From an uncultured Erysipelotrichaceae bacterium (lineage in GTDB: Bacteria; Bacillota_I; Bacilli_A; Erysipelotrichales; Erysipelotrichaceae), in assembly GCA_945877405.1 (NCBI GenBank), contig CAMCSA010000012.1:1-53603 (forward strand): a DNA stretch of 53,603 nucleotides. The letters are read 5' to 3'. The notes beneath the pieces are model-generated. The model saw only the letters and a list, made by a program, of their open reading frames with translations, was not told where the DNA came from and made no database searches. Made by a program: the position numbers and the translations under genes. Each line of letters starts with the position of its first letter. Within the stretch, counting starts at the first letter, position 1. Of the stretch, positions 1 to 53,603 are shown piece by piece.

Positions 1-46
1 TTGAATACATGTGTTTCTTTCATTTTTGATTCTTTCCCCTTTTCTT

Positions 47-1009
47 TTATACCAGTCGATCAAACAGTCTGTACAGCTTCTTACGGCTTCTGCCAGGTCT
101 GCTCAGAGCTTCGTCGATCGGCATGGATGTAATTTCGTTATCGATGATACCGACGCAATGACCACCGATGCCTTCCATCAGCAGATCAACCGCCTTTTCA
201 CCCATTCTGCTTGCCAGCATACGGTCAGTTGGTGTTGGTGAACCACCTCTTTGGATATGTCCAAGGACGGTTGCACGACCAGAGAAGTTCGTATGCAGGG
301 ATACCTTCTTTGCCAGAGCATCAACATCACAGATTTTTTCAGAAATGATGACAATGGCATGGTTTTTATGAACTGCATCGCCAAGATATCTCAGCTTTTC
401 CAGCAGTTCAAGTTCATCATATCCGGTTTCAGGCGATACGACGATTTCAGCACCACAGGAAATTGCAGTATACAATGCCAGGTCACCACAGTGATTTCCC
501 ATGACTTCAACGATGGAACAGCGATGATGAGAACTGGAAGTATCTCTCAGCTTATCCACATTTTCAATACATGTATGAAGTGCGGTATCAAAACCGATTG
601 TAAAGTCAGTACCTGGGATATCATTATCGATTGTACCAGGCAGACCGATGCAGTTGATGCCCTTGCGTGTCAGAGAAAGAGCACCACGATAGGAACCGTC
701 TCCTCCGATGACAACAAGCGCTTCAATACCTTCGCGCTTCAGATTCTTGATGCAGATGTTCTGAATTTCATCCTCGCGGAACTCAGGCAGACGTGCGGAA
801 CCAAGTCTTGTTCCACCCATCGTCAGAATATCAGATACTGCATTACGTGTCAGAGGTTCAAAACTGGATTCCATCAGACCACGATATCCATCATGAACTC
901 CAATCACCTCAACTCCATTATTCAGGGCAATTCTTGTAACAGCACGGATGGCCGCATTCATACCAGGAGCGTCACCACCGGATGTTAATACACCAATTTT
1001 TCTGACCAT
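47..1009 (-). CDS. pfkA: ATP-dependent 6-phosphofructokinase
   Basis: Phosphorylates fructose 6-phosphate with ATP at the committed step of glycolysis in the cytoplasm. The 320-residue length is normal for bacterial PfkA. The N-terminus reads IGVLTSGGDAPGMNAAIR, the nucleotide loop is GGDGSYRGA and the catalytic loop is PGTIDNDIPGT. Gly rather than Asp in GGDGS and Gly rather than Lys before TIDND mark the ATP-using, not pyrophosphate-using, type. I chose the ATG at 1009 because GGAGGAAGG lies just upstream; the frame stays open 15 codons further but without a matching family N-terminus. It follows dnaI by 45 bp, a gap that may hold its own promoter. The gene that would normally follow (pyruvate kinase in many Bacillota) is outside the window. 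Confidence 0.97.
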   Translation of the reverse strand: MVRKIGVLTSGGDAPGMNAAIRAVTRIALNNGVEVIGVHDGYRGLMESSFEPLTRNAVSDILTMGGTRLGSARLPEFREDEIQNICIKNLKREGIEALVVIGGDGSYRGALSLTRKGINCIGLPGTIDNDIPGTDFTIGFDTALHTCIENVDKLRDTSSSHHRCSIVEVMGNHCGDLALYTAISCGAEIVVSPETGYDELELLEKLRYLGDAVHKNHAIVIISEKICDVDALAKKVSLHTNFSGRATVLGHIQRGGSPTPTDRMLASRMGEKAVDLLMEGIGGHCVGIIDNEITSMPIDEALSRPGRSRKKLYRLFDRLV

Positions 1010-1033
1010 ATTCCTTCCTCCGAATACGCTACT

Positions 1034-1043
1034 ATCATACCAT
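1034..1043 (-). promoter_or_regulatory. candidate extended -10 promoter for pfkA
   Basis: On the minus strand the dnaI-pfkA gap contains TGG-TATGAT, an extended -10 box, about 25 bases before the pfkA start codon. No good -35 is visible. It would let the glycolytic gene be expressed apart from the replication operon upstream. The call rests on one motif only. Confidence 0.35.
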
Positions 1044-1054
1044 GTTTTTGGCAA

Positions 1055-1969
1055 TCAAATACGTGTTTTTCTGCGATCTTCACCTAAAAGCGTTTTCATT
1101 TCAGACATATTTTCAATCCGCTCAATCAGACGTTCTGCTTTCATTCTTTCCATGTTGCCACCACGTGTCAGCATAAAGTGTTCCTTGAGTGATTTCAGAT
1201 CCTCATTTGAAGTAAACCATGTTGCAAGATGATTATCATAACGCTTTGATAATACCGGCAGAAGAATCGAATCACGATTCCATTCACTGACCTGCTCTGC
1301 CCCGATATCATCAAGTACAAGCAGATCACAGTATCCCATTCTCTCTACTTCCCTGTCATATTCACCTGTTTTTACCATGGATGTAATGCGACGGGTAAAT
1401 GATGGATAATGAACATAGCATACTTTGCGGCCATGCATGGCATAATAATTTGCTGCACATGAGGCAAGATAGCTTTTCCCTGTACCCATAGGTCCACATA
1501 AATACAGGCCCTGATCTTCCATCGCAGCAGATACGCATGCCTGCCATAAGTCTGCATAGTCTGCCGATTCACCTTTCAGATTGATTCTGGAAAAAGTCAC
1601 TGTATACAGATCCTGTGGCATGTCATTAATGAGAAAACAGGCAAGATGACTTCTTTCCTTCAGCTTTTCCCTTTCAAACCTGCAGGCCTTCTTTTCAATC
1701 TGCAGTACACCATCATACACCGGGTTATCATAATACCCTCTGATTGCCTGTCCGCATGTGACAAGACCTGTGCAGTTGATACATGGTGCAAAATGATCGA
1801 GCCAGGATCTGATCTTCCAGGGATTAGCACGGATGATGGACTCATCCAGATTATTTTCCTTCATCACAGCTTTAACATAGGCATTACTCAGAAGGGATAC
1901 AATCAGTTCCTGCGTCTGTGTATCGTCTTTGTTTTTTGAGCTGTATGGTATTCTGACTTCCTTCATCAT
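1055..1969 (-). CDS. dnaI: primosomal helicase loader DnaI
   Basis: AAA+ ATPase of 304 residues that loads the replicative helicase. The N-terminal part contains a Cys-rich cluster (CINCTGLVTC, residues about 62-71, and a later Cys) as in the zinc-binding N-domain of Bacillus DnaI. The C-terminal ATPase carries Walker A GPMGTGKS and Walker B LLVLDDIGAEQ. The start codon overlaps the dnaB stop codon in an ATGA, so the two are translationally coupled. The neighbouring dnaB supports the assignment over the related DnaC-type phage loaders. Confidence 0.93.
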   Translation of the reverse strand: MMKEVRIPYSSKNKDDTQTQELIVSLLSNAYVKAVMKENNLDESIIRANPWKIRSWLDHFAPCINCTGLVTCGQAIRGYYDNPVYDGVLQIEKKACRFEREKLKERSHLACFLINDMPQDLYTVTFSRINLKGESADYADLWQACVSAAMEDQGLYLCGPMGTGKSYLASCAANYYAMHGRKVCYVHYPSFTRRITSMVKTGEYDREVERMGYCDLLVLDDIGAEQVSEWNRDSILLPVLSKRYDNHLATWFTSNEDLKSLKEHFMLTRGGNMERMKAERLIERIENMSEMKTLLGEDRRKTRI

Positions 1970-3177
1970 TTCTCCATTTCCTTCTGCATCTGCTGCAGAA
2001 TCTTCAACCGATCTTCACTGAGTGTCTGCTGATCTGTTTCATTGCGACTGTTCCAGTATGCCGGCATGGCTACTTCCCGCTTTGGCTGTTTTGCTGGTGC
2101 CTTACGCTGCTGTACAGGCTTATTCTGAATGGATGCCAGGTCATCCAGTGCCTTCTGTTTTGTATCAATTCCTTTTCTTGCCCATGTACCGGCTATTGCA
2201 CTGATATAGTTTGTGTTAAGCCTGTTATCGCATCTTGCTAGTGCATATTCCAAAAGCACATTGATAACTTCATTTGGAAAATGCATTTCCTTTCCAAGCA
2301 CATCAATGACCATACGGTCTGCCTTGGATACAGGTTTGCCTGATTGACGGGCCATCAGGAATGATACTGGTGACATATCATACGGATCATCTGAGGTAAC
2401 CGTTTCATCCGGTTTTTCCTTCCGGCACAGAATATCAAATTTGCGTTCATCAAAGCTCATAGTTTCAAGATTCACACAATGGCATACAAGTGAGCTCATC
2501 CGTTTCGGCGAGATACCATACAGCGTTGCATTGTGTCCGATCTGATACATTGTTTCCTGTGTCCTCAGCTCTGCCGGGAAGACAAGTGCGGATGTATTGA
2601 CAAGGAATGTTTCATAGTCAAACTGAATGGTATCATCATCACTTCCACTGAATCTGTATCTTGGTGAAACCGTGACGTATTCGGTTTCATTGTCAAAATC
2701 CATGGTTGCGATGTTTCTTGTCTGTACGGTAATCTCGCTGTACTGCTCCACAGGGACAGCCGATTCACACAGAATTCCCTTTGTCAGAGTTGCCTGTCTA
2801 TCGCCCACTGCCTCTGTATACATCCGTCTCATATAGGATGAACCAAAGAAATCCTGTGGTCCCATCGGCAGATTCAGCATGTAGACATAGCTGTCATGTG
2901 TTTTAGAGGATTTACGGAACGTACGCACAAGCATATACGATTCCAGGCGCATCCTTGCCCTTTCAAATGTATCTGCAGAAATGTTCTGCATCAACGTAAA
3001 CATTCTTCTATGTTCAAAGGCTGTCCGATTCTGTGCTTCTGCCATCATGGTCAGATATACAAGAATTCCATCTCCACCAACAAGCGGCTGATACAGCATC
3101 ACAAAACTGGTGAGCCTGTCGGATGACAGTCCCGCCATACAGCTGATGCGATATGTATCGTTTGCCTTAACGCTCAT
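1966..3177 (-). CDS. dnaB: replication initiation and membrane attachment protein DnaB (Bacillus type)
   Basis: 403-residue primosome protein of the DnaB/DnaD family, not the replicative helicase that carries the same name in Escherichia coli. It begins MSVKANDTYRIS and contains SFVMLYQPLVGGDGILVYL, typical of the winged-helix N-domain of this family. The C-terminal part (about 290-350) resembles the DnaD-like domain with VINVLLEYALA. I placed the start at the ATG that overlaps the coaE stop (ATGA) instead of 12 codons earlier, since the earlier codon would sit deep inside coaE without a ribosome site. With dnaI it forms the helicase-loading pair. Confidence 0.9.
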   Translation of the reverse strand: MSVKANDTYRISCMAGLSSDRLTSFVMLYQPLVGGDGILVYLTMMAEAQNRTAFEHRRMFTLMQNISADTFERARMRLESYMLVRTFRKSSKTHDSYVYMLNLPMGPQDFFGSSYMRRMYTEAVGDRQATLTKGILCESAVPVEQYSEITVQTRNIATMDFDNETEYVTVSPRYRFSGSDDDTIQFDYETFLVNTSALVFPAELRTQETMYQIGHNATLYGISPKRMSSLVCHCVNLETMSFDERKFDILCRKEKPDETVTSDDPYDMSPVSFLMARQSGKPVSKADRMVIDVLGKEMHFPNEVINVLLEYALARCDNRLNTNYISAIAGTWARKGIDTKQKALDDLASIQNKPVQQRKAPAKQPKREVAMPAYWNSRNETDQQTLSEDRLKILQQMQKEMEK

Positions 3178-3776
3178 TGATTCCTTGCTTCCTTTCTTAA
3201 TCGTGCAAGCCATCTGTTGACATCTGTATGAAGCTGTTGCAGATTACCATCATTTTCAATCACAGTATGAGCTCTGTTTTTCTGAATTTCAGGGTCAATC
3301 TGACAGCTGTATCTGTTTTCTGCCTGGCACCTTGTATATTCACGATCTTCCATCATGCGTTTTATTGCAGTTTCCTTACTGCATGTCACAACGCAGATTT
3401 CATCAAATTCATCTTCCATGCCTGCTTCAAACAACAATGGCACTTCCGCAAAGACAAACGGCTCTTCCTTTCTTGCTTCAAAGAAATGACGCATGCCTTC
3501 TTTGACATATGGGTGTACCACCGCATTTACCGCAAGTCTTTTCTGCTCATCATTGAAAATGCATTCCGCCATTGCAGCTCGATCAATATCTCCAGAGGCA
3601 TCCTTGACCTGTTCTCCAAGTATTTCAATCAGACGGGCAAAACAAGGATTTGCAGCATGGGTTGCCATCTTTGCATACTGATCACAGTTGAATACCGCAA
3701 ATCCATGCTTTTTCAACAGGATGGATACGGATGTCTTGCCAGAGGCAATGGTACCTGTTATTCCGATTCTTTTCAT
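3174..3776 (-). CDS. coaE: dephospho-CoA kinase
   Basis: Last step of coenzyme A synthesis, phosphorylating the ribose 3'-hydroxyl of dephospho-CoA with ATP. The 200-residue protein starts MKRIGITGTIASGKTS, with the P-loop GTIASGKTS, and has the family lid region around EYTRCQAENRYSCQI. It lies 9 bp after mutM with AGGAG upstream, and overlaps dnaB by 4 bp. The order polA-mutM-coaE-dnaB-dnaI is the common arrangement in Bacillota. Confidence 0.96.
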   Translation of the reverse strand: MKRIGITGTIASGKTSVSILLKKHGFAVFNCDQYAKMATHAANPCFARLIEILGEQVKDASGDIDRAAMAECIFNDEQKRLAVNAVVHPYVKEGMRHFFEARKEEPFVFAEVPLLFEAGMEDEFDEICVVTCSKETAIKRMMEDREYTRCQAENRYSCQIDPEIQKNRAHTVIENDGNLQQLHTDVNRWLARLRKEARNQ

Positions 3777-3785
3777 CTGTCTCTC

Positions 3786-4592
3786 CTATTTCTGACAATG
3801 TGGACAATAGTAACTGGAACGTCCACCGATTGTTCTGACTTTAATCTGGCTGCCACAGATCTGGCATGTCTTTTTTGTATGCACCATACAGGACAGCTGG
3901 AATCTGCCTGTCACACCTAATGAAGAGACGTAGGATCGGATGGTTGTTCCTCCTGCCTGAATCGCTTCACCAAGAATGCGTCTTGTTTCTTCTACCAGAT
4001 GCTGTTCATCTTTTCCTGTAATCCTTGCACAGCTTCTGCCAGGCCTTAAACCACAGGCAAACAGAATCTCATCGGCATAGATGTTGCCGATTCCTGCCAC
4101 AAAGCTCTGATTCAGCAGAAGTGATTTTAGTGGCGTTTTTCTTCCTTTACGGAATGCATGAATATAGGCAGGATTGAATGTCTCATCAAACGGTTCAGGG
4201 CCAAGATCATGGAACAAATCAAAACTGTGGTCTGCTTCAAACAGCTCCATTGTACCAAATTTTCTTGTATCCATGTAGCGCATCTGCCTGCCATCTGAAA
4301 GCTGGAAGATCACATGCATGTGTCTGTTAACAGGCTCATCCTGTTTTTGCAGGTAGAATCTGCCTTCCATACGAAGATGACATACAAGTGTGCATGTATC
4401 CATACGGAAGATCAGATACTTGCCACGCCTTTCAAATGCTCTGAATGCATTTCCTTTGAGGATATCGCAGAATTGCTGTACATCCCCTTGTATCATCCTG
4501 GGATAGTTTACGATCACATCCGTAATGGTACAATCCTGAATCTGATGTGAAAGTGTATCCAGTACAGTCTGTACTTCCGGTAGTTCTGGCAT
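3786..4592 (-). CDS. mutM: formamidopyrimidine-DNA glycosylase
   Basis: Removes 8-oxoguanine and ring-opened purines and cuts the strand by beta,delta-elimination. The 268-residue protein begins MPELPEVQTV, where Pro2 is the catalytic nucleophile after Met removal and Glu3 follows. The C-terminal zinc finger has CQICG...YYCPHCQ. The start ATG shares one base with the polA stop codon (TAATG), which fixes the start; an upstream in-frame ATG is inside polA. Pairing with polA in one transcript makes sense, as Pol I fills base-excision gaps. Confidence 0.97.
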   Translation of the reverse strand: MPELPEVQTVLDTLSHQIQDCTITDVIVNYPRMIQGDVQQFCDILKGNAFRAFERRGKYLIFRMDTCTLVCHLRMEGRFYLQKQDEPVNRHMHVIFQLSDGRQMRYMDTRKFGTMELFEADHSFDLFHDLGPEPFDETFNPAYIHAFRKGRKTPLKSLLLNQSFVAGIGNIYADEILFACGLRPGRSCARITGKDEQHLVEETRRILGEAIQAGGTTIRSYVSSLGVTGRFQLSCMVHTKKTCQICGSQIKVRTIGGRSSYYCPHCQK

Positions 4593-7210
4593 TATTTTGC
4601 CTCGTACCATGTGCTGCCAACAGCACATTCCACAGATAAAGGTACTTTAAGTTCCATCGCTTTGGACATACCTTCTTCAATGATGGATTTCATGATCTCA
4701 ATTTCATTCATCGGAACATTGAAAATCAGTTCATCGTGTACCTGCAGAATCATCTTACTTGTTACGCCTTTTTCCTTCATCATACGATCAATCCGGATCA
4801 TCGCAATTTTGATAAGATCTGCTGCAGTTCCCTGAATCGGTGCATTCATTGCGGCACGCTTACCGAATTCTCTTTGCATATACTGGCTGGCATGGATTTC
4901 CGGTATTTCTCTGCGTCTGCCACACAATGTGCTGACATAGCCTTTCTTTTCACATGATTTCACAACACCATCCATATAGGTACGGATGCCTGGATATGCT
5001 CTGTAGTAGGATTCGATGAAGGCTGCAGCCTCCTTACGCGTGGAATCAATCTGTTCCGCCAGTCCAAAATCCGAAATACCATAAACGATACCGAAGTTGA
5101 CTGCCTTTGCCTTACGACGGTCAGCTGGAGTGACTTCTTCTTCATTTTTCCCGAAAACATCCATCGCAGTCCGCGTATGAACATCCACATTATTGTGGAA
5201 GGTTTCAATCAGAGTCTTTTCATCTGCCATATGGGCAAGGATCCGTAGTTCCACCTGATGATAGTCACAAGAAATCAGTACACAGCCATCATCCGGGATA
5301 AATGCCTTACGGATGATTCTTCCGGCTTCATCTCGAACAGAAATATTCTGCAGATTCGGTTCAGAAGAGGAAAGTCGTCCTGTCTGAGTTGCACACTGGT
5401 TGTAGATCGTATGGATTCTTCCATCTTTCTGAATGTATTTCTGTAGTCCATCCGAATATGTACTGTAGATTTTCGCATACTTTCTGTATGTCAGAATATG
5501 CGAAATGATCGGATGGTCACCCTTCAATTTCAATAACATGTCTGCAGAAGTGGAACGCTTCTTTCCTCCATGCAGACCAAGATCATCATACAGCACCTCC
5601 CCAAGCTGTTTTGGAGAGTTCAGGTTGAACTTCTTTCCGGCAAGTTCATAAATTGCATCAGCTTCTTGGTTCATCGTTGCCAGTGTATCTTTGGAAATCT
5701 GATCCAGTACTGCACTGTCACAACGGATGCCTGTATCTTCCATACCGGCAAGAATATGCGTTAATGGCAGTTCCATGTCACGATACAGAGAAATCATTTC
5801 ATATTCTTTCAGTCTTGGTTCAAACCGATCTTTGCATTCCATGATGAAATCAGCCCATACACAACCATGGTCCAGCTGTTTTTCTTCATCAATGATGAGC
5901 ATCGGCTTATTCGGTTTCCCATAAACATCCGCAAAGCTGTATGTTTCCTTCATTCCGCACATTTCCTTGATCTTATCTGTGGAAGTCAGTGTGGAATCAA
6001 CAAGATTTGCCATGATCATCACATCATCATGCCAGCAGATCGAGATCCCCTTCCTTTGACAAAGGCGCATGGAACGCTTGATGTCATAACCGATCTTGTG
6101 TGGTGTCTTTTCAGCAAGATAGGCTAACAGTGCCTCATCCTGCAATGCATCTTCCATATGGATGTAGACTGCCTGATTTCCATCCGATAAGGCAAGACCA
6201 TGAATGATGGAAGTATCAACAGAACCTGGATCATCATCAAGATAGATCGCACATTCCTTTTCCAGCAGGAAAGATGGAACACGATTTACCATTGTGTGAG
6301 AATGCGCCGGCTTTTCAGTCTTGACTTCCTTTGTCTGACCTTTCTGCATGTCCTTAAAACGCTGGGACAGTTTTTTCATCTGTAATGATTCCAAAAAGGC
6401 AGTAACACCTGGATAATCCGGGGTAAAGGAAAGCTGTTCCTGAGTGAAGTCAACAAGAACATCCGTTGCGATTGTTGCCAGTTTTTTGGAAAGCAGTGCA
6501 CTGTCATGACCTGCAATCACTTTCTTTCCCAAAGCTCCCTTGATTTCATTTTCATGCTGGAGAACATTTTCCACACTGCCATATTCCTTTAACAGCTTTA
6601 AGGCAGTCTTTTCACCAACACCTGGAATACCAGGATAATTATCACTTGTATCCCCCATCAGTCCCTTCAGGTCAATAATCTGTTTCGGCTCAATGCCGTA
6701 AAGCTCATGGATTGCAGAAGGAGTCATTTCATCCATGTTGGATAATCCCTTCTTCATTAACAGAACAGTCGTCTGATCATCGACAAGCTGCAGCAGATCA
6801 TGATCACTTGTCAGAATATACGTTTCCGTATCCGGATACAGTTTGGATACCGTGCCAATCAGATCATCGGCTTCAATATCTGCCATTTCCACCCAATGAA
6901 TTCCAAAAGATGTCAGAAATGCACGGGCTAAGGAAAACTGAGGTATCAGTTCCTGTGGGGTTTCTCTTCTGCCCCCTTTGTAGTCTGGAAACAGATCGTG
7001 ACGGAACGTATGTTTTCCTGCATCAAAGGCAACCATGAAACCATCCGGCTGGACGATTTCGATTGCCTTTGCAAGCATGGAAGCAAAACCGAATACGGCA
7101 TTGACTGGTGTTCCATCGCTTGTCGTCATAGAAACACCATCACCAAAAGCTGTTGCATAGAATGCACGGAACAGCATTGCATTTCCATCGGTCAATAACA
7201 GTCTTTTCAT
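4592..7210 (-). CDS. polA: DNA polymerase I
   Basis: 872-residue polymerase for Okazaki fragment processing and repair. Residues 1-290 form the 5' nuclease (LLLTDGNAMLFRAFYA, DADD-like IEADDLIGT, GLMGDTSDNYPGIPGVG). The polymerase domain has motif A SCDYHQVELRILAH, motif B RRKAKAVNFGIVYG and motif C QVHDELIF. The motif B Phe (in AVNFG) is the residue that excludes dideoxynucleotides in this family. The middle domain seems to have lost the 3'-5' proofreading site: where Escherichia coli has FDTETD this protein reads YLDDDP. It overlaps the upstream lipoprotein gene by 4 bp (ATGA). Confidence 0.97.
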   Translation of the reverse strand: MKRLLLTDGNAMLFRAFYATAFGDGVSMTTSDGTPVNAVFGFASMLAKAIEIVQPDGFMVAFDAGKHTFRHDLFPDYKGGRRETPQELIPQFSLARAFLTSFGIHWVEMADIEADDLIGTVSKLYPDTETYILTSDHDLLQLVDDQTTVLLMKKGLSNMDEMTPSAIHELYGIEPKQIIDLKGLMGDTSDNYPGIPGVGEKTALKLLKEYGSVENVLQHENEIKGALGKKVIAGHDSALLSKKLATIATDVLVDFTQEQLSFTPDYPGVTAFLESLQMKKLSQRFKDMQKGQTKEVKTEKPAHSHTMVNRVPSFLLEKECAIYLDDDPGSVDTSIIHGLALSDGNQAVYIHMEDALQDEALLAYLAEKTPHKIGYDIKRSMRLCQRKGISICWHDDVMIMANLVDSTLTSTDKIKEMCGMKETYSFADVYGKPNKPMLIIDEEKQLDHGCVWADFIMECKDRFEPRLKEYEMISLYRDMELPLTHILAGMEDTGIRCDSAVLDQISKDTLATMNQEADAIYELAGKKFNLNSPKQLGEVLYDDLGLHGGKKRSTSADMLLKLKGDHPIISHILTYRKYAKIYSTYSDGLQKYIQKDGRIHTIYNQCATQTGRLSSSEPNLQNISVRDEAGRIIRKAFIPDDGCVLISCDYHQVELRILAHMADEKTLIETFHNNVDVHTRTAMDVFGKNEEEVTPADRRKAKAVNFGIVYGISDFGLAEQIDSTRKEAAAFIESYYRAYPGIRTYMDGVVKSCEKKGYVSTLCGRRREIPEIHASQYMQREFGKRAAMNAPIQGTAADLIKIAMIRIDRMMKEKGVTSKMILQVHDELIFNVPMNEIEIMKSIIEEGMSKAMELKVPLSVECAVGSTWYEAK

Positions 7211-8196
7211 TTGTTTTCCTCCTGGATGTTATTCATCGCATTCAGCATGACACTCAGGTTCTGATACATGAGTGACAGATAATCCTTACCTTCCAGTTCT
7301 TCATTTTCCGAAAGGCAGGAAAGATTGGACAGCTCAATTCTTGTTAAGGAACAATCGGACTGTATCCTGTAGAACAGTTCTGTCATTTCCTCATTCATAT
7401 TGGATTCAAATACAATATAGTGCACATTGTTTTCCATGATTGTCTTTTCGATTTCTGCGATCTGCTTTTCACCCGGTAATACGCCATACATGGACTGTAC
7501 AACCGGATAGACGCTGATACCATAGGACTTCTGCCAGCAGCCAAAGCTTGGACTCATTGTCACAACTGCCATGTCTTTGTTGTTTTTGAGTGCCTGATAT
7601 TGTGCATCCAGCTCAATCAGATCATTCTGTAAAGCAGTATAGTTATCATCAATCATCGTTTTTGCGGATGGATAGCGGTTGATCAGCCATTCATGGATTT
7701 CACTTGCCATGGATAACATGGCAAGCGGATCAAGCCACAGATACAGATCCTGACGTAATACGTCATTATGTTCAAAGGCAATGCCTTCATAGTATGGTAT
7801 GGTCGTATATGTGATATTTCCGTTTTCATCTTCCTGCATTTCATAGCGACCATATTCATAAACGGCATTTCCTTTTGCCAGATCAATCACTCTGACACCA
7901 CTGTTTTCAATGGAAGATTCAAATACCTGATAATATGGTTCCAGATTACCGATATGAAACAGAACGACTGCCTTGGATAGTCTGTTTTCGTAGTCTTTGA
8001 CAATGAATGCATTCTGTACCATTTCATAGCTGTTTTCCTGAATGGACTGATATGGCACATCACGTGGCGTAAGACGGGAAAGAATATAACCGATCGGATA
8101 TACCGTATATGCGATACGTGTACGCCTTGAGGTTGTACAGCCACATAATACTGACATGCACAAGCATATCAGCATCTTCACTGCCTTTTTCATCAT
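7207..8196 (-). CDS. ZnuA/TroA-like substrate-binding lipoprotein lacking the metal-binding histidines
   Basis: 329 residues with a lipoprotein signal peptide ending in the lipobox VLCGC (Cys at about 19), so it should be anchored outside the membrane. The fold signature of zinc/manganese-binding proteins is present: YPIGYILSRL near the N-terminus, LYLWLDPLAM in the middle and GISVYPV later. The three histidines that hold metal in the family are replaced: ENSYEM where PHxFEPT is usual, LWLDP preceded by Leu where DPHxWLDP is usual, and SPSFGCW where HxAFGY is usual. No ATPase or permease of a metal transporter is adjacent. It overlaps both neighbours by 4 bp. It may bind another ligand, or act as an envelope protein; the function is open. 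Confidence 0.75.
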   Translation of the reverse strand: MMKKAVKMLICLCMSVLCGCTTSRRTRIAYTVYPIGYILSRLTPRDVPYQSIQENSYEMVQNAFIVKDYENRLSKAVVLFHIGNLEPYYQVFESSIENSGVRVIDLAKGNAVYEYGRYEMQEDENGNITYTTIPYYEGIAFEHNDVLRQDLYLWLDPLAMLSMASEIHEWLINRYPSAKTMIDDNYTALQNDLIELDAQYQALKNNKDMAVVTMSPSFGCWQKSYGISVYPVVQSMYGVLPGEKQIAEIEKTIMENNVHYIVFESNMNEEMTELFYRIQSDCSLTRIELSNLSCLSENEELEGKDYLSLMYQNLSVMLNAMNNIQEENK

Positions 8197-9278
8197 GATG
8201 CACCACCTTCCTTACGGATCAGCACATTATAAATAGAGCGGATGGAAAGATAGGCAGGTATGGCGGCAATGATACCGGTTGCACCAAACAGAGTTCCACC
8301 AGCAAAAATACTGAATAATGACCATAAAGGCGTGACGCCTGTATTGTGGGAATGCACAAGTGGAGCAATCACATATTCATCCACAAAGGAAAGTACCACA
8401 ATCAGTACAACAAGGATGATGATACTGATCGGATCCAGCGTTAAAGCTGTCAGAATACCAAGACAGTTGACTACAGTCGGTCCAAGGTATGGTACCAGTA
8501 AGGAAATGGATGTCAGTAAGGCAAGAATCATCCAGTCCGGATGCCCGATCAGCATATATACAATCGAGTATTCCACAAAGCGGATGATCATCAGGATCAG
8601 CATGGAATGAATATAGGTACCTACTTCATAGTCCATCACAGTAAGACAGCTGGAAAACAGCTTGGAGATCTTACCGACGCCGCGCTTGATATGATATTTG
8701 ATCTGATGCCATCCAAAACACATGAAGATGGAAATTACCGTTGTAAATACGGTCTGCACAATCAGGTTCATCGCAGCACTGACAAGGTCCGGTACTGTTT
8801 TGGAGATGGCAGGCATAATATCCTTGAGATCATTGACGGATGTTCGAAAGCCATCAATCAGGGCAGAGAACCATACCGGTACCCTTTCTGAGTAGACTTC
8901 CACTGTATGTGCCAGCCATGAAAGACCATTTGTAATGGATGTCAGCAGATTATAAAGTCGTGAAATGACCATTGGCACAAGGGATGATAACAGCCAGATC
9001 AGTCCCACGATCACAATCATATAGATAATCGGGATGGTAATAGATCTGCTGATTCCTTTCCCTTCCAGATAATTGACAGGTTCTGACAGTATATAGGCAA
9101 TTATAAATCCGATCAGAAACGGTGTCAGTATAGACCGCATCACAGATAAAACATAGGACCAGATCGGCCATGTCTGTTTGACAAGCAGTACAATCAGAAA
9201 CAGCAGTGCAATACGCAACAGCAGTCCGATCGATACCTTTGTATTAAAATCCTTCACATATTCTTCAAATCGATTCAT
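8193..9278 (-). CDS. AI-2E family (PerM-like) membrane transporter
   Basis: 361-residue polytopic membrane protein with about eight hydrophobic segments, including LLRIALLFLIVLLVK, IPIIYMIVIVGLIWLL and TSISLLVPYLGPTVVN. The motif VPYLGP and the C-terminal segment GVTPLWSLFSIFAGG are hallmarks of the AI-2E/PerM family, whose members export small molecules or, in some cases, act as Na+/H+ antiporters. The exact substrate cannot be read from sequence. It starts 3 bp after the tetR stop and overlaps the next lipoprotein gene, so tetR may govern it. Confidence 0.88.
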   Translation of the reverse strand: MNRFEEYVKDFNTKVSIGLLLRIALLFLIVLLVKQTWPIWSYVLSVMRSILTPFLIGFIIAYILSEPVNYLEGKGISRSITIPIIYMIVIVGLIWLLSSLVPMVISRLYNLLTSITNGLSWLAHTVEVYSERVPVWFSALIDGFRTSVNDLKDIMPAISKTVPDLVSAAMNLIVQTVFTTVISIFMCFGWHQIKYHIKRGVGKISKLFSSCLTVMDYEVGTYIHSMLILMIIRFVEYSIVYMLIGHPDWMILALLTSISLLVPYLGPTVVNCLGILTALTLDPISIIILVVLIVVLSFVDEYVIAPLVHSHNTGVTPLWSLFSIFAGGTLFGATGIIAAIPAYLSIRSIYNVLIRKEGGAS

Positions 9279-9281
9279 CGC

Positions 9282-9836
9282 TCAATCTCCAGATGAAATA
9301 CCATTCATCATCACTTCAGTAAATACGGCAGCCCGCATGCTGATGGAATACTGCATGCTGTTGTTTACGATATCCTTTGCCTGATCCATGATCATTCCAG
9401 CAAGGATCATTCCCTGTAATACCGCTCTTTCATCAATTGTGCATGTAAAGGCACAACGTAATATATTCTTTCCGATCTGCTGCCTGCAGCGATCATAATA
9501 CGAACTGTTTCTTCCATCTGTTGTAATGGCACGGATCATCGCGCTGTTCTTTTCAAAAAAGCGGAAGATCTGATAGATGGAATCTTCGGTATGATGAAAC
9601 AGTTCTCTGATCAGCGGAAGCAGTATTTCCATGGATACAGCAGTAAAATTATCTTCGATTTCCTTCTGAACGGATGCAATATCGCTGTAATATCCATAGA
9701 ATGTCGCCCGTGAAAGCCCTGAACGTTTGATAAGGGCAGAGGCACTGATATCTTCTTTCGGGTTTTCCGCAGAAAGGGCAAGATATGCCTGCCAGATTGC
9801 TTTTCTTGTCTGCATGATATCTTTTCTTTCCACCAT
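9282..9836 (-). CDS. TetR/AcrR family transcriptional regulator
   Basis: 184 residues. The N-terminal helix-turn-helix reads DISASALIKRSGLSRATFYGYYSDIASVQKEI, the classic TetR DNA-binding segment; the C-terminal ligand domain is of no named type. The ATG at 9836 has GGAGG five bases upstream; a longer frame from 9863 lacks a ribosome site. It is the first gene of the operon that continues through polA to dnaI. The promoter carries a palindrome exactly between -35 and -10, so autorepression is likely by inference. Confidence 0.9.
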   Translation of the reverse strand: MVERKDIMQTRKAIWQAYLALSAENPKEDISASALIKRSGLSRATFYGYYSDIASVQKEIEDNFTAVSMEILLPLIRELFHHTEDSIYQIFRFFEKNSAMIRAITTDGRNSSYYDRCRQQIGKNILRCAFTCTIDERAVLQGMILAGMIMDQAKDIVNNSMQYSISMRAAVFTEVMMNGISSGD

Positions 9837-9845
9837 AAAACCTCC

Positions 9846-9890
9846 GGTCAAATCATCATTCATTTTACAATGATTTCATTGACCTGTGAA
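9846..9890 (-). promoter_or_regulatory. tetR operon promoter with palindromic operator
   Basis: Minus strand: -35 TTCACA (9885-9890), 17-bp spacer, -10 TAAAAT (9862-9867). Within the spacer lies CAATGA-AA-TCATTG (9868-9881), a perfect 6-bp inverted repeat. A wider imperfect repeat with outer arms GGTCAA and TTGACC spans 9846-9884. This placement is typical of TetR autorepression sites. The -10 is followed about 20 bases later by the GGAGG of tetR. Confidence 0.6.
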
Positions 9891-9978
9891 GTCAAAGGAT
9901 AACCAATCAGCAACAGCCATGACTGAAAAAATGCCATTCGTCCATCCAAGAAAAGATGCACAAATGACATGATAAATT

Positions 9979-10597
9979 TCAGATCATTGGTAAAGTGAGA
10001 ATCATGTGAACGATTCCCTGTTCATACACTGCCTCGATCGTTCCACCCATACATTCCATCAGGTGTCTTGAAATGGATAAACCCAGACCAGTTGATCCTT
10101 TTGCGTGATTGACTGTATAAAACCTGTCAAACAGACGTTCTGTTTCAACATTACTGAAGCCTTTTGCATGATTAAAAAAATGACAGTACAATTGTCTTTC
10201 ACCAGTGCATGCAGATCTCCATCAAAATATCTGGCACAATTGGTCAAGATGTTATTAAATACCCTCTGTAATGATACTCGATCCGCTATAACCTAAATAC
10301 TTGCATCAGGAAACTTTACAACCGGTGTAATCCCTTCTTATAAAAGCATGTTGTAAGAAGCTGCTAATGCGATTTCAATTTCATTTTTCAAAGGCATGCA
10401 GTTCGGATGAAATTCATCCTTACCGTAAATAACAACAGAATAGGCAAACAGCTCTTCCACTAGATCAGTCAGACATCTGCATTTTTCCTGAATGATTGAC
10501 AGTTAACGTCTTCCCTTTTTATTCGTTTCCGTTTCTTCCATCAGCTGTACATAACTGCTGATCGCAGATAATGGTGTGCGGATATCATGAACAACAC
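9979..10597 (-). pseudogene. decayed sensor histidine kinase
   Basis: Reading the minus strand gives all catalytic boxes of a histidine kinase in broken form. The H-box is VHDIRTPLSAISSYVQLMEE, followed by a stop at 10503-10505; then SIIQEKCRCLTDLVEELFAYS, another two in-frame stops, then LQRVFNNILTN (N-box) and, after a frameshift near 10195, ERLFDRFYTVNHAKGSTGLGLSI (F and G boxes). The sensor and membrane part is missing. Three in-frame stops plus a frameshift make a working product implausible. Confidence 0.88.
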
Positions 10598-10790
10598 ACG
10601 TTATGGAACTGATGACAATTACCTGTACAGGATCAATCTTCTTCAACAGCTTTTCTTCGGATAATCCTGGTAACATCAGATCCAATAGAACAAGATCAGG
10701 TACTGTTTATTCAGAAACAATACAGCTTCCGTACCTGAATAGGCGCGTATACAACGATTACTTGCCTTCTCCAGTAATTCCTGTTCCAGA
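10598..10790 (-). pseudogene. decayed response regulator receiver fragment fused to the kinase relic
   Basis: The minus strand encodes LLEKASNRCIRAYSGTEAVLFLNK, then, one frame over, PDLVLLDLMLPGLSEEKL with the phospho-acceptor Asp in LLDLMLPG, and VIVISS. This is the receiver-domain order. It then passes directly into the kinase H-box, so the C-terminal DNA-binding domain and the kinase N-terminus were lost in one deletion of roughly a gene length. A frameshift lies near 10710. No start codon or ribosome site was found upstream. Confidence 0.82.
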
Positions 10791-10868
10791 TTTCAATCAA
10801 AGCTTAAGGTTGATAAAGATGAATGTGTGGTATTTATGCCAAATGAGATTTAGAATATTCCAAATAAA

Positions 10869-10911
10869 CAAAAAAAGAGAACTGATTTCATTTTATTACC
10901 AATTCCCTTTT
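10869..10911 (-). terminator. rho-independent terminator after the PASTA protein gene
   Basis: On the minus strand GGGAATTGGT (10898-10907) pairs with ATCAGTTCTC (10877-10886), a 10-bp stem with three G-U pairs and an 11-base loop, followed by a run of seven T. It starts about 11 bp after the stop codon. Confidence 0.7.
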
Positions 10912-10918
10912 CATGCGT

Positions 10919-12109
10919 TTATTTGATGTAATAGATTCTCACTGTAACAACCGACCCTTTGTCAACCATTGACCCTGGTCCAGGTTTTACTTCTCCCAAA
11001 GCATTCTTATCAGATTCTATTTCCTCATATGAAACTAGAACATCTATGTTACTGAAGAAATAAGAAATATAATCTTTAATTTCTGCTCTGCTTAATCCTT
11101 CACAGTCATCTGCAGAGATACCTGTTGGAATCTGAACTTTTTCTGCAACTACTTCGGATCCATTAGATGTATGATCGGAATCATTATTGTCATTTCCACC
11201 AGATGGATCATTTTCCACAGGAGGAGTTGTTGTTTGTCCAGTATTTGTGTTATCCGATGCTGTTGTATTACCAGTCGGATTACCTCCAGACACACTTTGA
11301 TTGGCAGGAGGAGTTACATTGACTTCTGTATTATCCTTCTGCTGTGCATTGTATCTGTCTTCACCCTGATCAGCAGGTCCTGAAGAGATTTCAACCGAAA
11401 CGGAATCACCTGGCTTTAATCTCTGTCCTTCTGTAACTGATACAGAAATAATACCGCCCTGTGCTACTGTATCACTGGCTCTTTCGATAAAGGAGACATT
11501 GATTCTGTTTTGATCTGCCCAGGATGCAATCTCATCTTTGCTCATGGTAGCCAGAGAAGGAACGAGCACTTCTTCTCCTTCTAATGGTGTACAGATTGTA
11601 ACCTTGATTGCATCTGTCCTTTTTACTTTACTTCCAGCTTCCTTATCCATGGAAATAAAATGACCAGGAGTAATGGAATCATCTGTTTCATAAGCATAAG
11701 TCACTGCAGTAAACTTGTTGTCTGTAAACCATGCTTTTACTTCTTTTTCAGTTTTGTCTTTGAAGTCAGGAAGTTCAAATTCCTTATCCGGATCAACGCC
11801 ATTTGATAATGTGATCTTCAGGTTGGAATCTGATGTAAAAGATGTACCTGCCTTCAGATTCTGCCTGAGAACTACATCTTTTTCCTTTTCTTCATCGTAT
11901 GCATAAACATAGGTGACTCGATCAGTTTCAATACTGTTGTCCTTTCTCCATGTTTCTACAACCTTCTTTGTCTTACCGACAAAGTTATCTACAGTCACAG
12001 CAGATGACTGGCCCATCAGGGCCATGACACCTACTGTTGTACCTGTAATGCCAAGCAGAGCAGCTGCCACGATGATCAGTATGCCCTGTAATGTGATTTT
12101 TTTCTTCAT
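10919..12109 (-). CDS. membrane-anchored protein with four PASTA-like domains
   Basis: 396 residues. A single N-terminal membrane segment (LQGILIIVAAALLGITGTTVGVM, about 7-30) leaves the rest outside. Three PASTA-like repeats follow at about 38-103, 110-175 and 179-243 (for instance VPSLATMSKDEIASWADQN ... LKPGDSVSVEISSG), then a low-complexity Asn/Thr/Gly/Asp/Pro linker (about 245-318), then a fourth repeat at the C-terminus (GLSRAEIKDYI ... VDKGSVVTVRIYY). PASTA domains bind peptidoglycan or muropeptides, usually on PrkC kinases or penicillin-binding proteins; here no kinase or transpeptidase domain is attached. Its start overlaps the autolysin stop by 4 bp (ATGA), so the pair is probably co-made. 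Confidence 0.85.
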   Translation of the reverse strand: MKKKITLQGILIIVAAALLGITGTTVGVMALMGQSSAVTVDNFVGKTKKVVETWRKDNSIETDRVTYVYAYDEEKEKDVVLRQNLKAGTSFTSDSNLKITLSNGVDPDKEFELPDFKDKTEKEVKAWFTDNKFTAVTYAYETDDSITPGHFISMDKEAGSKVKRTDAIKVTICTPLEGEEVLVPSLATMSKDEIASWADQNRINVSFIERASDTVAQGGIISVSVTEGQRLKPGDSVSVEISSGPADQGEDRYNAQQKDNTEVNVTPPANQSVSGGNPTGNTTASDNTNTGQTTTPPVENDPSGGNDNNDSDHTSNGSEVVAEKVQIPTGISADDCEGLSRAEIKDYISYFFSNIDVLVSYEEIESDKNALGEVKPGPGSMVDKGSVVTVRIYYIK

Positions 12110-14943
12110 TCAGTAACCTCCAGGATAAATCTTCCATGAACGTTGGAAGTTGATAATTTATATTTCAATCCGTTGAATGCGTATGTTTCTAAGTTATCGT
12201 AACTGTAGCTGAAAATTTCTTCAATATCAGTATATGTATTGTTTTTGATTGAAATATACATTCTGTATGTACCAATCGGTAATTCTGACAGAGGAATTGT
12301 TGCATTATAATCAGCAAAGGATAAATCCTGTTCATAGCCAAACATACTTGAATAATCTTTAGAGCTTTCGGTATTCAAAGTTGAATAAGAATACTTGTGC
12401 CCGTTCTGATCCTGAAGAATGATGGAATAATTAGGCTGATCAACTTTTGACATACTTGCCTTATAGATGAAGGCATAACCATCAAATGATAGAGTACCCT
12501 CATCAAACTTGAAATTTCTACTTACACGTTTTGAATAACGTGAAGATGGTTTGTTTATAACACTGTAATCAATCGTATCGTGACTGATACTGATCTCAAA
12601 TCTATTGGAATAAATTGAATTCGGATATACCCTTCGAATAGTACCATCTTCATTTGTTACTGTTTCTAACTCAGTAATACGATTAGAGATGATATATCTT
12701 TCATCTTCATAACCTCTGTTATTAACTCTGATCTTTAATGCATATTCGCCATCAACGAGATCACTCATATCAATATCAGAACTGTAAACAATAGCAAGAT
12801 ATGTATAACCATCATTCATATCCTTTGGCTGATCATCACAGGATGTCTTTGCGGAAAATTCTGTTTCATTTCCGGTTTCAAGATCTACCAATACAACAGT
12901 ATGAGTAACATCTGATTCAGTTTTTGCACTAATACCACGAAGATAAGCCTTACCTTCGATATGAAGAGTTGTCATATCTTCGTTATAGCTAATATCAGAG
13001 ACAGAAGATATAATCGAAACTTTTTCTGCATCCACAATTTCATCGACTGGTGTTTCTGGAACTATTGGTTTTTCTGATTCTGATGGAGTTTCAGGTTCAA
13101 CAGGCTGTTGTGGTTCTACAGGTGTTTCCGGTTCTGCCGGTTTTTCTTCTCCATTTGCTGTGTAAGTAACCCATGTACCATTATCTGCGATGTACTGATT
13201 TCTTCCGATCTGATACCAGGTAAATCCATCACCTGAAGTGATGTTGTATACATCATAGGTCTTACCTTCATCACAATATGTTACGAAGGAAGCACCAGTA
13301 GAAGGAGCTGTTCTGACTCTGAGTTTTGATACATTTACAGTCACTTCACCGATCTTAACCAGTTCTTCTTCCGGCTTTTCGATGATTGTATTTGATGAAA
13401 TGATGTCAACCTCAGATTTGAGAATATAGCCTGTATTGTGATTCCAGTCATATGCTTTAACATCACTGTTTTCAAATACATTGACGCATGTTCCATCTGT
13501 ATTCAGATAGTTATCGGACTGAATCTTATAGTAATCACCTTCTTCACCGATGATCGCTACAGTGTTATTCAACTGATATCCTTTTCTGTACTCAGTTGTG
13601 TATGTGCATCTTCCACCAGGTGTGATCAGTACTCTTGCTTCATATGTATTGATGACACCGATTGTATTGCTGTTGTATTCGATAAGATTTCCACTGTAGT
13701 TATTTGCATATTTATCCATTTCATATGCGATTGAGGAAATCTTCAGTCCATAGTATGGATCACTTGCATACTTGACGGAAACTCCACTTCCTTTGTTACC
13801 ATAATGAGCACCAAAGAACAGTGAGCTGTCTGCGTAGAAGTAGTTTCTCAGATAGTAACCCATCTGCAGTTTCAGACATTCATATACACTTGAGAAAGAA
13901 TAAGCGTTATCTGGATTGGAGTCATAAGCACCAAGTCCAAACAGATTATTTCTTGTTCTTGCGTAATTACTTGTGCCATATGCTGATTCCAGGCATGCCT
14001 GAGCAAATACCATCAGTGCATTCATACCATAATCATTCTGTGCCTGAATAAATGCTTCGCCTGTGTTATACAGTACTGAATTACTGCCATAGCCTTTTTT
14101 CTGCAGATATCCGTTATATACGGATGCAGGAATGGAAGACTTTGTTCTTAAAGGCATAAACTGATAATAGTTATAGTAAACACCAGCCCGATCTGTCATG
14201 TTTCTGTTGTTGTAGAATGTGACATCATCCACTGAATAATATGTCTTACCTGTTTCCATCCAGTCAGCTGCTGGTCCTACTGCTGTATTTATTACAGATG
14301 GTGCTTCACTACCATCTTTTGCATAAATGGAATAAGCTGTATAAACAAGATCTCTGTAATTACCATTCTGTACAACTGTATAGGAAGCAACATTTGGTTT
14401 TACATACAGATCATCTGCCACATGCACTGCAATCTGTTTGTCCACATACACATACGGAATCAGTTCAACAGAAGCAAGATCAACAGTGCATTCAAATCCG
14501 CCAAGATTTGCTCTGACCTTACCTGAGCCATTACCGGAATAGGATTCAGTTTCAATGTAGTTAATCTGTCGATAGGAAGACATATAACCTGTTGCATTTG
14601 AGCTGATTGAATTCAATGAGATTGTAGCAACACGATCCCAGATACAGGAATACGCCACCCCACTGTTCATCGCAATGATTTTCGTCTGTTTGTTGGCATC
14701 CTTGGCACGTACAACTGCGTTTTCGCCAGAATCCTTCATCACACTCTTTGCTTCTTCAAAGCTGTCATATGCACTTAACAGATTGAAATTACCACTTGGT
14801 TCTACCAGTGCAACTTCAAACTTCTTTTCATTCTGCAACATCGGATATGTTGTATCTGATATGCCCTGTGCTTTGATTGGCACGACCTGTATCGTGGCAA
14901 ATGCGATTAATAATGCGATCAGGAATCTGGAAAATTTCTTCAT
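12106..14943 (-). CDS. secreted glucosaminidase-type autolysin with SH3-like domains
   Basis: 945 residues with signal peptide MKKFSRFLIALLIAFATIQVVPIKAQG. Residues about 290-440 resemble the N-acetylglucosaminidase (GH73/LytG-like) fold: NALMVFAQACLESAYGTSNYA, with probable catalytic Glu319, then RNNLFGLGAYDSNP. A bacterial SH3-like segment follows (about 430-515), then a clearer SH3b (LRVRTAPSTGASFVTYCDEGKTY, about 532-594). A Pro/Glu-rich linker (KPAEPETPVEPQQPVEPETP, about 598-640) leads to some 300 residues of beta-rich repeats that I do not recognise. The ATG at 14943 has GGAGG upstream; a longer frame does not. It probably cleaves peptidoglycan glycan chains. Confidence 0.85.
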   Translation of the reverse strand: MKKFSRFLIALLIAFATIQVVPIKAQGISDTTYPMLQNEKKFEVALVEPSGNFNLLSAYDSFEEAKSVMKDSGENAVVRAKDANKQTKIIAMNSGVAYSCIWDRVATISLNSISSNATGYMSSYRQINYIETESYSGNGSGKVRANLGGFECTVDLASVELIPYVYVDKQIAVHVADDLYVKPNVASYTVVQNGNYRDLVYTAYSIYAKDGSEAPSVINTAVGPAADWMETGKTYYSVDDVTFYNNRNMTDRAGVYYNYYQFMPLRTKSSIPASVYNGYLQKKGYGSNSVLYNTGEAFIQAQNDYGMNALMVFAQACLESAYGTSNYARTRNNLFGLGAYDSNPDNAYSFSSVYECLKLQMGYYLRNYFYADSSLFFGAHYGNKGSGVSVKYASDPYYGLKISSIAYEMDKYANNYSGNLIEYNSNTIGVINTYEARVLITPGGRCTYTTEYRKGYQLNNTVAIIGEEGDYYKIQSDNYLNTDGTCVNVFENSDVKAYDWNHNTGYILKSEVDIISSNTIIEKPEEELVKIGEVTVNVSKLRVRTAPSTGASFVTYCDEGKTYDVYNITSGDGFTWYQIGRNQYIADNGTWVTYTANGEEKPAEPETPVEPQQPVEPETPSESEKPIVPETPVDEIVDAEKVSIISSVSDISYNEDMTTLHIEGKAYLRGISAKTESDVTHTVVLVDLETGNETEFSAKTSCDDQPKDMNDGYTYLAIVYSSDIDMSDLVDGEYALKIRVNNRGYEDERYIISNRITELETVTNEDGTIRRVYPNSIYSNRFEISISHDTIDYSVINKPSSRYSKRVSRNFKFDEGTLSFDGYAFIYKASMSKVDQPNYSIILQDQNGHKYSYSTLNTESSKDYSSMFGYEQDLSFADYNATIPLSELPIGTYRMYISIKNNTYTDIEEIFSYSYDNLETYAFNGLKYKLSTSNVHGRFILEVTE

Positions 14944-14961
14944 GTCGTACCTCCGTATTTT

Positions 14962-14990
14962 TGTATCCAAACGTGAATCATTCACGTCAA
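14962..14990 (-). promoter_or_regulatory. autolysin operon promoter with a perfect palindrome between -35 and -10
   Basis: Minus strand: TTGACG (14985-14990), 17-bp spacer, weak -10 GATACA (14962-14967). The spacer is almost filled by ACGTGAATGATTCACGT (14971-14987), an inverted repeat with 8-bp arms and a one-base centre. That geometry suggests a repressor operator. No regulator gene adjoins it. Confidence 0.5.
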
Positions 14991-15043
14991 TAAAGCCATT
15001 TCCTCATGTAATTACCGATGCTCGGCAATGTACACAAATAGTA

Positions 15044-15076
15044 TAAAGAAAAGAGCAGATGATAGTTTTCTGCTCT
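15044..15076 (-). terminator. terminator after galE
   Basis: Minus strand: AGAGCAG (15070-15076), 11-base loop, CTGCTCT (15052-15058), then TTTCTTTA. Two further inverted repeats lie closer to galE: GTTTTGTG/CACAAAAC around 15083-15110 and AGTAGAC-TGA-GTCTACT at 15127-15143, which overlaps the galE stop codon. Together they separate galE from the autolysin operon. Confidence 0.6.
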
Positions 15077-15138
15077 ATGAATGTTTTGTGAAAGAAAGTT
15101 CACACAAAACGATAATTTATCGAATTAGTAGACTCAGT

Positions 15139-16155
15139 CTACTGTATACCATCTGGGTTCTTTAATGTAAAGTTCCAGGAATCGCGACACATTTCATCAA
15201 TGTCATACTTTGCTTTCCAGCCAAACAGTTTTTCTGCCTTGGATGGATCCGCATAGCATTCCGCAATATCACCAGGTCTGCGCTCCAGAATACGGTATGG
15301 AAGTTCCTTACCACAAGCCTTTTCGTAAGCATGCAGAACATCCAGTACGGAATAGCCTCTGCCAGTACCAAGGTTGACATGTTCTACACCTTTATGTTCC
15401 AAAGCATAACGGACTGCACCAATATGACCATCCGCAAGATCCATGACATGGATATAATCTCTGACCCCTGTTCCATCTGGTGTCGGATAATCATTACCGA
15501 ATACTCTTAAAAATTCCAGTGTTCCATTCGCAACACGTGCAATGTATGGTACAAGGTTGTTTGGAATACCATTTGGCACTTCACCAAGCAGTCCGCTTGT
15601 ATGAGCACCAATCGGATTGAAGTATCTGAGCAGCATAACACTCCACTCAGGATCAGAAACACAGACATCTTCAAGAATGTGTTCATTCATCAGTTTGGAT
15701 GTGCCATATGGATTGGTTGTACCACCCACCTTGGAATCTTCTGTAATCGGACACTTTTCCGGATCACCATAGACCGTAGCTGAAGAAGAGAATACAAGTG
15801 TCTTGCAACCGGCCTTCTTCATAGCCTGATACAGATTGATGGAACCGGAAATGTTGTTTTCATAATAGACAAGAGGCTTTTCAACGGATTCACCGACTGC
15901 CTTATAACCGGCAAAATGAATCACTGCATCGATGTTGTTTTCCGCAAACACACGATCCAAGCCTTCCCGATCCAGAATATCCATCTCATAGAACTTCGGC
16001 ATCACGCCTGTAATTGTTTCAATCCTAGTGAGGACTGCTTTGTTGGAATTGTACAGATTATCCACAATCACAACTTCATATCCATTCTGGATCAAAGCTG
16101 TTACTGTATGAGAGCCGATATAGCCTGTACCCCCTGTAACAAGAACTGTTGTCAT
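15139..16155 (-). CDS. galE: UDP-glucose 4-epimerase
   Basis: Interconverts UDP-glucose and UDP-galactose (or the N-acetyl forms) for sugar use and wall polymers. The 338 residues start MTTVLVTGGTGYIGSH, a Rossmann NAD-binding GGTGYIG, and carry the catalytic VFSSSATVYG and YGTSK (YxxxK) motifs; LVPYIARVANG and GTGVRDYIHVMDLA are family signatures. The ATG at 16155 has AAGGAG nine bases upstream; the frame opens 15 codons earlier without a ribosome site. It sits 22 bp after rseP and ends the uppS-cdsA-dxr-rseP transcript, an unusual neighbour for that cluster. Confidence 0.95.
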   Translation of the reverse strand: MTTVLVTGGTGYIGSHTVTALIQNGYEVVIVDNLYNSNKAVLTRIETITGVMPKFYEMDILDREGLDRVFAENNIDAVIHFAGYKAVGESVEKPLVYYENNISGSINLYQAMKKAGCKTLVFSSSATVYGDPEKCPITEDSKVGGTTNPYGTSKLMNEHILEDVCVSDPEWSVMLLRYFNPIGAHTSGLLGEVPNGIPNNLVPYIARVANGTLEFLRVFGNDYPTPDGTGVRDYIHVMDLADGHIGAVRYALEHKGVEHVNLGTGRGYSVLDVLHAYEKACGKELPYRILERRPGDIAECYADPSKAEKLFGWKAKYDIDEMCRDSWNFTLKNPDGIQ

Positions 16156-16177
16156 ATCATTTTTCTCCTTTGATTTA

Positions 16178-17248
16178 TCAGAATAAACGCGAAATGTCAT
16201 TCCACGTTACAAAAAGCATAAGTCCGATCAGAATTACCCAGCAGGCACTCATGATCGCAAGCTTGATTTTCTGGTTTAATGGTCGATGGATCAGTGCTTC
16301 AATCAGTGTGAAGATGACCTGACCACCATCCAGTACCGGTAACGGTAACAGATTAAAGATACCGATATTCAATGAAATCTCAGCTAACAGGAACAGGTAA
16401 CTTGCAATTCCAAGAGATGCCGCCTGACTTGTGACTTCAAAAATACCGACAGGTCCGGAAAGCTGATCCAGATTGGAACCATGGAAGAACAGCCCTGTCA
16501 GAGTTGTAACCATGACTCTCATGATCGCAATCGTATCTACAACTCCATAATAGAGGCAATTGAACAGATTCACACCATGAGATTCCGGTTGAGGTGCAGT
16601 AATACCGATCATATAAGAGCCAGAAGCTTCATCATATTCGGGTGTAACTGAGATGACTACGGTTTCATCCCCTCTTTGCAGGGTGTAAGTTTCTACACCC
16701 GTATAGCCATAGACAAAGGATGAAATATCCATATAAGTTTTTGGTGAGACGGAAGACCCATCTTCCTTTTCAATCTTCACAATGATATCCCCATCTTCAA
16801 ATCCGGCAAGGTCTGCAGGGGATCCTTCCGCGATCTTTTCAGCAACTGCCTTAGGATAATCGACATATGTACCGTTATACAGATTGATACCGGCTAATAT
16901 GACAATACAGATCGTAAAGTTCATCGCCACACCAGCAAGCATGACAACAACCTTCTTCCACCAGGCAATATCTGTGAGCCTTCTTCCCTCCGGCACTTTG
17001 ACATCCGGATATGCCTCATCTCCATCTGCTTCCCCTGCCATGGATACAAAACCTCCAATCGGTAAGGCACGGATGGAATACTGTGTTTCCTTTCCCTGTT
17101 TTTTGAACAGTACAGGGCCCATACCGAATGAATACTCAAAACAGTAAACCCCAAACAGTTTAGCCGCAACAAGATGACCCAGTTCATGGATACAGATAAT
17201 CACGGTTAACAGTAAAAGAAACAGAATCAGATTAATAATAAAAATCAT
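16178..17248 (-). CDS. rseP: site-2 intramembrane zinc metalloprotease (RseP/RasP)
   Basis: 356-residue membrane protease that clips membrane segments of anti-sigma factors and signal-peptide remnants. It has HELGH (zinc ligands) at residues about 21-25, a PDZ domain at about 125-205 (AEGSPADLAGFEDGDIIVKI) and the third zinc ligand motif NLLPLPVLDGGQ near residue 300. Its ATG overlaps the dxr stop by 4 bp. dxr-rseP is a very common Bacillota arrangement downstream of cdsA. Confidence 0.95.
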   Translation of the reverse strand: MIFIINLILFLLLLTVIICIHELGHLVAAKLFGVYCFEYSFGMGPVLFKKQGKETQYSIRALPIGGFVSMAGEADGDEAYPDVKVPEGRRLTDIAWWKKVVVMLAGVAMNFTICIVILAGINLYNGTYVDYPKAVAEKIAEGSPADLAGFEDGDIIVKIEKEDGSSVSPKTYMDISSFVYGYTGVETYTLQRGDETVVISVTPEYDEASGSYMIGITAPQPESHGVNLFNCLYYGVVDTIAIMRVMVTTLTGLFFHGSNLDQLSGPVGIFEVTSQAASLGIASYLFLLAEISLNIGIFNLLPLPVLDGGQVIFTLIEALIHRPLNQKIKLAIMSACWVILIGLMLFVTWNDISRLF

Positions 17249-18411
17249 TTAGTCTCCTTATGTGTATTGATATAGTCCTGCGCAGAGGATTTACTCCATG
17301 CATCTGCTTCATACAGATCTTCTGGAGTTTCAAGCTCTTTAAACTGCGCTGCATCCAATGTGGCAAGAATCGTTTCTTCAATCATCAGAAACGGAATCAA
17401 ACCGTTGCGGAATGCCGCATTGGCAACTTCATTTGCACCATTCAGCACAGCCCCCAGGTTACCACCTTTCTTACCCGTTTCAAAAGCAACTCTCAACAGT
17501 GGGAAACGGTCTGTATCCGGTGTACCAAAATGCAGTGTTCCAAGCGTACATAAATCCAGTGGATGATCCTGCTGGAATGGATAACGGTCAGGAGCAGTCA
17601 GAGCATACTGAATCGGCAGACGCATATCCGGTGCTCCCATCTGTGCCATGATGGAATGATCCACATATTCAACCGCAGAATGAATGACACTTTCCGGATG
17701 CATGACAACTTTAATATGGTCATAATCAATTCCAAACAGCCAATGCGCTTCCATGACTTCAAAGCCCTTGTTCATCAGTGTAGCACTGTCAATGGTAATC
17801 TTATCACCCATCGACCAGTTTGGATGAGCCAGAGCCTGTTCCACCGTAACATCCTTGAGTTCTTCCCTGGAAAGATTGCGGAATGATCCACCAGAACATG
17901 TGATCCAAAGATTCTTCACCTGGTCCATCCGATTCCCCTGTAATGCCTGCCAGATGGCAGAATGTTCAGAGTCAATCGGATACAGATGACAGCCTGTTTC
18001 CTGTAATGCCCTGTTGATCAAAGATCCACCACATACAAGTGTTTCCTTATTGGCAAGCGCCACGTCATGGTGGCTGTAAATTGCTTCATAAGTCGGTCTG
18101 AATCCAGCAAAGCCGACTAATGCATTGACTAACAGGTCATAGTTGTCCCGTCTGACAAGTTCAACCATCCCATCATCCCCATACAGGATCTCATGGTTTG
18201 GATATTCTTCCTTAAACTGCTTTGCATCTGTTTCATTTTGAACACAGAAAGATGTAATGGTAGGAAACAGCTTTAGATATTCCCTTGCAGCCTGAATATT
18301 CTTACCAACTCCAAAAGAAACGATTTCAAACTGATCCGGATGCTGAAGGACAATATCTACCGTCTGCCGTCCAATGGAGCCGGATGCTCCCAGTAATAAC
18401 AGTCTTTTCAT
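17245..18411 (-). CDS. dxr: 1-deoxy-D-xylulose-5-phosphate reductoisomerase
   Basis: Second step of the MEP isoprenoid pathway, making 2-C-methyl-D-erythritol 4-phosphate with NADPH. The 388 residues start MKRLLLLGASGSIGRQTVDIV (NADPH-binding GASGSIG) and contain LANKETLVCGG, PIDSEHSAIWQAL and SCSGGSFR-like TCSGGSFRN, with the metal ligands in DSEHS. The C-terminus VANAAFRNGLIPFLMIE is typical. It overlaps cdsA and rseP by 4 bp each. With uppS in the same operon, it supplies and uses isoprenoid for the lipid carrier of wall synthesis. Confidence 0.97.
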   Translation of the reverse strand: MKRLLLLGASGSIGRQTVDIVLQHPDQFEIVSFGVGKNIQAAREYLKLFPTITSFCVQNETDAKQFKEEYPNHEILYGDDGMVELVRRDNYDLLVNALVGFAGFRPTYEAIYSHHDVALANKETLVCGGSLINRALQETGCHLYPIDSEHSAIWQALQGNRMDQVKNLWITCSGGSFRNLSREELKDVTVEQALAHPNWSMGDKITIDSATLMNKGFEVMEAHWLFGIDYDHIKVVMHPESVIHSAVEYVDHSIMAQMGAPDMRLPIQYALTAPDRYPFQQDHPLDLCTLGTLHFGTPDTDRFPLLRVAFETGKKGGNLGAVLNGANEVANAAFRNGLIPFLMIEETILATLDAAQFKELETPEDLYEADAWSKSSAQDYINTHKETK

Positions 18412-19202
18412 AATACAGCTCCTATGATCTGCACAAGCCCATAGAATACGACAAGGCAGAACAGCAGTGAATCAACCCGATCCAGTACACCACCATGTTC
18501 TGGAATCAGATTACCGAAATCCTTGATACCGAATTTACGCTTGATGGAAGAAAAAGAAAGATCTCCTACCTGAGCAGCGACCGGTAACAGAACAGATGCA
18601 GCAATTGTCAAGGCTGTTGGCATCTGCGGCAATACAACAAATCCATAGATCATGGAAATGATACAGCCTGTCGCAAAACCACCGATTGCACCTTCCCATG
18701 TCTTATTTGGAGATACTTCCGGAATCATCTTATGCTTACCGGTAAATACACCAAAGAAATATGCACCCGTATCACACAGGAAGCATGCCAGTGCAATATA
18801 CAGGATCAGCTTCCAGCCACCAAATGGAATCGTGTTATAAATACAGTTGAGACTTCTGACAGCCATTGCCATGATGAATGTCAGAATAAACGGAATGGTT
18901 ACACTGTCCGTATCCACTTTTCCATGTAACAGCTCTACAACAAACAGAATCACTGCCCATAAGCCGAAGATGGATGGAACAAGAGAATCATGAACAAAAT
19001 ACGTCAGTGCAACAACCGCAAAGTAAAGGATGGAATTGATCACAATATCTTTTTTCTGCAGTTTTGCGATTTCATAAGAACCGACTCCCGCCACAAATAT
19101 CATTAGCAGATGCAGTAATGTTCCACCAAGATACAGCGGTGGTATGACTACCGCAATGACAACAAATGCAGCGATGATCTTGGTAATCATCTTTTTAGAC
19201 AT
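18408..19202 (-). CDS. cdsA: phosphatidate cytidylyltransferase
   Basis: Makes CDP-diacylglycerol from phosphatidic acid and CTP at the membrane. The 264-residue protein has about eight membrane segments and the C-terminal family signature around VGDLSFSSIKRKFGIKDFGNLIPEHGGVLDRVDSLLF. I chose the ATG at 19202 (MSKKMITK) because GGAGG lies nine bases upstream; it overlaps the end of uppS by 8 bp. A longer frame exists only inside uppS. Confidence 0.95.
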   Translation of the reverse strand: MSKKMITKIIAAFVVIAVVIPPLYLGGTLLHLLMIFVAGVGSYEIAKLQKKDIVINSILYFAVVALTYFVHDSLVPSIFGLWAVILFVVELLHGKVDTDSVTIPFILTFIMAMAVRSLNCIYNTIPFGGWKLILYIALACFLCDTGAYFFGVFTGKHKMIPEVSPNKTWEGAIGGFATGCIISMIYGFVVLPQMPTALTIAASVLLPVAAQVGDLSFSSIKRKFGIKDFGNLIPEHGGVLDRVDSLLFCLVVFYGLVQIIGAVL

Positions 19203-19899
19203 TTTTGACACCTCCAAATCTGCGATCTCTGTGCCCGAACTCATCCAGGCACCGTTTCAGTACTTCTGGTGTGAATTCAGGCCAGCTTTCCTGTACAAAT
19301 TCCAGTTCCGCATAGGCAATCTGCCATAACAGATAATTGGAAATACGCTGCTCACCTGATGTACGGATCAGCAGATCAACCGGTGGGAAGCCTGCAGTCA
19401 TCAGATACTGCTCAAAGCCTTCTTCATCAAGACTTAAATCTGCCTTACCACTTGCAACATCCTTTGCATATTTTCTTGCCGCAAGAAGGATTTCTCTTTG
19501 AGATCCATAGTTCATACATATATTCAGATTGAGTCCTTTGTTGTTACGGGATTCTTCCATGGCATCTTCCAGTACCTTACGTGTGGAAGACGGTAATGCA
19601 TCCAGTTCACCAAGAATATTCATACGGAATCCACGATCCAGGAATTCCTTCATATATTTTTTGAAGAAAATGGAAGGCAGATTCATGATATAGTTCACTT
19701 CATCATTGCTTCTTTTCCAGTTTTCCGTAGAAAAGGCATACAGAGTCAGATATTCAATACCCATTTCATCAGCTGCGATGGCAATCGTTCTGACATTATC
19801 AGAACCGACCAGATGTCCTGCTGTTCTTGGCTTTCCCTGGGCTTTTGCCCATCTGCCGTTACCATCCATGATGATTGCGACATGACGACATTCTTTCAT
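19195..19899 (-). CDS. uppS: undecaprenyl (di-trans,poly-cis) diphosphate synthase
   Basis: Adds isopentenyl units to farnesyl diphosphate to make the C55 carrier of peptidoglycan precursors. The 234 residues have HVAIIMDGNGRWAK near the N-terminus with the catalytic Asp, LTLYAFSTENWKR, and LLIRTSGEQRISNYLLWQ near the C-terminus, all family hallmarks. The start is the ATG at 19899 with AAGAGGA upstream; a TTG two codons earlier is less likely. It is the first gene of the uppS-cdsA-dxr-rseP-galE operon. Confidence 0.97.
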   Translation of the reverse strand: MKECRHVAIIMDGNGRWAKAQGKPRTAGHLVGSDNVRTIAIAADEMGIEYLTLYAFSTENWKRSNDEVNYIMNLPSIFFKKYMKEFLDRGFRMNILGELDALPSSTRKVLEDAMEESRNNKGLNLNICMNYGSQREILLAARKYAKDVASGKADLSLDEEGFEQYLMTAGFPPVDLLIRTSGEQRISNYLLWQIAYAELEFVQESWPEFTPEVLKRCLDEFGHRDRRFGGVKNV

Positions 19900-19930
19900 A
19901 CACAAATCCTCTTTTTCACTTTCACTGTTT

Positions 19931-19936
19931 ATTATA
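19931..19936 (-). promoter_or_regulatory. candidate -10 box for the uppS operon
   Basis: The minus strand has a perfect TATAAT 32 bases before the uppS ATG, downstream of the frr terminator. The -35 is poor (TACAGT at 17-bp spacing). Position after a strong terminator supports a promoter here. Confidence 0.45.
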
Positions 19937-20002
19937 ACTTCTTTCCATGTAAAACTGTAGAAACAAAACCTTTCTCACTGTAAAATTCAGTTCAACCTCA
20001 AA

Positions 20003-20029
20003 GAAAAACGGAAATCGTATGATTCCCGT
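20003..20029 (-). terminator. terminator after frr
   Basis: Minus strand: ACGGGAATC, loop ATAC, GATTTCCGT, then TTTTTC. The 9-bp stem has one G-U pair. It lies about 7 bp after the frr stop and separates pyrH-frr from uppS. Confidence 0.85.
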
Positions 20030-20035
20030 CATGCA

Positions 20036-20584
20036 TTACTGCTTGAGTACTTCCTTTTCCTTCGCCTTGGCAAGTTCATCAATCTTCTTGACATACTTGT
20101 CTGTCAGCTTCTGAACTTCGTTTTCACAGTCTTTCTGTGTATCTTCGTCCATTTCCTTATCCTTTTTGACAACCTGGTTGGCATCACGTCTGATATTACG
20201 GATCTGAACCTTGCAGTCTTCTGCAATCTTACCGACTTTCTTGGCCATTTCCTTACGTGTTTCACCAGTCAGCTGAGGAACGGTCAGACGGATGACTGTT
20301 CCATCGTTCTGTGGTGCAATACCAAGATCAGCTTCATTACATGCTCTTTCGATGTCCTTGAGGGAGGAACGGTCATACGGTTTGATGACGATGATGCGGC
20401 CTTCCTGAATGGAAATACCTGCGATCTGGTTGACTGGAGTTGGTGTTCCATAGTAGTCAACTTCAACATGGTTCAGCATGGCAGGGCTTGCCATACCTGT
20501 ACGGATAGTAGAAAGTTCATCCTTGAGATGGTCAATAACCTTGTCCATCTTCTTTGTGCTTGTTTCGATAATCGGATATGCCAT
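20036..20584 (-). CDS. frr: ribosome recycling factor
   Basis: Splits post-termination ribosomes together with EF-G. The 182-residue protein has the usual length and the family segments LSTIRTGMASPAML, YYGTPTPVNQIAGI and the C-terminal helix RNIRRDANQVVKK. The ribosome site (GAGGAG) is about 14 bases upstream of the ATG, longer than ideal, and lies next to the pyrH stop. pyrH-frr is a conserved pair; the usual tsf and rpsB upstream are absent here. Confidence 0.97.
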   Translation of the reverse strand: MAYPIIETSTKKMDKVIDHLKDELSTIRTGMASPAMLNHVEVDYYGTPTPVNQIAGISIQEGRIIVIKPYDRSSLKDIERACNEADLGIAPQNDGTVIRLTVPQLTGETRKEMAKKVGKIAEDCKVQIRNIRRDANQVVKKDKEMDEDTQKDCENEVQKLTDKYVKKIDELAKAKEKEVLKQ

Positions 20585-20592
20585 AGTTAATC

Positions 20593-21306
20593 TTATTTCT
20601 CCTCTTTATTGATGATCGTACCGATCTTTTCACCTTTCATTGCCTTTACGATATTGCCGGTTTCATTCATATTGAAAACCATCAGTTCCATGTTATTGTC
20701 CATGCACATGGAAGTCGCTGTTGAATCCATAACAGCAAGCCCCTTGTTTAACAGGTCCATATATGTCAGATGTTCAAACTTTGTAGCAGATGGATCCTTC
20801 TTCGGATCTGCAGAATACACACCATCAACACCGTTTTTCGCCATCAGAATGACATCTGCCTTGATTTCGCTGGCACGTAATGCTGCTGTTGTATCTGTTG
20901 AGAAGTATGGGGAGCCTGTGCCACCACCGAAGATGACAACTCTGCCTTTTTCCAGATGACGGATTGCACGACGCTGGATGAATGGTTCTGCAACCTTTTC
21001 CATTTCAATGGATGTCTGCACACGTGTATCAACACCAACACCTTCCAGAGCTGACTGGATTGCCAGTGCATTGATAATCGTAGCAAGCATGCCCATATAG
21101 TCACCCTGAACACGGTCAATACCGATATCTGCGACTGTCTTACCGCGGATGAAGTTACCACCGCCTACAACAATGGCAATTTCAACACCAAGCTGCTGAG
21201 CTTCTTTGATTTCTGTGGCAAGACTTTTCAGTACTTCCGGATCAAAGTTCTTTTCCTTACCGGAGAGCGCTTCTCCACTGAGTTTTAAGAGAACACGTTT
21301 ATACAT
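20593..21306 (-). CDS. pyrH: UMP kinase
   Basis: Converts UMP to UDP for pyrimidine supply. The 237 residues start [15 protein letters not shown] and include [30 protein letters not shown] and [20 protein letters not shown], all typical of the hexameric bacterial UMP kinase. GGAGG stands eight bases before the ATG. It is the first gene after a divergent promoter region shared with ppx. Confidence 0.97.
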
Positions 21307-21335
21307 GATTTTCCTCCAAGCTTTTTTCTTTGTTC

Positions 21336-21344
21336 ATTATATCA
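21336..21344 (-). promoter_or_regulatory. extended -10 promoter for pyrH-frr
   Basis: Minus strand TGA-TATAAT, a perfect -10 with extended TG, 29 bases before the pyrH start. No convincing -35, which extended -10 promoters can lack. Confidence 0.55.
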
Positions 21345-21351
21345 TCACACA

Positions 21352-21380
21352 TTGATTTTTTGTATGAAAAACAGTATTGT
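21352..21380 (+). promoter_or_regulatory. candidate promoter for the ppx-glsB pair
   Basis: TTGATT (21352-21357), 17-bp spacer, TATTGT (21375-21380), 25 bp before the ppx start codon and its GGAGG. It lies back to back with the pyrH promoter. Confidence 0.5.
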
Positions 21381-21405
21381 TTTGAGTAACACGGAGGAAC
21401 CCCAT

Positions 21406-22296
21406 ATGACACAATATGGAATCGCAGATATCGGTTCTAATACAATCGTACTTTTAGTCTATGAAATGGAAGGCGGTAAACCGATCAGTATCTATCATAA
21501 AAGCACCCCTTCTCATCTGATTGATGATGTTTCAGATGACAGAATCATGTCACAGGAAGGCATCGATAAGGCACAGAAAGTGCTGTTACGTTACAGTGAA
21601 ATTTTGGATGAAATGGATGTCCATTTCCGTTATGCCTGCATTACAGAACCGTGCAGAATACAGAATCAGGATGAACTGATTTCCGCACTGCAGGAAACAG
21701 GCTTTGAAATCTATCCATTAACCGGAAGTATGGAAGCTGCATTGGATTATCAGGGTACACTGTTTTCCTGTCCGCAATATAAAGATGGCATTGCTTTTGA
21801 TGTTGGTGGAGGATCCACAGAACTGATTTCATTTCAGAACAACCAGGCCATTGAAGCCATGAGTTTCCCGCTTGGCTGTGTGCGTCTTGCCCATCTGCCT
21901 TTGGACAATACAGATTGCCAGGCTTCAATTCTGCAGGCAAGAAAGGATTATCCATCCCTGAATATCACATGTGATACATTGATCGGTATCGGTGGCTCAT
22001 TACGTTATGCAGGGCTGTTACTGGATGAAATGTATCACACAGGCTATACCATTCCTGTAAACCTGTTAAAAGAAGTATATGACCGTCTTGTCGCAAAAGA
22101 GCCGACAGCTCTCAAAGCGATGAAGAAAGTTGTAGATAAGGCACGCATTCCTGTGTTTCTGCCTGGTGTGCACATGATTCTGGAAATTTCCAGAATCTAT
22201 GAAGCCAAAACCATTATTGTTTCCCCTACCGGAATCCGTGAAGGCTTTCTGATGTCCGTTCTGCAGGAAAATGATTTTGATGAAAGTGAGGCATGA
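21406..22296 (+). CDS. Ppx/GppA-family phosphatase
   Basis: 296 residues covering the two ASKHA-fold domains of the exopolyphosphatase / guanosine pentaphosphatase family. The phosphate-binding loops are GIADIGSNTIVLLVYE at the N-terminus and GIAFDVGGGSTELISF in the middle; IGIGGSLRYAG follows. The C-terminal HD domain of longer relatives is absent, as in many Bacillota. Whether it acts on polyphosphate or pppGpp cannot be told. ATG at 21406 is preceded by GGAGG. A small membrane protein gene follows 3 bp after the stop. Confidence 0.88.
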   Translation: MTQYGIADIGSNTIVLLVYEMEGGKPISIYHKSTPSHLIDDVSDDRIMSQEGIDKAQKVLLRYSEILDEMDVHFRYACITEPCRIQNQDELISALQETGFEIYPLTGSMEAALDYQGTLFSCPQYKDGIAFDVGGGSTELISFQNNQAIEAMSFPLGCVRLAHLPLDNTDCQASILQARKDYPSLNITCDTLIGIGGSLRYAGLLLDEMYHTGYTIPVNLLKEVYDRLVAKEPTALKAMKKVVDKARIPVFLPGVHMILEISRIYEAKTIIVSPTGIREGFLMSVLQENDFDESEA

Positions 22297-22299
22297 TCT

Positions 22300-22539
22300 A
22301 TGTTTCATCTGATTGCTACAGTGGTTGCTGCTACAGTGGCTGGACTGATCGCAACAACTGTATTCCATACATCCTTATCTCTTGGTATGACCATTGTACT
22401 GGGACTTGTTGGAGGATTTGTCGGTTCTTTTGTATTAGGAATCATCGGCATCCATGGGTCCGGTCTGATTGGTACAACCATTGTATCCACCATCGGTGCT
22501 TTATTAACCGTATGGGTGGCTGGAAAGATTTTCAAATAA
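22300..22539 (+). CDS. GlsB/YeaQ/YmgE family small membrane protein
   Basis: 79 residues made of three glycine-rich hydrophobic helices (LIATVVAATVAGLIATTVF, MTIVLGLVGGFVGSFVLGIIG, GLIGTTIVSTIGALLTVWVAGKIF). The HGSGLIGTTIVSTIGALLTVW segment matches this family, often linked to envelope or general stress. The gene begins 3 bp after ppx and ends at a strong terminator. Its Asp23-like partners are often neighbours elsewhere; here an asp23-like gene lies about 1.7 kb away on the other strand. Confidence 0.85.
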   Translation: MFHLIATVVAATVAGLIATTVFHTSLSLGMTIVLGLVGGFVGSFVLGIIGIHGSGLIGTTIVSTIGALLTVWVAGKIFK

Positions 22540-22540
22540 A

Positions 22541-22568
22541 CCTCAGATAGAAGCATCTGAGGTTTTCT
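22541..22568 (+). terminator. terminator after the glsB-like gene
   Basis: CCTCAGAT, loop AGAAGC, ATCTGAGG, then TTTTCTTTT. The stem is 8 bp and perfect, and starts right after the stop codon. Confidence 0.92.
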
Positions 22569-22577
22569 TTTCCCAAC

Positions 22578-22618
22578 TGAAAAGACAGCTGACTGTACTG
22601 TTCAGCTGTCTTTATCTT
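22578..22618 (-). terminator. terminator after fakA
   Basis: AAGACAGCTGA (22582-22592) and TCAGCTGTCTT (22602-22612) form a perfect 11-bp stem. On the minus strand it is followed by TTTTC. Because it is symmetric it may also stop plus-strand read-through. Confidence 0.85.
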
Positions 22619-22626
22619 TTCTGTAA

Positions 22627-24234
22627 TTATTCTACACCGATGACAAAGCTGTAAACCGGCTGTCCACCATCCTGCAGATCAACATCAACATCGAAGTTTT
22701 CTTCGACAAATTCAGCAAGTTCATCCGCCTGCTGTTGGGATGCATCTGCACCCTTGAGGATTGTGACGATTTCAGAGTCATCATTCATCATCTTTTTGAG
22801 CAGTTCTTTGCATGCTTCCATCATATCTGTGGAAGTTACGACGATTTCCTTGCCGACAAGACCCATATAGTCGCCAGAGTGGATTTCTCTTCCATCGACT
22901 GTTGTATCCTTGATTGCATATGTTACAGAACCATATGTAACATGATCAATCGCATCCTGCATTGCTTCCGTATTTGCTTCTACGGATTCTTCCGGATTGA
23001 AGTTGATGCATGCACTGAGTCCCTGTGGAATGGACTTCGTTTCAAGAACGATAATATCCTTGTCCTCTGTTACCATCGCAGCCTGCTTTGCAGCCATGAT
23101 GATGTTGGAGTTATTTGGCAGAATATAGATATGCTTTGCATTGACCTTGGCAATCGCAGATACGAAATCTTCTGTGGAAGGATTCATTGTCTGACCACCG
23201 GATACGACAAAGTCAGTACGATAGTCAACAAAGATCTTCTTGACGCCTTCTCCTGCAGCTACCGCAATAATGCCGTATTCCTTTGCTTCTCCGACTTCTT
23301 CTTCCTCATCGAGAATGGATGGCTTCAGATCATCCTGGATGTTTTCAATCTGAACCTTACGGAAGTAGCCATAACGTTCACCAAGCATGAGTACTTCACC
23401 AGGTGTCATCGTATTCAGTCTTACCTTAATGCCATCTTCTTCAACAATCAGTGTGACCTTATTGCCAAGCTGTTCGATGGATTTACGGAAACGATCTTCA
23501 TTGAAGCTCTTTCTGTGCTTTTCATCAAAGTCAAGAATGAATTCTGTACGATAACCGGAAGAATATTCATTCTTTGTATCCGTATTGACCTTTTCAGCTG
23601 TTTCTTCTGTAATCGGTGTTCCCTGCAGATATGCCTGGAAACCTGTAAAGATATACAGAAGTCCTGCACCACCAGAGTCAACAACATGTGCTTCCTTGAG
23701 AACCGGAAGAAGTTCCGGTGTACGATCCAAAGATGCTCTGCACTGCTTGACAAATTCATCCACGAATTCTTCCATGGAAGCTTCTGGATGATCGTTGAGA
23801 TAGAAGGAACCGTAGTCACTTGCTTCTCGAACAACCGTCAGAATTGTACCTTCCGTCGGACGCATGACTGCCTTATAGGCAAGCTTTGTACCATTCAGCA
23901 GAGAATCGGAAAACTCTCTGACTGTGACTTCATCCTTATCCTTAAGTCCCTGATAAACACCTCTGAATACCTGAGAAAGGATAACACCGGAGTTACCACG
24001 AGCACCCATCAGAAGTCCTCTGCTGAGTGACTTCAGTACAACAGGAAGAGATTCAGATCCGCTCTTTCTGACTTCCGCAATACCATTTGTAAATGTCAGG
24101 GACATATTTGTACCGGTATCACCATCCGGTACAGGGAATACATTCAGTGCATCAACCTCTTTCTTATGCAGATTCAGATTGTTGCAGCCGCTTTCCAGCA
24201 TGCTTTTGAATTCTAAACCATTCATTTTCTTCAT
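22627..24234 (-). CDS. fakA: fatty acid kinase subunit FakA (YloV/DAK2-domain protein)
   Basis: 535 residues. The N-terminal DhaL-like ATP-binding domain has VDALNVFPVPDGDTGTNMSLT (Asp-rich metal site), SRGLLMGARGNSGVILSQ and DSGGAGLLYIF. The rest (about 210-535) is the FakA middle and C-terminal DegV-like region, with LPNNSNIIMAAKQA. FakA phosphorylates fatty acids presented by a separate binding subunit FakB; no FakB gene is in the window. It follows the asp23-like gene by 18 bp, a standard Bacillota pairing. Confidence 0.93.
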   Translation of the reverse strand: MKKMNGLEFKSMLESGCNNLNLHKKEVDALNVFPVPDGDTGTNMSLTFTNGIAEVRKSGSESLPVVLKSLSRGLLMGARGNSGVILSQVFRGVYQGLKDKDEVTVREFSDSLLNGTKLAYKAVMRPTEGTILTVVREASDYGSFYLNDHPEASMEEFVDEFVKQCRASLDRTPELLPVLKEAHVVDSGGAGLLYIFTGFQAYLQGTPITEETAEKVNTDTKNEYSSGYRTEFILDFDEKHRKSFNEDRFRKSIEQLGNKVTLIVEEDGIKVRLNTMTPGEVLMLGERYGYFRKVQIENIQDDLKPSILDEEEEVGEAKEYGIIAVAAGEGVKKIFVDYRTDFVVSGGQTMNPSTEDFVSAIAKVNAKHIYILPNNSNIIMAAKQAAMVTEDKDIIVLETKSIPQGLSACINFNPEESVEANTEAMQDAIDHVTYGSVTYAIKDTTVDGREIHSGDYMGLVGKEIVVTSTDMMEACKELLKKMMNDDSEIVTILKGADASQQQADELAEFVEENFDVDVDLQDGGQPVYSFVIGVE

Positions 24235-24252
24235 TTTTATCTACTGCCTTCT

Positions 24253-24612
24253 TCAGTTATTGACTCGTACGCCCTGGACAAATACATTGACCTGATTAAC
24301 TTCAACAGTCAGTGTCTTTTCCAGTACATACTTTACTTTCTTCTGTGCTTCCTTGACTGCTTCTGAAATCTTGACACCAAAGCAGGCAATAATGTATAAA
24401 TCAACGTCGAGACCGTTTTCTGTCTCTTTGACACGAACGCCTCTGCTGTAGTTTTCCTTGTTCAGAAGTTCTGCCCATCCATCTTTGAGGACCTGCTTGC
24501 TTGCCATTCCGACAACGCCATAGCACTCAGTAATGACACCACCTGCTAAAGAGGCGATGGCTTCTTCTGAAACGGAGATACTGCCATAGTTCGTTTTTCT
24601 TTCAACACTCAT
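24253..24612 (-). CDS. Asp23/Gls24 family envelope stress protein
   Basis: 119 residues of the YloU/Asp23 family, with YGSISVSEEAIASLAGGVITECYGVVGMA at the N-terminus and VDLYIIACFGVKISEAV in the middle. I chose the ATG at 24612 with AAGGAG eight bases upstream; the longer frame begins inside divIB. These proteins associate with the membrane and are linked to envelope homeostasis. It forms a two-gene unit with fakA behind its own promoter. The rpmB gene that often sits next to this pair is not here. Confidence 0.92.
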   Translation of the reverse strand: MSVERKTNYGSISVSEEAIASLAGGVITECYGVVGMASKQVLKDGWAELLNKENYSRGVRVKETENGLDVDLYIIACFGVKISEAVKEAQKKVKYVLEKTLTVEVNQVNVFVQGVRVNN

Positions 24613-24636
24613 GAACAAAACTCCTTTTTCTTTACA

Positions 24637-24666
24637 ATTATAACAATATGTTTGATTTTTTTGCAA
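24637..24666 (-). promoter_or_regulatory. promoter for the asp23-like gene and fakA
   Basis: Minus strand: TTGCAA (24661-24666), 18-bp spacer, TGT-extended TATAAT (24637-24642). It starts at the very end of divIB, 25 bases before the next start codon. Confidence 0.7.
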
Positions 24667-24668
24667 TA

Positions 24669-25703
24669 TCACGGCATGACAAGTACGCCTGTAGCGTAAT
24701 ATCCTGCTTCATAATGTGCCTGAAAATCAGGATCAATGATTTCTGTTGCGGTTTCATCAATTGGAATCGGAATCGGATTGCCAGCAGCATCAACAGCCGT
24801 ATTACCATCCTTATCCACATAGTAGTGCTTGACGGCACTGTCTCCATATTGCGTCTTACGCACATTTCCATCTTCGTCCTTCCAGTATTCCACACTGGTA
24901 GAAACCTTGTTCCATGGGCATACCTGCGAAGCTGCTGAACTTCCAGAATCAAAGCCATAGATACACTGGCTGTGATCTTTCTGGGAGGCATAGATTTCAT
25001 CATAATAGGCAAGCTTGTCCAGATTGTTATAGGAGCCGATGTAATAGCCTCCTGTACGCATCAGAATCTTCATCGCCTCATCATCATATTCCAGAGCAAA
25101 CTGATGGATTTCAGCAATCGAAGCAACAACCTGTGCGCTTAACTCTTTTAACGCCTTGCATAAAAGACGTGTCTGTTCACTGTCTGTAAAACCTGTGATA
25201 TATGGCACATCCGCAATGACATCCAGATATTCTCCTGATAAAGCAATCACAGAACCATCAGCTAACAGCAGCACAGCTTCATCATCATACCTGTATCCAA
25301 CCGGTCTTTTTTCTGTGACTTTAATGGAAATGATGCCATGATCTGACCATGAAACATCCACACTTTCAAGTAACGGCTCCTTTTTCAGCCGATATTCCAG
25401 TAAAAACGGTATCTTTGTATAATACAGATCGTCGCAGGAAACATCTGCCAGTGAGCTGATATAGGAGCTGGACAGGTAACGGTTGCCAGAAACAGATACG
25501 GCAGATACTCTACTTTCCTTACTCAGTGTAAACAGAAAGATCAGTACAATTACACCAGCCAGCATGCCGTATTTGGCAAGAGCCGGTTTATTGCGGTTAA
25601 ATGCTGCCTGGGACCTGTTTCTTCGCTTTTCATCAAATACCTGTTCCACATGTTCCACAAATGCAGTATCTCTGTCCTGTTTTTTCTTGTTGTTTATCTG
25701 CAA
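24669..25703 (-). CDS. divIB: cell division protein DivIB/FtsQ
   Basis: 344-residue bitopic membrane protein of the divisome. A charged cytoplasmic N-terminus (1-45) is followed by one membrane helix (YGMLAGVIVLIFLFTL, about 45-60) and a POTRA domain (VSAVSVSGNRYLSSSYISSL, about 67-135). The beta domain follows, with ITEKRPVGYRY-like VTEKRPVGYRYDD. It overlaps the end of murB by 10 bp. The tail after residue 260 is rich in Gly/Asp/Pro and unlike the family core. Confidence 0.88.
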   Translation of the reverse strand: MQINNKKKQDRDTAFVEHVEQVFDEKRRNRSQAAFNRNKPALAKYGMLAGVIVLIFLFTLSKESRVSAVSVSGNRYLSSSYISSLADVSCDDLYYTKIPFLLEYRLKKEPLLESVDVSWSDHGIISIKVTEKRPVGYRYDDEAVLLLADGSVIALSGEYLDVIADVPYITGFTDSEQTRLLCKALKELSAQVVASIAEIHQFALEYDDEAMKILMRTGGYYIGSYNNLDKLAYYDEIYASQKDHSQCIYGFDSGSSAASQVCPWNKVSTSVEYWKDEDGNVRKTQYGDSAVKHYYVDKDGNTAVDAAGNPIPIPIDETATEIIDPDFQAHYEAGYYATGVLVMP

Positions 25704-26593
25704 TTGAATTTCTCCATTTCCGTTTTCAGTGTAATACCAAACTGATCTTTGATCTTCTGCTGAATTTCTTCAACAAGTTCCAAATAATCGCGTGCCGTAG
25801 CATTGCCGAGGTTGACAATAAAATTCGGATGCTTCTGAGAAACACAGGCACCACCATGTACATGTCCCCGATATCCGATCTCATCGATCAGCTTCCACGA
25901 ATTCATTCCTTCCGGATTGCGGAATACCGAGCCACAGGATGGATAATTGAGTGGCTGTGTTGCAAAACGTCTTTCTCTTCGATTTTCCATTAACTGACGG
26001 ATTTCATCCGGATCCCCTTTCTGCAGTTTCATCCTTACTGCAGTGATGATCCAGTCCGGATGTTTCTGAAAGATGCTTGTCCGATAGGCATACTCAAACG
26101 AATTCTTTTCCATCCAGCACAAAGATCCATCCCGATAGACGAAAACCTCTTCTACGATATCCGACATGCTTGCCTTATAGGCACCTGCATTCATGAACAC
26201 CGTTCCCCCAACCGTTGCCGGTATACCACTGGCAAATTCCAGTCCGGATAACCCTCTTTTAGCTGCTTCTTGTGCCAAAGCAATGATGGAACAGCCAGCC
26301 TGTACCGTCACATATTCTCCATCAAAGAAGAAGTCAGTAAAATGTCTGTCAAGACGGATGATCACACCTTCATATCTTCCATCTCCACATAACAGATTGG
26401 ATCCTTTTCCTATGACTTTAAATGGAATGCTATTTTTACGGATGATCCGCATGACCGCATCCAGAGACATTTCATTTTCCGGATATACGACGTAAGCTGC
26501 CTCTCCCCCAACACGCAGTGTTGTCATTTTCTTGAGTGGCACATCACGTTCTGTTGTGCTGATCGCACTTAACTCTTCAAACAGTTCCAACAT
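25694..26593 (-). CDS. murB: UDP-N-acetylenolpyruvoylglucosamine reductase
   Basis: FAD enzyme that makes UDP-N-acetylmuramic acid. The 299 residues include VIGKGSNLLCGDGRYEGVIIRL, GLEFASGIPATVGGTVFMNAGAY and the C-terminal CGSVFRNPEG...HPNFIVNLGNATA. The short C-terminus and Ser in SCGSVFRNP match the type IIb form of Gram-positives. The ATG has GGGAG seven bases upstream and lies 17 bp inside the end of murG. Confidence 0.96.
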   Translation of the reverse strand: MLELFEELSAISTTERDVPLKKMTTLRVGGEAAYVVYPENEMSLDAVMRIIRKNSIPFKVIGKGSNLLCGDGRYEGVIIRLDRHFTDFFFDGEYVTVQAGCSIIALAQEAAKRGLSGLEFASGIPATVGGTVFMNAGAYKASMSDIVEEVFVYRDGSLCWMEKNSFEYAYRTSIFQKHPDWIITAVRMKLQKGDPDEIRQLMENRRERRFATQPLNYPSCGSVFRNPEGMNSWKLIDEIGYRGHVHGGACVSQKHPNFIVNLGNATARDYLELVEEIQQKIKDQFGITLKTEMEKFNCR

Positions 26594-27659
26594 GACTTAT
26601 CTCCCTGCATAACGCAATCATCTTTTCAGCAGCATCCGTTTTTCCTGTTTCTTGAGATGCTGCCTTCATCCTTTCTCTTCGTGGTTCATCAGCCATCAGC
26701 TCATTGATGAGCTTGGAAAGGCTCTGTGCATTCATATCCTTTTCTTCCAGCAATACCGCCGCACCTCGATCGGATAGTTCCTTTGCGTTATAGTACTGAT
26801 GGTTATTTGGAACATATGGACTAGGGATCAGAATGGAAGCACATCCGATGGCACCGATTTCTGCCATGGTTGTAGCACCTGCACGTAAAACTGCTAATGC
26901 ACATCCCTTCAGCATGACTTTTCCATCCACATAATCCACAACTCTGATATTGTTTTTTCCTGTAACGGTAAACTGATAACTGTTGGATTTACCAGCAACA
27001 ATGATTACCTGATACGTATCTGAAAGATACGGGCATGCCTCATCTATGGCTTTGGATACCGAAGCACTGCCAAGGGATCCCATCATCACAAGTACAAACG
27101 GTTTTAAAGGATCCAGATCATACTGTTTCAGTATCAATGGATCATAGTTCACATGTGATGCAATGGAAGCCTGCGGGTTTCCAAGCAGATGCACCTTTCC
27201 TTCAGGGAACTGCTTCAGATTGGATGGATAACATCCGACAACCCCATCTACCATTTTCCCAAGGTACATGTTTGCCTTTCCTGCAAAGGAATTCTGTTCA
27301 TGCAGAAGCGTTGGAATATGCAGTTTATGGGCAGCACGGATCAAAGGTACGGAAATGTAGTTACCAAATCCGATGCAAAGATCCGGCTTTTCACGGATCA
27401 GCATATTTCTAGCAAACTGTTCTGCTTTGATCAAAGATAAAACAGAGCTGACTTTATTGAGGATGCCACCGCTTGTACTTTCCATATCCGTACCGATAAA
27501 GCGGTAACCTTTTTCCGGAATGATCTTTGCTTCCAGACGGTCGTTGGACCCGAAGAATACGACTTCGCTGTCCTTTTCCTTTTCGACCAGTATATCAGCC
27601 AGGGCAAGTGCAGGATAGATATGTCCTCCTGTACCCCCGGCAACCATCATGACTTTCAT
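26577..27659 (-). CDS. murG: UDP-GlcNAc:lipid I N-acetylglucosaminyltransferase
   Basis: Converts lipid I to lipid II on the inner membrane face. The 360 residues begin MKVMMVAGGTGGHIYPALALA, with the family loop GGTGGHIYPA, and contain LHEQNSFAGKANMYL, LVMMGSLGSAS and RAGATTMAEIGAIG. The set murG-murB-divIB matches the late part of a division/cell wall cluster; mraY, ftsW and ftsA/Z are not in the window. Confidence 0.97.
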   Translation of the reverse strand: MKVMMVAGGTGGHIYPALALADILVEKEKDSEVVFFGSNDRLEAKIIPEKGYRFIGTDMESTSGGILNKVSSVLSLIKAEQFARNMLIREKPDLCIGFGNYISVPLIRAAHKLHIPTLLHEQNSFAGKANMYLGKMVDGVVGCYPSNLKQFPEGKVHLLGNPQASIASHVNYDPLILKQYDLDPLKPFVLVMMGSLGSASVSKAIDEACPYLSDTYQVIIVAGKSNSYQFTVTGKNNIRVVDYVDGKVMLKGCALAVLRAGATTMAEIGAIGCASILIPSPYVPNNHQYYNAKELSDRGAAVLLEEKDMNAQSLSKLINELMADEPRRERMKAASQETGKTDAAEKMIALCREISHVGTV

Positions 27660-27688
27660 ACGAAAACAAGTTCCTTTCGTTTATTAGA

Positions 27689-27697
27689 ATCATAACA
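27689..27697 (-). promoter_or_regulatory. candidate extended -10 promoter for murG-murB-divIB
   Basis: Minus strand TGT-TATGAT about 30 bases before the murG start, in the 66-bp gap after the ABC exporter genes, where no terminator is visible. Weak -35 (TCTGTA). Confidence 0.4.
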
Positions 27698-27725
27698 TAA
27701 ACATGTCATGTTACAGAAATAAACA

Positions 27726-29471
27726 TTACTGTGCGAACGAAGCAAACTGAGAATTGAACAGGTCCGCATAGAATCCGTTGCGGCTTAACAGCTGTTCATG
27801 TCTGCCGGATTCAATGATTTTTCCATCCTTCATCACACAAATCAGATCCGCATTAACAATTGTTGACAGACGATGTGCAACAACAAGGCTTGTTCTTCCT
27901 TCCATTAATGTATCAAATGCCTGCTGTACAAGTACTTCCGTTCTTGTATCAATTGAGGAAGTTGCTTCATCCAGAATCAGGATGGAAGGCTGTGCCAGCA
28001 TGACTCTTGTAATACAGAGCATCTGCTTTTGACCTGCGGAAAGTCTGTCTTCCTGAATGATGGTATCAAAACCATCTTCACTGTGTTCAATCCAGTCCAG
28101 ACACTGCGTTTTTCTACATGCTTCTTTCAATTCCTCATCACTGGCATCCGGTTTTGCGATCAGCAGATTATCACGGATCGAACCGGATGACAGCCATGTA
28201 TCCTGTAATACCATGCCAAAACAGCTCCGTAAAGATGTTCTGTTAATGGAAGTGATATCTGTACCATCCACACTGATCCTGCCGCTGCTGATTTCATAAA
28301 AGCGCATCAGCAGATTGATGATCGTTGTCTTACCACAACCGGTTGGACCGACAAATGCAACATGCATACCTGGTTTTACATGCAGATTGAAATCTTCAAT
28401 AAATGGACGTGAAGCATCATAACTGAAGCACACATGTTCCATCGTGATTTCTCCTGTGATAGAGTCAATGGATGGTTTCTGATGTGAACATAAGACAGGA
28501 TCATCTTCCTTTTTCTGATCGAGAAGATCAAACAGTCTTCCAGCACATGCAAATGCATTCTGCAACTCAGTTATGACAGAAGTGATGTCATTAAACGGCT
28601 TCATATACTGATTGGCATAGTTGAGCAGAATGGTAAGTCCACCTACGGTCAGATTGCCCTGCAGAATGAATAATGCACCCAGTAAAGCAACACAGGCATA
28701 GACAATGGAGTTGACACATCTTGTACATGGATTTGTCAAAGAGGAATAAAATGTGGCTTTTGTTGAACACTGTCGTAACTGTTCATTCATCTGATGAAAT
28801 GTTTCTTGACTGCGTTTTTCATACCCGAAAGCCTGTACCACATTCATGCCTGATACCATTTCTTCCACATATCCCATCTGCCTCCCGCGGGCTTTGGACT
28901 GCTTGCGGAACATTGTATACGTATGGGTGGAAATAAATCTTGCGACAAGGAAGGAAACCGGTGTCAGAACAATGACAGCCAAAGTGACCATACCGGAAGT
29001 CTTCAACATGAATACAAGCGTCAATACAATTGTCACAACACCTGTAAACAGCTGTGAAATTCCAAGAACAAGTCCATCACAGATGGCATCTCCATCCGCA
29101 ATGATCCTTGCGGTCAGATCTCCAGTTTTCTGCTCATCCAGATACTTCAAAGGAAGATTCATAACGGTTGCAATGGCTTTATTACGGATGGAAGCGACTG
29201 TACCATAGGCAACGGAATTATTGACAAGTGTCATCAGTAAGGTTGCAACTGCTGATATGACAGTACATACAGCAGCCTTGGATAAAAGAGGCATCAAGGC
29301 ATCAAAAGCCACATTGCCTGCACCAATGATATGATCAATTGCCTGACCGAACAGTACAGGCAGATACAGCTGAAATGCTGCAGAAACAAAAGCAAGCACA
29401 AAAGAAAGAATCATCATGAATCTGTACTTTCCGGCTTCCTTGAGTAAACGTTTCAGTATTGTGCGATTCAT
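27726..29471 (-). CDS. ABC exporter half-transporter, subunit B
   Basis: 581 residues: six membrane helices (about 15-300) then an ATPase with Walker A FVGPTGCGKTTI, signature LSAGQKQML, Walker B ILILDEATSSID and switch His in VVAHRLST. It overlaps subunit A by 4 bp. This subunit keeps the catalytic Glu and switch His, while its signature has Ala (LSAGQ). The pair resembles heterodimeric drug or lipid exporters of Bacillota (LmrCD/BmrCD type). Substrate unknown. Confidence 0.92.
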   Translation of the reverse strand: MNRTILKRLLKEAGKYRFMMILSFVLAFVSAAFQLYLPVLFGQAIDHIIGAGNVAFDALMPLLSKAAVCTVISAVATLLMTLVNNSVAYGTVASIRNKAIATVMNLPLKYLDEQKTGDLTARIIADGDAICDGLVLGISQLFTGVVTIVLTLVFMLKTSGMVTLAVIVLTPVSFLVARFISTHTYTMFRKQSKARGRQMGYVEEMVSGMNVVQAFGYEKRSQETFHQMNEQLRQCSTKATFYSSLTNPCTRCVNSIVYACVALLGALFILQGNLTVGGLTILLNYANQYMKPFNDITSVITELQNAFACAGRLFDLLDQKKEDDPVLCSHQKPSIDSITGEITMEHVCFSYDASRPFIEDFNLHVKPGMHVAFVGPTGCGKTTIINLLMRFYEISSGRISVDGTDITSINRTSLRSCFGMVLQDTWLSSGSIRDNLLIAKPDASDEELKEACRKTQCLDWIEHSEDGFDTIIQEDRLSAGQKQMLCITRVMLAQPSILILDEATSSIDTRTEVLVQQAFDTLMEGRTSLVVAHRLSTIVNADLICVMKDGKIIESGRHEQLLSRNGFYADLFNSQFASFAQ

Positions 29472-31192
29472 GATGCCTCCTTTTCGCCCCTGGATTGGGA
29501 TGCATTGATCTGCTGGTATACACTGCAGGAAGAAAGCAGTGATTCATGCGTACCATTTCCAACAAGCCTGCCATGATCCAGAACAAGAATCTGATCACAT
29601 TGCCTGACGGTTGAAATACGTTGTGAAATCAGAAATACGGTACAGTTTTTTATCTTTGCGATTGCCTGACGCAGCTTTGCATCGGTTGCGTAATCAAGTG
29701 CACTGGATGAATCATCCAGGATAAGAATCTGTGGCTTAGATACAATGGCTCTTGCGATGGTAAGCCTCTGTTTCTGACCACCGGAAAGATTTCTGCCACC
29801 CTGTTCAATTATCGTATCAAGGCCATCTTTCTTTCCTGCCACGATTTCATCTGCCTGAGCAATGGTCAGTGCCTCATGGATTTCTTCATCACTTGCATCT
29901 GCTTTTCCCATCTGCATGTTCTGACGGATCGTACCGGAAAACAGGACTGCCTTCTGTGGTACTATACCGAAGATTTTTGAAAGCTGCTGCTTTGGGTAAG
30001 ACGCTAAAGGCTTCCCATTGATCTGAATCGAACCGGACTTGGGGTCCATGGTCCTTGTCAAAAGACGCACCAGTGTGGATTTGCCAGAACCGGTACCACC
30101 GATAATCCCGATCATTTCTCCTTCCTTTACTGTAAAACTGATATCCTGTACAACCGGAGTGCCATGATCATGATAGGAAGCACTGACATGTTCAAAACAT
30201 ACAGTACCTATTTCATTGCTTTCTACAGGCATGGTTCCATAGGACAGTTCTGGAGGGATGGCTAATACATCCGATACACGCGCTGCACAGGCAATGCCTT
30301 TATTCAATGTGATCATCAAAGAGGAAAGCTTGATCAGTTCAACGATCATCTGCGCCATATAGTTATATAAGGCAACAACCTGCCCCTGTTGCAGTATGCC
30401 TGCCTCAACCTGAATTGCACCGGTATGAATCAGAACACATACCGCAAGATTGACAATCAGAAAAGTTACCGGATTCAAAAGAGCTGTGATTCTGCCAGTT
30501 AATACGACATAGGATGTATATCTATCATCTGCTTCCTTGAAATCCTGAACTTCCTTTTTTTCCTGTGTAAAGGCACGAATCACACGGACACCAGAAAGGT
30601 TTTCCCTTGTTTTAACCGAAAGCCGGTCCAGATATCCCTGCACCTTTTTGAACATCGGAATTGTTACAAGCATGATGCCAAGTACAATCACAAGCAGCAA
30701 AGGAATTGCTGTAGCAAATACAATGGCTGCCTTACGATCAATGGTGAGTGCCATGATGAATGATCCAAATACGATAAACGGAGAACGTAAAAGAAGACGT
30801 AATCCCATGTTGACGGCTGTCTGGATCTGGTTGATATCAGAAGTCAGACGTGTCATCAGTGTATCTGCACCGATCTTTTCGTTCTGCCTTAAGGAAAGTG
30901 AGCTGACATGAACAAATAAAGCCTCCCTGATATCACAGGCAAATCCAACCGCGCAACGTGCAGAAAAAAACTGTGCTGTGATTGCAAAGCCAAGAGATAC
31001 CAGCGCAAGTACCACAAGAAGCCCTACACGTATCATGATCATCTTCATGTCATGTGCAACAATGGCTGTATCAATCAGATCTGCAACGACTAACGGTACA
31101 AACAGATCCATGAATGCTTCCAGCATCTTAAATAACGGTGCTAAAACTGCCTGTACCCGATATGGTCTGAAATATTTACCAAGCTGATTCAT
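29468..31192 (-). CDS. ABC exporter half-transporter, subunit A (degenerate ATP site)
   Basis: 574 residues with six membrane helices and an ATPase having Walker A GIIGGTGSGKST, signature LSGGQKQRL, Walker B ILILDDSSSALD and FLISQRIST. The catalytic Glu after Walker B is Asp and the switch His is Gln, so its own Walker site is probably non-hydrolytic while its intact LSGGQ serves the active site of subunit B. This asymmetry is known in heterodimeric exporters. The ATG at 31192 has AAGGAG five bases upstream. Confidence 0.92.
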   Translation of the reverse strand: MNQLGKYFRPYRVQAVLAPLFKMLEAFMDLFVPLVVADLIDTAIVAHDMKMIMIRVGLLVVLALVSLGFAITAQFFSARCAVGFACDIREALFVHVSSLSLRQNEKIGADTLMTRLTSDINQIQTAVNMGLRLLLRSPFIVFGSFIMALTIDRKAAIVFATAIPLLLVIVLGIMLVTIPMFKKVQGYLDRLSVKTRENLSGVRVIRAFTQEKKEVQDFKEADDRYTSYVVLTGRITALLNPVTFLIVNLAVCVLIHTGAIQVEAGILQQGQVVALYNYMAQMIVELIKLSSLMITLNKGIACAARVSDVLAIPPELSYGTMPVESNEIGTVCFEHVSASYHDHGTPVVQDISFTVKEGEMIGIIGGTGSGKSTLVRLLTRTMDPKSGSIQINGKPLASYPKQQLSKIFGIVPQKAVLFSGTIRQNMQMGKADASDEEIHEALTIAQADEIVAGKKDGLDTIIEQGGRNLSGGQKQRLTIARAIVSKPQILILDDSSSALDYATDAKLRQAIAKIKNCTVFLISQRISTVRQCDQILVLDHGRLVGNGTHESLLSSCSVYQQINASQSRGEKEAS

Positions 31193-31215
31193 AAACTCTC
31201 CTTTACAGTTACGCA

Positions 31216-31221
31216 ATTATA
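31216..31221 (-). promoter_or_regulatory. candidate -10 box for the ABC exporter operon
   Basis: Perfect TATAAT on the minus strand, just after the engB terminator and 23 bases before the start of subunit A. The -35 would fall inside the terminator stem and is poor. Confidence 0.35.
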
Positions 31222-31225
31222 CACC

Positions 31226-31250
31226 AAAAAGAAACCGGATACCCGGTTTC
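31226..31250 (-). terminator. terminator after engB
   Basis: Minus strand GAAACCGG, loop GTAT, CCGGTTTC, then TTTTT. The 8-bp stem begins immediately after the engB stop codon. Confidence 0.92.
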
Positions 31251-31829
31251 TCATAACATCTGATCGATTCTTTTCCAGATTTCATCCATACCTTTTTTGG
31301 AAATGGAATCAACCGGTACAAGTGCAGATACCGGTAAACCAAGTACACCGGCAATCTTCTGTGCGTTGGACAGGAACTTTCCTCTTGAAATCTTGTCTGC
31401 CTTCGTACAGGCAACAATGATATTCAGATGGTTTTCTCTGCCATACTCAATCATATCCAGATCCTCATCGGATGGAATTCTGCGACAGTCCAGAACAAGA
31501 ATCATCCCTTTCAGGTTTTCTCTTTTCTGAAAGTACGGTTCAATCAGTTTCCCGAAAGCAATCGCACTCTGTCGATCACTTGTGGCATAGCCATAGCCTG
31601 GGCAGTCAGTAAAGACAACGCGATCATCAACATTGAAGAAGTTGAGCAGTCTTGTCTTACCTGGTGTCTTACCGGAATAGGCAAGATTCTTACGATTGAC
31701 CAGAGCATTGATCAGACTTGACTTACCTGCATTGGATCTGCCCGCAAAGGCGATTTCAGGAAGTAAACTGTCAGGCCATTGGGACTGCTGAGCTGCTGTT
31801 GCGATCAGTTTTGCCTGATAGGATTTCAT
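31251..31829 (-). CDS. engB: ribosome-biogenesis GTPase EngB/YsxC
   Basis: 192-residue Era-type GTPase needed for 50S assembly. G1 is GRSNAGKSSLINAL, G3 DCPGYGYA, G4 CTKADKIS; KTPGKTRLLNFF holds the switch I Thr. Its start overlaps the lon stop by 4 bp (ATGA). lon-engB is the usual Bacillota order. Confidence 0.97.
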   Translation of the reverse strand: MKSYQAKLIATAAQQSQWPDSLLPEIAFAGRSNAGKSSLINALVNRKNLAYSGKTPGKTRLLNFFNVDDRVVFTDCPGYGYATSDRQSAIAFGKLIEPYFQKRENLKGMILVLDCRRIPSDEDLDMIEYGRENHLNIIVACTKADKISRGKFLSNAQKIAGVLGLPVSALVPVDSISKKGMDEIWKRIDQML

Positions 31830-34144
31830 GGACGCACCAGCGCTTCCTTGAGTACCTGTGATACGTTTTCCATTGGCTTGAATGTGATTGCTTCACGCAC
31901 TGCCTGTGGTACATCATCCAGATCTCTTTCATTCTGCTTTGGAATCAGAATCGTATTGATACCAACACGGTTTGCCGCAAGAGACTTTTCTCTTAATCCA
32001 CCGATCGGTAATACGTGACCACGTAATGTGACTTCACCCGTCATCGCAATATCACTTCTGACAGGTCTGCCCGTTAAGGCAGATACGATGGCTGTTGTCA
32101 TTGTCACACCAGCAGATGGACCATCTTTTGGTACAGCTCCTTCTGGTACATGGATATGAATATCATGGGACTCAAACCATTCCGGTTTGATCTTGAATTC
32201 ATCGCCATGACTTCTGACATAGTCAAGTGCAATCTCTGCACTTTCCTTCATGACATCACCCAGCTGACCCGTAATGACAAGTCTTCCCTTGCCGGCAAAT
32301 GTATTGACTTCAATCTGCAGTACATCGCCACCGAATTCCGTATAGGCAAGACCGGTTACACAACCGATCTGATCCTTCTTTTCTTTTGCACCGTATTCAA
32401 ACTTTTCCTTGCCAAGCCATTCATTGATCAGCTTCTTATTGATTGTGACTGATTTCTTACCATCCTTTAATACAGCAAGTACAGTCTTACGGCATAATGC
32501 AGAAACAAGTCGTTCCAGCTGTCTAACGCCTGCTTCTCTTGTGTAATGTCTGATCAGATACAGAATTTCAGCATCCTTGAGATGGAACTGGGATGCCTTG
32601 AGACCATTTGCTTTGAGCTGCTTTGGAATCAGATGTTCCTTGGCAATGGTCACCTTGTCAATTTCCGTATAGGAAGGCAGTTCAATGATTTCCAGTCGAT
32701 CACGTAACGGAGCTGGAATGTTTTCCAGATAGTTAGCTGTTGCGATGAACATGACCTTGGACAGATCATAGGATTCTTCCAGATAGTGATCTGAGAAGAA
32801 TGTGTTCTGTTCTGGATCCAGTACTTCCAGCATCGCATCGGATGGATCTCCCTTATAGTCAGCACCCATCTTATCGATTTCATCAATCAGGAATACCGGA
32901 TTGATGACACCGGACTTCTTCATGCCCTGAATGATTCTTCCTGGCAATGCTCCAAGGTATGTTCTTCTATGTCCTCTGATTTCTGCTTCATCACGCACGC
33001 CACCAAGTGACATCTTGACAAACTTTCTGTCAATGGCACGGGCAATGGAACGTGCTAAGGAAGTCTTACCGACACCAGGAGGACCGACAAGGCACAGAAT
33101 CGGCGCATTCAGTGTACCTGTCATCTGTTTGACCGCAAGATATTCCATGATACGATCCTTGACTTTATCAAGTCCATAGTGGTCTTCATCCAAAATGGCA
33201 CGAACGGCATTCAGATCATCACTGTCCTGTGTTTCCTGCCACCATGGTACATTCAGCAGCCAGTCCAGATATGTACGGGATACACTTGTTTCCCCGTTTC
33301 CTGGTGGAAGCATTTCAAACCGCTTCAGCTCTTCCAGAGCCTTTTTCTTGACGTGTTCTGGGTATGGATTGTTTTCAATCGTTTCTCTGATCTTTGTCGC
33401 ATCATCATCCATGCTGGAAACATCACCAAGTTCTTCTTTGATGGCTCTCAGTTTTTCACGCAGGTAATATTCCTTCTGACCTTCATCAATCTTGCGTTTT
33501 ACCTTTTCATTGATGGCGGATTCCAGCTGGTTCATTCTTTCCTGCTTTTCCAGTTCGGAAATGATCATGTACATTCTTTCATTGACATCAGCAGTTTCAA
33601 GCAGTCTCTGCTTTGTATTCTGATCTGTCACGAAATACTGTGCAAACTGATCTGTTAATGTCACAGCACTGACACCCTGGGAAAGCTGATGCACAACATC
33701 AGCGGGGAAGGATGCAGTTACGGCAGATACCTTCTGGAATTCAGAAATGATACGCTTGACAAGAATCACTTCTTCATCTGAGCTGGAGAAGATATCATCT
33801 ACCAGTGTGACTTCACCACTCAGAGTCTTTCCATCATCCATTAAGGAAAGCAGCTTTGCACGTTTCATACCGGTAAAGGTAACACGCAGATATCCTTCCT
33901 TACGACGGATGATTTTGATTTTCGCAAGTGTACCTGTTTCAAAAAGGTCATCCTTACCAGGATCCTCAACACGGATATCCTTCTGGGAGACAATGAAAAC
34001 CGTCGCATCATGGCCATCGTTTGCCTGGTTTACCGCATTGATTGACTTGGTTCTGCCAACTTCAATCATGACATCCTGACCAGGGAAAATGATGACACCT
34101 CTTGTGGCGACAACAGGTACATGCATTGTTGTGGCTTTTGTCAT
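31826..34144 (-). CDS. lon: ATP-dependent protease Lon
   Basis: 772 residues. The N-terminal substrate domain (about 10-200) starts [21 protein letters not shown], then an AAA+ module with Walker [19 protein letters not shown] and Walker [12 protein letters not shown], and a serine-lysine protease domain with [12 protein letters not shown] (catalytic Ser) and the Lys in [13 protein letters not shown]. The ATG at 34144 has GGAGG seven bases upstream. A hairpin separates it from tig. It degrades misfolded and regulatory proteins in the cytoplasm. Confidence 0.97.
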
Positions 34145-34172
34145 AATGAAACCTCCGTTTCTATTCAATGTA

Positions 34173-34200
34173 TGAAAATAAGACGCGGATGCGCCTTATT
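34173..34200 (-). terminator. hairpin between tig and lon
   Basis: Minus strand AATAAGGCGC, loop ATCC, GCGTCTTATT, then TTCAT. The 10-bp stem has one G-U pair but the T tract is short, so termination may be partial and lon may get some transcripts from the tig promoter. Confidence 0.65.
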
Positions 34201-34215
34201 TCATTTGCTTTTCAA

Positions 34216-35502
34216 TCAGTCAGCCTTGACTGTCTTTTCGGCGTTTTCCTTAACGAGTTCGAATGCCTTCTGATTAGCGACATCCTTCTTCAGCATTTCA
34301 GGATTGATCAGGCTCTTAACCTTTTCTGTTTCCATGCCATACGCCTTGGCAATGTTCTCATATTCCGCATTGAGATCTTCATCGGATGGAACAATGTTTT
34401 CAACTTCCGCAATCTTTTCCAGTGCCAGTCTGATTGTAACAGTCTTGACAGCCTGTTCACGGTAATCTTCCTTCAGATCTTCCGGCTTCTTGCCCATGAT
34501 GGACAGATACTGAGTCAGGCTCATGCCATACTGAGAAATCTGGTTAGCCAGCTGCTGAATCTGGTTCTGAACTTCTTCTTCGATCAGAGCTTCTGGCATA
34601 TCTACTGCTGTATGTTCAACCAGTTCTTCCATTAATGCGTTATCAGCTTCGTTTTCAGCAGAAGCCTTTTTGCTGTTTTCCAGTCTTTCACGTACCTTGG
34701 CAACAAGCTGCTCAGCTGTTTCAACTTCCGGAATGGAAACATCCTTAGCAAAGTCATCATCTACTTCAGGCAGTACTTCTGTCTTGACAGAGTTTACCTT
34801 GACCTTGAAGACAACTTCAGCACCAGCAAGGTCAGCTGCATGATAATTTTCAGGGAATGTCAGGTGAAGATCCTTTTCTTCACCGGCAACAGTACCGATC
34901 AGCTGATCTTCAAAGCCTGGGATAAAGCTGCCAGAGCCAAGAGTCAGATCATAGTTCTCTGCCTTGCCGCCTTCAAATGCTTCTTCACCCTTGAAACCTT
35001 CATAGTTGATGTTGACGATATCACCGTTTTCAGCTGCGCCTTCCTTTTCTTCCATGTCAGCGTACTGCTTTCTCATACGGTCGAGTTCAGCTGTAACTTC
35101 TTCATCAGATACGGATGTTTCAGCCATTGCATAATGCAGACCTCTGTAATCTGTAACTGTTACTTCAGGCATAACCTGGAATGTATAAACCAGAACTGCC
35201 TTTTCTGTGCTGAGATCTCTGATATCTGCAGATGGCTGAGAAATCGGTTCAACACCAGTTTCTTCAAGGCCTCTTTTCAGCCATTCATTGATGTGTTCAT
35301 CAATGGCAGCTGCCTGTCTTTCACCCATGGAAATCTGCTTTTCAACAAGTGCCTTAGGTGCACAGCCCTTACGGAATCCATGAATCGTTACATTCTTTGC
35401 GAGCTTGTTGAATGCTTTTTCAACAGCCTTCGCCCATTCTTCACCTTCGATGACGACTTCCAGTTCACCGGTGGATTTTTCTTTCAGTGTCCAAGTTGAC
35501 AT
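34216..35502 (-). CDS. tig: trigger factor chaperone
   Basis: 428-residue ribosome-bound chaperone and prolyl isomerase. The N-terminal ribosome-binding domain has GFRKGCAPKALVEKQ (family GFRxGK-like signature), the FKBP-type domain at about 150-245 includes GDIVNINYEGF...LTLGSGSFIPGFEDQLIG, and the C-terminal cradle domain is helical. The start ATG (MSTWTLKEK) has AAAGGAG upstream; the frame opens 29 codons earlier without a start site. Its promoter carries a CIRCE heat-shock operator. Confidence 0.97.
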   Translation of the reverse strand: MSTWTLKEKSTGELEVVIEGEEWAKAVEKAFNKLAKNVTIHGFRKGCAPKALVEKQISMGERQAAAIDEHINEWLKRGLEETGVEPISQPSADIRDLSTEKAVLVYTFQVMPEVTVTDYRGLHYAMAETSVSDEEVTAELDRMRKQYADMEEKEGAAENGDIVNINYEGFKGEEAFEGGKAENYDLTLGSGSFIPGFEDQLIGTVAGEEKDLHLTFPENYHAADLAGAEVVFKVKVNSVKTEVLPEVDDDFAKDVSIPEVETAEQLVAKVRERLENSKKASAENEADNALMEELVEHTAVDMPEALIEEEVQNQIQQLANQISQYGMSLTQYLSIMGKKPEDLKEDYREQAVKTVTIRLALEKIAEVENIVPSDEDLNAEYENIAKAYGMETEKVKSLINPEMLKKDVANQKAFELVKENAEKTVKAD

Positions 35503-35538
35503 TGTATTCTTACTCCTTTTTCTGTTCAGTGCTCGAGT

Positions 35539-35547
35539 ATTATAACA
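35539..35547 (-). promoter_or_regulatory. second, extended -10 promoter for tig
   Basis: Minus strand TGT-TATAAT, giving a leader of about 30 bases that includes AAAGGAG. It lies about 80 bp downstream of the CIRCE-controlled promoter and could give basal expression. Confidence 0.45.
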
Positions 35548-35618
35548 AATACGACAATGCAGTGCCATGAAAATACATTTATTTTTCATGAATTTACATC
35601 ATTTCGCCGTACTTTACT

Positions 35619-35661
35619 ATCCTAAACACTTCTTTTAGCACTGTCAAGTATAAAGTGCTAA
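35619..35661 (-). promoter_or_regulatory. tig promoter overlapped by a CIRCE (HrcA) operator
   Basis: TTAGCACTG and AAGTGCTAA are separated by exactly nine bases at 35635-35661. The CIRCE consensus is TTAGCACTC-N9-GAGTGCTAA, so only the innermost base of each arm differs. On the minus strand TTGACA (35642-35647) lies within it, followed by a 17-bp spacer and -10 TAGGAT (35619-35624). HrcA bound here would cover the -35. Confidence 0.88.
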
Positions 35662-35668
35662 AAGAATG

Positions 35669-35705
35669 TCATAAAAAAGAGACAATCCATGGGGTTGCCA
35701 TGGAT
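35669..35705 (-). terminator. terminator after the Na/Pi cotransporter gene
   Basis: Minus strand ATCCATGG, loop CAACC, CCATGGAT, then TGTCTCTTTTTT. The 8-bp stem is perfect and lies 8 bp after the stop codon. Confidence 0.85.
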
Positions 35706-35712
35706 CTGCCTT

Positions 35713-37401
35713 TCATTCACTTTCTACAACCGTTAATGCACAGAAGCCATTGCTTTGTCCTAAGGCATCTGCGATATTGATACAGCAGTTGCCCATACGG
35801 TCAATCGCATGAATCATTTCGTTAAATGGTTCCGTCATTCTTGCATCACACTGTCCTTCCCGGATTCTGCGGACATGAGATCTTCTCATCCGTACACCAA
35901 GGTCAAGGATTTCCTCTTTACGATCATACAGATGATCGATGGAAATCTTCTTTTCCAGCATGGCAGTGGATACATCCATGAACATCTTTTCAACAAGCTG
36001 GAAGCTGTGCATGATATCATCCATCGCCTCATCTGAAAACTGTTGTCCCTTTCCTTTGCGTTTTTTCATTGCTTTTGAAATCTCTGCGCACAGATCATTC
36101 ATTCGATCCAGATCACCGAATACGTACATGATACCGGTTGTCAGATTTGCCTGATCTTCCGTGAGACTTCCGGAAGCAAACAGCTGTGCAAAGTAATCTG
36201 TGATGTGGGTATACAAGACATTGAGATCATCACTTCTGCGGATCACTTTATCCGCAAGAGCCTCATCCTCATTCATCATTGCCTTTTCAAGACGTTCCAT
36301 GTTATGGGATACAAGTCCAAGTACACGATCAAATTCCTTATAGATCAGCTGCAGTGCAGCAACCGGCTGCGATACCAGCTTTGGGTCCAGATACATCGGA
36401 ACCGAATCCTTTGTCTTTTCACTTGCTCCATCCGGTATCAGCTTCATAACAATCTTTACCATCAGCCAGATCAAAGGAATCCAAAGCAGTGTCATAGCAA
36501 CATTGAAGAATGTATGGGCATTGGCAATCTGCCTGGAAATCACTTCAATTTCAGGTCCTTTTGGTGAGATTGCCTGAATGAGCGATGCAAAAGGCTTCAG
36601 AAAAATCAGGAAAATCACGGATCCGGATACGTTGAAGACACAATGTGCCAGTGCAGTGCGCTTGGCATCTTTGGACTGCCCGATACTTGCAAGCATGGCT
36701 GTAATGGTAGTACCGATATTATCACCAAGCAGAATCGGAATTGCACCGACAAGGCCGATCACACTGCTGGCACCATCTGATGCAGCCTGTGCGGCAAAGT
36801 TCTGCAAAATCGCAATCGTTGCAGAAGATGATTGAATGACAAGAGTCATTCCAGTACCGGCAAGCACACCAAGTACAGGTACTCCTGCAACCTTTTCAAT
36901 GATTTCCGTAAATACCGGAGAACAAGCCAGTGGCTTCATGACGGATCCCATCGTTTCAATTCCAAGAAACAGCAGACCGAATGCGAAGATCGTCTGACCG
37001 ATCGAACGGATCTGTTCCTTTTTCACAAAAAACGAAATGACAAAGCCTATAGCAATAATCATGTATATATAGTCAGACAACTTGAATGCGATGATTTGAG
37101 CTGTCATTGTCGTACCGATATTAGCACCAAGAATAATGGAAATTGCCTGTGGCAGATTCATCAGTCCGGCACTGACAAAACCGATTGCCATGACCGTAGT
37201 CGCCGATGAGCTCTGCAGTACTGCTGTTGTAAGAGCACCTGCCAGCACACCAAGTATCGGATTCCCTGTCAGCAGTGCAAGTAAAGATCTCATCTTTTCA
37301 CCTGCTGCCTTCTGCAGACAGTCACTCATCATATTCATTCCGTAGATGAAGATCGCAAGACCTCCTAGCAGTCCTGTGATGATCCTGAATGTTTCATTCA
37401 T
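35713..37401 (-). CDS. Na/Pi cotransporter family protein with PhoU-like tail
   Basis: 562 residues. The membrane part (about 1-320) contains the two inverted QSSSATT repeats of the NptA/NPT2 family (VLQSSSATTVMAIGF and LVIQSSSATIAILQNF) with GANIGTT and GDNIGTTITAM. The cytoplasmic C-terminal region (about 345-560) is helical and PhoU-like. Expected to bring in phosphate with sodium. The ATG at 37401 has AGGAAGGG upstream; the frame opens 13 codons earlier. Upstream repeats look like PhoP sites. Confidence 0.93.
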   Translation of the reverse strand: MNETFRIITGLLGGLAIFIYGMNMMSDCLQKAAGEKMRSLLALLTGNPILGVLAGALTTAVLQSSSATTVMAIGFVSAGLMNLPQAISIILGANIGTTMTAQIIAFKLSDYIYMIIAIGFVISFFVKKEQIRSIGQTIFAFGLLFLGIETMGSVMKPLACSPVFTEIIEKVAGVPVLGVLAGTGMTLVIQSSSATIAILQNFAAQAASDGASSVIGLVGAIPILLGDNIGTTITAMLASIGQSKDAKRTALAHCVFNVSGSVIFLIFLKPFASLIQAISPKGPEIEVISRQIANAHTFFNVAMTLLWIPLIWLMVKIVMKLIPDGASEKTKDSVPMYLDPKLVSQPVAALQLIYKEFDRVLGLVSHNMERLEKAMMNEDEALADKVIRRSDDLNVLYTHITDYFAQLFASGSLTEDQANLTTGIMYVFGDLDRMNDLCAEISKAMKKRKGKGQQFSDEAMDDIMHSFQLVEKMFMDVSTAMLEKKISIDHLYDRKEEILDLGVRMRRSHVRRIREGQCDARMTEPFNEMIHAIDRMGNCCINIADALGQSNGFCALTVVESE

Positions 37402-37422
37402 ATGTTTTCCCTTCCTGTCTTT

Positions 37423-37436
37423 GTAACCTTGGTTAC
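37423..37436. repeat. 14-bp palindrome in the Na/Pi transporter leader
   Basis: GTAACC-TT-GGTTAC, perfect 6-bp arms, between the candidate -10 (37448-37453) and the ribosome site. Could be an operator or a small RNA hairpin; nothing else supports either. Confidence 0.4.
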
Positions 37437-37447
37437 GCATTCAGTGT

Positions 37448-37496
37448 AGAATACACATGAAAAATCAGTTAAAAGCCTGTGTAAAGTTTATGTTAA
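37448..37496 (-). promoter_or_regulatory. Pho-box-like direct repeats at the Na/Pi transporter promoter
   Basis: Four hexamers on the minus strand begin every 11 bp: TTAACA (37491-37496), TTTACA (37480-37485), TTTTAA (37469-37474), TTTTCA (37458-37463). A -10 like TATTCT follows at 37448-37453 with no good -35. PhoP of Bacillus binds TTAACA-like repeats with 11-bp spacing at activated promoters. No phoPR genes are in the window. Confidence 0.5.
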
Positions 37497-37524
37497 ATAT
37501 CACGTAATCTTTACAGAAACATCC

Positions 37525-37549
37525 AAAAAAGGCATGAATTAACATGCCT
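37525..37549 (-). terminator. terminator after the DUF3196-like gene
   Basis: Minus strand AGGCATG, loop TTAATT, CATGCCT, then TTTTTGG. It begins just after the stop codon. Confidence 0.85.
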
Positions 37550-37551
37550 GA

Positions 37552-38256
37552 TCAGTTCAGAATCACATGATTGTAATCAGATGCATACTGCTTTAACTGT
37601 TCCTGCAGTACTTCATCCTGTAATAAATCCGCCACCTGGCAGGCACATTCATATGCCAGATCCCTTCCTTCTTCCTTATCATAGGTCAAAGGCAGATTCA
37701 TATAGATTGCAGAAACAAGCACCTTCATTGCAAGCTCATACACAGAAGGATATTTGTTGCCAAGCCATTCCTGAAGATATTGCCTTGCGGTAACAAACCC
37801 TTCACACTGATCCACCGGAACAACGCAATCCCCATCAAATGTATATTCCAAACCATCTTTGATGACTGTAAACTCTTCTTCAATCTGCTGGGATGCAATG
37901 GCATTGATCAGTAATGCCTGTGCCTGAGGAAACGGATCACTGTTGAAATATGCCTGTATTTCGTCTGTGAGTTGACGCAGATTACGTCCCATTAAAGCAT
38001 TGACTGCAGCAAGCTGTCTGGAAGCATCTCCATTCAGATCCATAAGGATCTGATCCAGACTGCTTTCCTGTACCACTCTGTTTTCACTTTTCCCATAGCG
38101 GATATCTTTCTGCAGTTGCTGCAACTGCTTTTCAATATCAGATGGAATATAAGGCATTGATAATTCCTTTGTAACAAGTGCAGATGCCTGCTCATACTGT
38201 TTCTGTTCAATCAGTTGTCTGATTTCTGTGATGATTTCTTCGTACCAGTTATCCAT
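37552..38256 (-). CDS. DUF3196-like protein of unknown function
   Basis: 234 residues, cytoplasmic, mostly helical. It resembles the small DUF3196 family found in Erysipelotrichia-like bacteria; I recognise the style more than a diagnostic motif. The N-terminus (IRQLIEQKQYEQASALVTKELSMPYIP) looks like a tetratricopeptide-type helical pair, and the middle has IASQQIEEEFTVIKDGLEYTFDGDCVVP. The start ATG has AGGA about 11 bases upstream. It has its own promoter and terminator, so it is a single-gene unit. Confidence 0.7.
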   Translation of the reverse strand: MDNWYEEIITEIRQLIEQKQYEQASALVTKELSMPYIPSDIEKQLQQLQKDIRYGKSENRVVQESSLDQILMDLNGDASRQLAAVNALMGRNLRQLTDEIQAYFNSDPFPQAQALLINAIASQQIEEEFTVIKDGLEYTFDGDCVVPVDQCEGFVTARQYLQEWLGNKYPSVYELAMKVLVSAIYMNLPLTYDKEEGRDLAYECACQVADLLQDEVLQEQLKQYASDYNHVILN

Positions 38257-38278
38257 AGATGTTAAATTCCTGTTGAAA

Positions 38279-38307
38279 ATAGTAAACGATTTGTGAAAGA
38301 TTGACAA
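38279..38307 (-). promoter_or_regulatory. promoter for the DUF3196-like gene
   Basis: Minus strand TTGTCA (38302-38307), 17-bp spacer, TACTAT (38279-38284). TGACA-GT-TGTCA, a short inverted repeat, overlaps the -35. Confidence 0.6.
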
Positions 38308-38310
38308 CTG

Positions 38311-38829
38311 TCATACTGTAATCCAGTATCTTTCAATCCAGCCGCTTCCGGTTAAGCCAACATCATCCTTGACCATGTTTTCCATCACACCTCCACATGC
38401 CTGTATCGTTTTACGGGACCCGATGTTATCCATATCACAACACAACAGCACTTTTTCTTCCCCTGCCTGTCTGCAGTAATCAATCATCAGCTTCAGCATC
38501 TTAACTGCATGCCCCTGCCTGCGAAAAGAAGGACGGATGCTGTAACCGATACTGCCACCATAATGCAGCAGAAAGTCAGATAAAGGATGCCGGTAGTCAA
38601 TAATGCCAATGACCCGATCAGCATCATCCACATACAGGAAAACATCTGATGGAACATAGGCTTTCCCATATGCTTTTGTAAGCCGTTCTACAAAGTTGAG
38701 CCATTCCTGTACTGACTCCGTATGTTCAAGCCCGGCACAGCCATCGAAGTGATCACCATGTTCCATCATTTCCTTACGGAAGGATAGAATCTGTTTTTCA
38801 TAGGACATATCCGGTCTTACAAGTTTCAT
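38311..38829 (-). CDS. GNAT family N-acetyltransferase
   Basis: 172 residues. The acetyl-CoA motif is SIRPSFRRQGHAVKMLKLMIDYCRQ (R-x-x-G-x-A pattern, residues about 98-120), followed by LCCDMDNIGSRKTIQACGG, where an Asn-x-x-S/A segment packs on CoA. Substrate unknown. Its ATG directly abuts the right end of the IscB element, and joining the element flanks gives GGAGATTAAT-ATG, so it was originally translated as the gene directly after sbcC. In its present state AGG in the element end serves as a weaker ribosome site. Confidence 0.88.
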   Translation of the reverse strand: MKLVRPDMSYEKQILSFRKEMMEHGDHFDGCAGLEHTESVQEWLNFVERLTKAYGKAYVPSDVFLYVDDADRVIGIIDYRHPLSDFLLHYGGSIGYSIRPSFRRQGHAVKMLKLMIDYCRQAGEEKVLLCCDMDNIGSRKTIQACGGVMENMVKDDVGLTGSGWIERYWITV

Positions 38830-38835
38830 GTGAAT

Positions 38836-40143
38836 CTACCTGGCGAGGAAACCTGCTGATTTATCAGCGGGAGGAATCGCCATTCTCCTTTCTGTAAGCA
38901 TTCCTTTGTTGGTGCTTAAGTATTTGATTTTCTTGAATGACACAGATCCTTTATTGACCTTTGTACCATCCAGTGTTCGAATATCCATAAACCCGCTTGT
39001 TCTTCTGCCAAATACAAAGTATTCCTGATCTTCGTATTCTACAGTGTCAAACAGTCTGAAACCTCTTACTGTATGCGGAGCCTGATTCCTTTTACGGATT
39101 CCGCCTTTCAGAATCGTATTCTTATGGATCTGTCTGTTATGATGCCGTATTGCTTTTGAAAGATAGTAATCGCCATCATATTTTGCTGCGTAGTTTTTCG
39201 TAATCACTATGGCATCATTGATATGTGATTTTTCTAAACCATATCGTTCTCTCCAGAATTTTGTAATATAGCCATATGTTTCCTGCACGTGCATACCAAG
39301 TGGCTCGTACTTTTCTCTTAGTCTTGCTACAAGTGTCTTTCTCATAATTCCCATAAATGCAGCATCTTTGAAAGAATGACCTCTTCTCCTGTCTGGAAGT
39401 TTCTTTGTTCCATCATGGATTGCTTTATGGCATTCTTCACACAGCGTTACAAGATTGTCTGGAGCATTACCACCTGTTTTCCGTGACTCAATGTGATGTA
39501 CATGAAATTTTGTGCCATCTTTATGTTTCTTACAGCACTGGCATGTATAGTTGTCTCTTTTGAGAACATACTGTCTTACGTTATATTCGTCATACATCTC
39601 ACCCAGCTGATAATCTGTTCCCACTGGAAGTGGCTTTCCTTCTTCCATTGCTTTGAGTCTTTGTGTGTCAAATTCCGCTGTCTCTACTCTGATCTTTGTG
39701 ATCGGAAGTATCTTTGTGATTTTTGTAATTGCGGATACATGTTCCTGAATTTTCACCTCAACAGAAGGTGCGATCCATCCTTTTGGCTTTGAATGAACTC
39801 TGTTTTCAAATCTTGCCTGTCTGTATCTTGTTTTCCGGTTTCTTCTTGCTCGTCTGTTCTGTCTTCGATTTGAAAGAAGATTTACAACATCGTTTCTTGG
39901 ACTGAGTTCTTCTGCGTACAGAACATTCTTTTCTGTTGTTGCAGCAATACCAACATGTTTGCTTCCTGCATCCATCCCTAGTGTTACTGGTTGTTTATAG
40001 CCAGACGAACCGTAAAACATTTGAATTGTGAAAGGATTTCTTTTTACTACAGTTGCCTTTCCATTCTGTAGAAGCACTCTTGCCTTTTGAGGTTTGCACG
40101 GCATAAGAGGCTCACCGTGCCTGTTGATTACATAAACGTACAT
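38836..40143 (-). CDS. iscB: RNA-guided nuclease IscB
   Basis: 435 residues with all IscB parts in order: PLMP domain (EPLMPCKPQKARVLL, about 11-25), split RuvC-I LGMDAGSKHVGIA (Asp58), Arg-rich bridge helix NRRQNRRARRNRKTRYRQ (about 92-109), RuvC-II KIRVETAEFD (Glu154), HNH nuclease with CQCC, HVHHI (His216/217), TLCEECHKAIH (about 200-243), RuvC-III HINDAI (Asp309), and a C-terminal TAM-interaction region. All catalytic residues are present, so it should be active as an omega-RNA-guided DNA nuclease. AAAGGA lies upstream of ATG. The last codons lie in the right-end palindrome (AIPPADKSAGFLAR). Confidence 0.95.
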   Translation of the reverse strand: MYVYVINRHGEPLMPCKPQKARVLLQNGKATVVKRNPFTIQMFYGSSGYKQPVTLGMDAGSKHVGIAATTEKNVLYAEELSPRNDVVNLLSNRRQNRRARRNRKTRYRQARFENRVHSKPKGWIAPSVEVKIQEHVSAITKITKILPITKIRVETAEFDTQRLKAMEEGKPLPVGTDYQLGEMYDEYNVRQYVLKRDNYTCQCCKKHKDGTKFHVHHIESRKTGGNAPDNLVTLCEECHKAIHDGTKKLPDRRRGHSFKDAAFMGIMRKTLVARLREKYEPLGMHVQETYGYITKFWRERYGLEKSHINDAIVITKNYAAKYDGDYYLSKAIRHHNRQIHKNTILKGGIRKRNQAPHTVRGFRLFDTVEYEDQEYFVFGRRTSGFMDIRTLDGTKVNKGSVSFKKIKYLSTNKGMLTERRMAIPPADKSAGFLAR

Positions 40144-40199
40144 ATGCCGTCCTTTCTATGTCAGATATATAACAGAGAATATAACTCTGTTCAGCTTCT

Positions 40200-40460
40200 G
40201 ACGAGCTGTAATAGAGCAGATTGCCATAATCTGCTCAGACACCATCGCCAATGTTATCTTTGCTTTTTACACATACCACACTGTTCCTACCTCTTAGAAC
40301 TGTTTAATGACATACCACAGAGCTTCAGATTTGGTGTTACGTCCGAAGGTGTGATGACAGAGATAACGTAGTACCCTTATTGCATATGGCACTGCAAGGG
40401 TACTCAGGCTAGTCAACAAAGGCTTTTTCAAGCCTGTGGATTTATCCACGGGTTATTGAC
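40200..40460 (-). ncRNA. IscB omega-RNA (HEARO RNA) scaffold
   Basis: The 317 bp upstream of iscB fold well when read on the minus strand. GTCAA (40456-40460) pairs with TTGAC about 45 bases on, enclosing hairpins GTGGAT-AA-ATCCAC and GGCTT-GAAA-AAGCC. Next, AGTACCCTT pairs with AAGGGTACT (9 bp), GTTATCT pairs with AGATAAC enclosing a multibranched region, and a final hairpin GAGCAGATT-ATGGC-AATCTGCTC lies at 40214-40236. The guide would be the roughly 16 bases 5' of it, in the end of sbcC (positions 40461-40476). Exact 3' end not determined. Confidence 0.85.
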
Positions 40461-40461
40461 A

Positions 40462-43400
40462 TTAATCTCCTGTCATCAATGTAATATGGCTGCCATCACT
40501 GTCTTTTGTGACAATGATCTTCTGAGGAATGCATTCATCCAGCCTCTGTACATGAGAAATGATACCGACAAGGTGGGTATGATCTTCTGAAAGGCTGTCC
40601 AATACCTGAATTGCCTGATCTAGAACATTTCCATCCAGTGATCCGAATCCTTCATCAATGAATAAGGTGTCCAGACTCTGTCCACCAGAATGCATCCGTA
40701 CGACATCCGATAACCCAAGCGCCAAAGAAAGTGAAACAAGAAAGGATTCCCCGCCAGACAATGATGCAGACTGTCTTTTTTCTCCACTCATCCGATCCAG
40801 TACTTCAATATCAAGTCCTGCGCTACCGTTTTTCCGATACGATTCCATCCGATGTACAAGCTGATACTGCCCTGATGAAAGGATTTCCAGCCTTGCATTT
40901 GCCATCTCAATGATCTGCGTAAAGGAAGATGTCATAGCGTAACGTTCAAAGGAAAGCCTGCCACCAGCACCATTACTTCCCATCGCAAGATCATTCATCT
41001 TACTCAGTAATGCCATCATCTTCTGTGCTGTATTCAGTTTTCCACTCAGTTGCTTTGCCTGTTCATATGTTTCGCTGTGATTAGCATACATTCTGTCTGC
41101 CTTTGCATACAGGATGTCAATCCTGCGATACTGTTCTCTTGCTTCAGCAATGTCACTTTCAATGCGTTCAAGATCCTGTTTCTGCATGCCTTCGGTCTGC
41201 TTTTTCAGCTGATGCACACGTTGTTGTGTAATTGCCAAAGCATGATTCCATGCATTCAGACGTTCCGTATTGTCGGCAATCCAGACAGATAGATCATCCA
41301 TGCCTGCAATCTGAGCCAATACTTCTTCTTCCTTTTCAAAGCCACAGGAAACAAGCTGGGTTTTCAGCTGAGCGGTTGCTTCTTCCAGTCTTTGACTGAC
41401 TTCAGGCAGCCGGTTTTTCTGAACCTGTAAAGAACCCTGCAATTGGAAAAGCTGCTTATGCAGTTGGGATTCCTGCGTGTAAAAACAGGTAATCTGCTCT
41501 TCCATGGACGCTTTACTATTTTTCAGCTCAGCAATCATTTCCAGCAGCTGTTTTTCTGTTGGAACAGGGAATGATTTTGTCCGGTTTTCAATCTGAGCAG
41601 CAACAGATTCCATCTGCGCATGGATGGCAGAACTTCTGTTCTGTAATGTCACACTCTCATTTCTGATGCTTTCCAGCTGCAGTTTCAGATCCACTGCAGT
41701 GTTCTGCAGCTGTTTGAGCCGTGTGACTTCTGCCTTTTTTTGTGCGATTGCAGTCTGCAGATTTGTAATTGATGCAAGATCTGTTTCCAACTGATTACGC
41801 AAAGTAGCCTGCGCTTTTGAAGAATCCCATTTCTGTTGTGGAAGCAGCCTTTCAGAAACAGATTCAATGGCAGCTGTACATTCCGCCTGTAAGGAGGCAA
41901 AACTGTTTTGAACAGTACGCAGCTGCTGATCTGCCTTTTCAAAGGCAGCCTGCTTTTTTTCAACTGCACTGCGATCTGGAATCTCATCACTGCTTTGTGC
42001 CAGCTGATCGATCTGATCGACTGTGATATGGCTTCCACATACCGGACAGGTGGAATGACCTGTTTCTTTCAGCTGTTTTTTCATTGTTTTGGCTAAAAGA
42101 CCCGTCTGCCCGTCAATGAATCTGCGATAGATGCATGCATATTCTTCCTGTGCGATTGCAGCTTTGCGAAGTGAATTTTCCAGTTTCTTTTTCAGATCTT
42201 CCATATCATTCTGCAGATCCATAATATGGTTGACAGCCAGAACGTCATCCTCAATCCGCTTCTTTTCTGCAGTGCACTTCTGCAATGCATACGTATCTGC
42301 TTCCAAAGATACCTGCAAACTTGCCAGTCCGGCAATTTGCTGTTCCCCTGTTGCGATCGTTTCTGCCAGTACAGCTTCCTGCTTTGTAACTGCAGCAATT
42401 CTTTCTTCCGTATTGTTTTTCTGCTGTAACAGCTGTTGTTTTTGACTGTTCAGACTTTCTACTTCTTCATATAAAGCTTTGCTCTGTTGTAAGGATGTCA
42501 GTTTTTCAACCGCTTCCTTGACGGCTTTTTCATATGCTTCAATCTGGTTTTTTTGTCCCTGCAGTTTTTCTGATTGAACGCGTAATGCACTCTCTTCCTT
42601 CTGCAAAGCTGCGATGGATGCTTCCAACTGCTGTAAAGCATGCATTGCATCCTGTTTTCTGCTGATGGCAGGTAACAGTCTAGAATCAATGAGTGTAACT
42701 GTATGAATCTTCTGTTTTAATGCTTCATAGTCATCTTTCTGATCCGATAATACCTTCAGCTGTGCTTCATTTTCACTAAGCTGTTGCAGTAAGGCATTAC
42801 CATTTGTTGCCTGTACAAGTTTTTCCTTTAAGTCTAACCCTTTCTGGGTCGTCTGCTCTTTTTGTTTCTGTAGCTGCTGTACGTGTTTTTCATCTGTTTC
42901 CATCAGACTTTTCAGTGAAACAAGCAGATCCGGATGGAATGGATGGTAACAGAAAGGATCAGAATCTTCCGGCATGACAAACTTCTGTTCCATTAACCAT
43001 GTCATCTGATCCTGCAATTGTTTCCCTGTATCCGCCTGCTTCAGATAAGCCTGATGAATCAAAGAAGCGTAATTGCGGATGAGACGATGATCAAAAAGGC
43101 GGGATAGAATCTGTGCCTTTCCTTCACTATCACTTTTCAGAAACTGTTTGAATTCCCCCTGTGCCAGCATGATGATCTGCGTAAACTGTTCCCGATTGAA
43201 GCCAAGAATCTGCGTCACAGCTTCATTGACACGTCTGCTGTTTTCCGTTACCGGTGCTCCATCCTTAAACATTTTTGCATCAAATTTCGGTATGGAATCC
43301 CCGTTTTTTGATTTTGGATAATGAATGGTACGGATCAGTTCATAGTCATGTCCATGATGGGTGAATAAAAAGCGTACCTTTGTATCAGTGGATCGATCCA

Positions 43401-43608
43401 CAAGATCACTGTGCATCATTGCAGGCTTTCTTTCATTCCCTGATAATTCCCCATATAAGGCAAATACGATACCATCATAGATCGTTGTCTTACCTGCGCC
43501 AGTATCTCCCGTAATCAGAAAAAGACCATGATGAAAACGAGTAAAATCAATTGCTGTTTTCTGGCTGTATGAGCCAAAGGCTGTCATTTCAAGTAATAAC
43601 GGTTTCAT
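40462..43608 (-). CDS. sbcC: exonuclease subunit SbcC
   Basis: 1048-residue SMC-like ATPase partner of SbcD (Rad50 homologue). The N-terminal half-ATPase has FLITGDTGAGKTTIYDGI, long coiled coils flank a zinc hook STCPVCGSHI (about residues 525-535), and the C-terminal half has SLSGGESFLVSLSLALGLSD and LDTLFIDEGFGSLD. It overlaps sbcD by 4 bp. SbcCD opens DNA hairpins and trims blocked ends. The last codons (MTGD-stop) form part of the guide-encoding flank of the IscB element. Confidence 0.96.
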   Translation of the reverse strand: MKPLLLEMTAFGSYSQKTAIDFTRFHHGLFLITGDTGAGKTTIYDGIVFALYGELSGNERKPAMMHSDLVDRSTDTKVRFLFTHHGHDYELIRTIHYPKSKNGDSIPKFDAKMFKDGAPVTENSRRVNEAVTQILGFNREQFTQIIMLAQGEFKQFLKSDSEGKAQILSRLFDHRLIRNYASLIHQAYLKQADTGKQLQDQMTWLMEQKFVMPEDSDPFCYHPFHPDLLVSLKSLMETDEKHVQQLQKQKEQTTQKGLDLKEKLVQATNGNALLQQLSENEAQLKVLSDQKDDYEALKQKIHTVTLIDSRLLPAISRKQDAMHALQQLEASIAALQKEESALRVQSEKLQGQKNQIEAYEKAVKEAVEKLTSLQQSKALYEEVESLNSQKQQLLQQKNNTEERIAAVTKQEAVLAETIATGEQQIAGLASLQVSLEADTYALQKCTAEKKRIEDDVLAVNHIMDLQNDMEDLKKKLENSLRKAAIAQEEYACIYRRFIDGQTGLLAKTMKKQLKETGHSTCPVCGSHITVDQIDQLAQSSDEIPDRSAVEKKQAAFEKADQQLRTVQNSFASLQAECTAAIESVSERLLPQQKWDSSKAQATLRNQLETDLASITNLQTAIAQKKAEVTRLKQLQNTAVDLKLQLESIRNESVTLQNRSSAIHAQMESVAAQIENRTKSFPVPTEKQLLEMIAELKNSKASMEEQITCFYTQESQLHKQLFQLQGSLQVQKNRLPEVSQRLEEATAQLKTQLVSCGFEKEEEVLAQIAGMDDLSVWIADNTERLNAWNHALAITQQRVHQLKKQTEGMQKQDLERIESDIAEAREQYRRIDILYAKADRMYANHSETYEQAKQLSGKLNTAQKMMALLSKMNDLAMGSNGAGGRLSFERYAMTSSFTQIIEMANARLEILSSGQYQLVHRMESYRKNGSAGLDIEVLDRMSGEKRQSASLSGGESFLVSLSLALGLSDVVRMHSGGQSLDTLFIDEGFGSLDGNVLDQAIQVLDSLSEDHTHLVGIISHVQRLDECIPQKIIVTKDSDGSHITLMTGD

Positions 43609-44834
43609 TCATCAGTCTCCTTTTTCACCCAGGCAAGCAATGCATCCACACAATCATTCAGATCAGACTCCTGCATGTCACTTTCCTGTAACAGCTGAGC
43701 CGCCTTTTCCATGAATGCATATTCTTCTTTTTCTGGAGGCATACCACCAGACTGCTCTGTATACAGATCAGCAAACAGCTGTTCCACGCTCTTTGTCCTG
43801 AGTGTATCTTCTTGCAATGAGGATGGAGTATGATCAAAATGATGATAGGAAGAAGTCATTTCCAATAACATGCTTCCACCATCATTCAATATGGATTTCA
43901 CAAGAGAATAGAACGATGCATCCACAATGTCATCTGTAATCGTAATGGAAACAAGGGAATCATGAACAGGCTGATTCTGCAGTGAAGCAATGACGGCAGC
44001 CTTTGTATCACATAACGCAACCAGTGGATGCAGTGGTGGCACTGCAATTTTTGTAATGGACAGGTTTCCTTTTTCGTGTAATGTGACTTCCACAAGTCCT
44101 TTTTCTTTCTGCTTCAACTCTTCAAAGTGATAACACATTGGTGTACCGGCATAGCGGATATTATCCTTACCAACCGGATAGGAAGAGTGAATATGACCTA
44201 AGGCAATATAATCAAACGGTTCAAATACCGTATGTTCAATCTGTCCTACGCCTCCTACCATCGATTCCGATCCACCACGCTCAATTTCCTTTCCATCCAC
44301 TACCACATTCTGATGTGCAATCAGAATATTTCTTTCTTCTGTATGTATTTCCTGAACGGAGATCAGTTTTTCCATTGCCTGCTGGTATGTATGAATGGAA
44401 TCATCATGCAGCAGGTATGCGATCTGCTCTGGAAAAACATAAGGGAGCATCCAGAATGTCACAGGCCCACAGGCATCTTGATATGTGACATGTGGAATGA
44501 TGGCATCTGTTAAAGTACCGGTAATATGAACAGCAGAGTCGTTGAGAATAGAACTTCCAAAAGCAAGTCGTTGGCCACTGTCATGATTACCGGCAATCAT
44601 GAAAACAGGGATGTGTAAGGAATGCAGTCTGCTGACAAGCTGGTCCAGCAGCTCTACTGCTTCTTTGGATGGTTGGCTGCGGTCATATACATCCCCTGCA
44701 ATCATCACACCATCGGGATGATTAATTTCACACAGCTGAAGGAATTGCTGCATCCAGTATTCCTGTTCCTCCAGCAGAGATTTTCCATAAATGATCTTTC
44801 CAAAATGAAGATCGGCAATATGATACAGTTTCAT
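43605..44834 (-). CDS. sbcD: exonuclease subunit SbcD
   Basis: 409-residue Mre11-type metallophosphoesterase. Motifs: HIADLHFGK, MIAGDVYDRSQPS, IAGNHDSGQRLAFG, NILIAHQNV and ALGHIHSSY. The start is the ATG at 44834 (MKLYHIADLHFG) with GAGG eight bases upstream; a frame opening at 44927 runs into the IS right end and is not native. The TATAAT 23 bases upstream remains, but the IS element replaced what lay before it. Confidence 0.95.
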   Translation of the reverse strand: MKLYHIADLHFGKIIYGKSLLEEQEYWMQQFLQLCEINHPDGVMIAGDVYDRSQPSKEAVELLDQLVSRLHSLHIPVFMIAGNHDSGQRLAFGSSILNDSAVHITGTLTDAIIPHVTYQDACGPVTFWMLPYVFPEQIAYLLHDDSIHTYQQAMEKLISVQEIHTEERNILIAHQNVVVDGKEIERGGSESMVGGVGQIEHTVFEPFDYIALGHIHSSYPVGKDNIRYAGTPMCYHFEELKQKEKGLVEVTLHEKGNLSITKIAVPPLHPLVALCDTKAAVIASLQNQPVHDSLVSITITDDIVDASFYSLVKSILNDGGSMLLEMTSSYHHFDHTPSSLQEDTLRTKSVEQLFADLYTEQSGGMPPEKEEYAFMEKAAQLLQESDMQESDLNDCVDALLAWVKKETDE

Positions 44835-44856
44835 ACATTGTACCTCGATGCACTCC

Positions 44857-44862
44857 ATTATA
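44857..44862 (-). promoter_or_regulatory. sbcD -10 box directly abutting the IS right end
   Basis: Perfect TATAAT on the minus strand, two bases outside the IS terminus (TTCAC at 44865-44869). The -35 position now falls inside the element's right end, so the sbcDC promoter is either hybrid or disrupted. Confidence 0.5.
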
Positions 44863-44864
44863 AC

Positions 44865-45000
44865 GTGAACCACCCGTCCCTGAAGGGACAGGCTTCTGGG
44901 AACATCAAACTTAGCTGCAGACTTCACAGCCAGAGGTTCAATTATTTACCATGGCTCGTTCCGAGCCTTTTTTTGTATCCATTCAGGCTAAGCCAACGGC
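44865..45000 (-). ncRNA. likely TnpB omega-RNA (reRNA) scaffold region
   Basis: In TnpB elements the guide RNA covers the 3' end of tnpB and the right end. Here 118 bases between the tnpB stop and the element terminus hold hairpins GGCTCG-GAA-CGAGCC and GTCCC-TTCA-GGGAC. The guide would be the flank after TTCAC, namely the sbcD promoter/leader (from 44864 downward). The 5' end of the RNA is not determined. Confidence 0.6.
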
Positions 45001-46152
45001 TAAACCTGTTTCATTGATGTTGATCGCAGCGTTGATGTCTCGATCATGGTGGGACCCGCACTCAGGACAGTCCCATTCTCTGACTTTTAGCCATCCGTAT
45101 GCGTTGTAACCCATACGATTGTTGACACACCCACATACATTGCATGTCTGGCTCGTGTATCCTGGGTTAACACGAATCAGCTTCTTTCCATAAGAGAGAC
45201 ATTTGTATGCAAGCATGTCTGCAAACATGTTCCAGGAAGCATTCGCAATGGCTCTTGACAGATGATGGTTGTTCATCATACCCTTAGCTTTTAGGTCTTC
45301 AATCACAATCACGTCATATGTCTTTACAAGCCATGTACTCAGCTTATCCAGATAGTCTTTTCTCTGATTGGCAACATGTTCGTATATCTTTGCACACATC
45401 CGCCTTGCTTTCTGATAGTTTTTGAAATCTGTCAACCGCAGATCTTCGTTCTTCTTCATTGCCTCCTTGGCTGACAGAAGCCTTCTTGATGCAAGTCTTT
45501 GCCAGTGGCGAAGGCGTTCTTCGGACTCTTTGTCAAAGCGAGGCATGCTGATTTTCGTCCCATCAGAAAGAATTGCAAAGTCTTTGAGCCCGACATCAAT
45601 GCCGATTGTCTTTCCTGTCTTTGGAAGATCGACTTCCTCATATTCGCAAAGAACAGACGCTTCGTATTTTTCAGAGGCTTTCTGCCTAATGGTAATGGAG
45701 CAGATCCGTCCATGAGGGAGTTTTCCGGCTTTGAAATACACAGATCCCAGCTTTGGGATGCGGATATGATGAGCGTCGATAACAACAATGTTATTGTTGA
45801 CACACTTGGAAATGTAGCTCTGCTCATGTCTCTTTGATTTGAACTTTGGAAAACGGCTCTGTCCTTTAAAGAAACGGACATAAGCTTCATGCAGGTTCTC
45901 GTTTGTGCCGGTCAGGGCGGTTGAGTCAGCATCTTTGAGCCATGGATATTCTCTTTTGAGCTGTTTGAGAAGATAGTTCATGGAAAACGCACTCAGGTAT
46001 GGAGCGGAAGGTTCATTGTCGTGTCGTTCTTTCTGCATTGCCAGCATATTGTTCCAAAGCCATCTTGAACAGCCAAACGAAACGGCAATCTGCTCTTTCT
46101 GCGCATCATTGGGATACAGACGAATTCGGAATCCTCTCTTAATCTTTGTCAT
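44983..46152 (-). CDS. tnpB: RNA-guided nuclease TnpB
   Basis: 389 residues. N-terminal helical recognition part begins KRGFRIRLYPNDAQKEQI; RuvC-I is GIDVGLKDFAIL (Asp186), RuvC-II VIVIEDLKAKGM (Glu285), the zinc finger CNVCG...WDCPECG (Cys337, 340, 362, 365) and RuvC-III HDRDINAAINI (Asp372). All catalytic residues are present. The chosen ATG (MTKIKRG) overlaps the tnpA stop by 14 bp. TnpB cuts the emptied donor site or homologous sites to keep the element. Confidence 0.93.
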   Translation of the reverse strand: MTKIKRGFRIRLYPNDAQKEQIAVSFGCSRWLWNNMLAMQKERHDNEPSAPYLSAFSMNYLLKQLKREYPWLKDADSTALTGTNENLHEAYVRFFKGQSRFPKFKSKRHEQSYISKCVNNNIVVIDAHHIRIPKLGSVYFKAGKLPHGRICSITIRQKASEKYEASVLCEYEEVDLPKTGKTIGIDVGLKDFAILSDGTKISMPRFDKESEERLRHWQRLASRRLLSAKEAMKKNEDLRLTDFKNYQKARRMCAKIYEHVANQRKDYLDKLSTWLVKTYDVIVIEDLKAKGMMNNHHLSRAIANASWNMFADMLAYKCLSYGKKLIRVNPGYTSQTCNVCGCVNNRMGYNAYGWLKVREWDCPECGSHHDRDINAAININETGLAVGLA

Positions 46153-46585
46153 GGGAAGCCTCTTTTTTTCTCTGATCGTTGATGTACTTAGCGACCGCCT
46201 GTTGGTTTGAGGCCCCGATACTTTCAACATAGTAAGACGGAGACCATAAGTGCCTATCCTCTTTTTTCCAATAAAAGGATTTGAGTTCTGGGTGCATACG
46301 GAAAAGTCTGAAAGCGGATGTCCCTTTTAAACAAGAAACGATTGTTGTTACCGACAGTTTTGGAGGAGCCGATACAAGCAGATGCACGTGGTCGTCCAAA
46401 CCAATCTCAAGATGCTCAATCGCGAAGCCTTTTTCTTCCGCAATCTGATACATCAAAGACTTCAGATCTTTCTCAATCTGCTCAGTAAGAACTTTGTTTC
46501 TGTACTTTGTCCCCCACACAATATGGTAATTCAAGTTGTACACACATGTTCTACCGTATGTAAGTCGTTCGTCATGTCTTTCCAT
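46139..46585 (-). CDS. tnpA: IS200/IS605 Y1 transposase TnpA
   Basis: 148-residue HUH single-strand transposase. The metal site is LDDHVHLLV (His66, His68) and the catalytic Tyr is in KYINDQ (Tyr134, with Gln138 as the third metal ligand in the YxxxQ motif). Length and motifs are complete, so it should be active. No ribosome site precedes the ATG; the -10 box is placed for a leaderless transcript. It may also serve the IscB element, whose right end also finishes in TTCAC. Confidence 0.94.
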   Translation of the reverse strand: MERHDERLTYGRTCVYNLNYHIVWGTKYRNKVLTEQIEKDLKSLMYQIAEEKGFAIEHLEIGLDDHVHLLVSAPPKLSVTTIVSCLKGTSAFRLFRMHPELKSFYWKKEDRHLWSPSYYVESIGASNQQAVAKYINDQRKKEASHDKD

Positions 46586-46591
46586 AGCTAT

Positions 46592-46600
46592 ATTATAACA
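46592..46600 (-). promoter_or_regulatory. extended -10 giving a leaderless tnpA transcript
   Basis: Minus strand TGT-TATAAT followed by six bases and then the ATG of tnpA, so the predicted first transcribed base is the A of ATG. There is no Shine-Dalgarno sequence. Confidence 0.5.
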
Positions 46601-46634
46601 TGTATTGATTCACAACACATTACCCTATGCAAAA

Positions 46635-46682
46635 AAATAGCGATTCATCTCGGCTCTAAAGAACCGAGTTTCCTCGCTATTT
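46635..46682 (-). repeat. compound hairpin at the IS left side
   Basis: Outer stem AAATAGCGA/TCGCTATTT (9 bp), inner stem CTCGGTTC/GAGCCGAG (8 bp with one G-U), then seven T on the minus strand. It may be the left-end palindrome of the IS, or a second terminator for the tRNA. On the plus strand GCGATTC and GTTTCCTCGC match the arms of the IscB right end. Confidence 0.6.
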
Positions 46683-46685
46683 CCA

Positions 46686-46715
46686 AAAAAACTGACACTC
46701 CAAAGAATGTCAGTT
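46686..46715 (-). terminator. terminator after tRNA-Arg
   Basis: Minus strand AACTGACATTC, loop TTTG, GAGTGTCAGTT, then TTTTT. The 11-bp stem has one G-U pair and begins 6 bp after the tRNA end. Confidence 0.9.
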
Positions 46716-46721
46716 AGTAGA

Positions 46722-46798
46722 TGGTGTCCTGGACGAGATTCGAACTCATGACCGTCCGCTTAGAAGGCGGGTGCTCTATCCAGCTGAGCTACCAAGAC
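46722..46798 (-). tRNA. tRNA-Arg (UCU)
   Basis: 77 bases with encoded CCA. Acceptor stem GTCTTGG/CCAGGAC (one G-U pair), D arm GCTCAGCTGGATAGAGC, anticodon stem-loop CCGCC-TTCTAAG-GGCGG-like with anticodon TCT, T arm containing GAGTTCGAATCTC. Promoter upstream and terminator downstream make it a single unit. It lies next to the IS left end. Confidence 0.97.
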
Positions 46799-46808
46799 AA
46801 CGATTAAT

Positions 46809-46837
46809 AGTATACTCACACCAGTTGATTTTGGCAA
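46809..46837 (-). promoter_or_regulatory. tRNA-Arg promoter
   Basis: Minus strand TTGCCA (46832-46837), 17-bp spacer, TATACT (46809-46814), about 10 bases before the tRNA. Confidence 0.8.
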
Positions 46838-46866
46838 GTATTTTTCCAAAAATAATTTAATAAAAT

Positions 46867-47355
46867 TTATTTCAGCCTGTGTGAAAACGTCTTTCTTGTA
46901 ACGTGAATACGTACATCACTCATCTCAACTTCCATATAGGATGGTTCGCTCAGATCTCTGTTTCTCCAGATGGATCCTGGATTCAGGCATGTAATACCAT
47001 CAATGACTTCATGATGATAGATATGAGAATGCCCACACACAGCAATATCACACTGCCTTGCTTTGGCTTTTTCAGCAAGCATCTGATAATTACCGAAAAA
47101 CATATCCCGATGCCCATGGCACATATAGATCCGATGACTTCCGATTTCAAGGATGCGGTGCATCGGGTAGGCATCATAGTAGTCGTTGTTTCCCTGCACG
47201 GAAGTAAAGCCATAAACATCCAACTGATAAGGATGCAGAACAGAATCACCGCAATGCAGAAAACGGTATTCTCTCGAATACGTCTTTCTCAGATATTCCA
47301 GTCCGACTGTTTCCCCATGGGAGTCGCTGCATATGATCAGTTTTTCCGTTTTCAC
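46867..47355 (-). CDS. YfcE/MJ0936-type metallophosphoesterase
   Basis: 162 residues with the five metal motifs of the family: SDSHG, FLHCGDS, VQGNNDYYD, MCHGHRD and AVCGHSHIYH; then CLNPGSIWRNRD. Likely a manganese-dependent phosphodiesterase; the substrate is not known. It starts with GTG, has no Shine-Dalgarno, and the -10 places transcription start on the G, so it is probably leaderless. Confidence 0.9.
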   Translation of the reverse strand: MKTEKLIICSDSHGETVGLEYLRKTYSREYRFLHCGDSVLHPYQLDVYGFTSVQGNNDYYDAYPMHRILEIGSHRIYMCHGHRDMFFGNYQMLAEKAKARQCDIAVCGHSHIYHHEVIDGITCLNPGSIWRNRDLSEPSYMEVEMSDVRIHVTRKTFSHRLK

Positions 47356-47361
47356 GGGCTC

Positions 47362-47370
47362 ATTATAACA
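47362..47370 (-). promoter_or_regulatory. extended -10 giving a leaderless YfcE-like transcript
   Basis: Minus strand TGT-TATAAT, six bases, then the GTG start codon. Confidence 0.55.
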
Positions 47371-47389
47371 CGATTTCCGTTTCCTTCTT

Positions 47390-47416
47390 TTGTCAAATCT
47401 TAGGATGTGCTAAAAT
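47390..47416 (+). promoter_or_regulatory. candidate promoter for the small membrane protein gene
   Basis: TTGTCA (47390-47395), 15-bp spacer, TGC-extended TAAAAT (47411-47416). It lies back to back with the YfcE-like promoter. Confidence 0.45.
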
Positions 47417-47433
47417 AACAGCAGGTGAAACAG

Positions 47434-47808
47434 ATGAACAACGTTGTACAGCAGATCGGTATCTTCTTATTTGGCGGAATGATCGTTATTACTCTAGGGA
47501 TGATGATTCATGTCCTGCTTCATCTGCGGACTCTTTCCGCTTCCTTATCAAAGATGAATGCACTGACACAGCAGATTGAAAAGAATACGGCATTATTGAA
47601 TATCAAGCTGGAAGTACTGGAAGAAGATCGTGCCCGTAAAGCAAAGCAGAACAAAATCGCAGGACTGATCATTCCTGGATTACTGGCAATCAAAGCCGTC
47701 TATGATGCCCATGATAACTATCATGGCATATCCGGGTATCGCAAGGCTGCCAATGATGTTCTGTTTGGCACAAAGACGGAACTGTTCCGCAAAAAGATGC
47801 AAGGATGA
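47434..47808 (+). CDS. small single-pass membrane protein, function unknown
   Basis: 124 residues. One membrane helix near the N-terminus (IGIFLFGGMIVITLGMMIHVLL, about 7-28) is followed by a coiled-coil-like stretch (LSASLSKMNALTQQIEKNTALLNIKLEVLEEDRARK, about 35-70) and a hydrophobic segment IAGLIIPGLLAIKAVYDA (about 76-94). I do not recognise the family. The ATG at 47434 has AGG eight bases upstream; a GTG three codons earlier is also possible. It has its own promoter and terminator. Confidence 0.75.
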   Translation: MNNVVQQIGIFLFGGMIVITLGMMIHVLLHLRTLSASLSKMNALTQQIEKNTALLNIKLEVLEEDRARKAKQNKIAGLIIPGLLAIKAVYDAHDNYHGISGYRKAANDVLFGTKTELFRKKMQG

Positions 47809-47810
47809 TG

Positions 47811-47833
47811 AAAGACCCTTTCGGGTCTTTTTC
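47811..47833 (+). terminator. terminator after the small membrane protein gene
   Basis: AAAGACCC, loop TTTC, GGGTCTTT, then TTC. The perfect 8-bp stem lies between two convergent genes and probably serves uvrC too. Confidence 0.85.
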
Positions 47834-49603
47834 TCATTCTTCTTCATGCAGAACACGCCAGATGTTTTCTGCAACCTGTTGTGGTACTACCTTTGCAATT
47901 TCTTCCACGCTGGCCTGTCTGAGTTTTGTGATACCACCAAATACCTTCAGCAGTTCTTTCTTTCGTTTTGGTCCTACCCCTTCAATTTCATCCAGAATGG
48001 ATTTTGTCTGTGCTTTGGAACGCAGTTTTCTGTGATAACTGATGGCTGCACGGTGAACTTCATCCTGCATCCTTGTTAACAGAAAGAACAGACCACTGTT
48101 GCGGTCAATTTCCACAATGTTTCCATCTGTATCCATCAAGCCATCGGTATTGTGCTTATCATTTTTGACAAGGCCCATGACTGTGATGTCATCCTGCAGA
48201 TCCAATGCTGTAATAATTTCATTTGCAGCATCAATCTGTGTTCTGCCACCATCCACAAGAATTCCATCCGGCATCGTACCTCCATCATTCAAAAGACGGA
48301 AATATCTGCGGTAAATGACTTCCTTCATCGAATCCACATCGGAGTTTCCTGTGTGCAGCCGATACAGGCGATAGTCTTTTTTTACCGGTTCGCCATCTTC
48401 ATATACAACACAGGCAGAAACCGGGAATGCACCCTGAATATGGGAGTTATCGAACAGTTCTACCCGGTTCATCGGTTTTCCTGCAATTTGGGATAAAGCA
48501 TTGACGGATTCCATCCGTATCGTATCCTGCTTTTCAACAACAGAGAATTTCAGCTGAAGCTGTGTTCTGGCATTTTCCACTGCCATATCCATCAGCCTTT
48601 TGCGATAACCTTTCTGAGGAATGGTCATATTGACAGAAAGAATCTGCGATAGCATATCAACATCCATTCCTTCCGGTAATACCAGTTCTTTCGGATATGG
48701 ATGATCTTCATAATACTGGATCAGAAAGGACTGGAATTCCTCCTGTCCTTCTCCATACAGTGGTTTCAGCCTGTATTCCTTATTGAGAATGATGCCATTG
48801 CGAACAAGCATACCAGCAATCGCAAGGTAACCTCGATCTGCATACCATGTAAACACATCGATATCCTTCTCATTCACTTTTTCGATATTCTGTCTTTCCC
48901 CAGCTACCCGATGAATGGATTCCAGTGTTTCCTTGTACTGCTGTGCCTTTTCAAACTGCAGCTCTTCTGCTGCCTGCATCATCTTTTCCTGAAGCTGTTT
49001 TTCCATCTGCTTAGTATCGCCATTGAGAAACTTTGTAATCTGATCAGCCATCTGTTCATATACTTCCGGTTGAATCTCGTACTGGCATGGGCCAAGGCAC
49101 TGACCGATATGGTAATACAGGCATACCCTGTCACCAACATTGTTGCAGCGTCTGAACGGATACATTGACTGCAGAAGTTTAAGTGTTGTCCTTGCTGCGG
49201 AAGCATCCGGAAACGGTCCGAAATATCTTGCCTTCCTGTCTTTTTTCATATCCCTTGCGATCATCAGCCGTGGATACTTTTCACGGGTCATCTTGATATA
49301 AGGATAGGAAGAATCATCCATGAACTGGATGTTGTATTTCGGTCTGTTTTTTTTGATGAGATTGATTTCAAGCACAAGTGCCTCTTTCTCAGAAGCAGTG
49401 ACGATAAAATCAAAGTCTTCAATATTCTGTACAAGCTTTGTTGTCTTGAAGTTATGCACACCGGTAAAGTAGGAATTGACACGGTTATGCAGATCCTTGG
49501 CCTTACCGACATAGATGATTTCACCTTTAGCATCTTTCATCTGATAGCTGCCTGGGGCATGCGGCAGATTCTGCAGTTTTGCTTTGATATACTCTCTGTC
49601 CAT
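47834..49603 (-). CDS. uvrC: excinuclease ABC subunit C
   Basis: 589-residue dual-incision nuclease of nucleotide excision repair. N-terminal GIY-YIG domain: APGSYQMKDAKGEIIYVGKAKDLHNRV; Cys-rich patch RVCLYYHIGQCLGPC; UVR motif near 200-235; RNase H-like domain with ELFDNSHIQGAFPVSACVV; C-terminal helix-hairpin-helix with LDEIEGVGPKRKKELL. It begins directly after the mutS2 stop codon. uvrA and uvrB are not nearby. Confidence 0.96.
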   Translation of the reverse strand: MDREYIKAKLQNLPHAPGSYQMKDAKGEIIYVGKAKDLHNRVNSYFTGVHNFKTTKLVQNIEDFDFIVTASEKEALVLEINLIKKNRPKYNIQFMDDSSYPYIKMTREKYPRLMIARDMKKDRKARYFGPFPDASAARTTLKLLQSMYPFRRCNNVGDRVCLYYHIGQCLGPCQYEIQPEVYEQMADQITKFLNGDTKQMEKQLQEKMMQAAEELQFEKAQQYKETLESIHRVAGERQNIEKVNEKDIDVFTWYADRGYLAIAGMLVRNGIILNKEYRLKPLYGEGQEEFQSFLIQYYEDHPYPKELVLPEGMDVDMLSQILSVNMTIPQKGYRKRLMDMAVENARTQLQLKFSVVEKQDTIRMESVNALSQIAGKPMNRVELFDNSHIQGAFPVSACVVYEDGEPVKKDYRLYRLHTGNSDVDSMKEVIYRRYFRLLNDGGTMPDGILVDGGRTQIDAANEIITALDLQDDITVMGLVKNDKHNTDGLMDTDGNIVEIDRNSGLFFLLTRMQDEVHRAAISYHRKLRSKAQTKSILDEIEGVGPKRKKELLKVFGGITKLRQASVEEIAKVVPQQVAENIWRVLHEEE

Positions 49604-51919
49604 TTATTTCATCACCACAATCGTAGCCCCGGTGCCACCTTCCTGCGGCATGCCAAGGCGATACTCTTTGACACTGCTATTGGATGCAAGCCTGTTATGA
49701 ACTGCCTTACGAAGCCGGCCTGTTCCATCTCCATGGATGATGCGGAATGTCTTAAGACCATGTAAGGCACAGGAATCCATATAGTCATCCATCTTTTCCA
49801 TTGCTTCATCCACACGCAAGCCGATCAGATTGACTTCCATCGGCATGGATGCAAAGATGTTTCTACCTGTATGAATGGAAAATTCCGGTCTGTTTTTTGT
49901 TTTTGGAATAACATGAATGCTTGGGCGGATCTGGTTTGGCTTGACACGCATGGATCTTCCATTCATCGAAATACGGATATCCTTTTTACCGACTTCCAGC
50001 ACTTCACACACCTGAGAATTTCCTTTCAGTTCTACCGCATCCCCAACCTTGTATGTATAAACAGTGTTGTCTTCTTCTGATTCCGTTTCTTCTTCCACAT
50101 TCAATGCGCGCACTGCCTCCAGTGCTTCATGGTAACGCAGATTTTCCTGGTTCTTACGGATCTGCTTCAATACTTCATCTGCTTTTTTCTTTACGGATGC
50201 AACATAGTCATCTGCTTCCTTCTGTGCTTTGCTTTGCAGCTGTTCTTTCTGTTTTTCGAGTCGTTCCGTTTCCTTACGCAGCTGCTTCTCTTTTTCTTCA
50301 GCAGCTTTCAGTTTTTCTTCCAGCTCCTGCTTTAATACCTGTGTTTCATTCAGTTGTTTTTCCAGCTTTTCAATCAGTTCATCTTCTTCTGTTTTTGCCT
50401 GGTTTTTCAGATGCCTTGCATAGGAAACAATCGATTTTGGCACACCATAGCGTAAGGCAACTTCAAATGCATTGGATTGACCGGTGAATCCTTCCAGATA
50501 CCGATATGTTGGAGCAAGTTTTTCCAGATCAAACTGAACGGAGGCAACAAGAATATCATCATGCCGTTTTCCATATGCCTTGAGTCGGTCATAGTGGGTT
50601 GTGATGACTGCCATCGTACCTCTTTGCCGCAACTCATTCATGATGGAAATGGCCAGTGCTTCTCCTTCTCTTGGATCCGTACCAGATCCGATTTCATCCA
50701 GCAGGCATAAGGAATGGCTTGTTGCATTGCGGATCGCTTCTGCCTGTTTGCACATATGTGCAGAAAAGGAAGAAAGTGAAGATACAACCGACTGATCATC
50801 ACCAATGTCCGCATAGATCGCATCAAAATAAGGAATCACGGCACGCTCACATGGTACCGGCATGCCACAGTATGTCATCAGTACAAATAATCCGATCACT
50901 TTCATCGATACCGTCTTACCACCGGTATTAGGACCGGTAATCAGAAGGATGTTCTGACAGGAAGAAAGATTATATGTATTTGCTACTACTTTCTGTGGAT
51001 CAATCAGAGGATGTCTGCCTTTTTCAATGTGAAGCTCAGCCACATCCGTCAGTTCCGCCACACAACAGTCATGATCCTTCCCCCACTTTGCTTTGGCAAA
51101 GATCTCATCCAGCATGGCAGCCGTTTCAATATTTCCGATTTCTTCTTCTGCCACTTCCCCGATCCATGCAGAACACTGCTTCAGAATACGGTTGATTTCT
51201 TCTTTTTCCTGTTCGATCAAAGAAGCACGTTTATTGTTGAGTGGGACAAGGGCAGAAGGTTCCACATACGATGCCTGACCAGAGGCAGAATCCCCATACA
51301 CCATTCCACCAAAGCTGTTTTTGTCTGCTGCACGAATCAGCACAACTGCTCTTCCATTGCGGTATGTGACAATCGAATCCACAACACTGGAAGAATGATT
51401 TGCGACAAACGATGCCGCAGCAGAAGCAATATCCCCATCCACTCTGCGCAAAGAAGAACGGATGGACTGCAGTTGCTTTGAAGCATTATCCATCACTTCT
51501 CCATATTCATTGAAAATTCTTCTCAGATTCTGTTCCAGCTTTTCATGAACAATCAGTGAGTCAAACAGTTCACCGATTTCCTTATGTTCCACTTCAGTTA
51601 TCGTGGATTCATAGTTTTTCATCGTACGTATGCCACCGATCAGCCGCATCTCATCCAGACACTCCTGTGGGGATAGTGTCCTTCCTTTTTTCGCATTGGC
51701 AAGAGTAGCACGCAGATCAGACATGGCAGTAACAGGACATGGACCATATTTTACCGTACAGGCAAGTGCCTCTTTGATTCTTGCATTATCTCTTTGGATC
51801 ACAAGACGATCAAAACACGGAGAAGAACCATGAACTCTTTCCTTCCCAAGTGAAAAATCACAATATCGTTCTACCTGGGTCATAATGACATCCAGTTCAA
51901 GACTTTTTTCTATTCTCAT
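49604..51919 (-). CDS. mutS2: endonuclease MutS2
   Basis: 771 residues: MutS-type lever and ATPase core (Walker A LITGPNTGGKTVSMKVIGL, Walker B CLLDEIGSGTDPREGEAL), a long coiled coil (about 510-620, Lys/Glu/Gln-rich), a KOW-like segment (VGDAVELKGNSQVCEVL) and a C-terminal Smr nuclease domain (GLRVDEAMEKMDDYMDSC ... RIIHGDGTGRLRKAV). MutS2 acts on recombination intermediates and, in Bacillus, on collided ribosomes. Start ATG at 51919 has AGGTGAT upstream. Confidence 0.95.
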   Translation of the reverse strand: MRIEKSLELDVIMTQVERYCDFSLGKERVHGSSPCFDRLVIQRDNARIKEALACTVKYGPCPVTAMSDLRATLANAKKGRTLSPQECLDEMRLIGGIRTMKNYESTITEVEHKEIGELFDSLIVHEKLEQNLRRIFNEYGEVMDNASKQLQSIRSSLRRVDGDIASAAASFVANHSSSVVDSIVTYRNGRAVVLIRAADKNSFGGMVYGDSASGQASYVEPSALVPLNNKRASLIEQEKEEINRILKQCSAWIGEVAEEEIGNIETAAMLDEIFAKAKWGKDHDCCVAELTDVAELHIEKGRHPLIDPQKVVANTYNLSSCQNILLITGPNTGGKTVSMKVIGLFVLMTYCGMPVPCERAVIPYFDAIYADIGDDQSVVSSLSSFSAHMCKQAEAIRNATSHSLCLLDEIGSGTDPREGEALAISIMNELRQRGTMAVITTHYDRLKAYGKRHDDILVASVQFDLEKLAPTYRYLEGFTGQSNAFEVALRYGVPKSIVSYARHLKNQAKTEEDELIEKLEKQLNETQVLKQELEEKLKAAEEKEKQLRKETERLEKQKEQLQSKAQKEADDYVASVKKKADEVLKQIRKNQENLRYHEALEAVRALNVEEETESEEDNTVYTYKVGDAVELKGNSQVCEVLEVGKKDIRISMNGRSMRVKPNQIRPSIHVIPKTKNRPEFSIHTGRNIFASMPMEVNLIGLRVDEAMEKMDDYMDSCALHGLKTFRIIHGDGTGRLRKAVHNRLASNSSVKEYRLGMPQEGGTGATIVVMK

Positions 51920-51937
51920 ATCAATCACCTGTTCATT

Positions 51938-51946
51938 ATCTTAACA
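51938..51946 (-). promoter_or_regulatory. candidate extended -10 promoter for mutS2-uvrC
   Basis: Minus strand TGT-TAAGAT, 18 bases before the mutS2 ATG. No clear -35. Confidence 0.4.
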
Positions 51947-51986
51947 GATTTTCATGGATCCGTATCACTGACACACAACAACATGC

Positions 51987-52014
51987 TTGTTTTCATCATC
52001 CACAATGGTAAAAT
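51987..52014 (+). promoter_or_regulatory. promoter giving a leaderless rnhC transcript
   Basis: TTGTTT (51987-51992), 16-bp spacer, TGG-extended TAAAAT (52009-52014), then six bases and the ATG at 52021. No Shine-Dalgarno is present. Confidence 0.55.
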
Positions 52015-52020
52015 AGCTCC

Positions 52021-52896
52021 ATGAGTAAAACCGTAATCACATTAAAGTTGAGCCCCGCTCAGGAAGAAAAGCTGTACCAGACATTTGAAAAAAACAGCTG
52101 CAGACCTCCCCAGTATGCCAAGTGGCAGCTGCGGTGTGAAAACTGTGTCATCACCTGTTATACCAGTGGAAAGACAGTATTTCAGGGAAATGATGCAGAA
52201 GTATATGCATCCCCATTCATGGAAGATACGCTTGTACCATTACAGGCAAAGAAAAACAATGCCAGCACATTACCACAGGCTGGCAGTGATGAAGTTGGGA
52301 CAGGCGATTACTTTGGACCGGTATGTGTCTGTGCTGCCATTGTGGATGAAAACACGTATCCTCTGATACAGAAACTTGGGATCCGAGATTCCAAACAGCT
52401 GACAGATGAGCAGATTCGAAAGATCGGTCCACAGCTGTTACAGGCATTACCGCATTCCCTTCTGATTCTGGATAACCAATCCTACAACCGTGTACATGAT
52501 ACCAATAACCTGAATGCGATCAAGGCAAAACTGCATAACAAAGCATATATCAACCTGAGCAATAAATGTGGTCTTCCAAAGCTGATCACCATTGACCAGT
52601 TTACCCCAGAAGATACATATTACCGCTATCTGAAAGAGGAGCCTCAGGTTGTCAAAGGCATCAACTTTGAAACAAAGGCAGAAGACAGATATCCATCTGT
52701 CGGTGCCGCTTCCGTGATTGCCCGCTATGCATTTCTTGTGAAATGGAATGAAATGGAAAAGCAGTATGGCATGACATTTCATAAAGGTGGAGGGCCACAG
52801 GCAGATCAGAGTGGCAGACAGTTTATTCAAAAATATGGAAAGGAAAAGCTTGGCCTCGTCGCAAAACTGCATTTTAAAAATACGGAACGACTTTAG
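52021..52896 (+). CDS. rnhC: ribonuclease HIII
   Basis: 291 residues. The N-terminal TBP-like substrate domain (1-80) precedes the nuclease core with GSDEVGTGDYFGPVCVCAA (catalytic Asp and Glu), LGIRDSKQLTDEQI, IDQFTPEDTY and SVGAASVIARYAFL. It cuts RNA in RNA-DNA hybrids. Divergent from mutS2. Confidence 0.95.
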   Translation: MSKTVITLKLSPAQEEKLYQTFEKNSCRPPQYAKWQLRCENCVITCYTSGKTVFQGNDAEVYASPFMEDTLVPLQAKKNNASTLPQAGSDEVGTGDYFGPVCVCAAIVDENTYPLIQKLGIRDSKQLTDEQIRKIGPQLLQALPHSLLILDNQSYNRVHDTNNLNAIKAKLHNKAYINLSNKCGLPKLITIDQFTPEDTYYRYLKEEPQVVKGINFETKAEDRYPSVGAASVIARYAFLVKWNEMEKQYGMTFHKGGGPQADQSGRQFIQKYGKEKLGLVAKLHFKNTERL

Positions 52897-52912
52897 ACAT
52901 TCCGTATTTTTA
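52878..52912 (+). terminator. terminator after rnhC
   Basis: AAATACGGAA and TTCCGTATTT form a perfect 10-bp stem spanning the rnhC stop codon, followed by TTA. It can work for both convergent genes. Confidence 0.8.
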
Positions 52913-52915
52913 CGC

Positions 52916-53602
52916 TTATCCGATCATTTCTGTTAATGCAGAAGACAGAGCATCCAGACCCTCACACTCAAGGTCTACCTGCTGCTGTAATAATACTGTC
53001 TCGTTTTCGATGCATGCCTTGAGATATGAAATCTCATCGGATACATCATCACCATCTTCTTTTTCAGACAAAGAAGCAATCACATCATAGAGATCATTGT
53101 GCCCCTGTACTCTGCCATCACCCCACATCAGTCTTTCCGCAGGCTGGTTAAGTACGTAGTCTGTAAAGTATTCAAATGTTTCCTTTGAAAAATCATATGC
53201 ATACCAGTTATTATCCACTGCCCAAAGATATTCATCCAATGCTGTGGATACTTCCCCATTTTCAAGAGCTTCGACTGCTGCCTGCAGATTTACAAGATTA
53301 TTGACTGAATGTTCATGCGGGAACTGAGATACGTCTTCCCATGTCAGTCTGACAAAATAATCTTCACAAAGACGGAACGCGGAAAGAAGCTGATCATTGA
53401 ATGCTGCATACTGATCAAGCACTTCCTGTGCCTTCTTTTCATCACCATCATTCAGTGCTTCTGCATATGCATTGTTTGCTTCCTGTACCTTTTCGTATGC
53501 TTTTTCAGCAAGTTGTAATGCTGCTTCAATCTTTTCATTCAGAACAGATGTTAGAGTCCGCTGAAAAGGGCCATTCAGAGTCCGGCAAAAAGGGCCATTT
53601 TG
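52916..53602 (-). CDS. hypothetical helical protein, 5' end not in window or lost
   Basis: At least 228 codons stay open to the window edge. The clear protein part begins about LTSVLNEKIEAALQLAEKAYEKVQEANNAYAEAL, a coiled-coil-like helix, followed by an acidic domain of about 165 residues (LDQYAAFNDQLLSAFRLCEDYFVRL ... LSSALTEMIG). I do not recognise the family. Possible internal starts exist (GTG at 53422, no ribosome site). Upstream codons translate two tandem repeats (NGPFxRTL), which do not look like native protein, so the gene may be cut by a mobile element at about 53552. Confidence 0.6.
   Translation of the reverse strand, partial: QNGPFCRTLNGPFQRTLTSVLNEKIEAALQLAEKAYEKVQEANNAYAEALNDGDEKKAQEVLDQYAAFNDQLLSAFRLCEDYFVRLTWEDVSQFPHEHSVNNLVNLQAAVEALENGEVSTALDEYLWAVDNNWYAYDFSKETFEYFTDYVLNQPAERLMWGDGRVQGHNDLYDVIASLSEKEDGDDVSDEISYLKACIENETVLLQQQVDLECEGLDALSSALTEMIG
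53553..53600. repeat. two 24-bp tandem repeats at the window edge
   Basis: Units 53553-53576 and 53577-53600 match at 20 of 24 positions; both contain AGAGTCCG and AAAAGGGCCATT. Such serial repeats resemble the ends of some insertion sequences (for example IS21-type termini), but the element body would lie outside the window. Confidence 0.7.
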
Positions 53603-53603
53603 A

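What the first reader, a model, noticed from the sequence alone, without database searches (positions are those of the whole stretch)
40200..40476. Well-preserved omega-RNA with a guide read from the end of sbcC
The pre-iscB region shows a nested set of stems (5, 6, 5, 9, 7 and 9 bp) matching the multi-branched HEARO layout. Because the guide is taken from the last codons of sbcC, any intact sbcC-GNAT junction copy would be a target. All IscB catalytic residues are present, so this is a candidate active compact nuclease.
Basis: partly seen in the sequence, partly recalled or inferred. Interest (0 to 1): 0.6.

Follow-up and report, generated by a model that had tools for sequence, protein, structure and literature searches.

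The report
IscB transposon copy behind sbcC
This is a copy of a small jumping gene whose RNA-guided DNA cutter (IscB, the ancestor type of Cas9) carries the address of the place it landed, here the end of the sbcC gene; it is an ordinary member of a known family, although its copies tend to sit exactly between a gene's ribosome-binding site and its start codon.

Summary
An omega-RNA (Rfam HEARO, 141 bits, E 1.9e-29) lies at 40460-40233 on the minus strand, directly before an intact 435-aa IscB gene (38836-40143). The genome holds eight HEARO matches. Near-identical copies share both ends with this one, so the element is 38830-40460 (1,631 bp). The 16 nt outside its left end, ATGACAGGAGATTAAT (40461-40476), are the last sbcC codons plus one base: the predicted guide. 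The right end abuts ATGAA, the start of the downstream GNAT gene and a fit to the published NTGA-type motif of the IscB relative IsrB. Joining the flanks restores sbcC stop, Shine-Dalgarno and GNAT start, so the empty junction would be a proper target. No held genome shows that empty junction, and no other perfect guide match exists in this genome. It is a new member of a known kind: an IscB/OMEGA element without its own transposase. One extra: in three genomes, 9 of 14 copies lie between a Shine-Dalgarno and an ATGAA start codon (0.5 expected from all ATGAA sites; about 2 from gene-sparing sites). The guide lies outside the element, so its transcription must start in host DNA; such insertions would supply that. 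RNA, cleavage and movement are untested.

The parts
38830..40460 (-). whole IscB element (omega-RNA, iscB, right-end hairpin), 1,631 bp
   Evidence: similarity to other copies in the genome starts at 40460 and stops at the ATGAA beginning at 38829
40461..40476 (-). predicted 16-nt guide ATGACAGGAGATTAAT: last sbcC codons M-T-G-D-stop plus one T
   Evidence: directly outside the element's left end, sequence differs at every copy; 16-17 nt guide length from PMC9640706
40233..40460 (-). omega-RNA scaffold (HEARO, RF02033)
   Evidence: cmscan 141.2 bits, E 1.9e-29; covariation
40214..40236 (-). 9-bp hairpin GAGCAGATT-ATGGC-AATCTGCTC between omega-RNA core and iscB
   Evidence: fold z -2.5
38836..40143 (-). 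iscB, 435 aa, RNA-guided endonuclease with PLMP, RuvC, bridge helix and HNH
   Evidence: NF040563 339 bits, cut-off 175; RRXRR and HNH; catalytic residues
40433..40452 (-). left-end hairpin CCCGTGGATAAATCCACAGG, inside the omega-RNA
   Evidence: same plan as the right-end hairpin
38852..38871 (-). right-end hairpin CCCGCTGATAAATCAGCAGG, overlapping the end of iscB
38825..38829 (-). ATGAA: predicted target-adjacent motif and start codon of the GNAT gene
   Evidence: present at the right end of every resolved copy of this family in the genome
40462..43608 (-). sbcC, intact (1,048 aa), source of the guide
38311..38829 (-). GNAT acetyltransferase gene on the other side of the insertion

Best explanation
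This is a non-autonomous IS200/IS605-type transposon carrying IscB and its omega-RNA. It inserted just after sbcC, in front of an ATGAA site. A transcript that begins in the sbcCD genes would run through the last sbcC codons, the omega-RNA and iscB. IscB would hold this RNA with the last 16 nt of host sequence as guide and cut DNA in which that sequence is followed by ATGAA, which is the junction as it was before insertion. The element's own locus would be spared because GTCAA, not ATGAA, follows the guide match there. Cutting the empty junction would let repair copy the element back, or favour chromosomes that keep it. Shown: sequence, conserved structure, ends, guide position, motif, copy number. 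Inferred: transcription, cleavage, retention, and movement by a Y1 transposase encoded elsewhere in the genome.
For: HEARO hit with covariation; IscB model match and catalytic residues; eight HEARO matches in the genome and IscB copies at 97-99% identity; shared ends, different flanks; joined flanks restore sbcC stop, AGGAG and the GNAT ATG; guide matched perfectly only at its own locus, which lacks the motif; Y1 transposases elsewhere in the genome; no promoter-like site on the minus strand from 42221 down to iscB, and no terminator-like site on that strand between sbcC's end and iscB.
Against: No empty junction was seen in 70 genomes of the genus. No RNA or cleavage data. The window copy has one extra base (TTCAC|ATGAA, other copies TTCA|ATGAA). 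No resident Y1 transposase with matching end hairpins was found.
Confidence: 0.88

Rival explanations
1. The element is intact but silent: the omega-RNA is not made at this locus, so the guide is only a passive record of the insertion site.
For: No element-internal promoter can lie upstream of the guide, and no promoter-like site was found near it; nothing here measures transcription.
Against: The sbcD-sbcC-iscB-GNAT genes run in one direction without a terminator-like site between sbcC and the omega-RNA. Natural expression of omega-RNA regions of other HEARO systems is reported (PMC9755519).
Confidence: 0.25
2. The IscB has been taken over by the host to regulate or protect sbcC or the GNAT gene, rather than serving the transposon.
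For: It sits inside a repair-gene cluster with intact neighbours.
Against: Other copies at 97-99% identity with other guides and intact nuclease residues mark it as a recent mobile copy; its own locus lacks the motif, so it should not bind there.
Confidence: 0.04
3. The stems are chance pairing and there is no functional RNA.
For: Folding the sequence alone is only mildly better than shuffles (z -2.45).
Against: Full-length HEARO hit at E 1.9e-29 and strong covariation.
Confidence: 0.01

Closest known systems
IscB / OMEGA systems (for example OgeuIscB, PDB 7UTN, 7XHT)
   Same: PLMP-RuvC-bridge helix-HNH order, catalytic residues, 5' guide followed by a HEARO-type omega-RNA upstream of iscB
   Different: Shorter (435 aa against 495-496 aa); motif predicted as ATGAA; activity not measured
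IsrB (PMC9581776)
   Same: NTGA target-adjacent motif on the same side of the target, 5' guide
   Different: IsrB lacks the HNH domain, which is present here
TnpB-bearing IS200/IS605 elements
   Same: guide read from the flank, motif shared with the insertion site, proposed role in keeping or spreading the element (PMC11870625)
   Different: TnpB's guide is at the other (3') end of its RNA and the nuclease is of the Cas12 type

Membership tests
IscB (OMEGA nuclease) | IscB protein with PLMP, split RuvC, bridge helix and HNH | tested here: met
   NF040563 above cut-off, RRXRR and HNH, D58, E154, H216/H217, H307, D310
IscB (OMEGA nuclease) | HEARO-type omega-RNA directly upstream of iscB | tested here: met
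   covariation
IscB (OMEGA nuclease) | guide is host flank outside the element end and differs per copy | tested here: met
IscB (OMEGA nuclease) | target-adjacent motif at the other element end | tested here: met
   ATGAA at all resolved right ends of this family in the genome; motif use itself not measured
IscB (OMEGA nuclease) | RNA-guided double-strand DNA cleavage | not testable with these tools
   needs a biochemical assay
IS200/IS605 transposon | subterminal hairpins at both ends | tested here: met
   matching hairpins at 40452-40433 and 38871-38852
IS200/IS605 transposon | single-strand insertion next to a short motif without target duplication | tested here: inconclusive
   joined flanks give a coherent junction without duplication, but no empty site was observed
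IS200/IS605 transposon | own Y1 transposase (tnpA) in the element | tested here: not met
   no room for one inside 38830-40460; Y1 genes exist elsewhere in the genome. Most published HEARO nucleases also lack a nearby tnpA (PMC9755519), so the claim is only 'IS200/IS605-type, non-autonomous'

The most novel reading that the evidence does not exclude
IscB elements of this lineage use the ATGAA motif to settle between a Shine-Dalgarno and a start codon, always codirectional with the host gene. The guide is then the gene's ribosome-binding site, and the host promoter transcribes an omega-RNA whose guide lies outside the element.
Probability: 0.45. Interest if true: 0.5.

Novelty: new member of a known kind. 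Interest (0 to 1): 0.33.

Why it matters
It is a complete, multi-copy, apparently recently mobile IscB family with defined ends, guides and motif, small enough to test. The start-codon bias, if it holds, offers an answer to how an element whose guide lies outside its own DNA gets that guide transcribed.

Tried and rejected
Guide-scaffold pairing (ATGACAG with CTGTCAT in the minimum-energy fold) as a self-inhibiting feature: about a third of random 16-mers pair as well. AlphaFold2 model of the IscB with 8 sequences: mean pLDDT 47, not used. Empty-site search by GNAT, SbcC and joined flanks: no intact junction. Phage target: no match of guide plus motif in viral contigs. Matching the element's hairpins to a resident Y1 transposase: none found. 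Ends of the TnpA/TnpB element in the window by copy comparison: no full second copy. The original HEARO paper is not held in the library, so whether the start-codon bias was described there was not checked.

Full report
What is there. The Rfam HEARO model matches window 40460-40233 on the minus strand over its full length (141.2 bits, cut-off 83, E 1.9e-29). It is followed by a 435-aa ORF (38836-40143) that exceeds the cut-off of the NCBIfam IscB model (339 against 175 bits) and matches Pfam RRXRR and HNH. It aligns with solved IscB chains of the OgeuIscB type. RuvC residues D58, E154, H307 and D310 and the HNH pair H216/H217 are present. The organism belongs with Erysipelotrichaceae: the nearest IscB in the genome collection (71% identity) lies on a record named Erysipelotrichaceae bacterium 7770_A6, and a contig of a same-genus genome has the same length and the same left flank as that record.

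Structure. Folding the sequence alone is weak evidence (z -2.45). On an alignment of 17 related omega-RNAs, the HEARO pairs give 87% paired cells, 39 pairs with changes on both sides and a covariation score of 0.458. Sliding the partners gives 33-43% paired and a score of about 0.1 or less, and no shuffle reaches the observed values. In the window copy 62 of 66 mapped pairs form.

Ends and guide. The genome has eight HEARO matches and several IscB copies, two others at 97-99% identity. Several contigs end inside the element, as expected for an assembly broken by repeats. Similarity to the other copies starts at window 40460 (GTCAA) and ends at the ATGAA that begins at 38829. Upstream of GTCAA every copy has different sequence; in the window it is ...TTG ATG ACA GGA GAT TAA T, the end of sbcC. 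With the published 16-17 nt guide length (PMC9640706), the guide is 40476-40461. At the other end ATGAA follows TTCA in the other copies and TTCAC in the window.

Target. Joining the flanks gives ACAGGAGATTAAT|ATGAAACTTG: the sbcC stop codon overlapping the spacer, AGGAG, 6 nt further, then the ATG of the GNAT gene. This coherent junction is indirect evidence for the pre-insertion state. It would be a target with its motif, whereas the occupied locus has GTCAA in place of the motif. No other perfect match to the guide exists in the genome, none with the motif in viral contigs, and no empty junction was found in the genus (70 genomes), where SbcC is at best 37% identical in the 60 genomes searched by protein.

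Mechanism. For TnpB, the nuclease is reported to cut the excision junction and element-free copies and so to promote retention and spread (PMC11870625); by analogy the likely role here is to keep the transposon. The guide is upstream of the element's first base, so its transcription has to start in host DNA, here probably the sbcCD unit, which runs in the same direction. The element has no tnpA; Y1 transposases are present in the genome, one of them in the window. These steps are inferred.

An added observation. In three genomes with several element copies and right ends resolved (this genome 3, G029 7, G183 4 insertions), 9 of 14 sites have a Shine-Dalgarno at the right distance, an open frame of at least 50 codons from the ATG and an upstream in-frame stop. 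The expectation from all ATGAA sites in sampled DNA of the same genomes is 0.48, and none of a million simulations reached 9. Restricting the background to ATGAA sites that do not interrupt a gene (crude gene calls; fractions) raises the expectation to about 2.2 by my arithmetic. Two examples, genes named from memory of these proteins: the C9 copy sits before a frame reading MKKKNRVRKSEEFQKIIHKG, which looks like rnpA, and the G225 copy (L185) sits before ATGAAAAGACCTATCTATGTAATTGGACATAAAAATCCAGACACTGATTC, which looks like ppaC. A family whose right end abuts ATGGA (G115) does not obviously follow the pattern. Limits: the criterion was made after seeing the first cases, selection against gene disruption is only roughly controlled, and copies within one genome are not fully independent. 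It needs an independent test, and I could not check whether it has been described in papers outside the held library.

Verdict. It is an ordinary, well-preserved member of IscB/OMEGA; the start-codon bias is the only part that might interest a specialist.

Noticed in passing
window 44983-46546 (-): A TnpA (Y1, 46172-46546) and TnpB (44983-46230) pair sits just upstream of sbcD, so sbcCD is flanked by both a TnpB and an IscB element. By eye its right end may be ...GGGTGGTTCAC near 44864, with the following bases before sbcD as TnpB guide.
   Followed up: partly
L052, L056, L159-L170, L185, L187, L199-L201: IscB element copies are often inserted between a Shine-Dalgarno and an ATGAA start codon (9 of 14 in three genomes; 0.48 expected).
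   Followed up: partly
L161, L162, L164 (genome G029): Three of seven near-identical element copies carry an insert of about 1.7-2 kb or more between omega-RNA and iscB; L199 shows the iscB end more than 5.8 kb from the left end. The inserts were not identified.
   Followed up: no
L168 (genome G183): A copy that lacks about 950 bp of the iscB region but keeps both ends, so an omega-RNA without intact iscB.
   Followed up: no
L171-L177 (genome G115) and L178-L180 (genome G030): Related element families end at ATGGA and ATGAC instead of ATGAA, hinting at different target motifs within one order.
   Followed up: no
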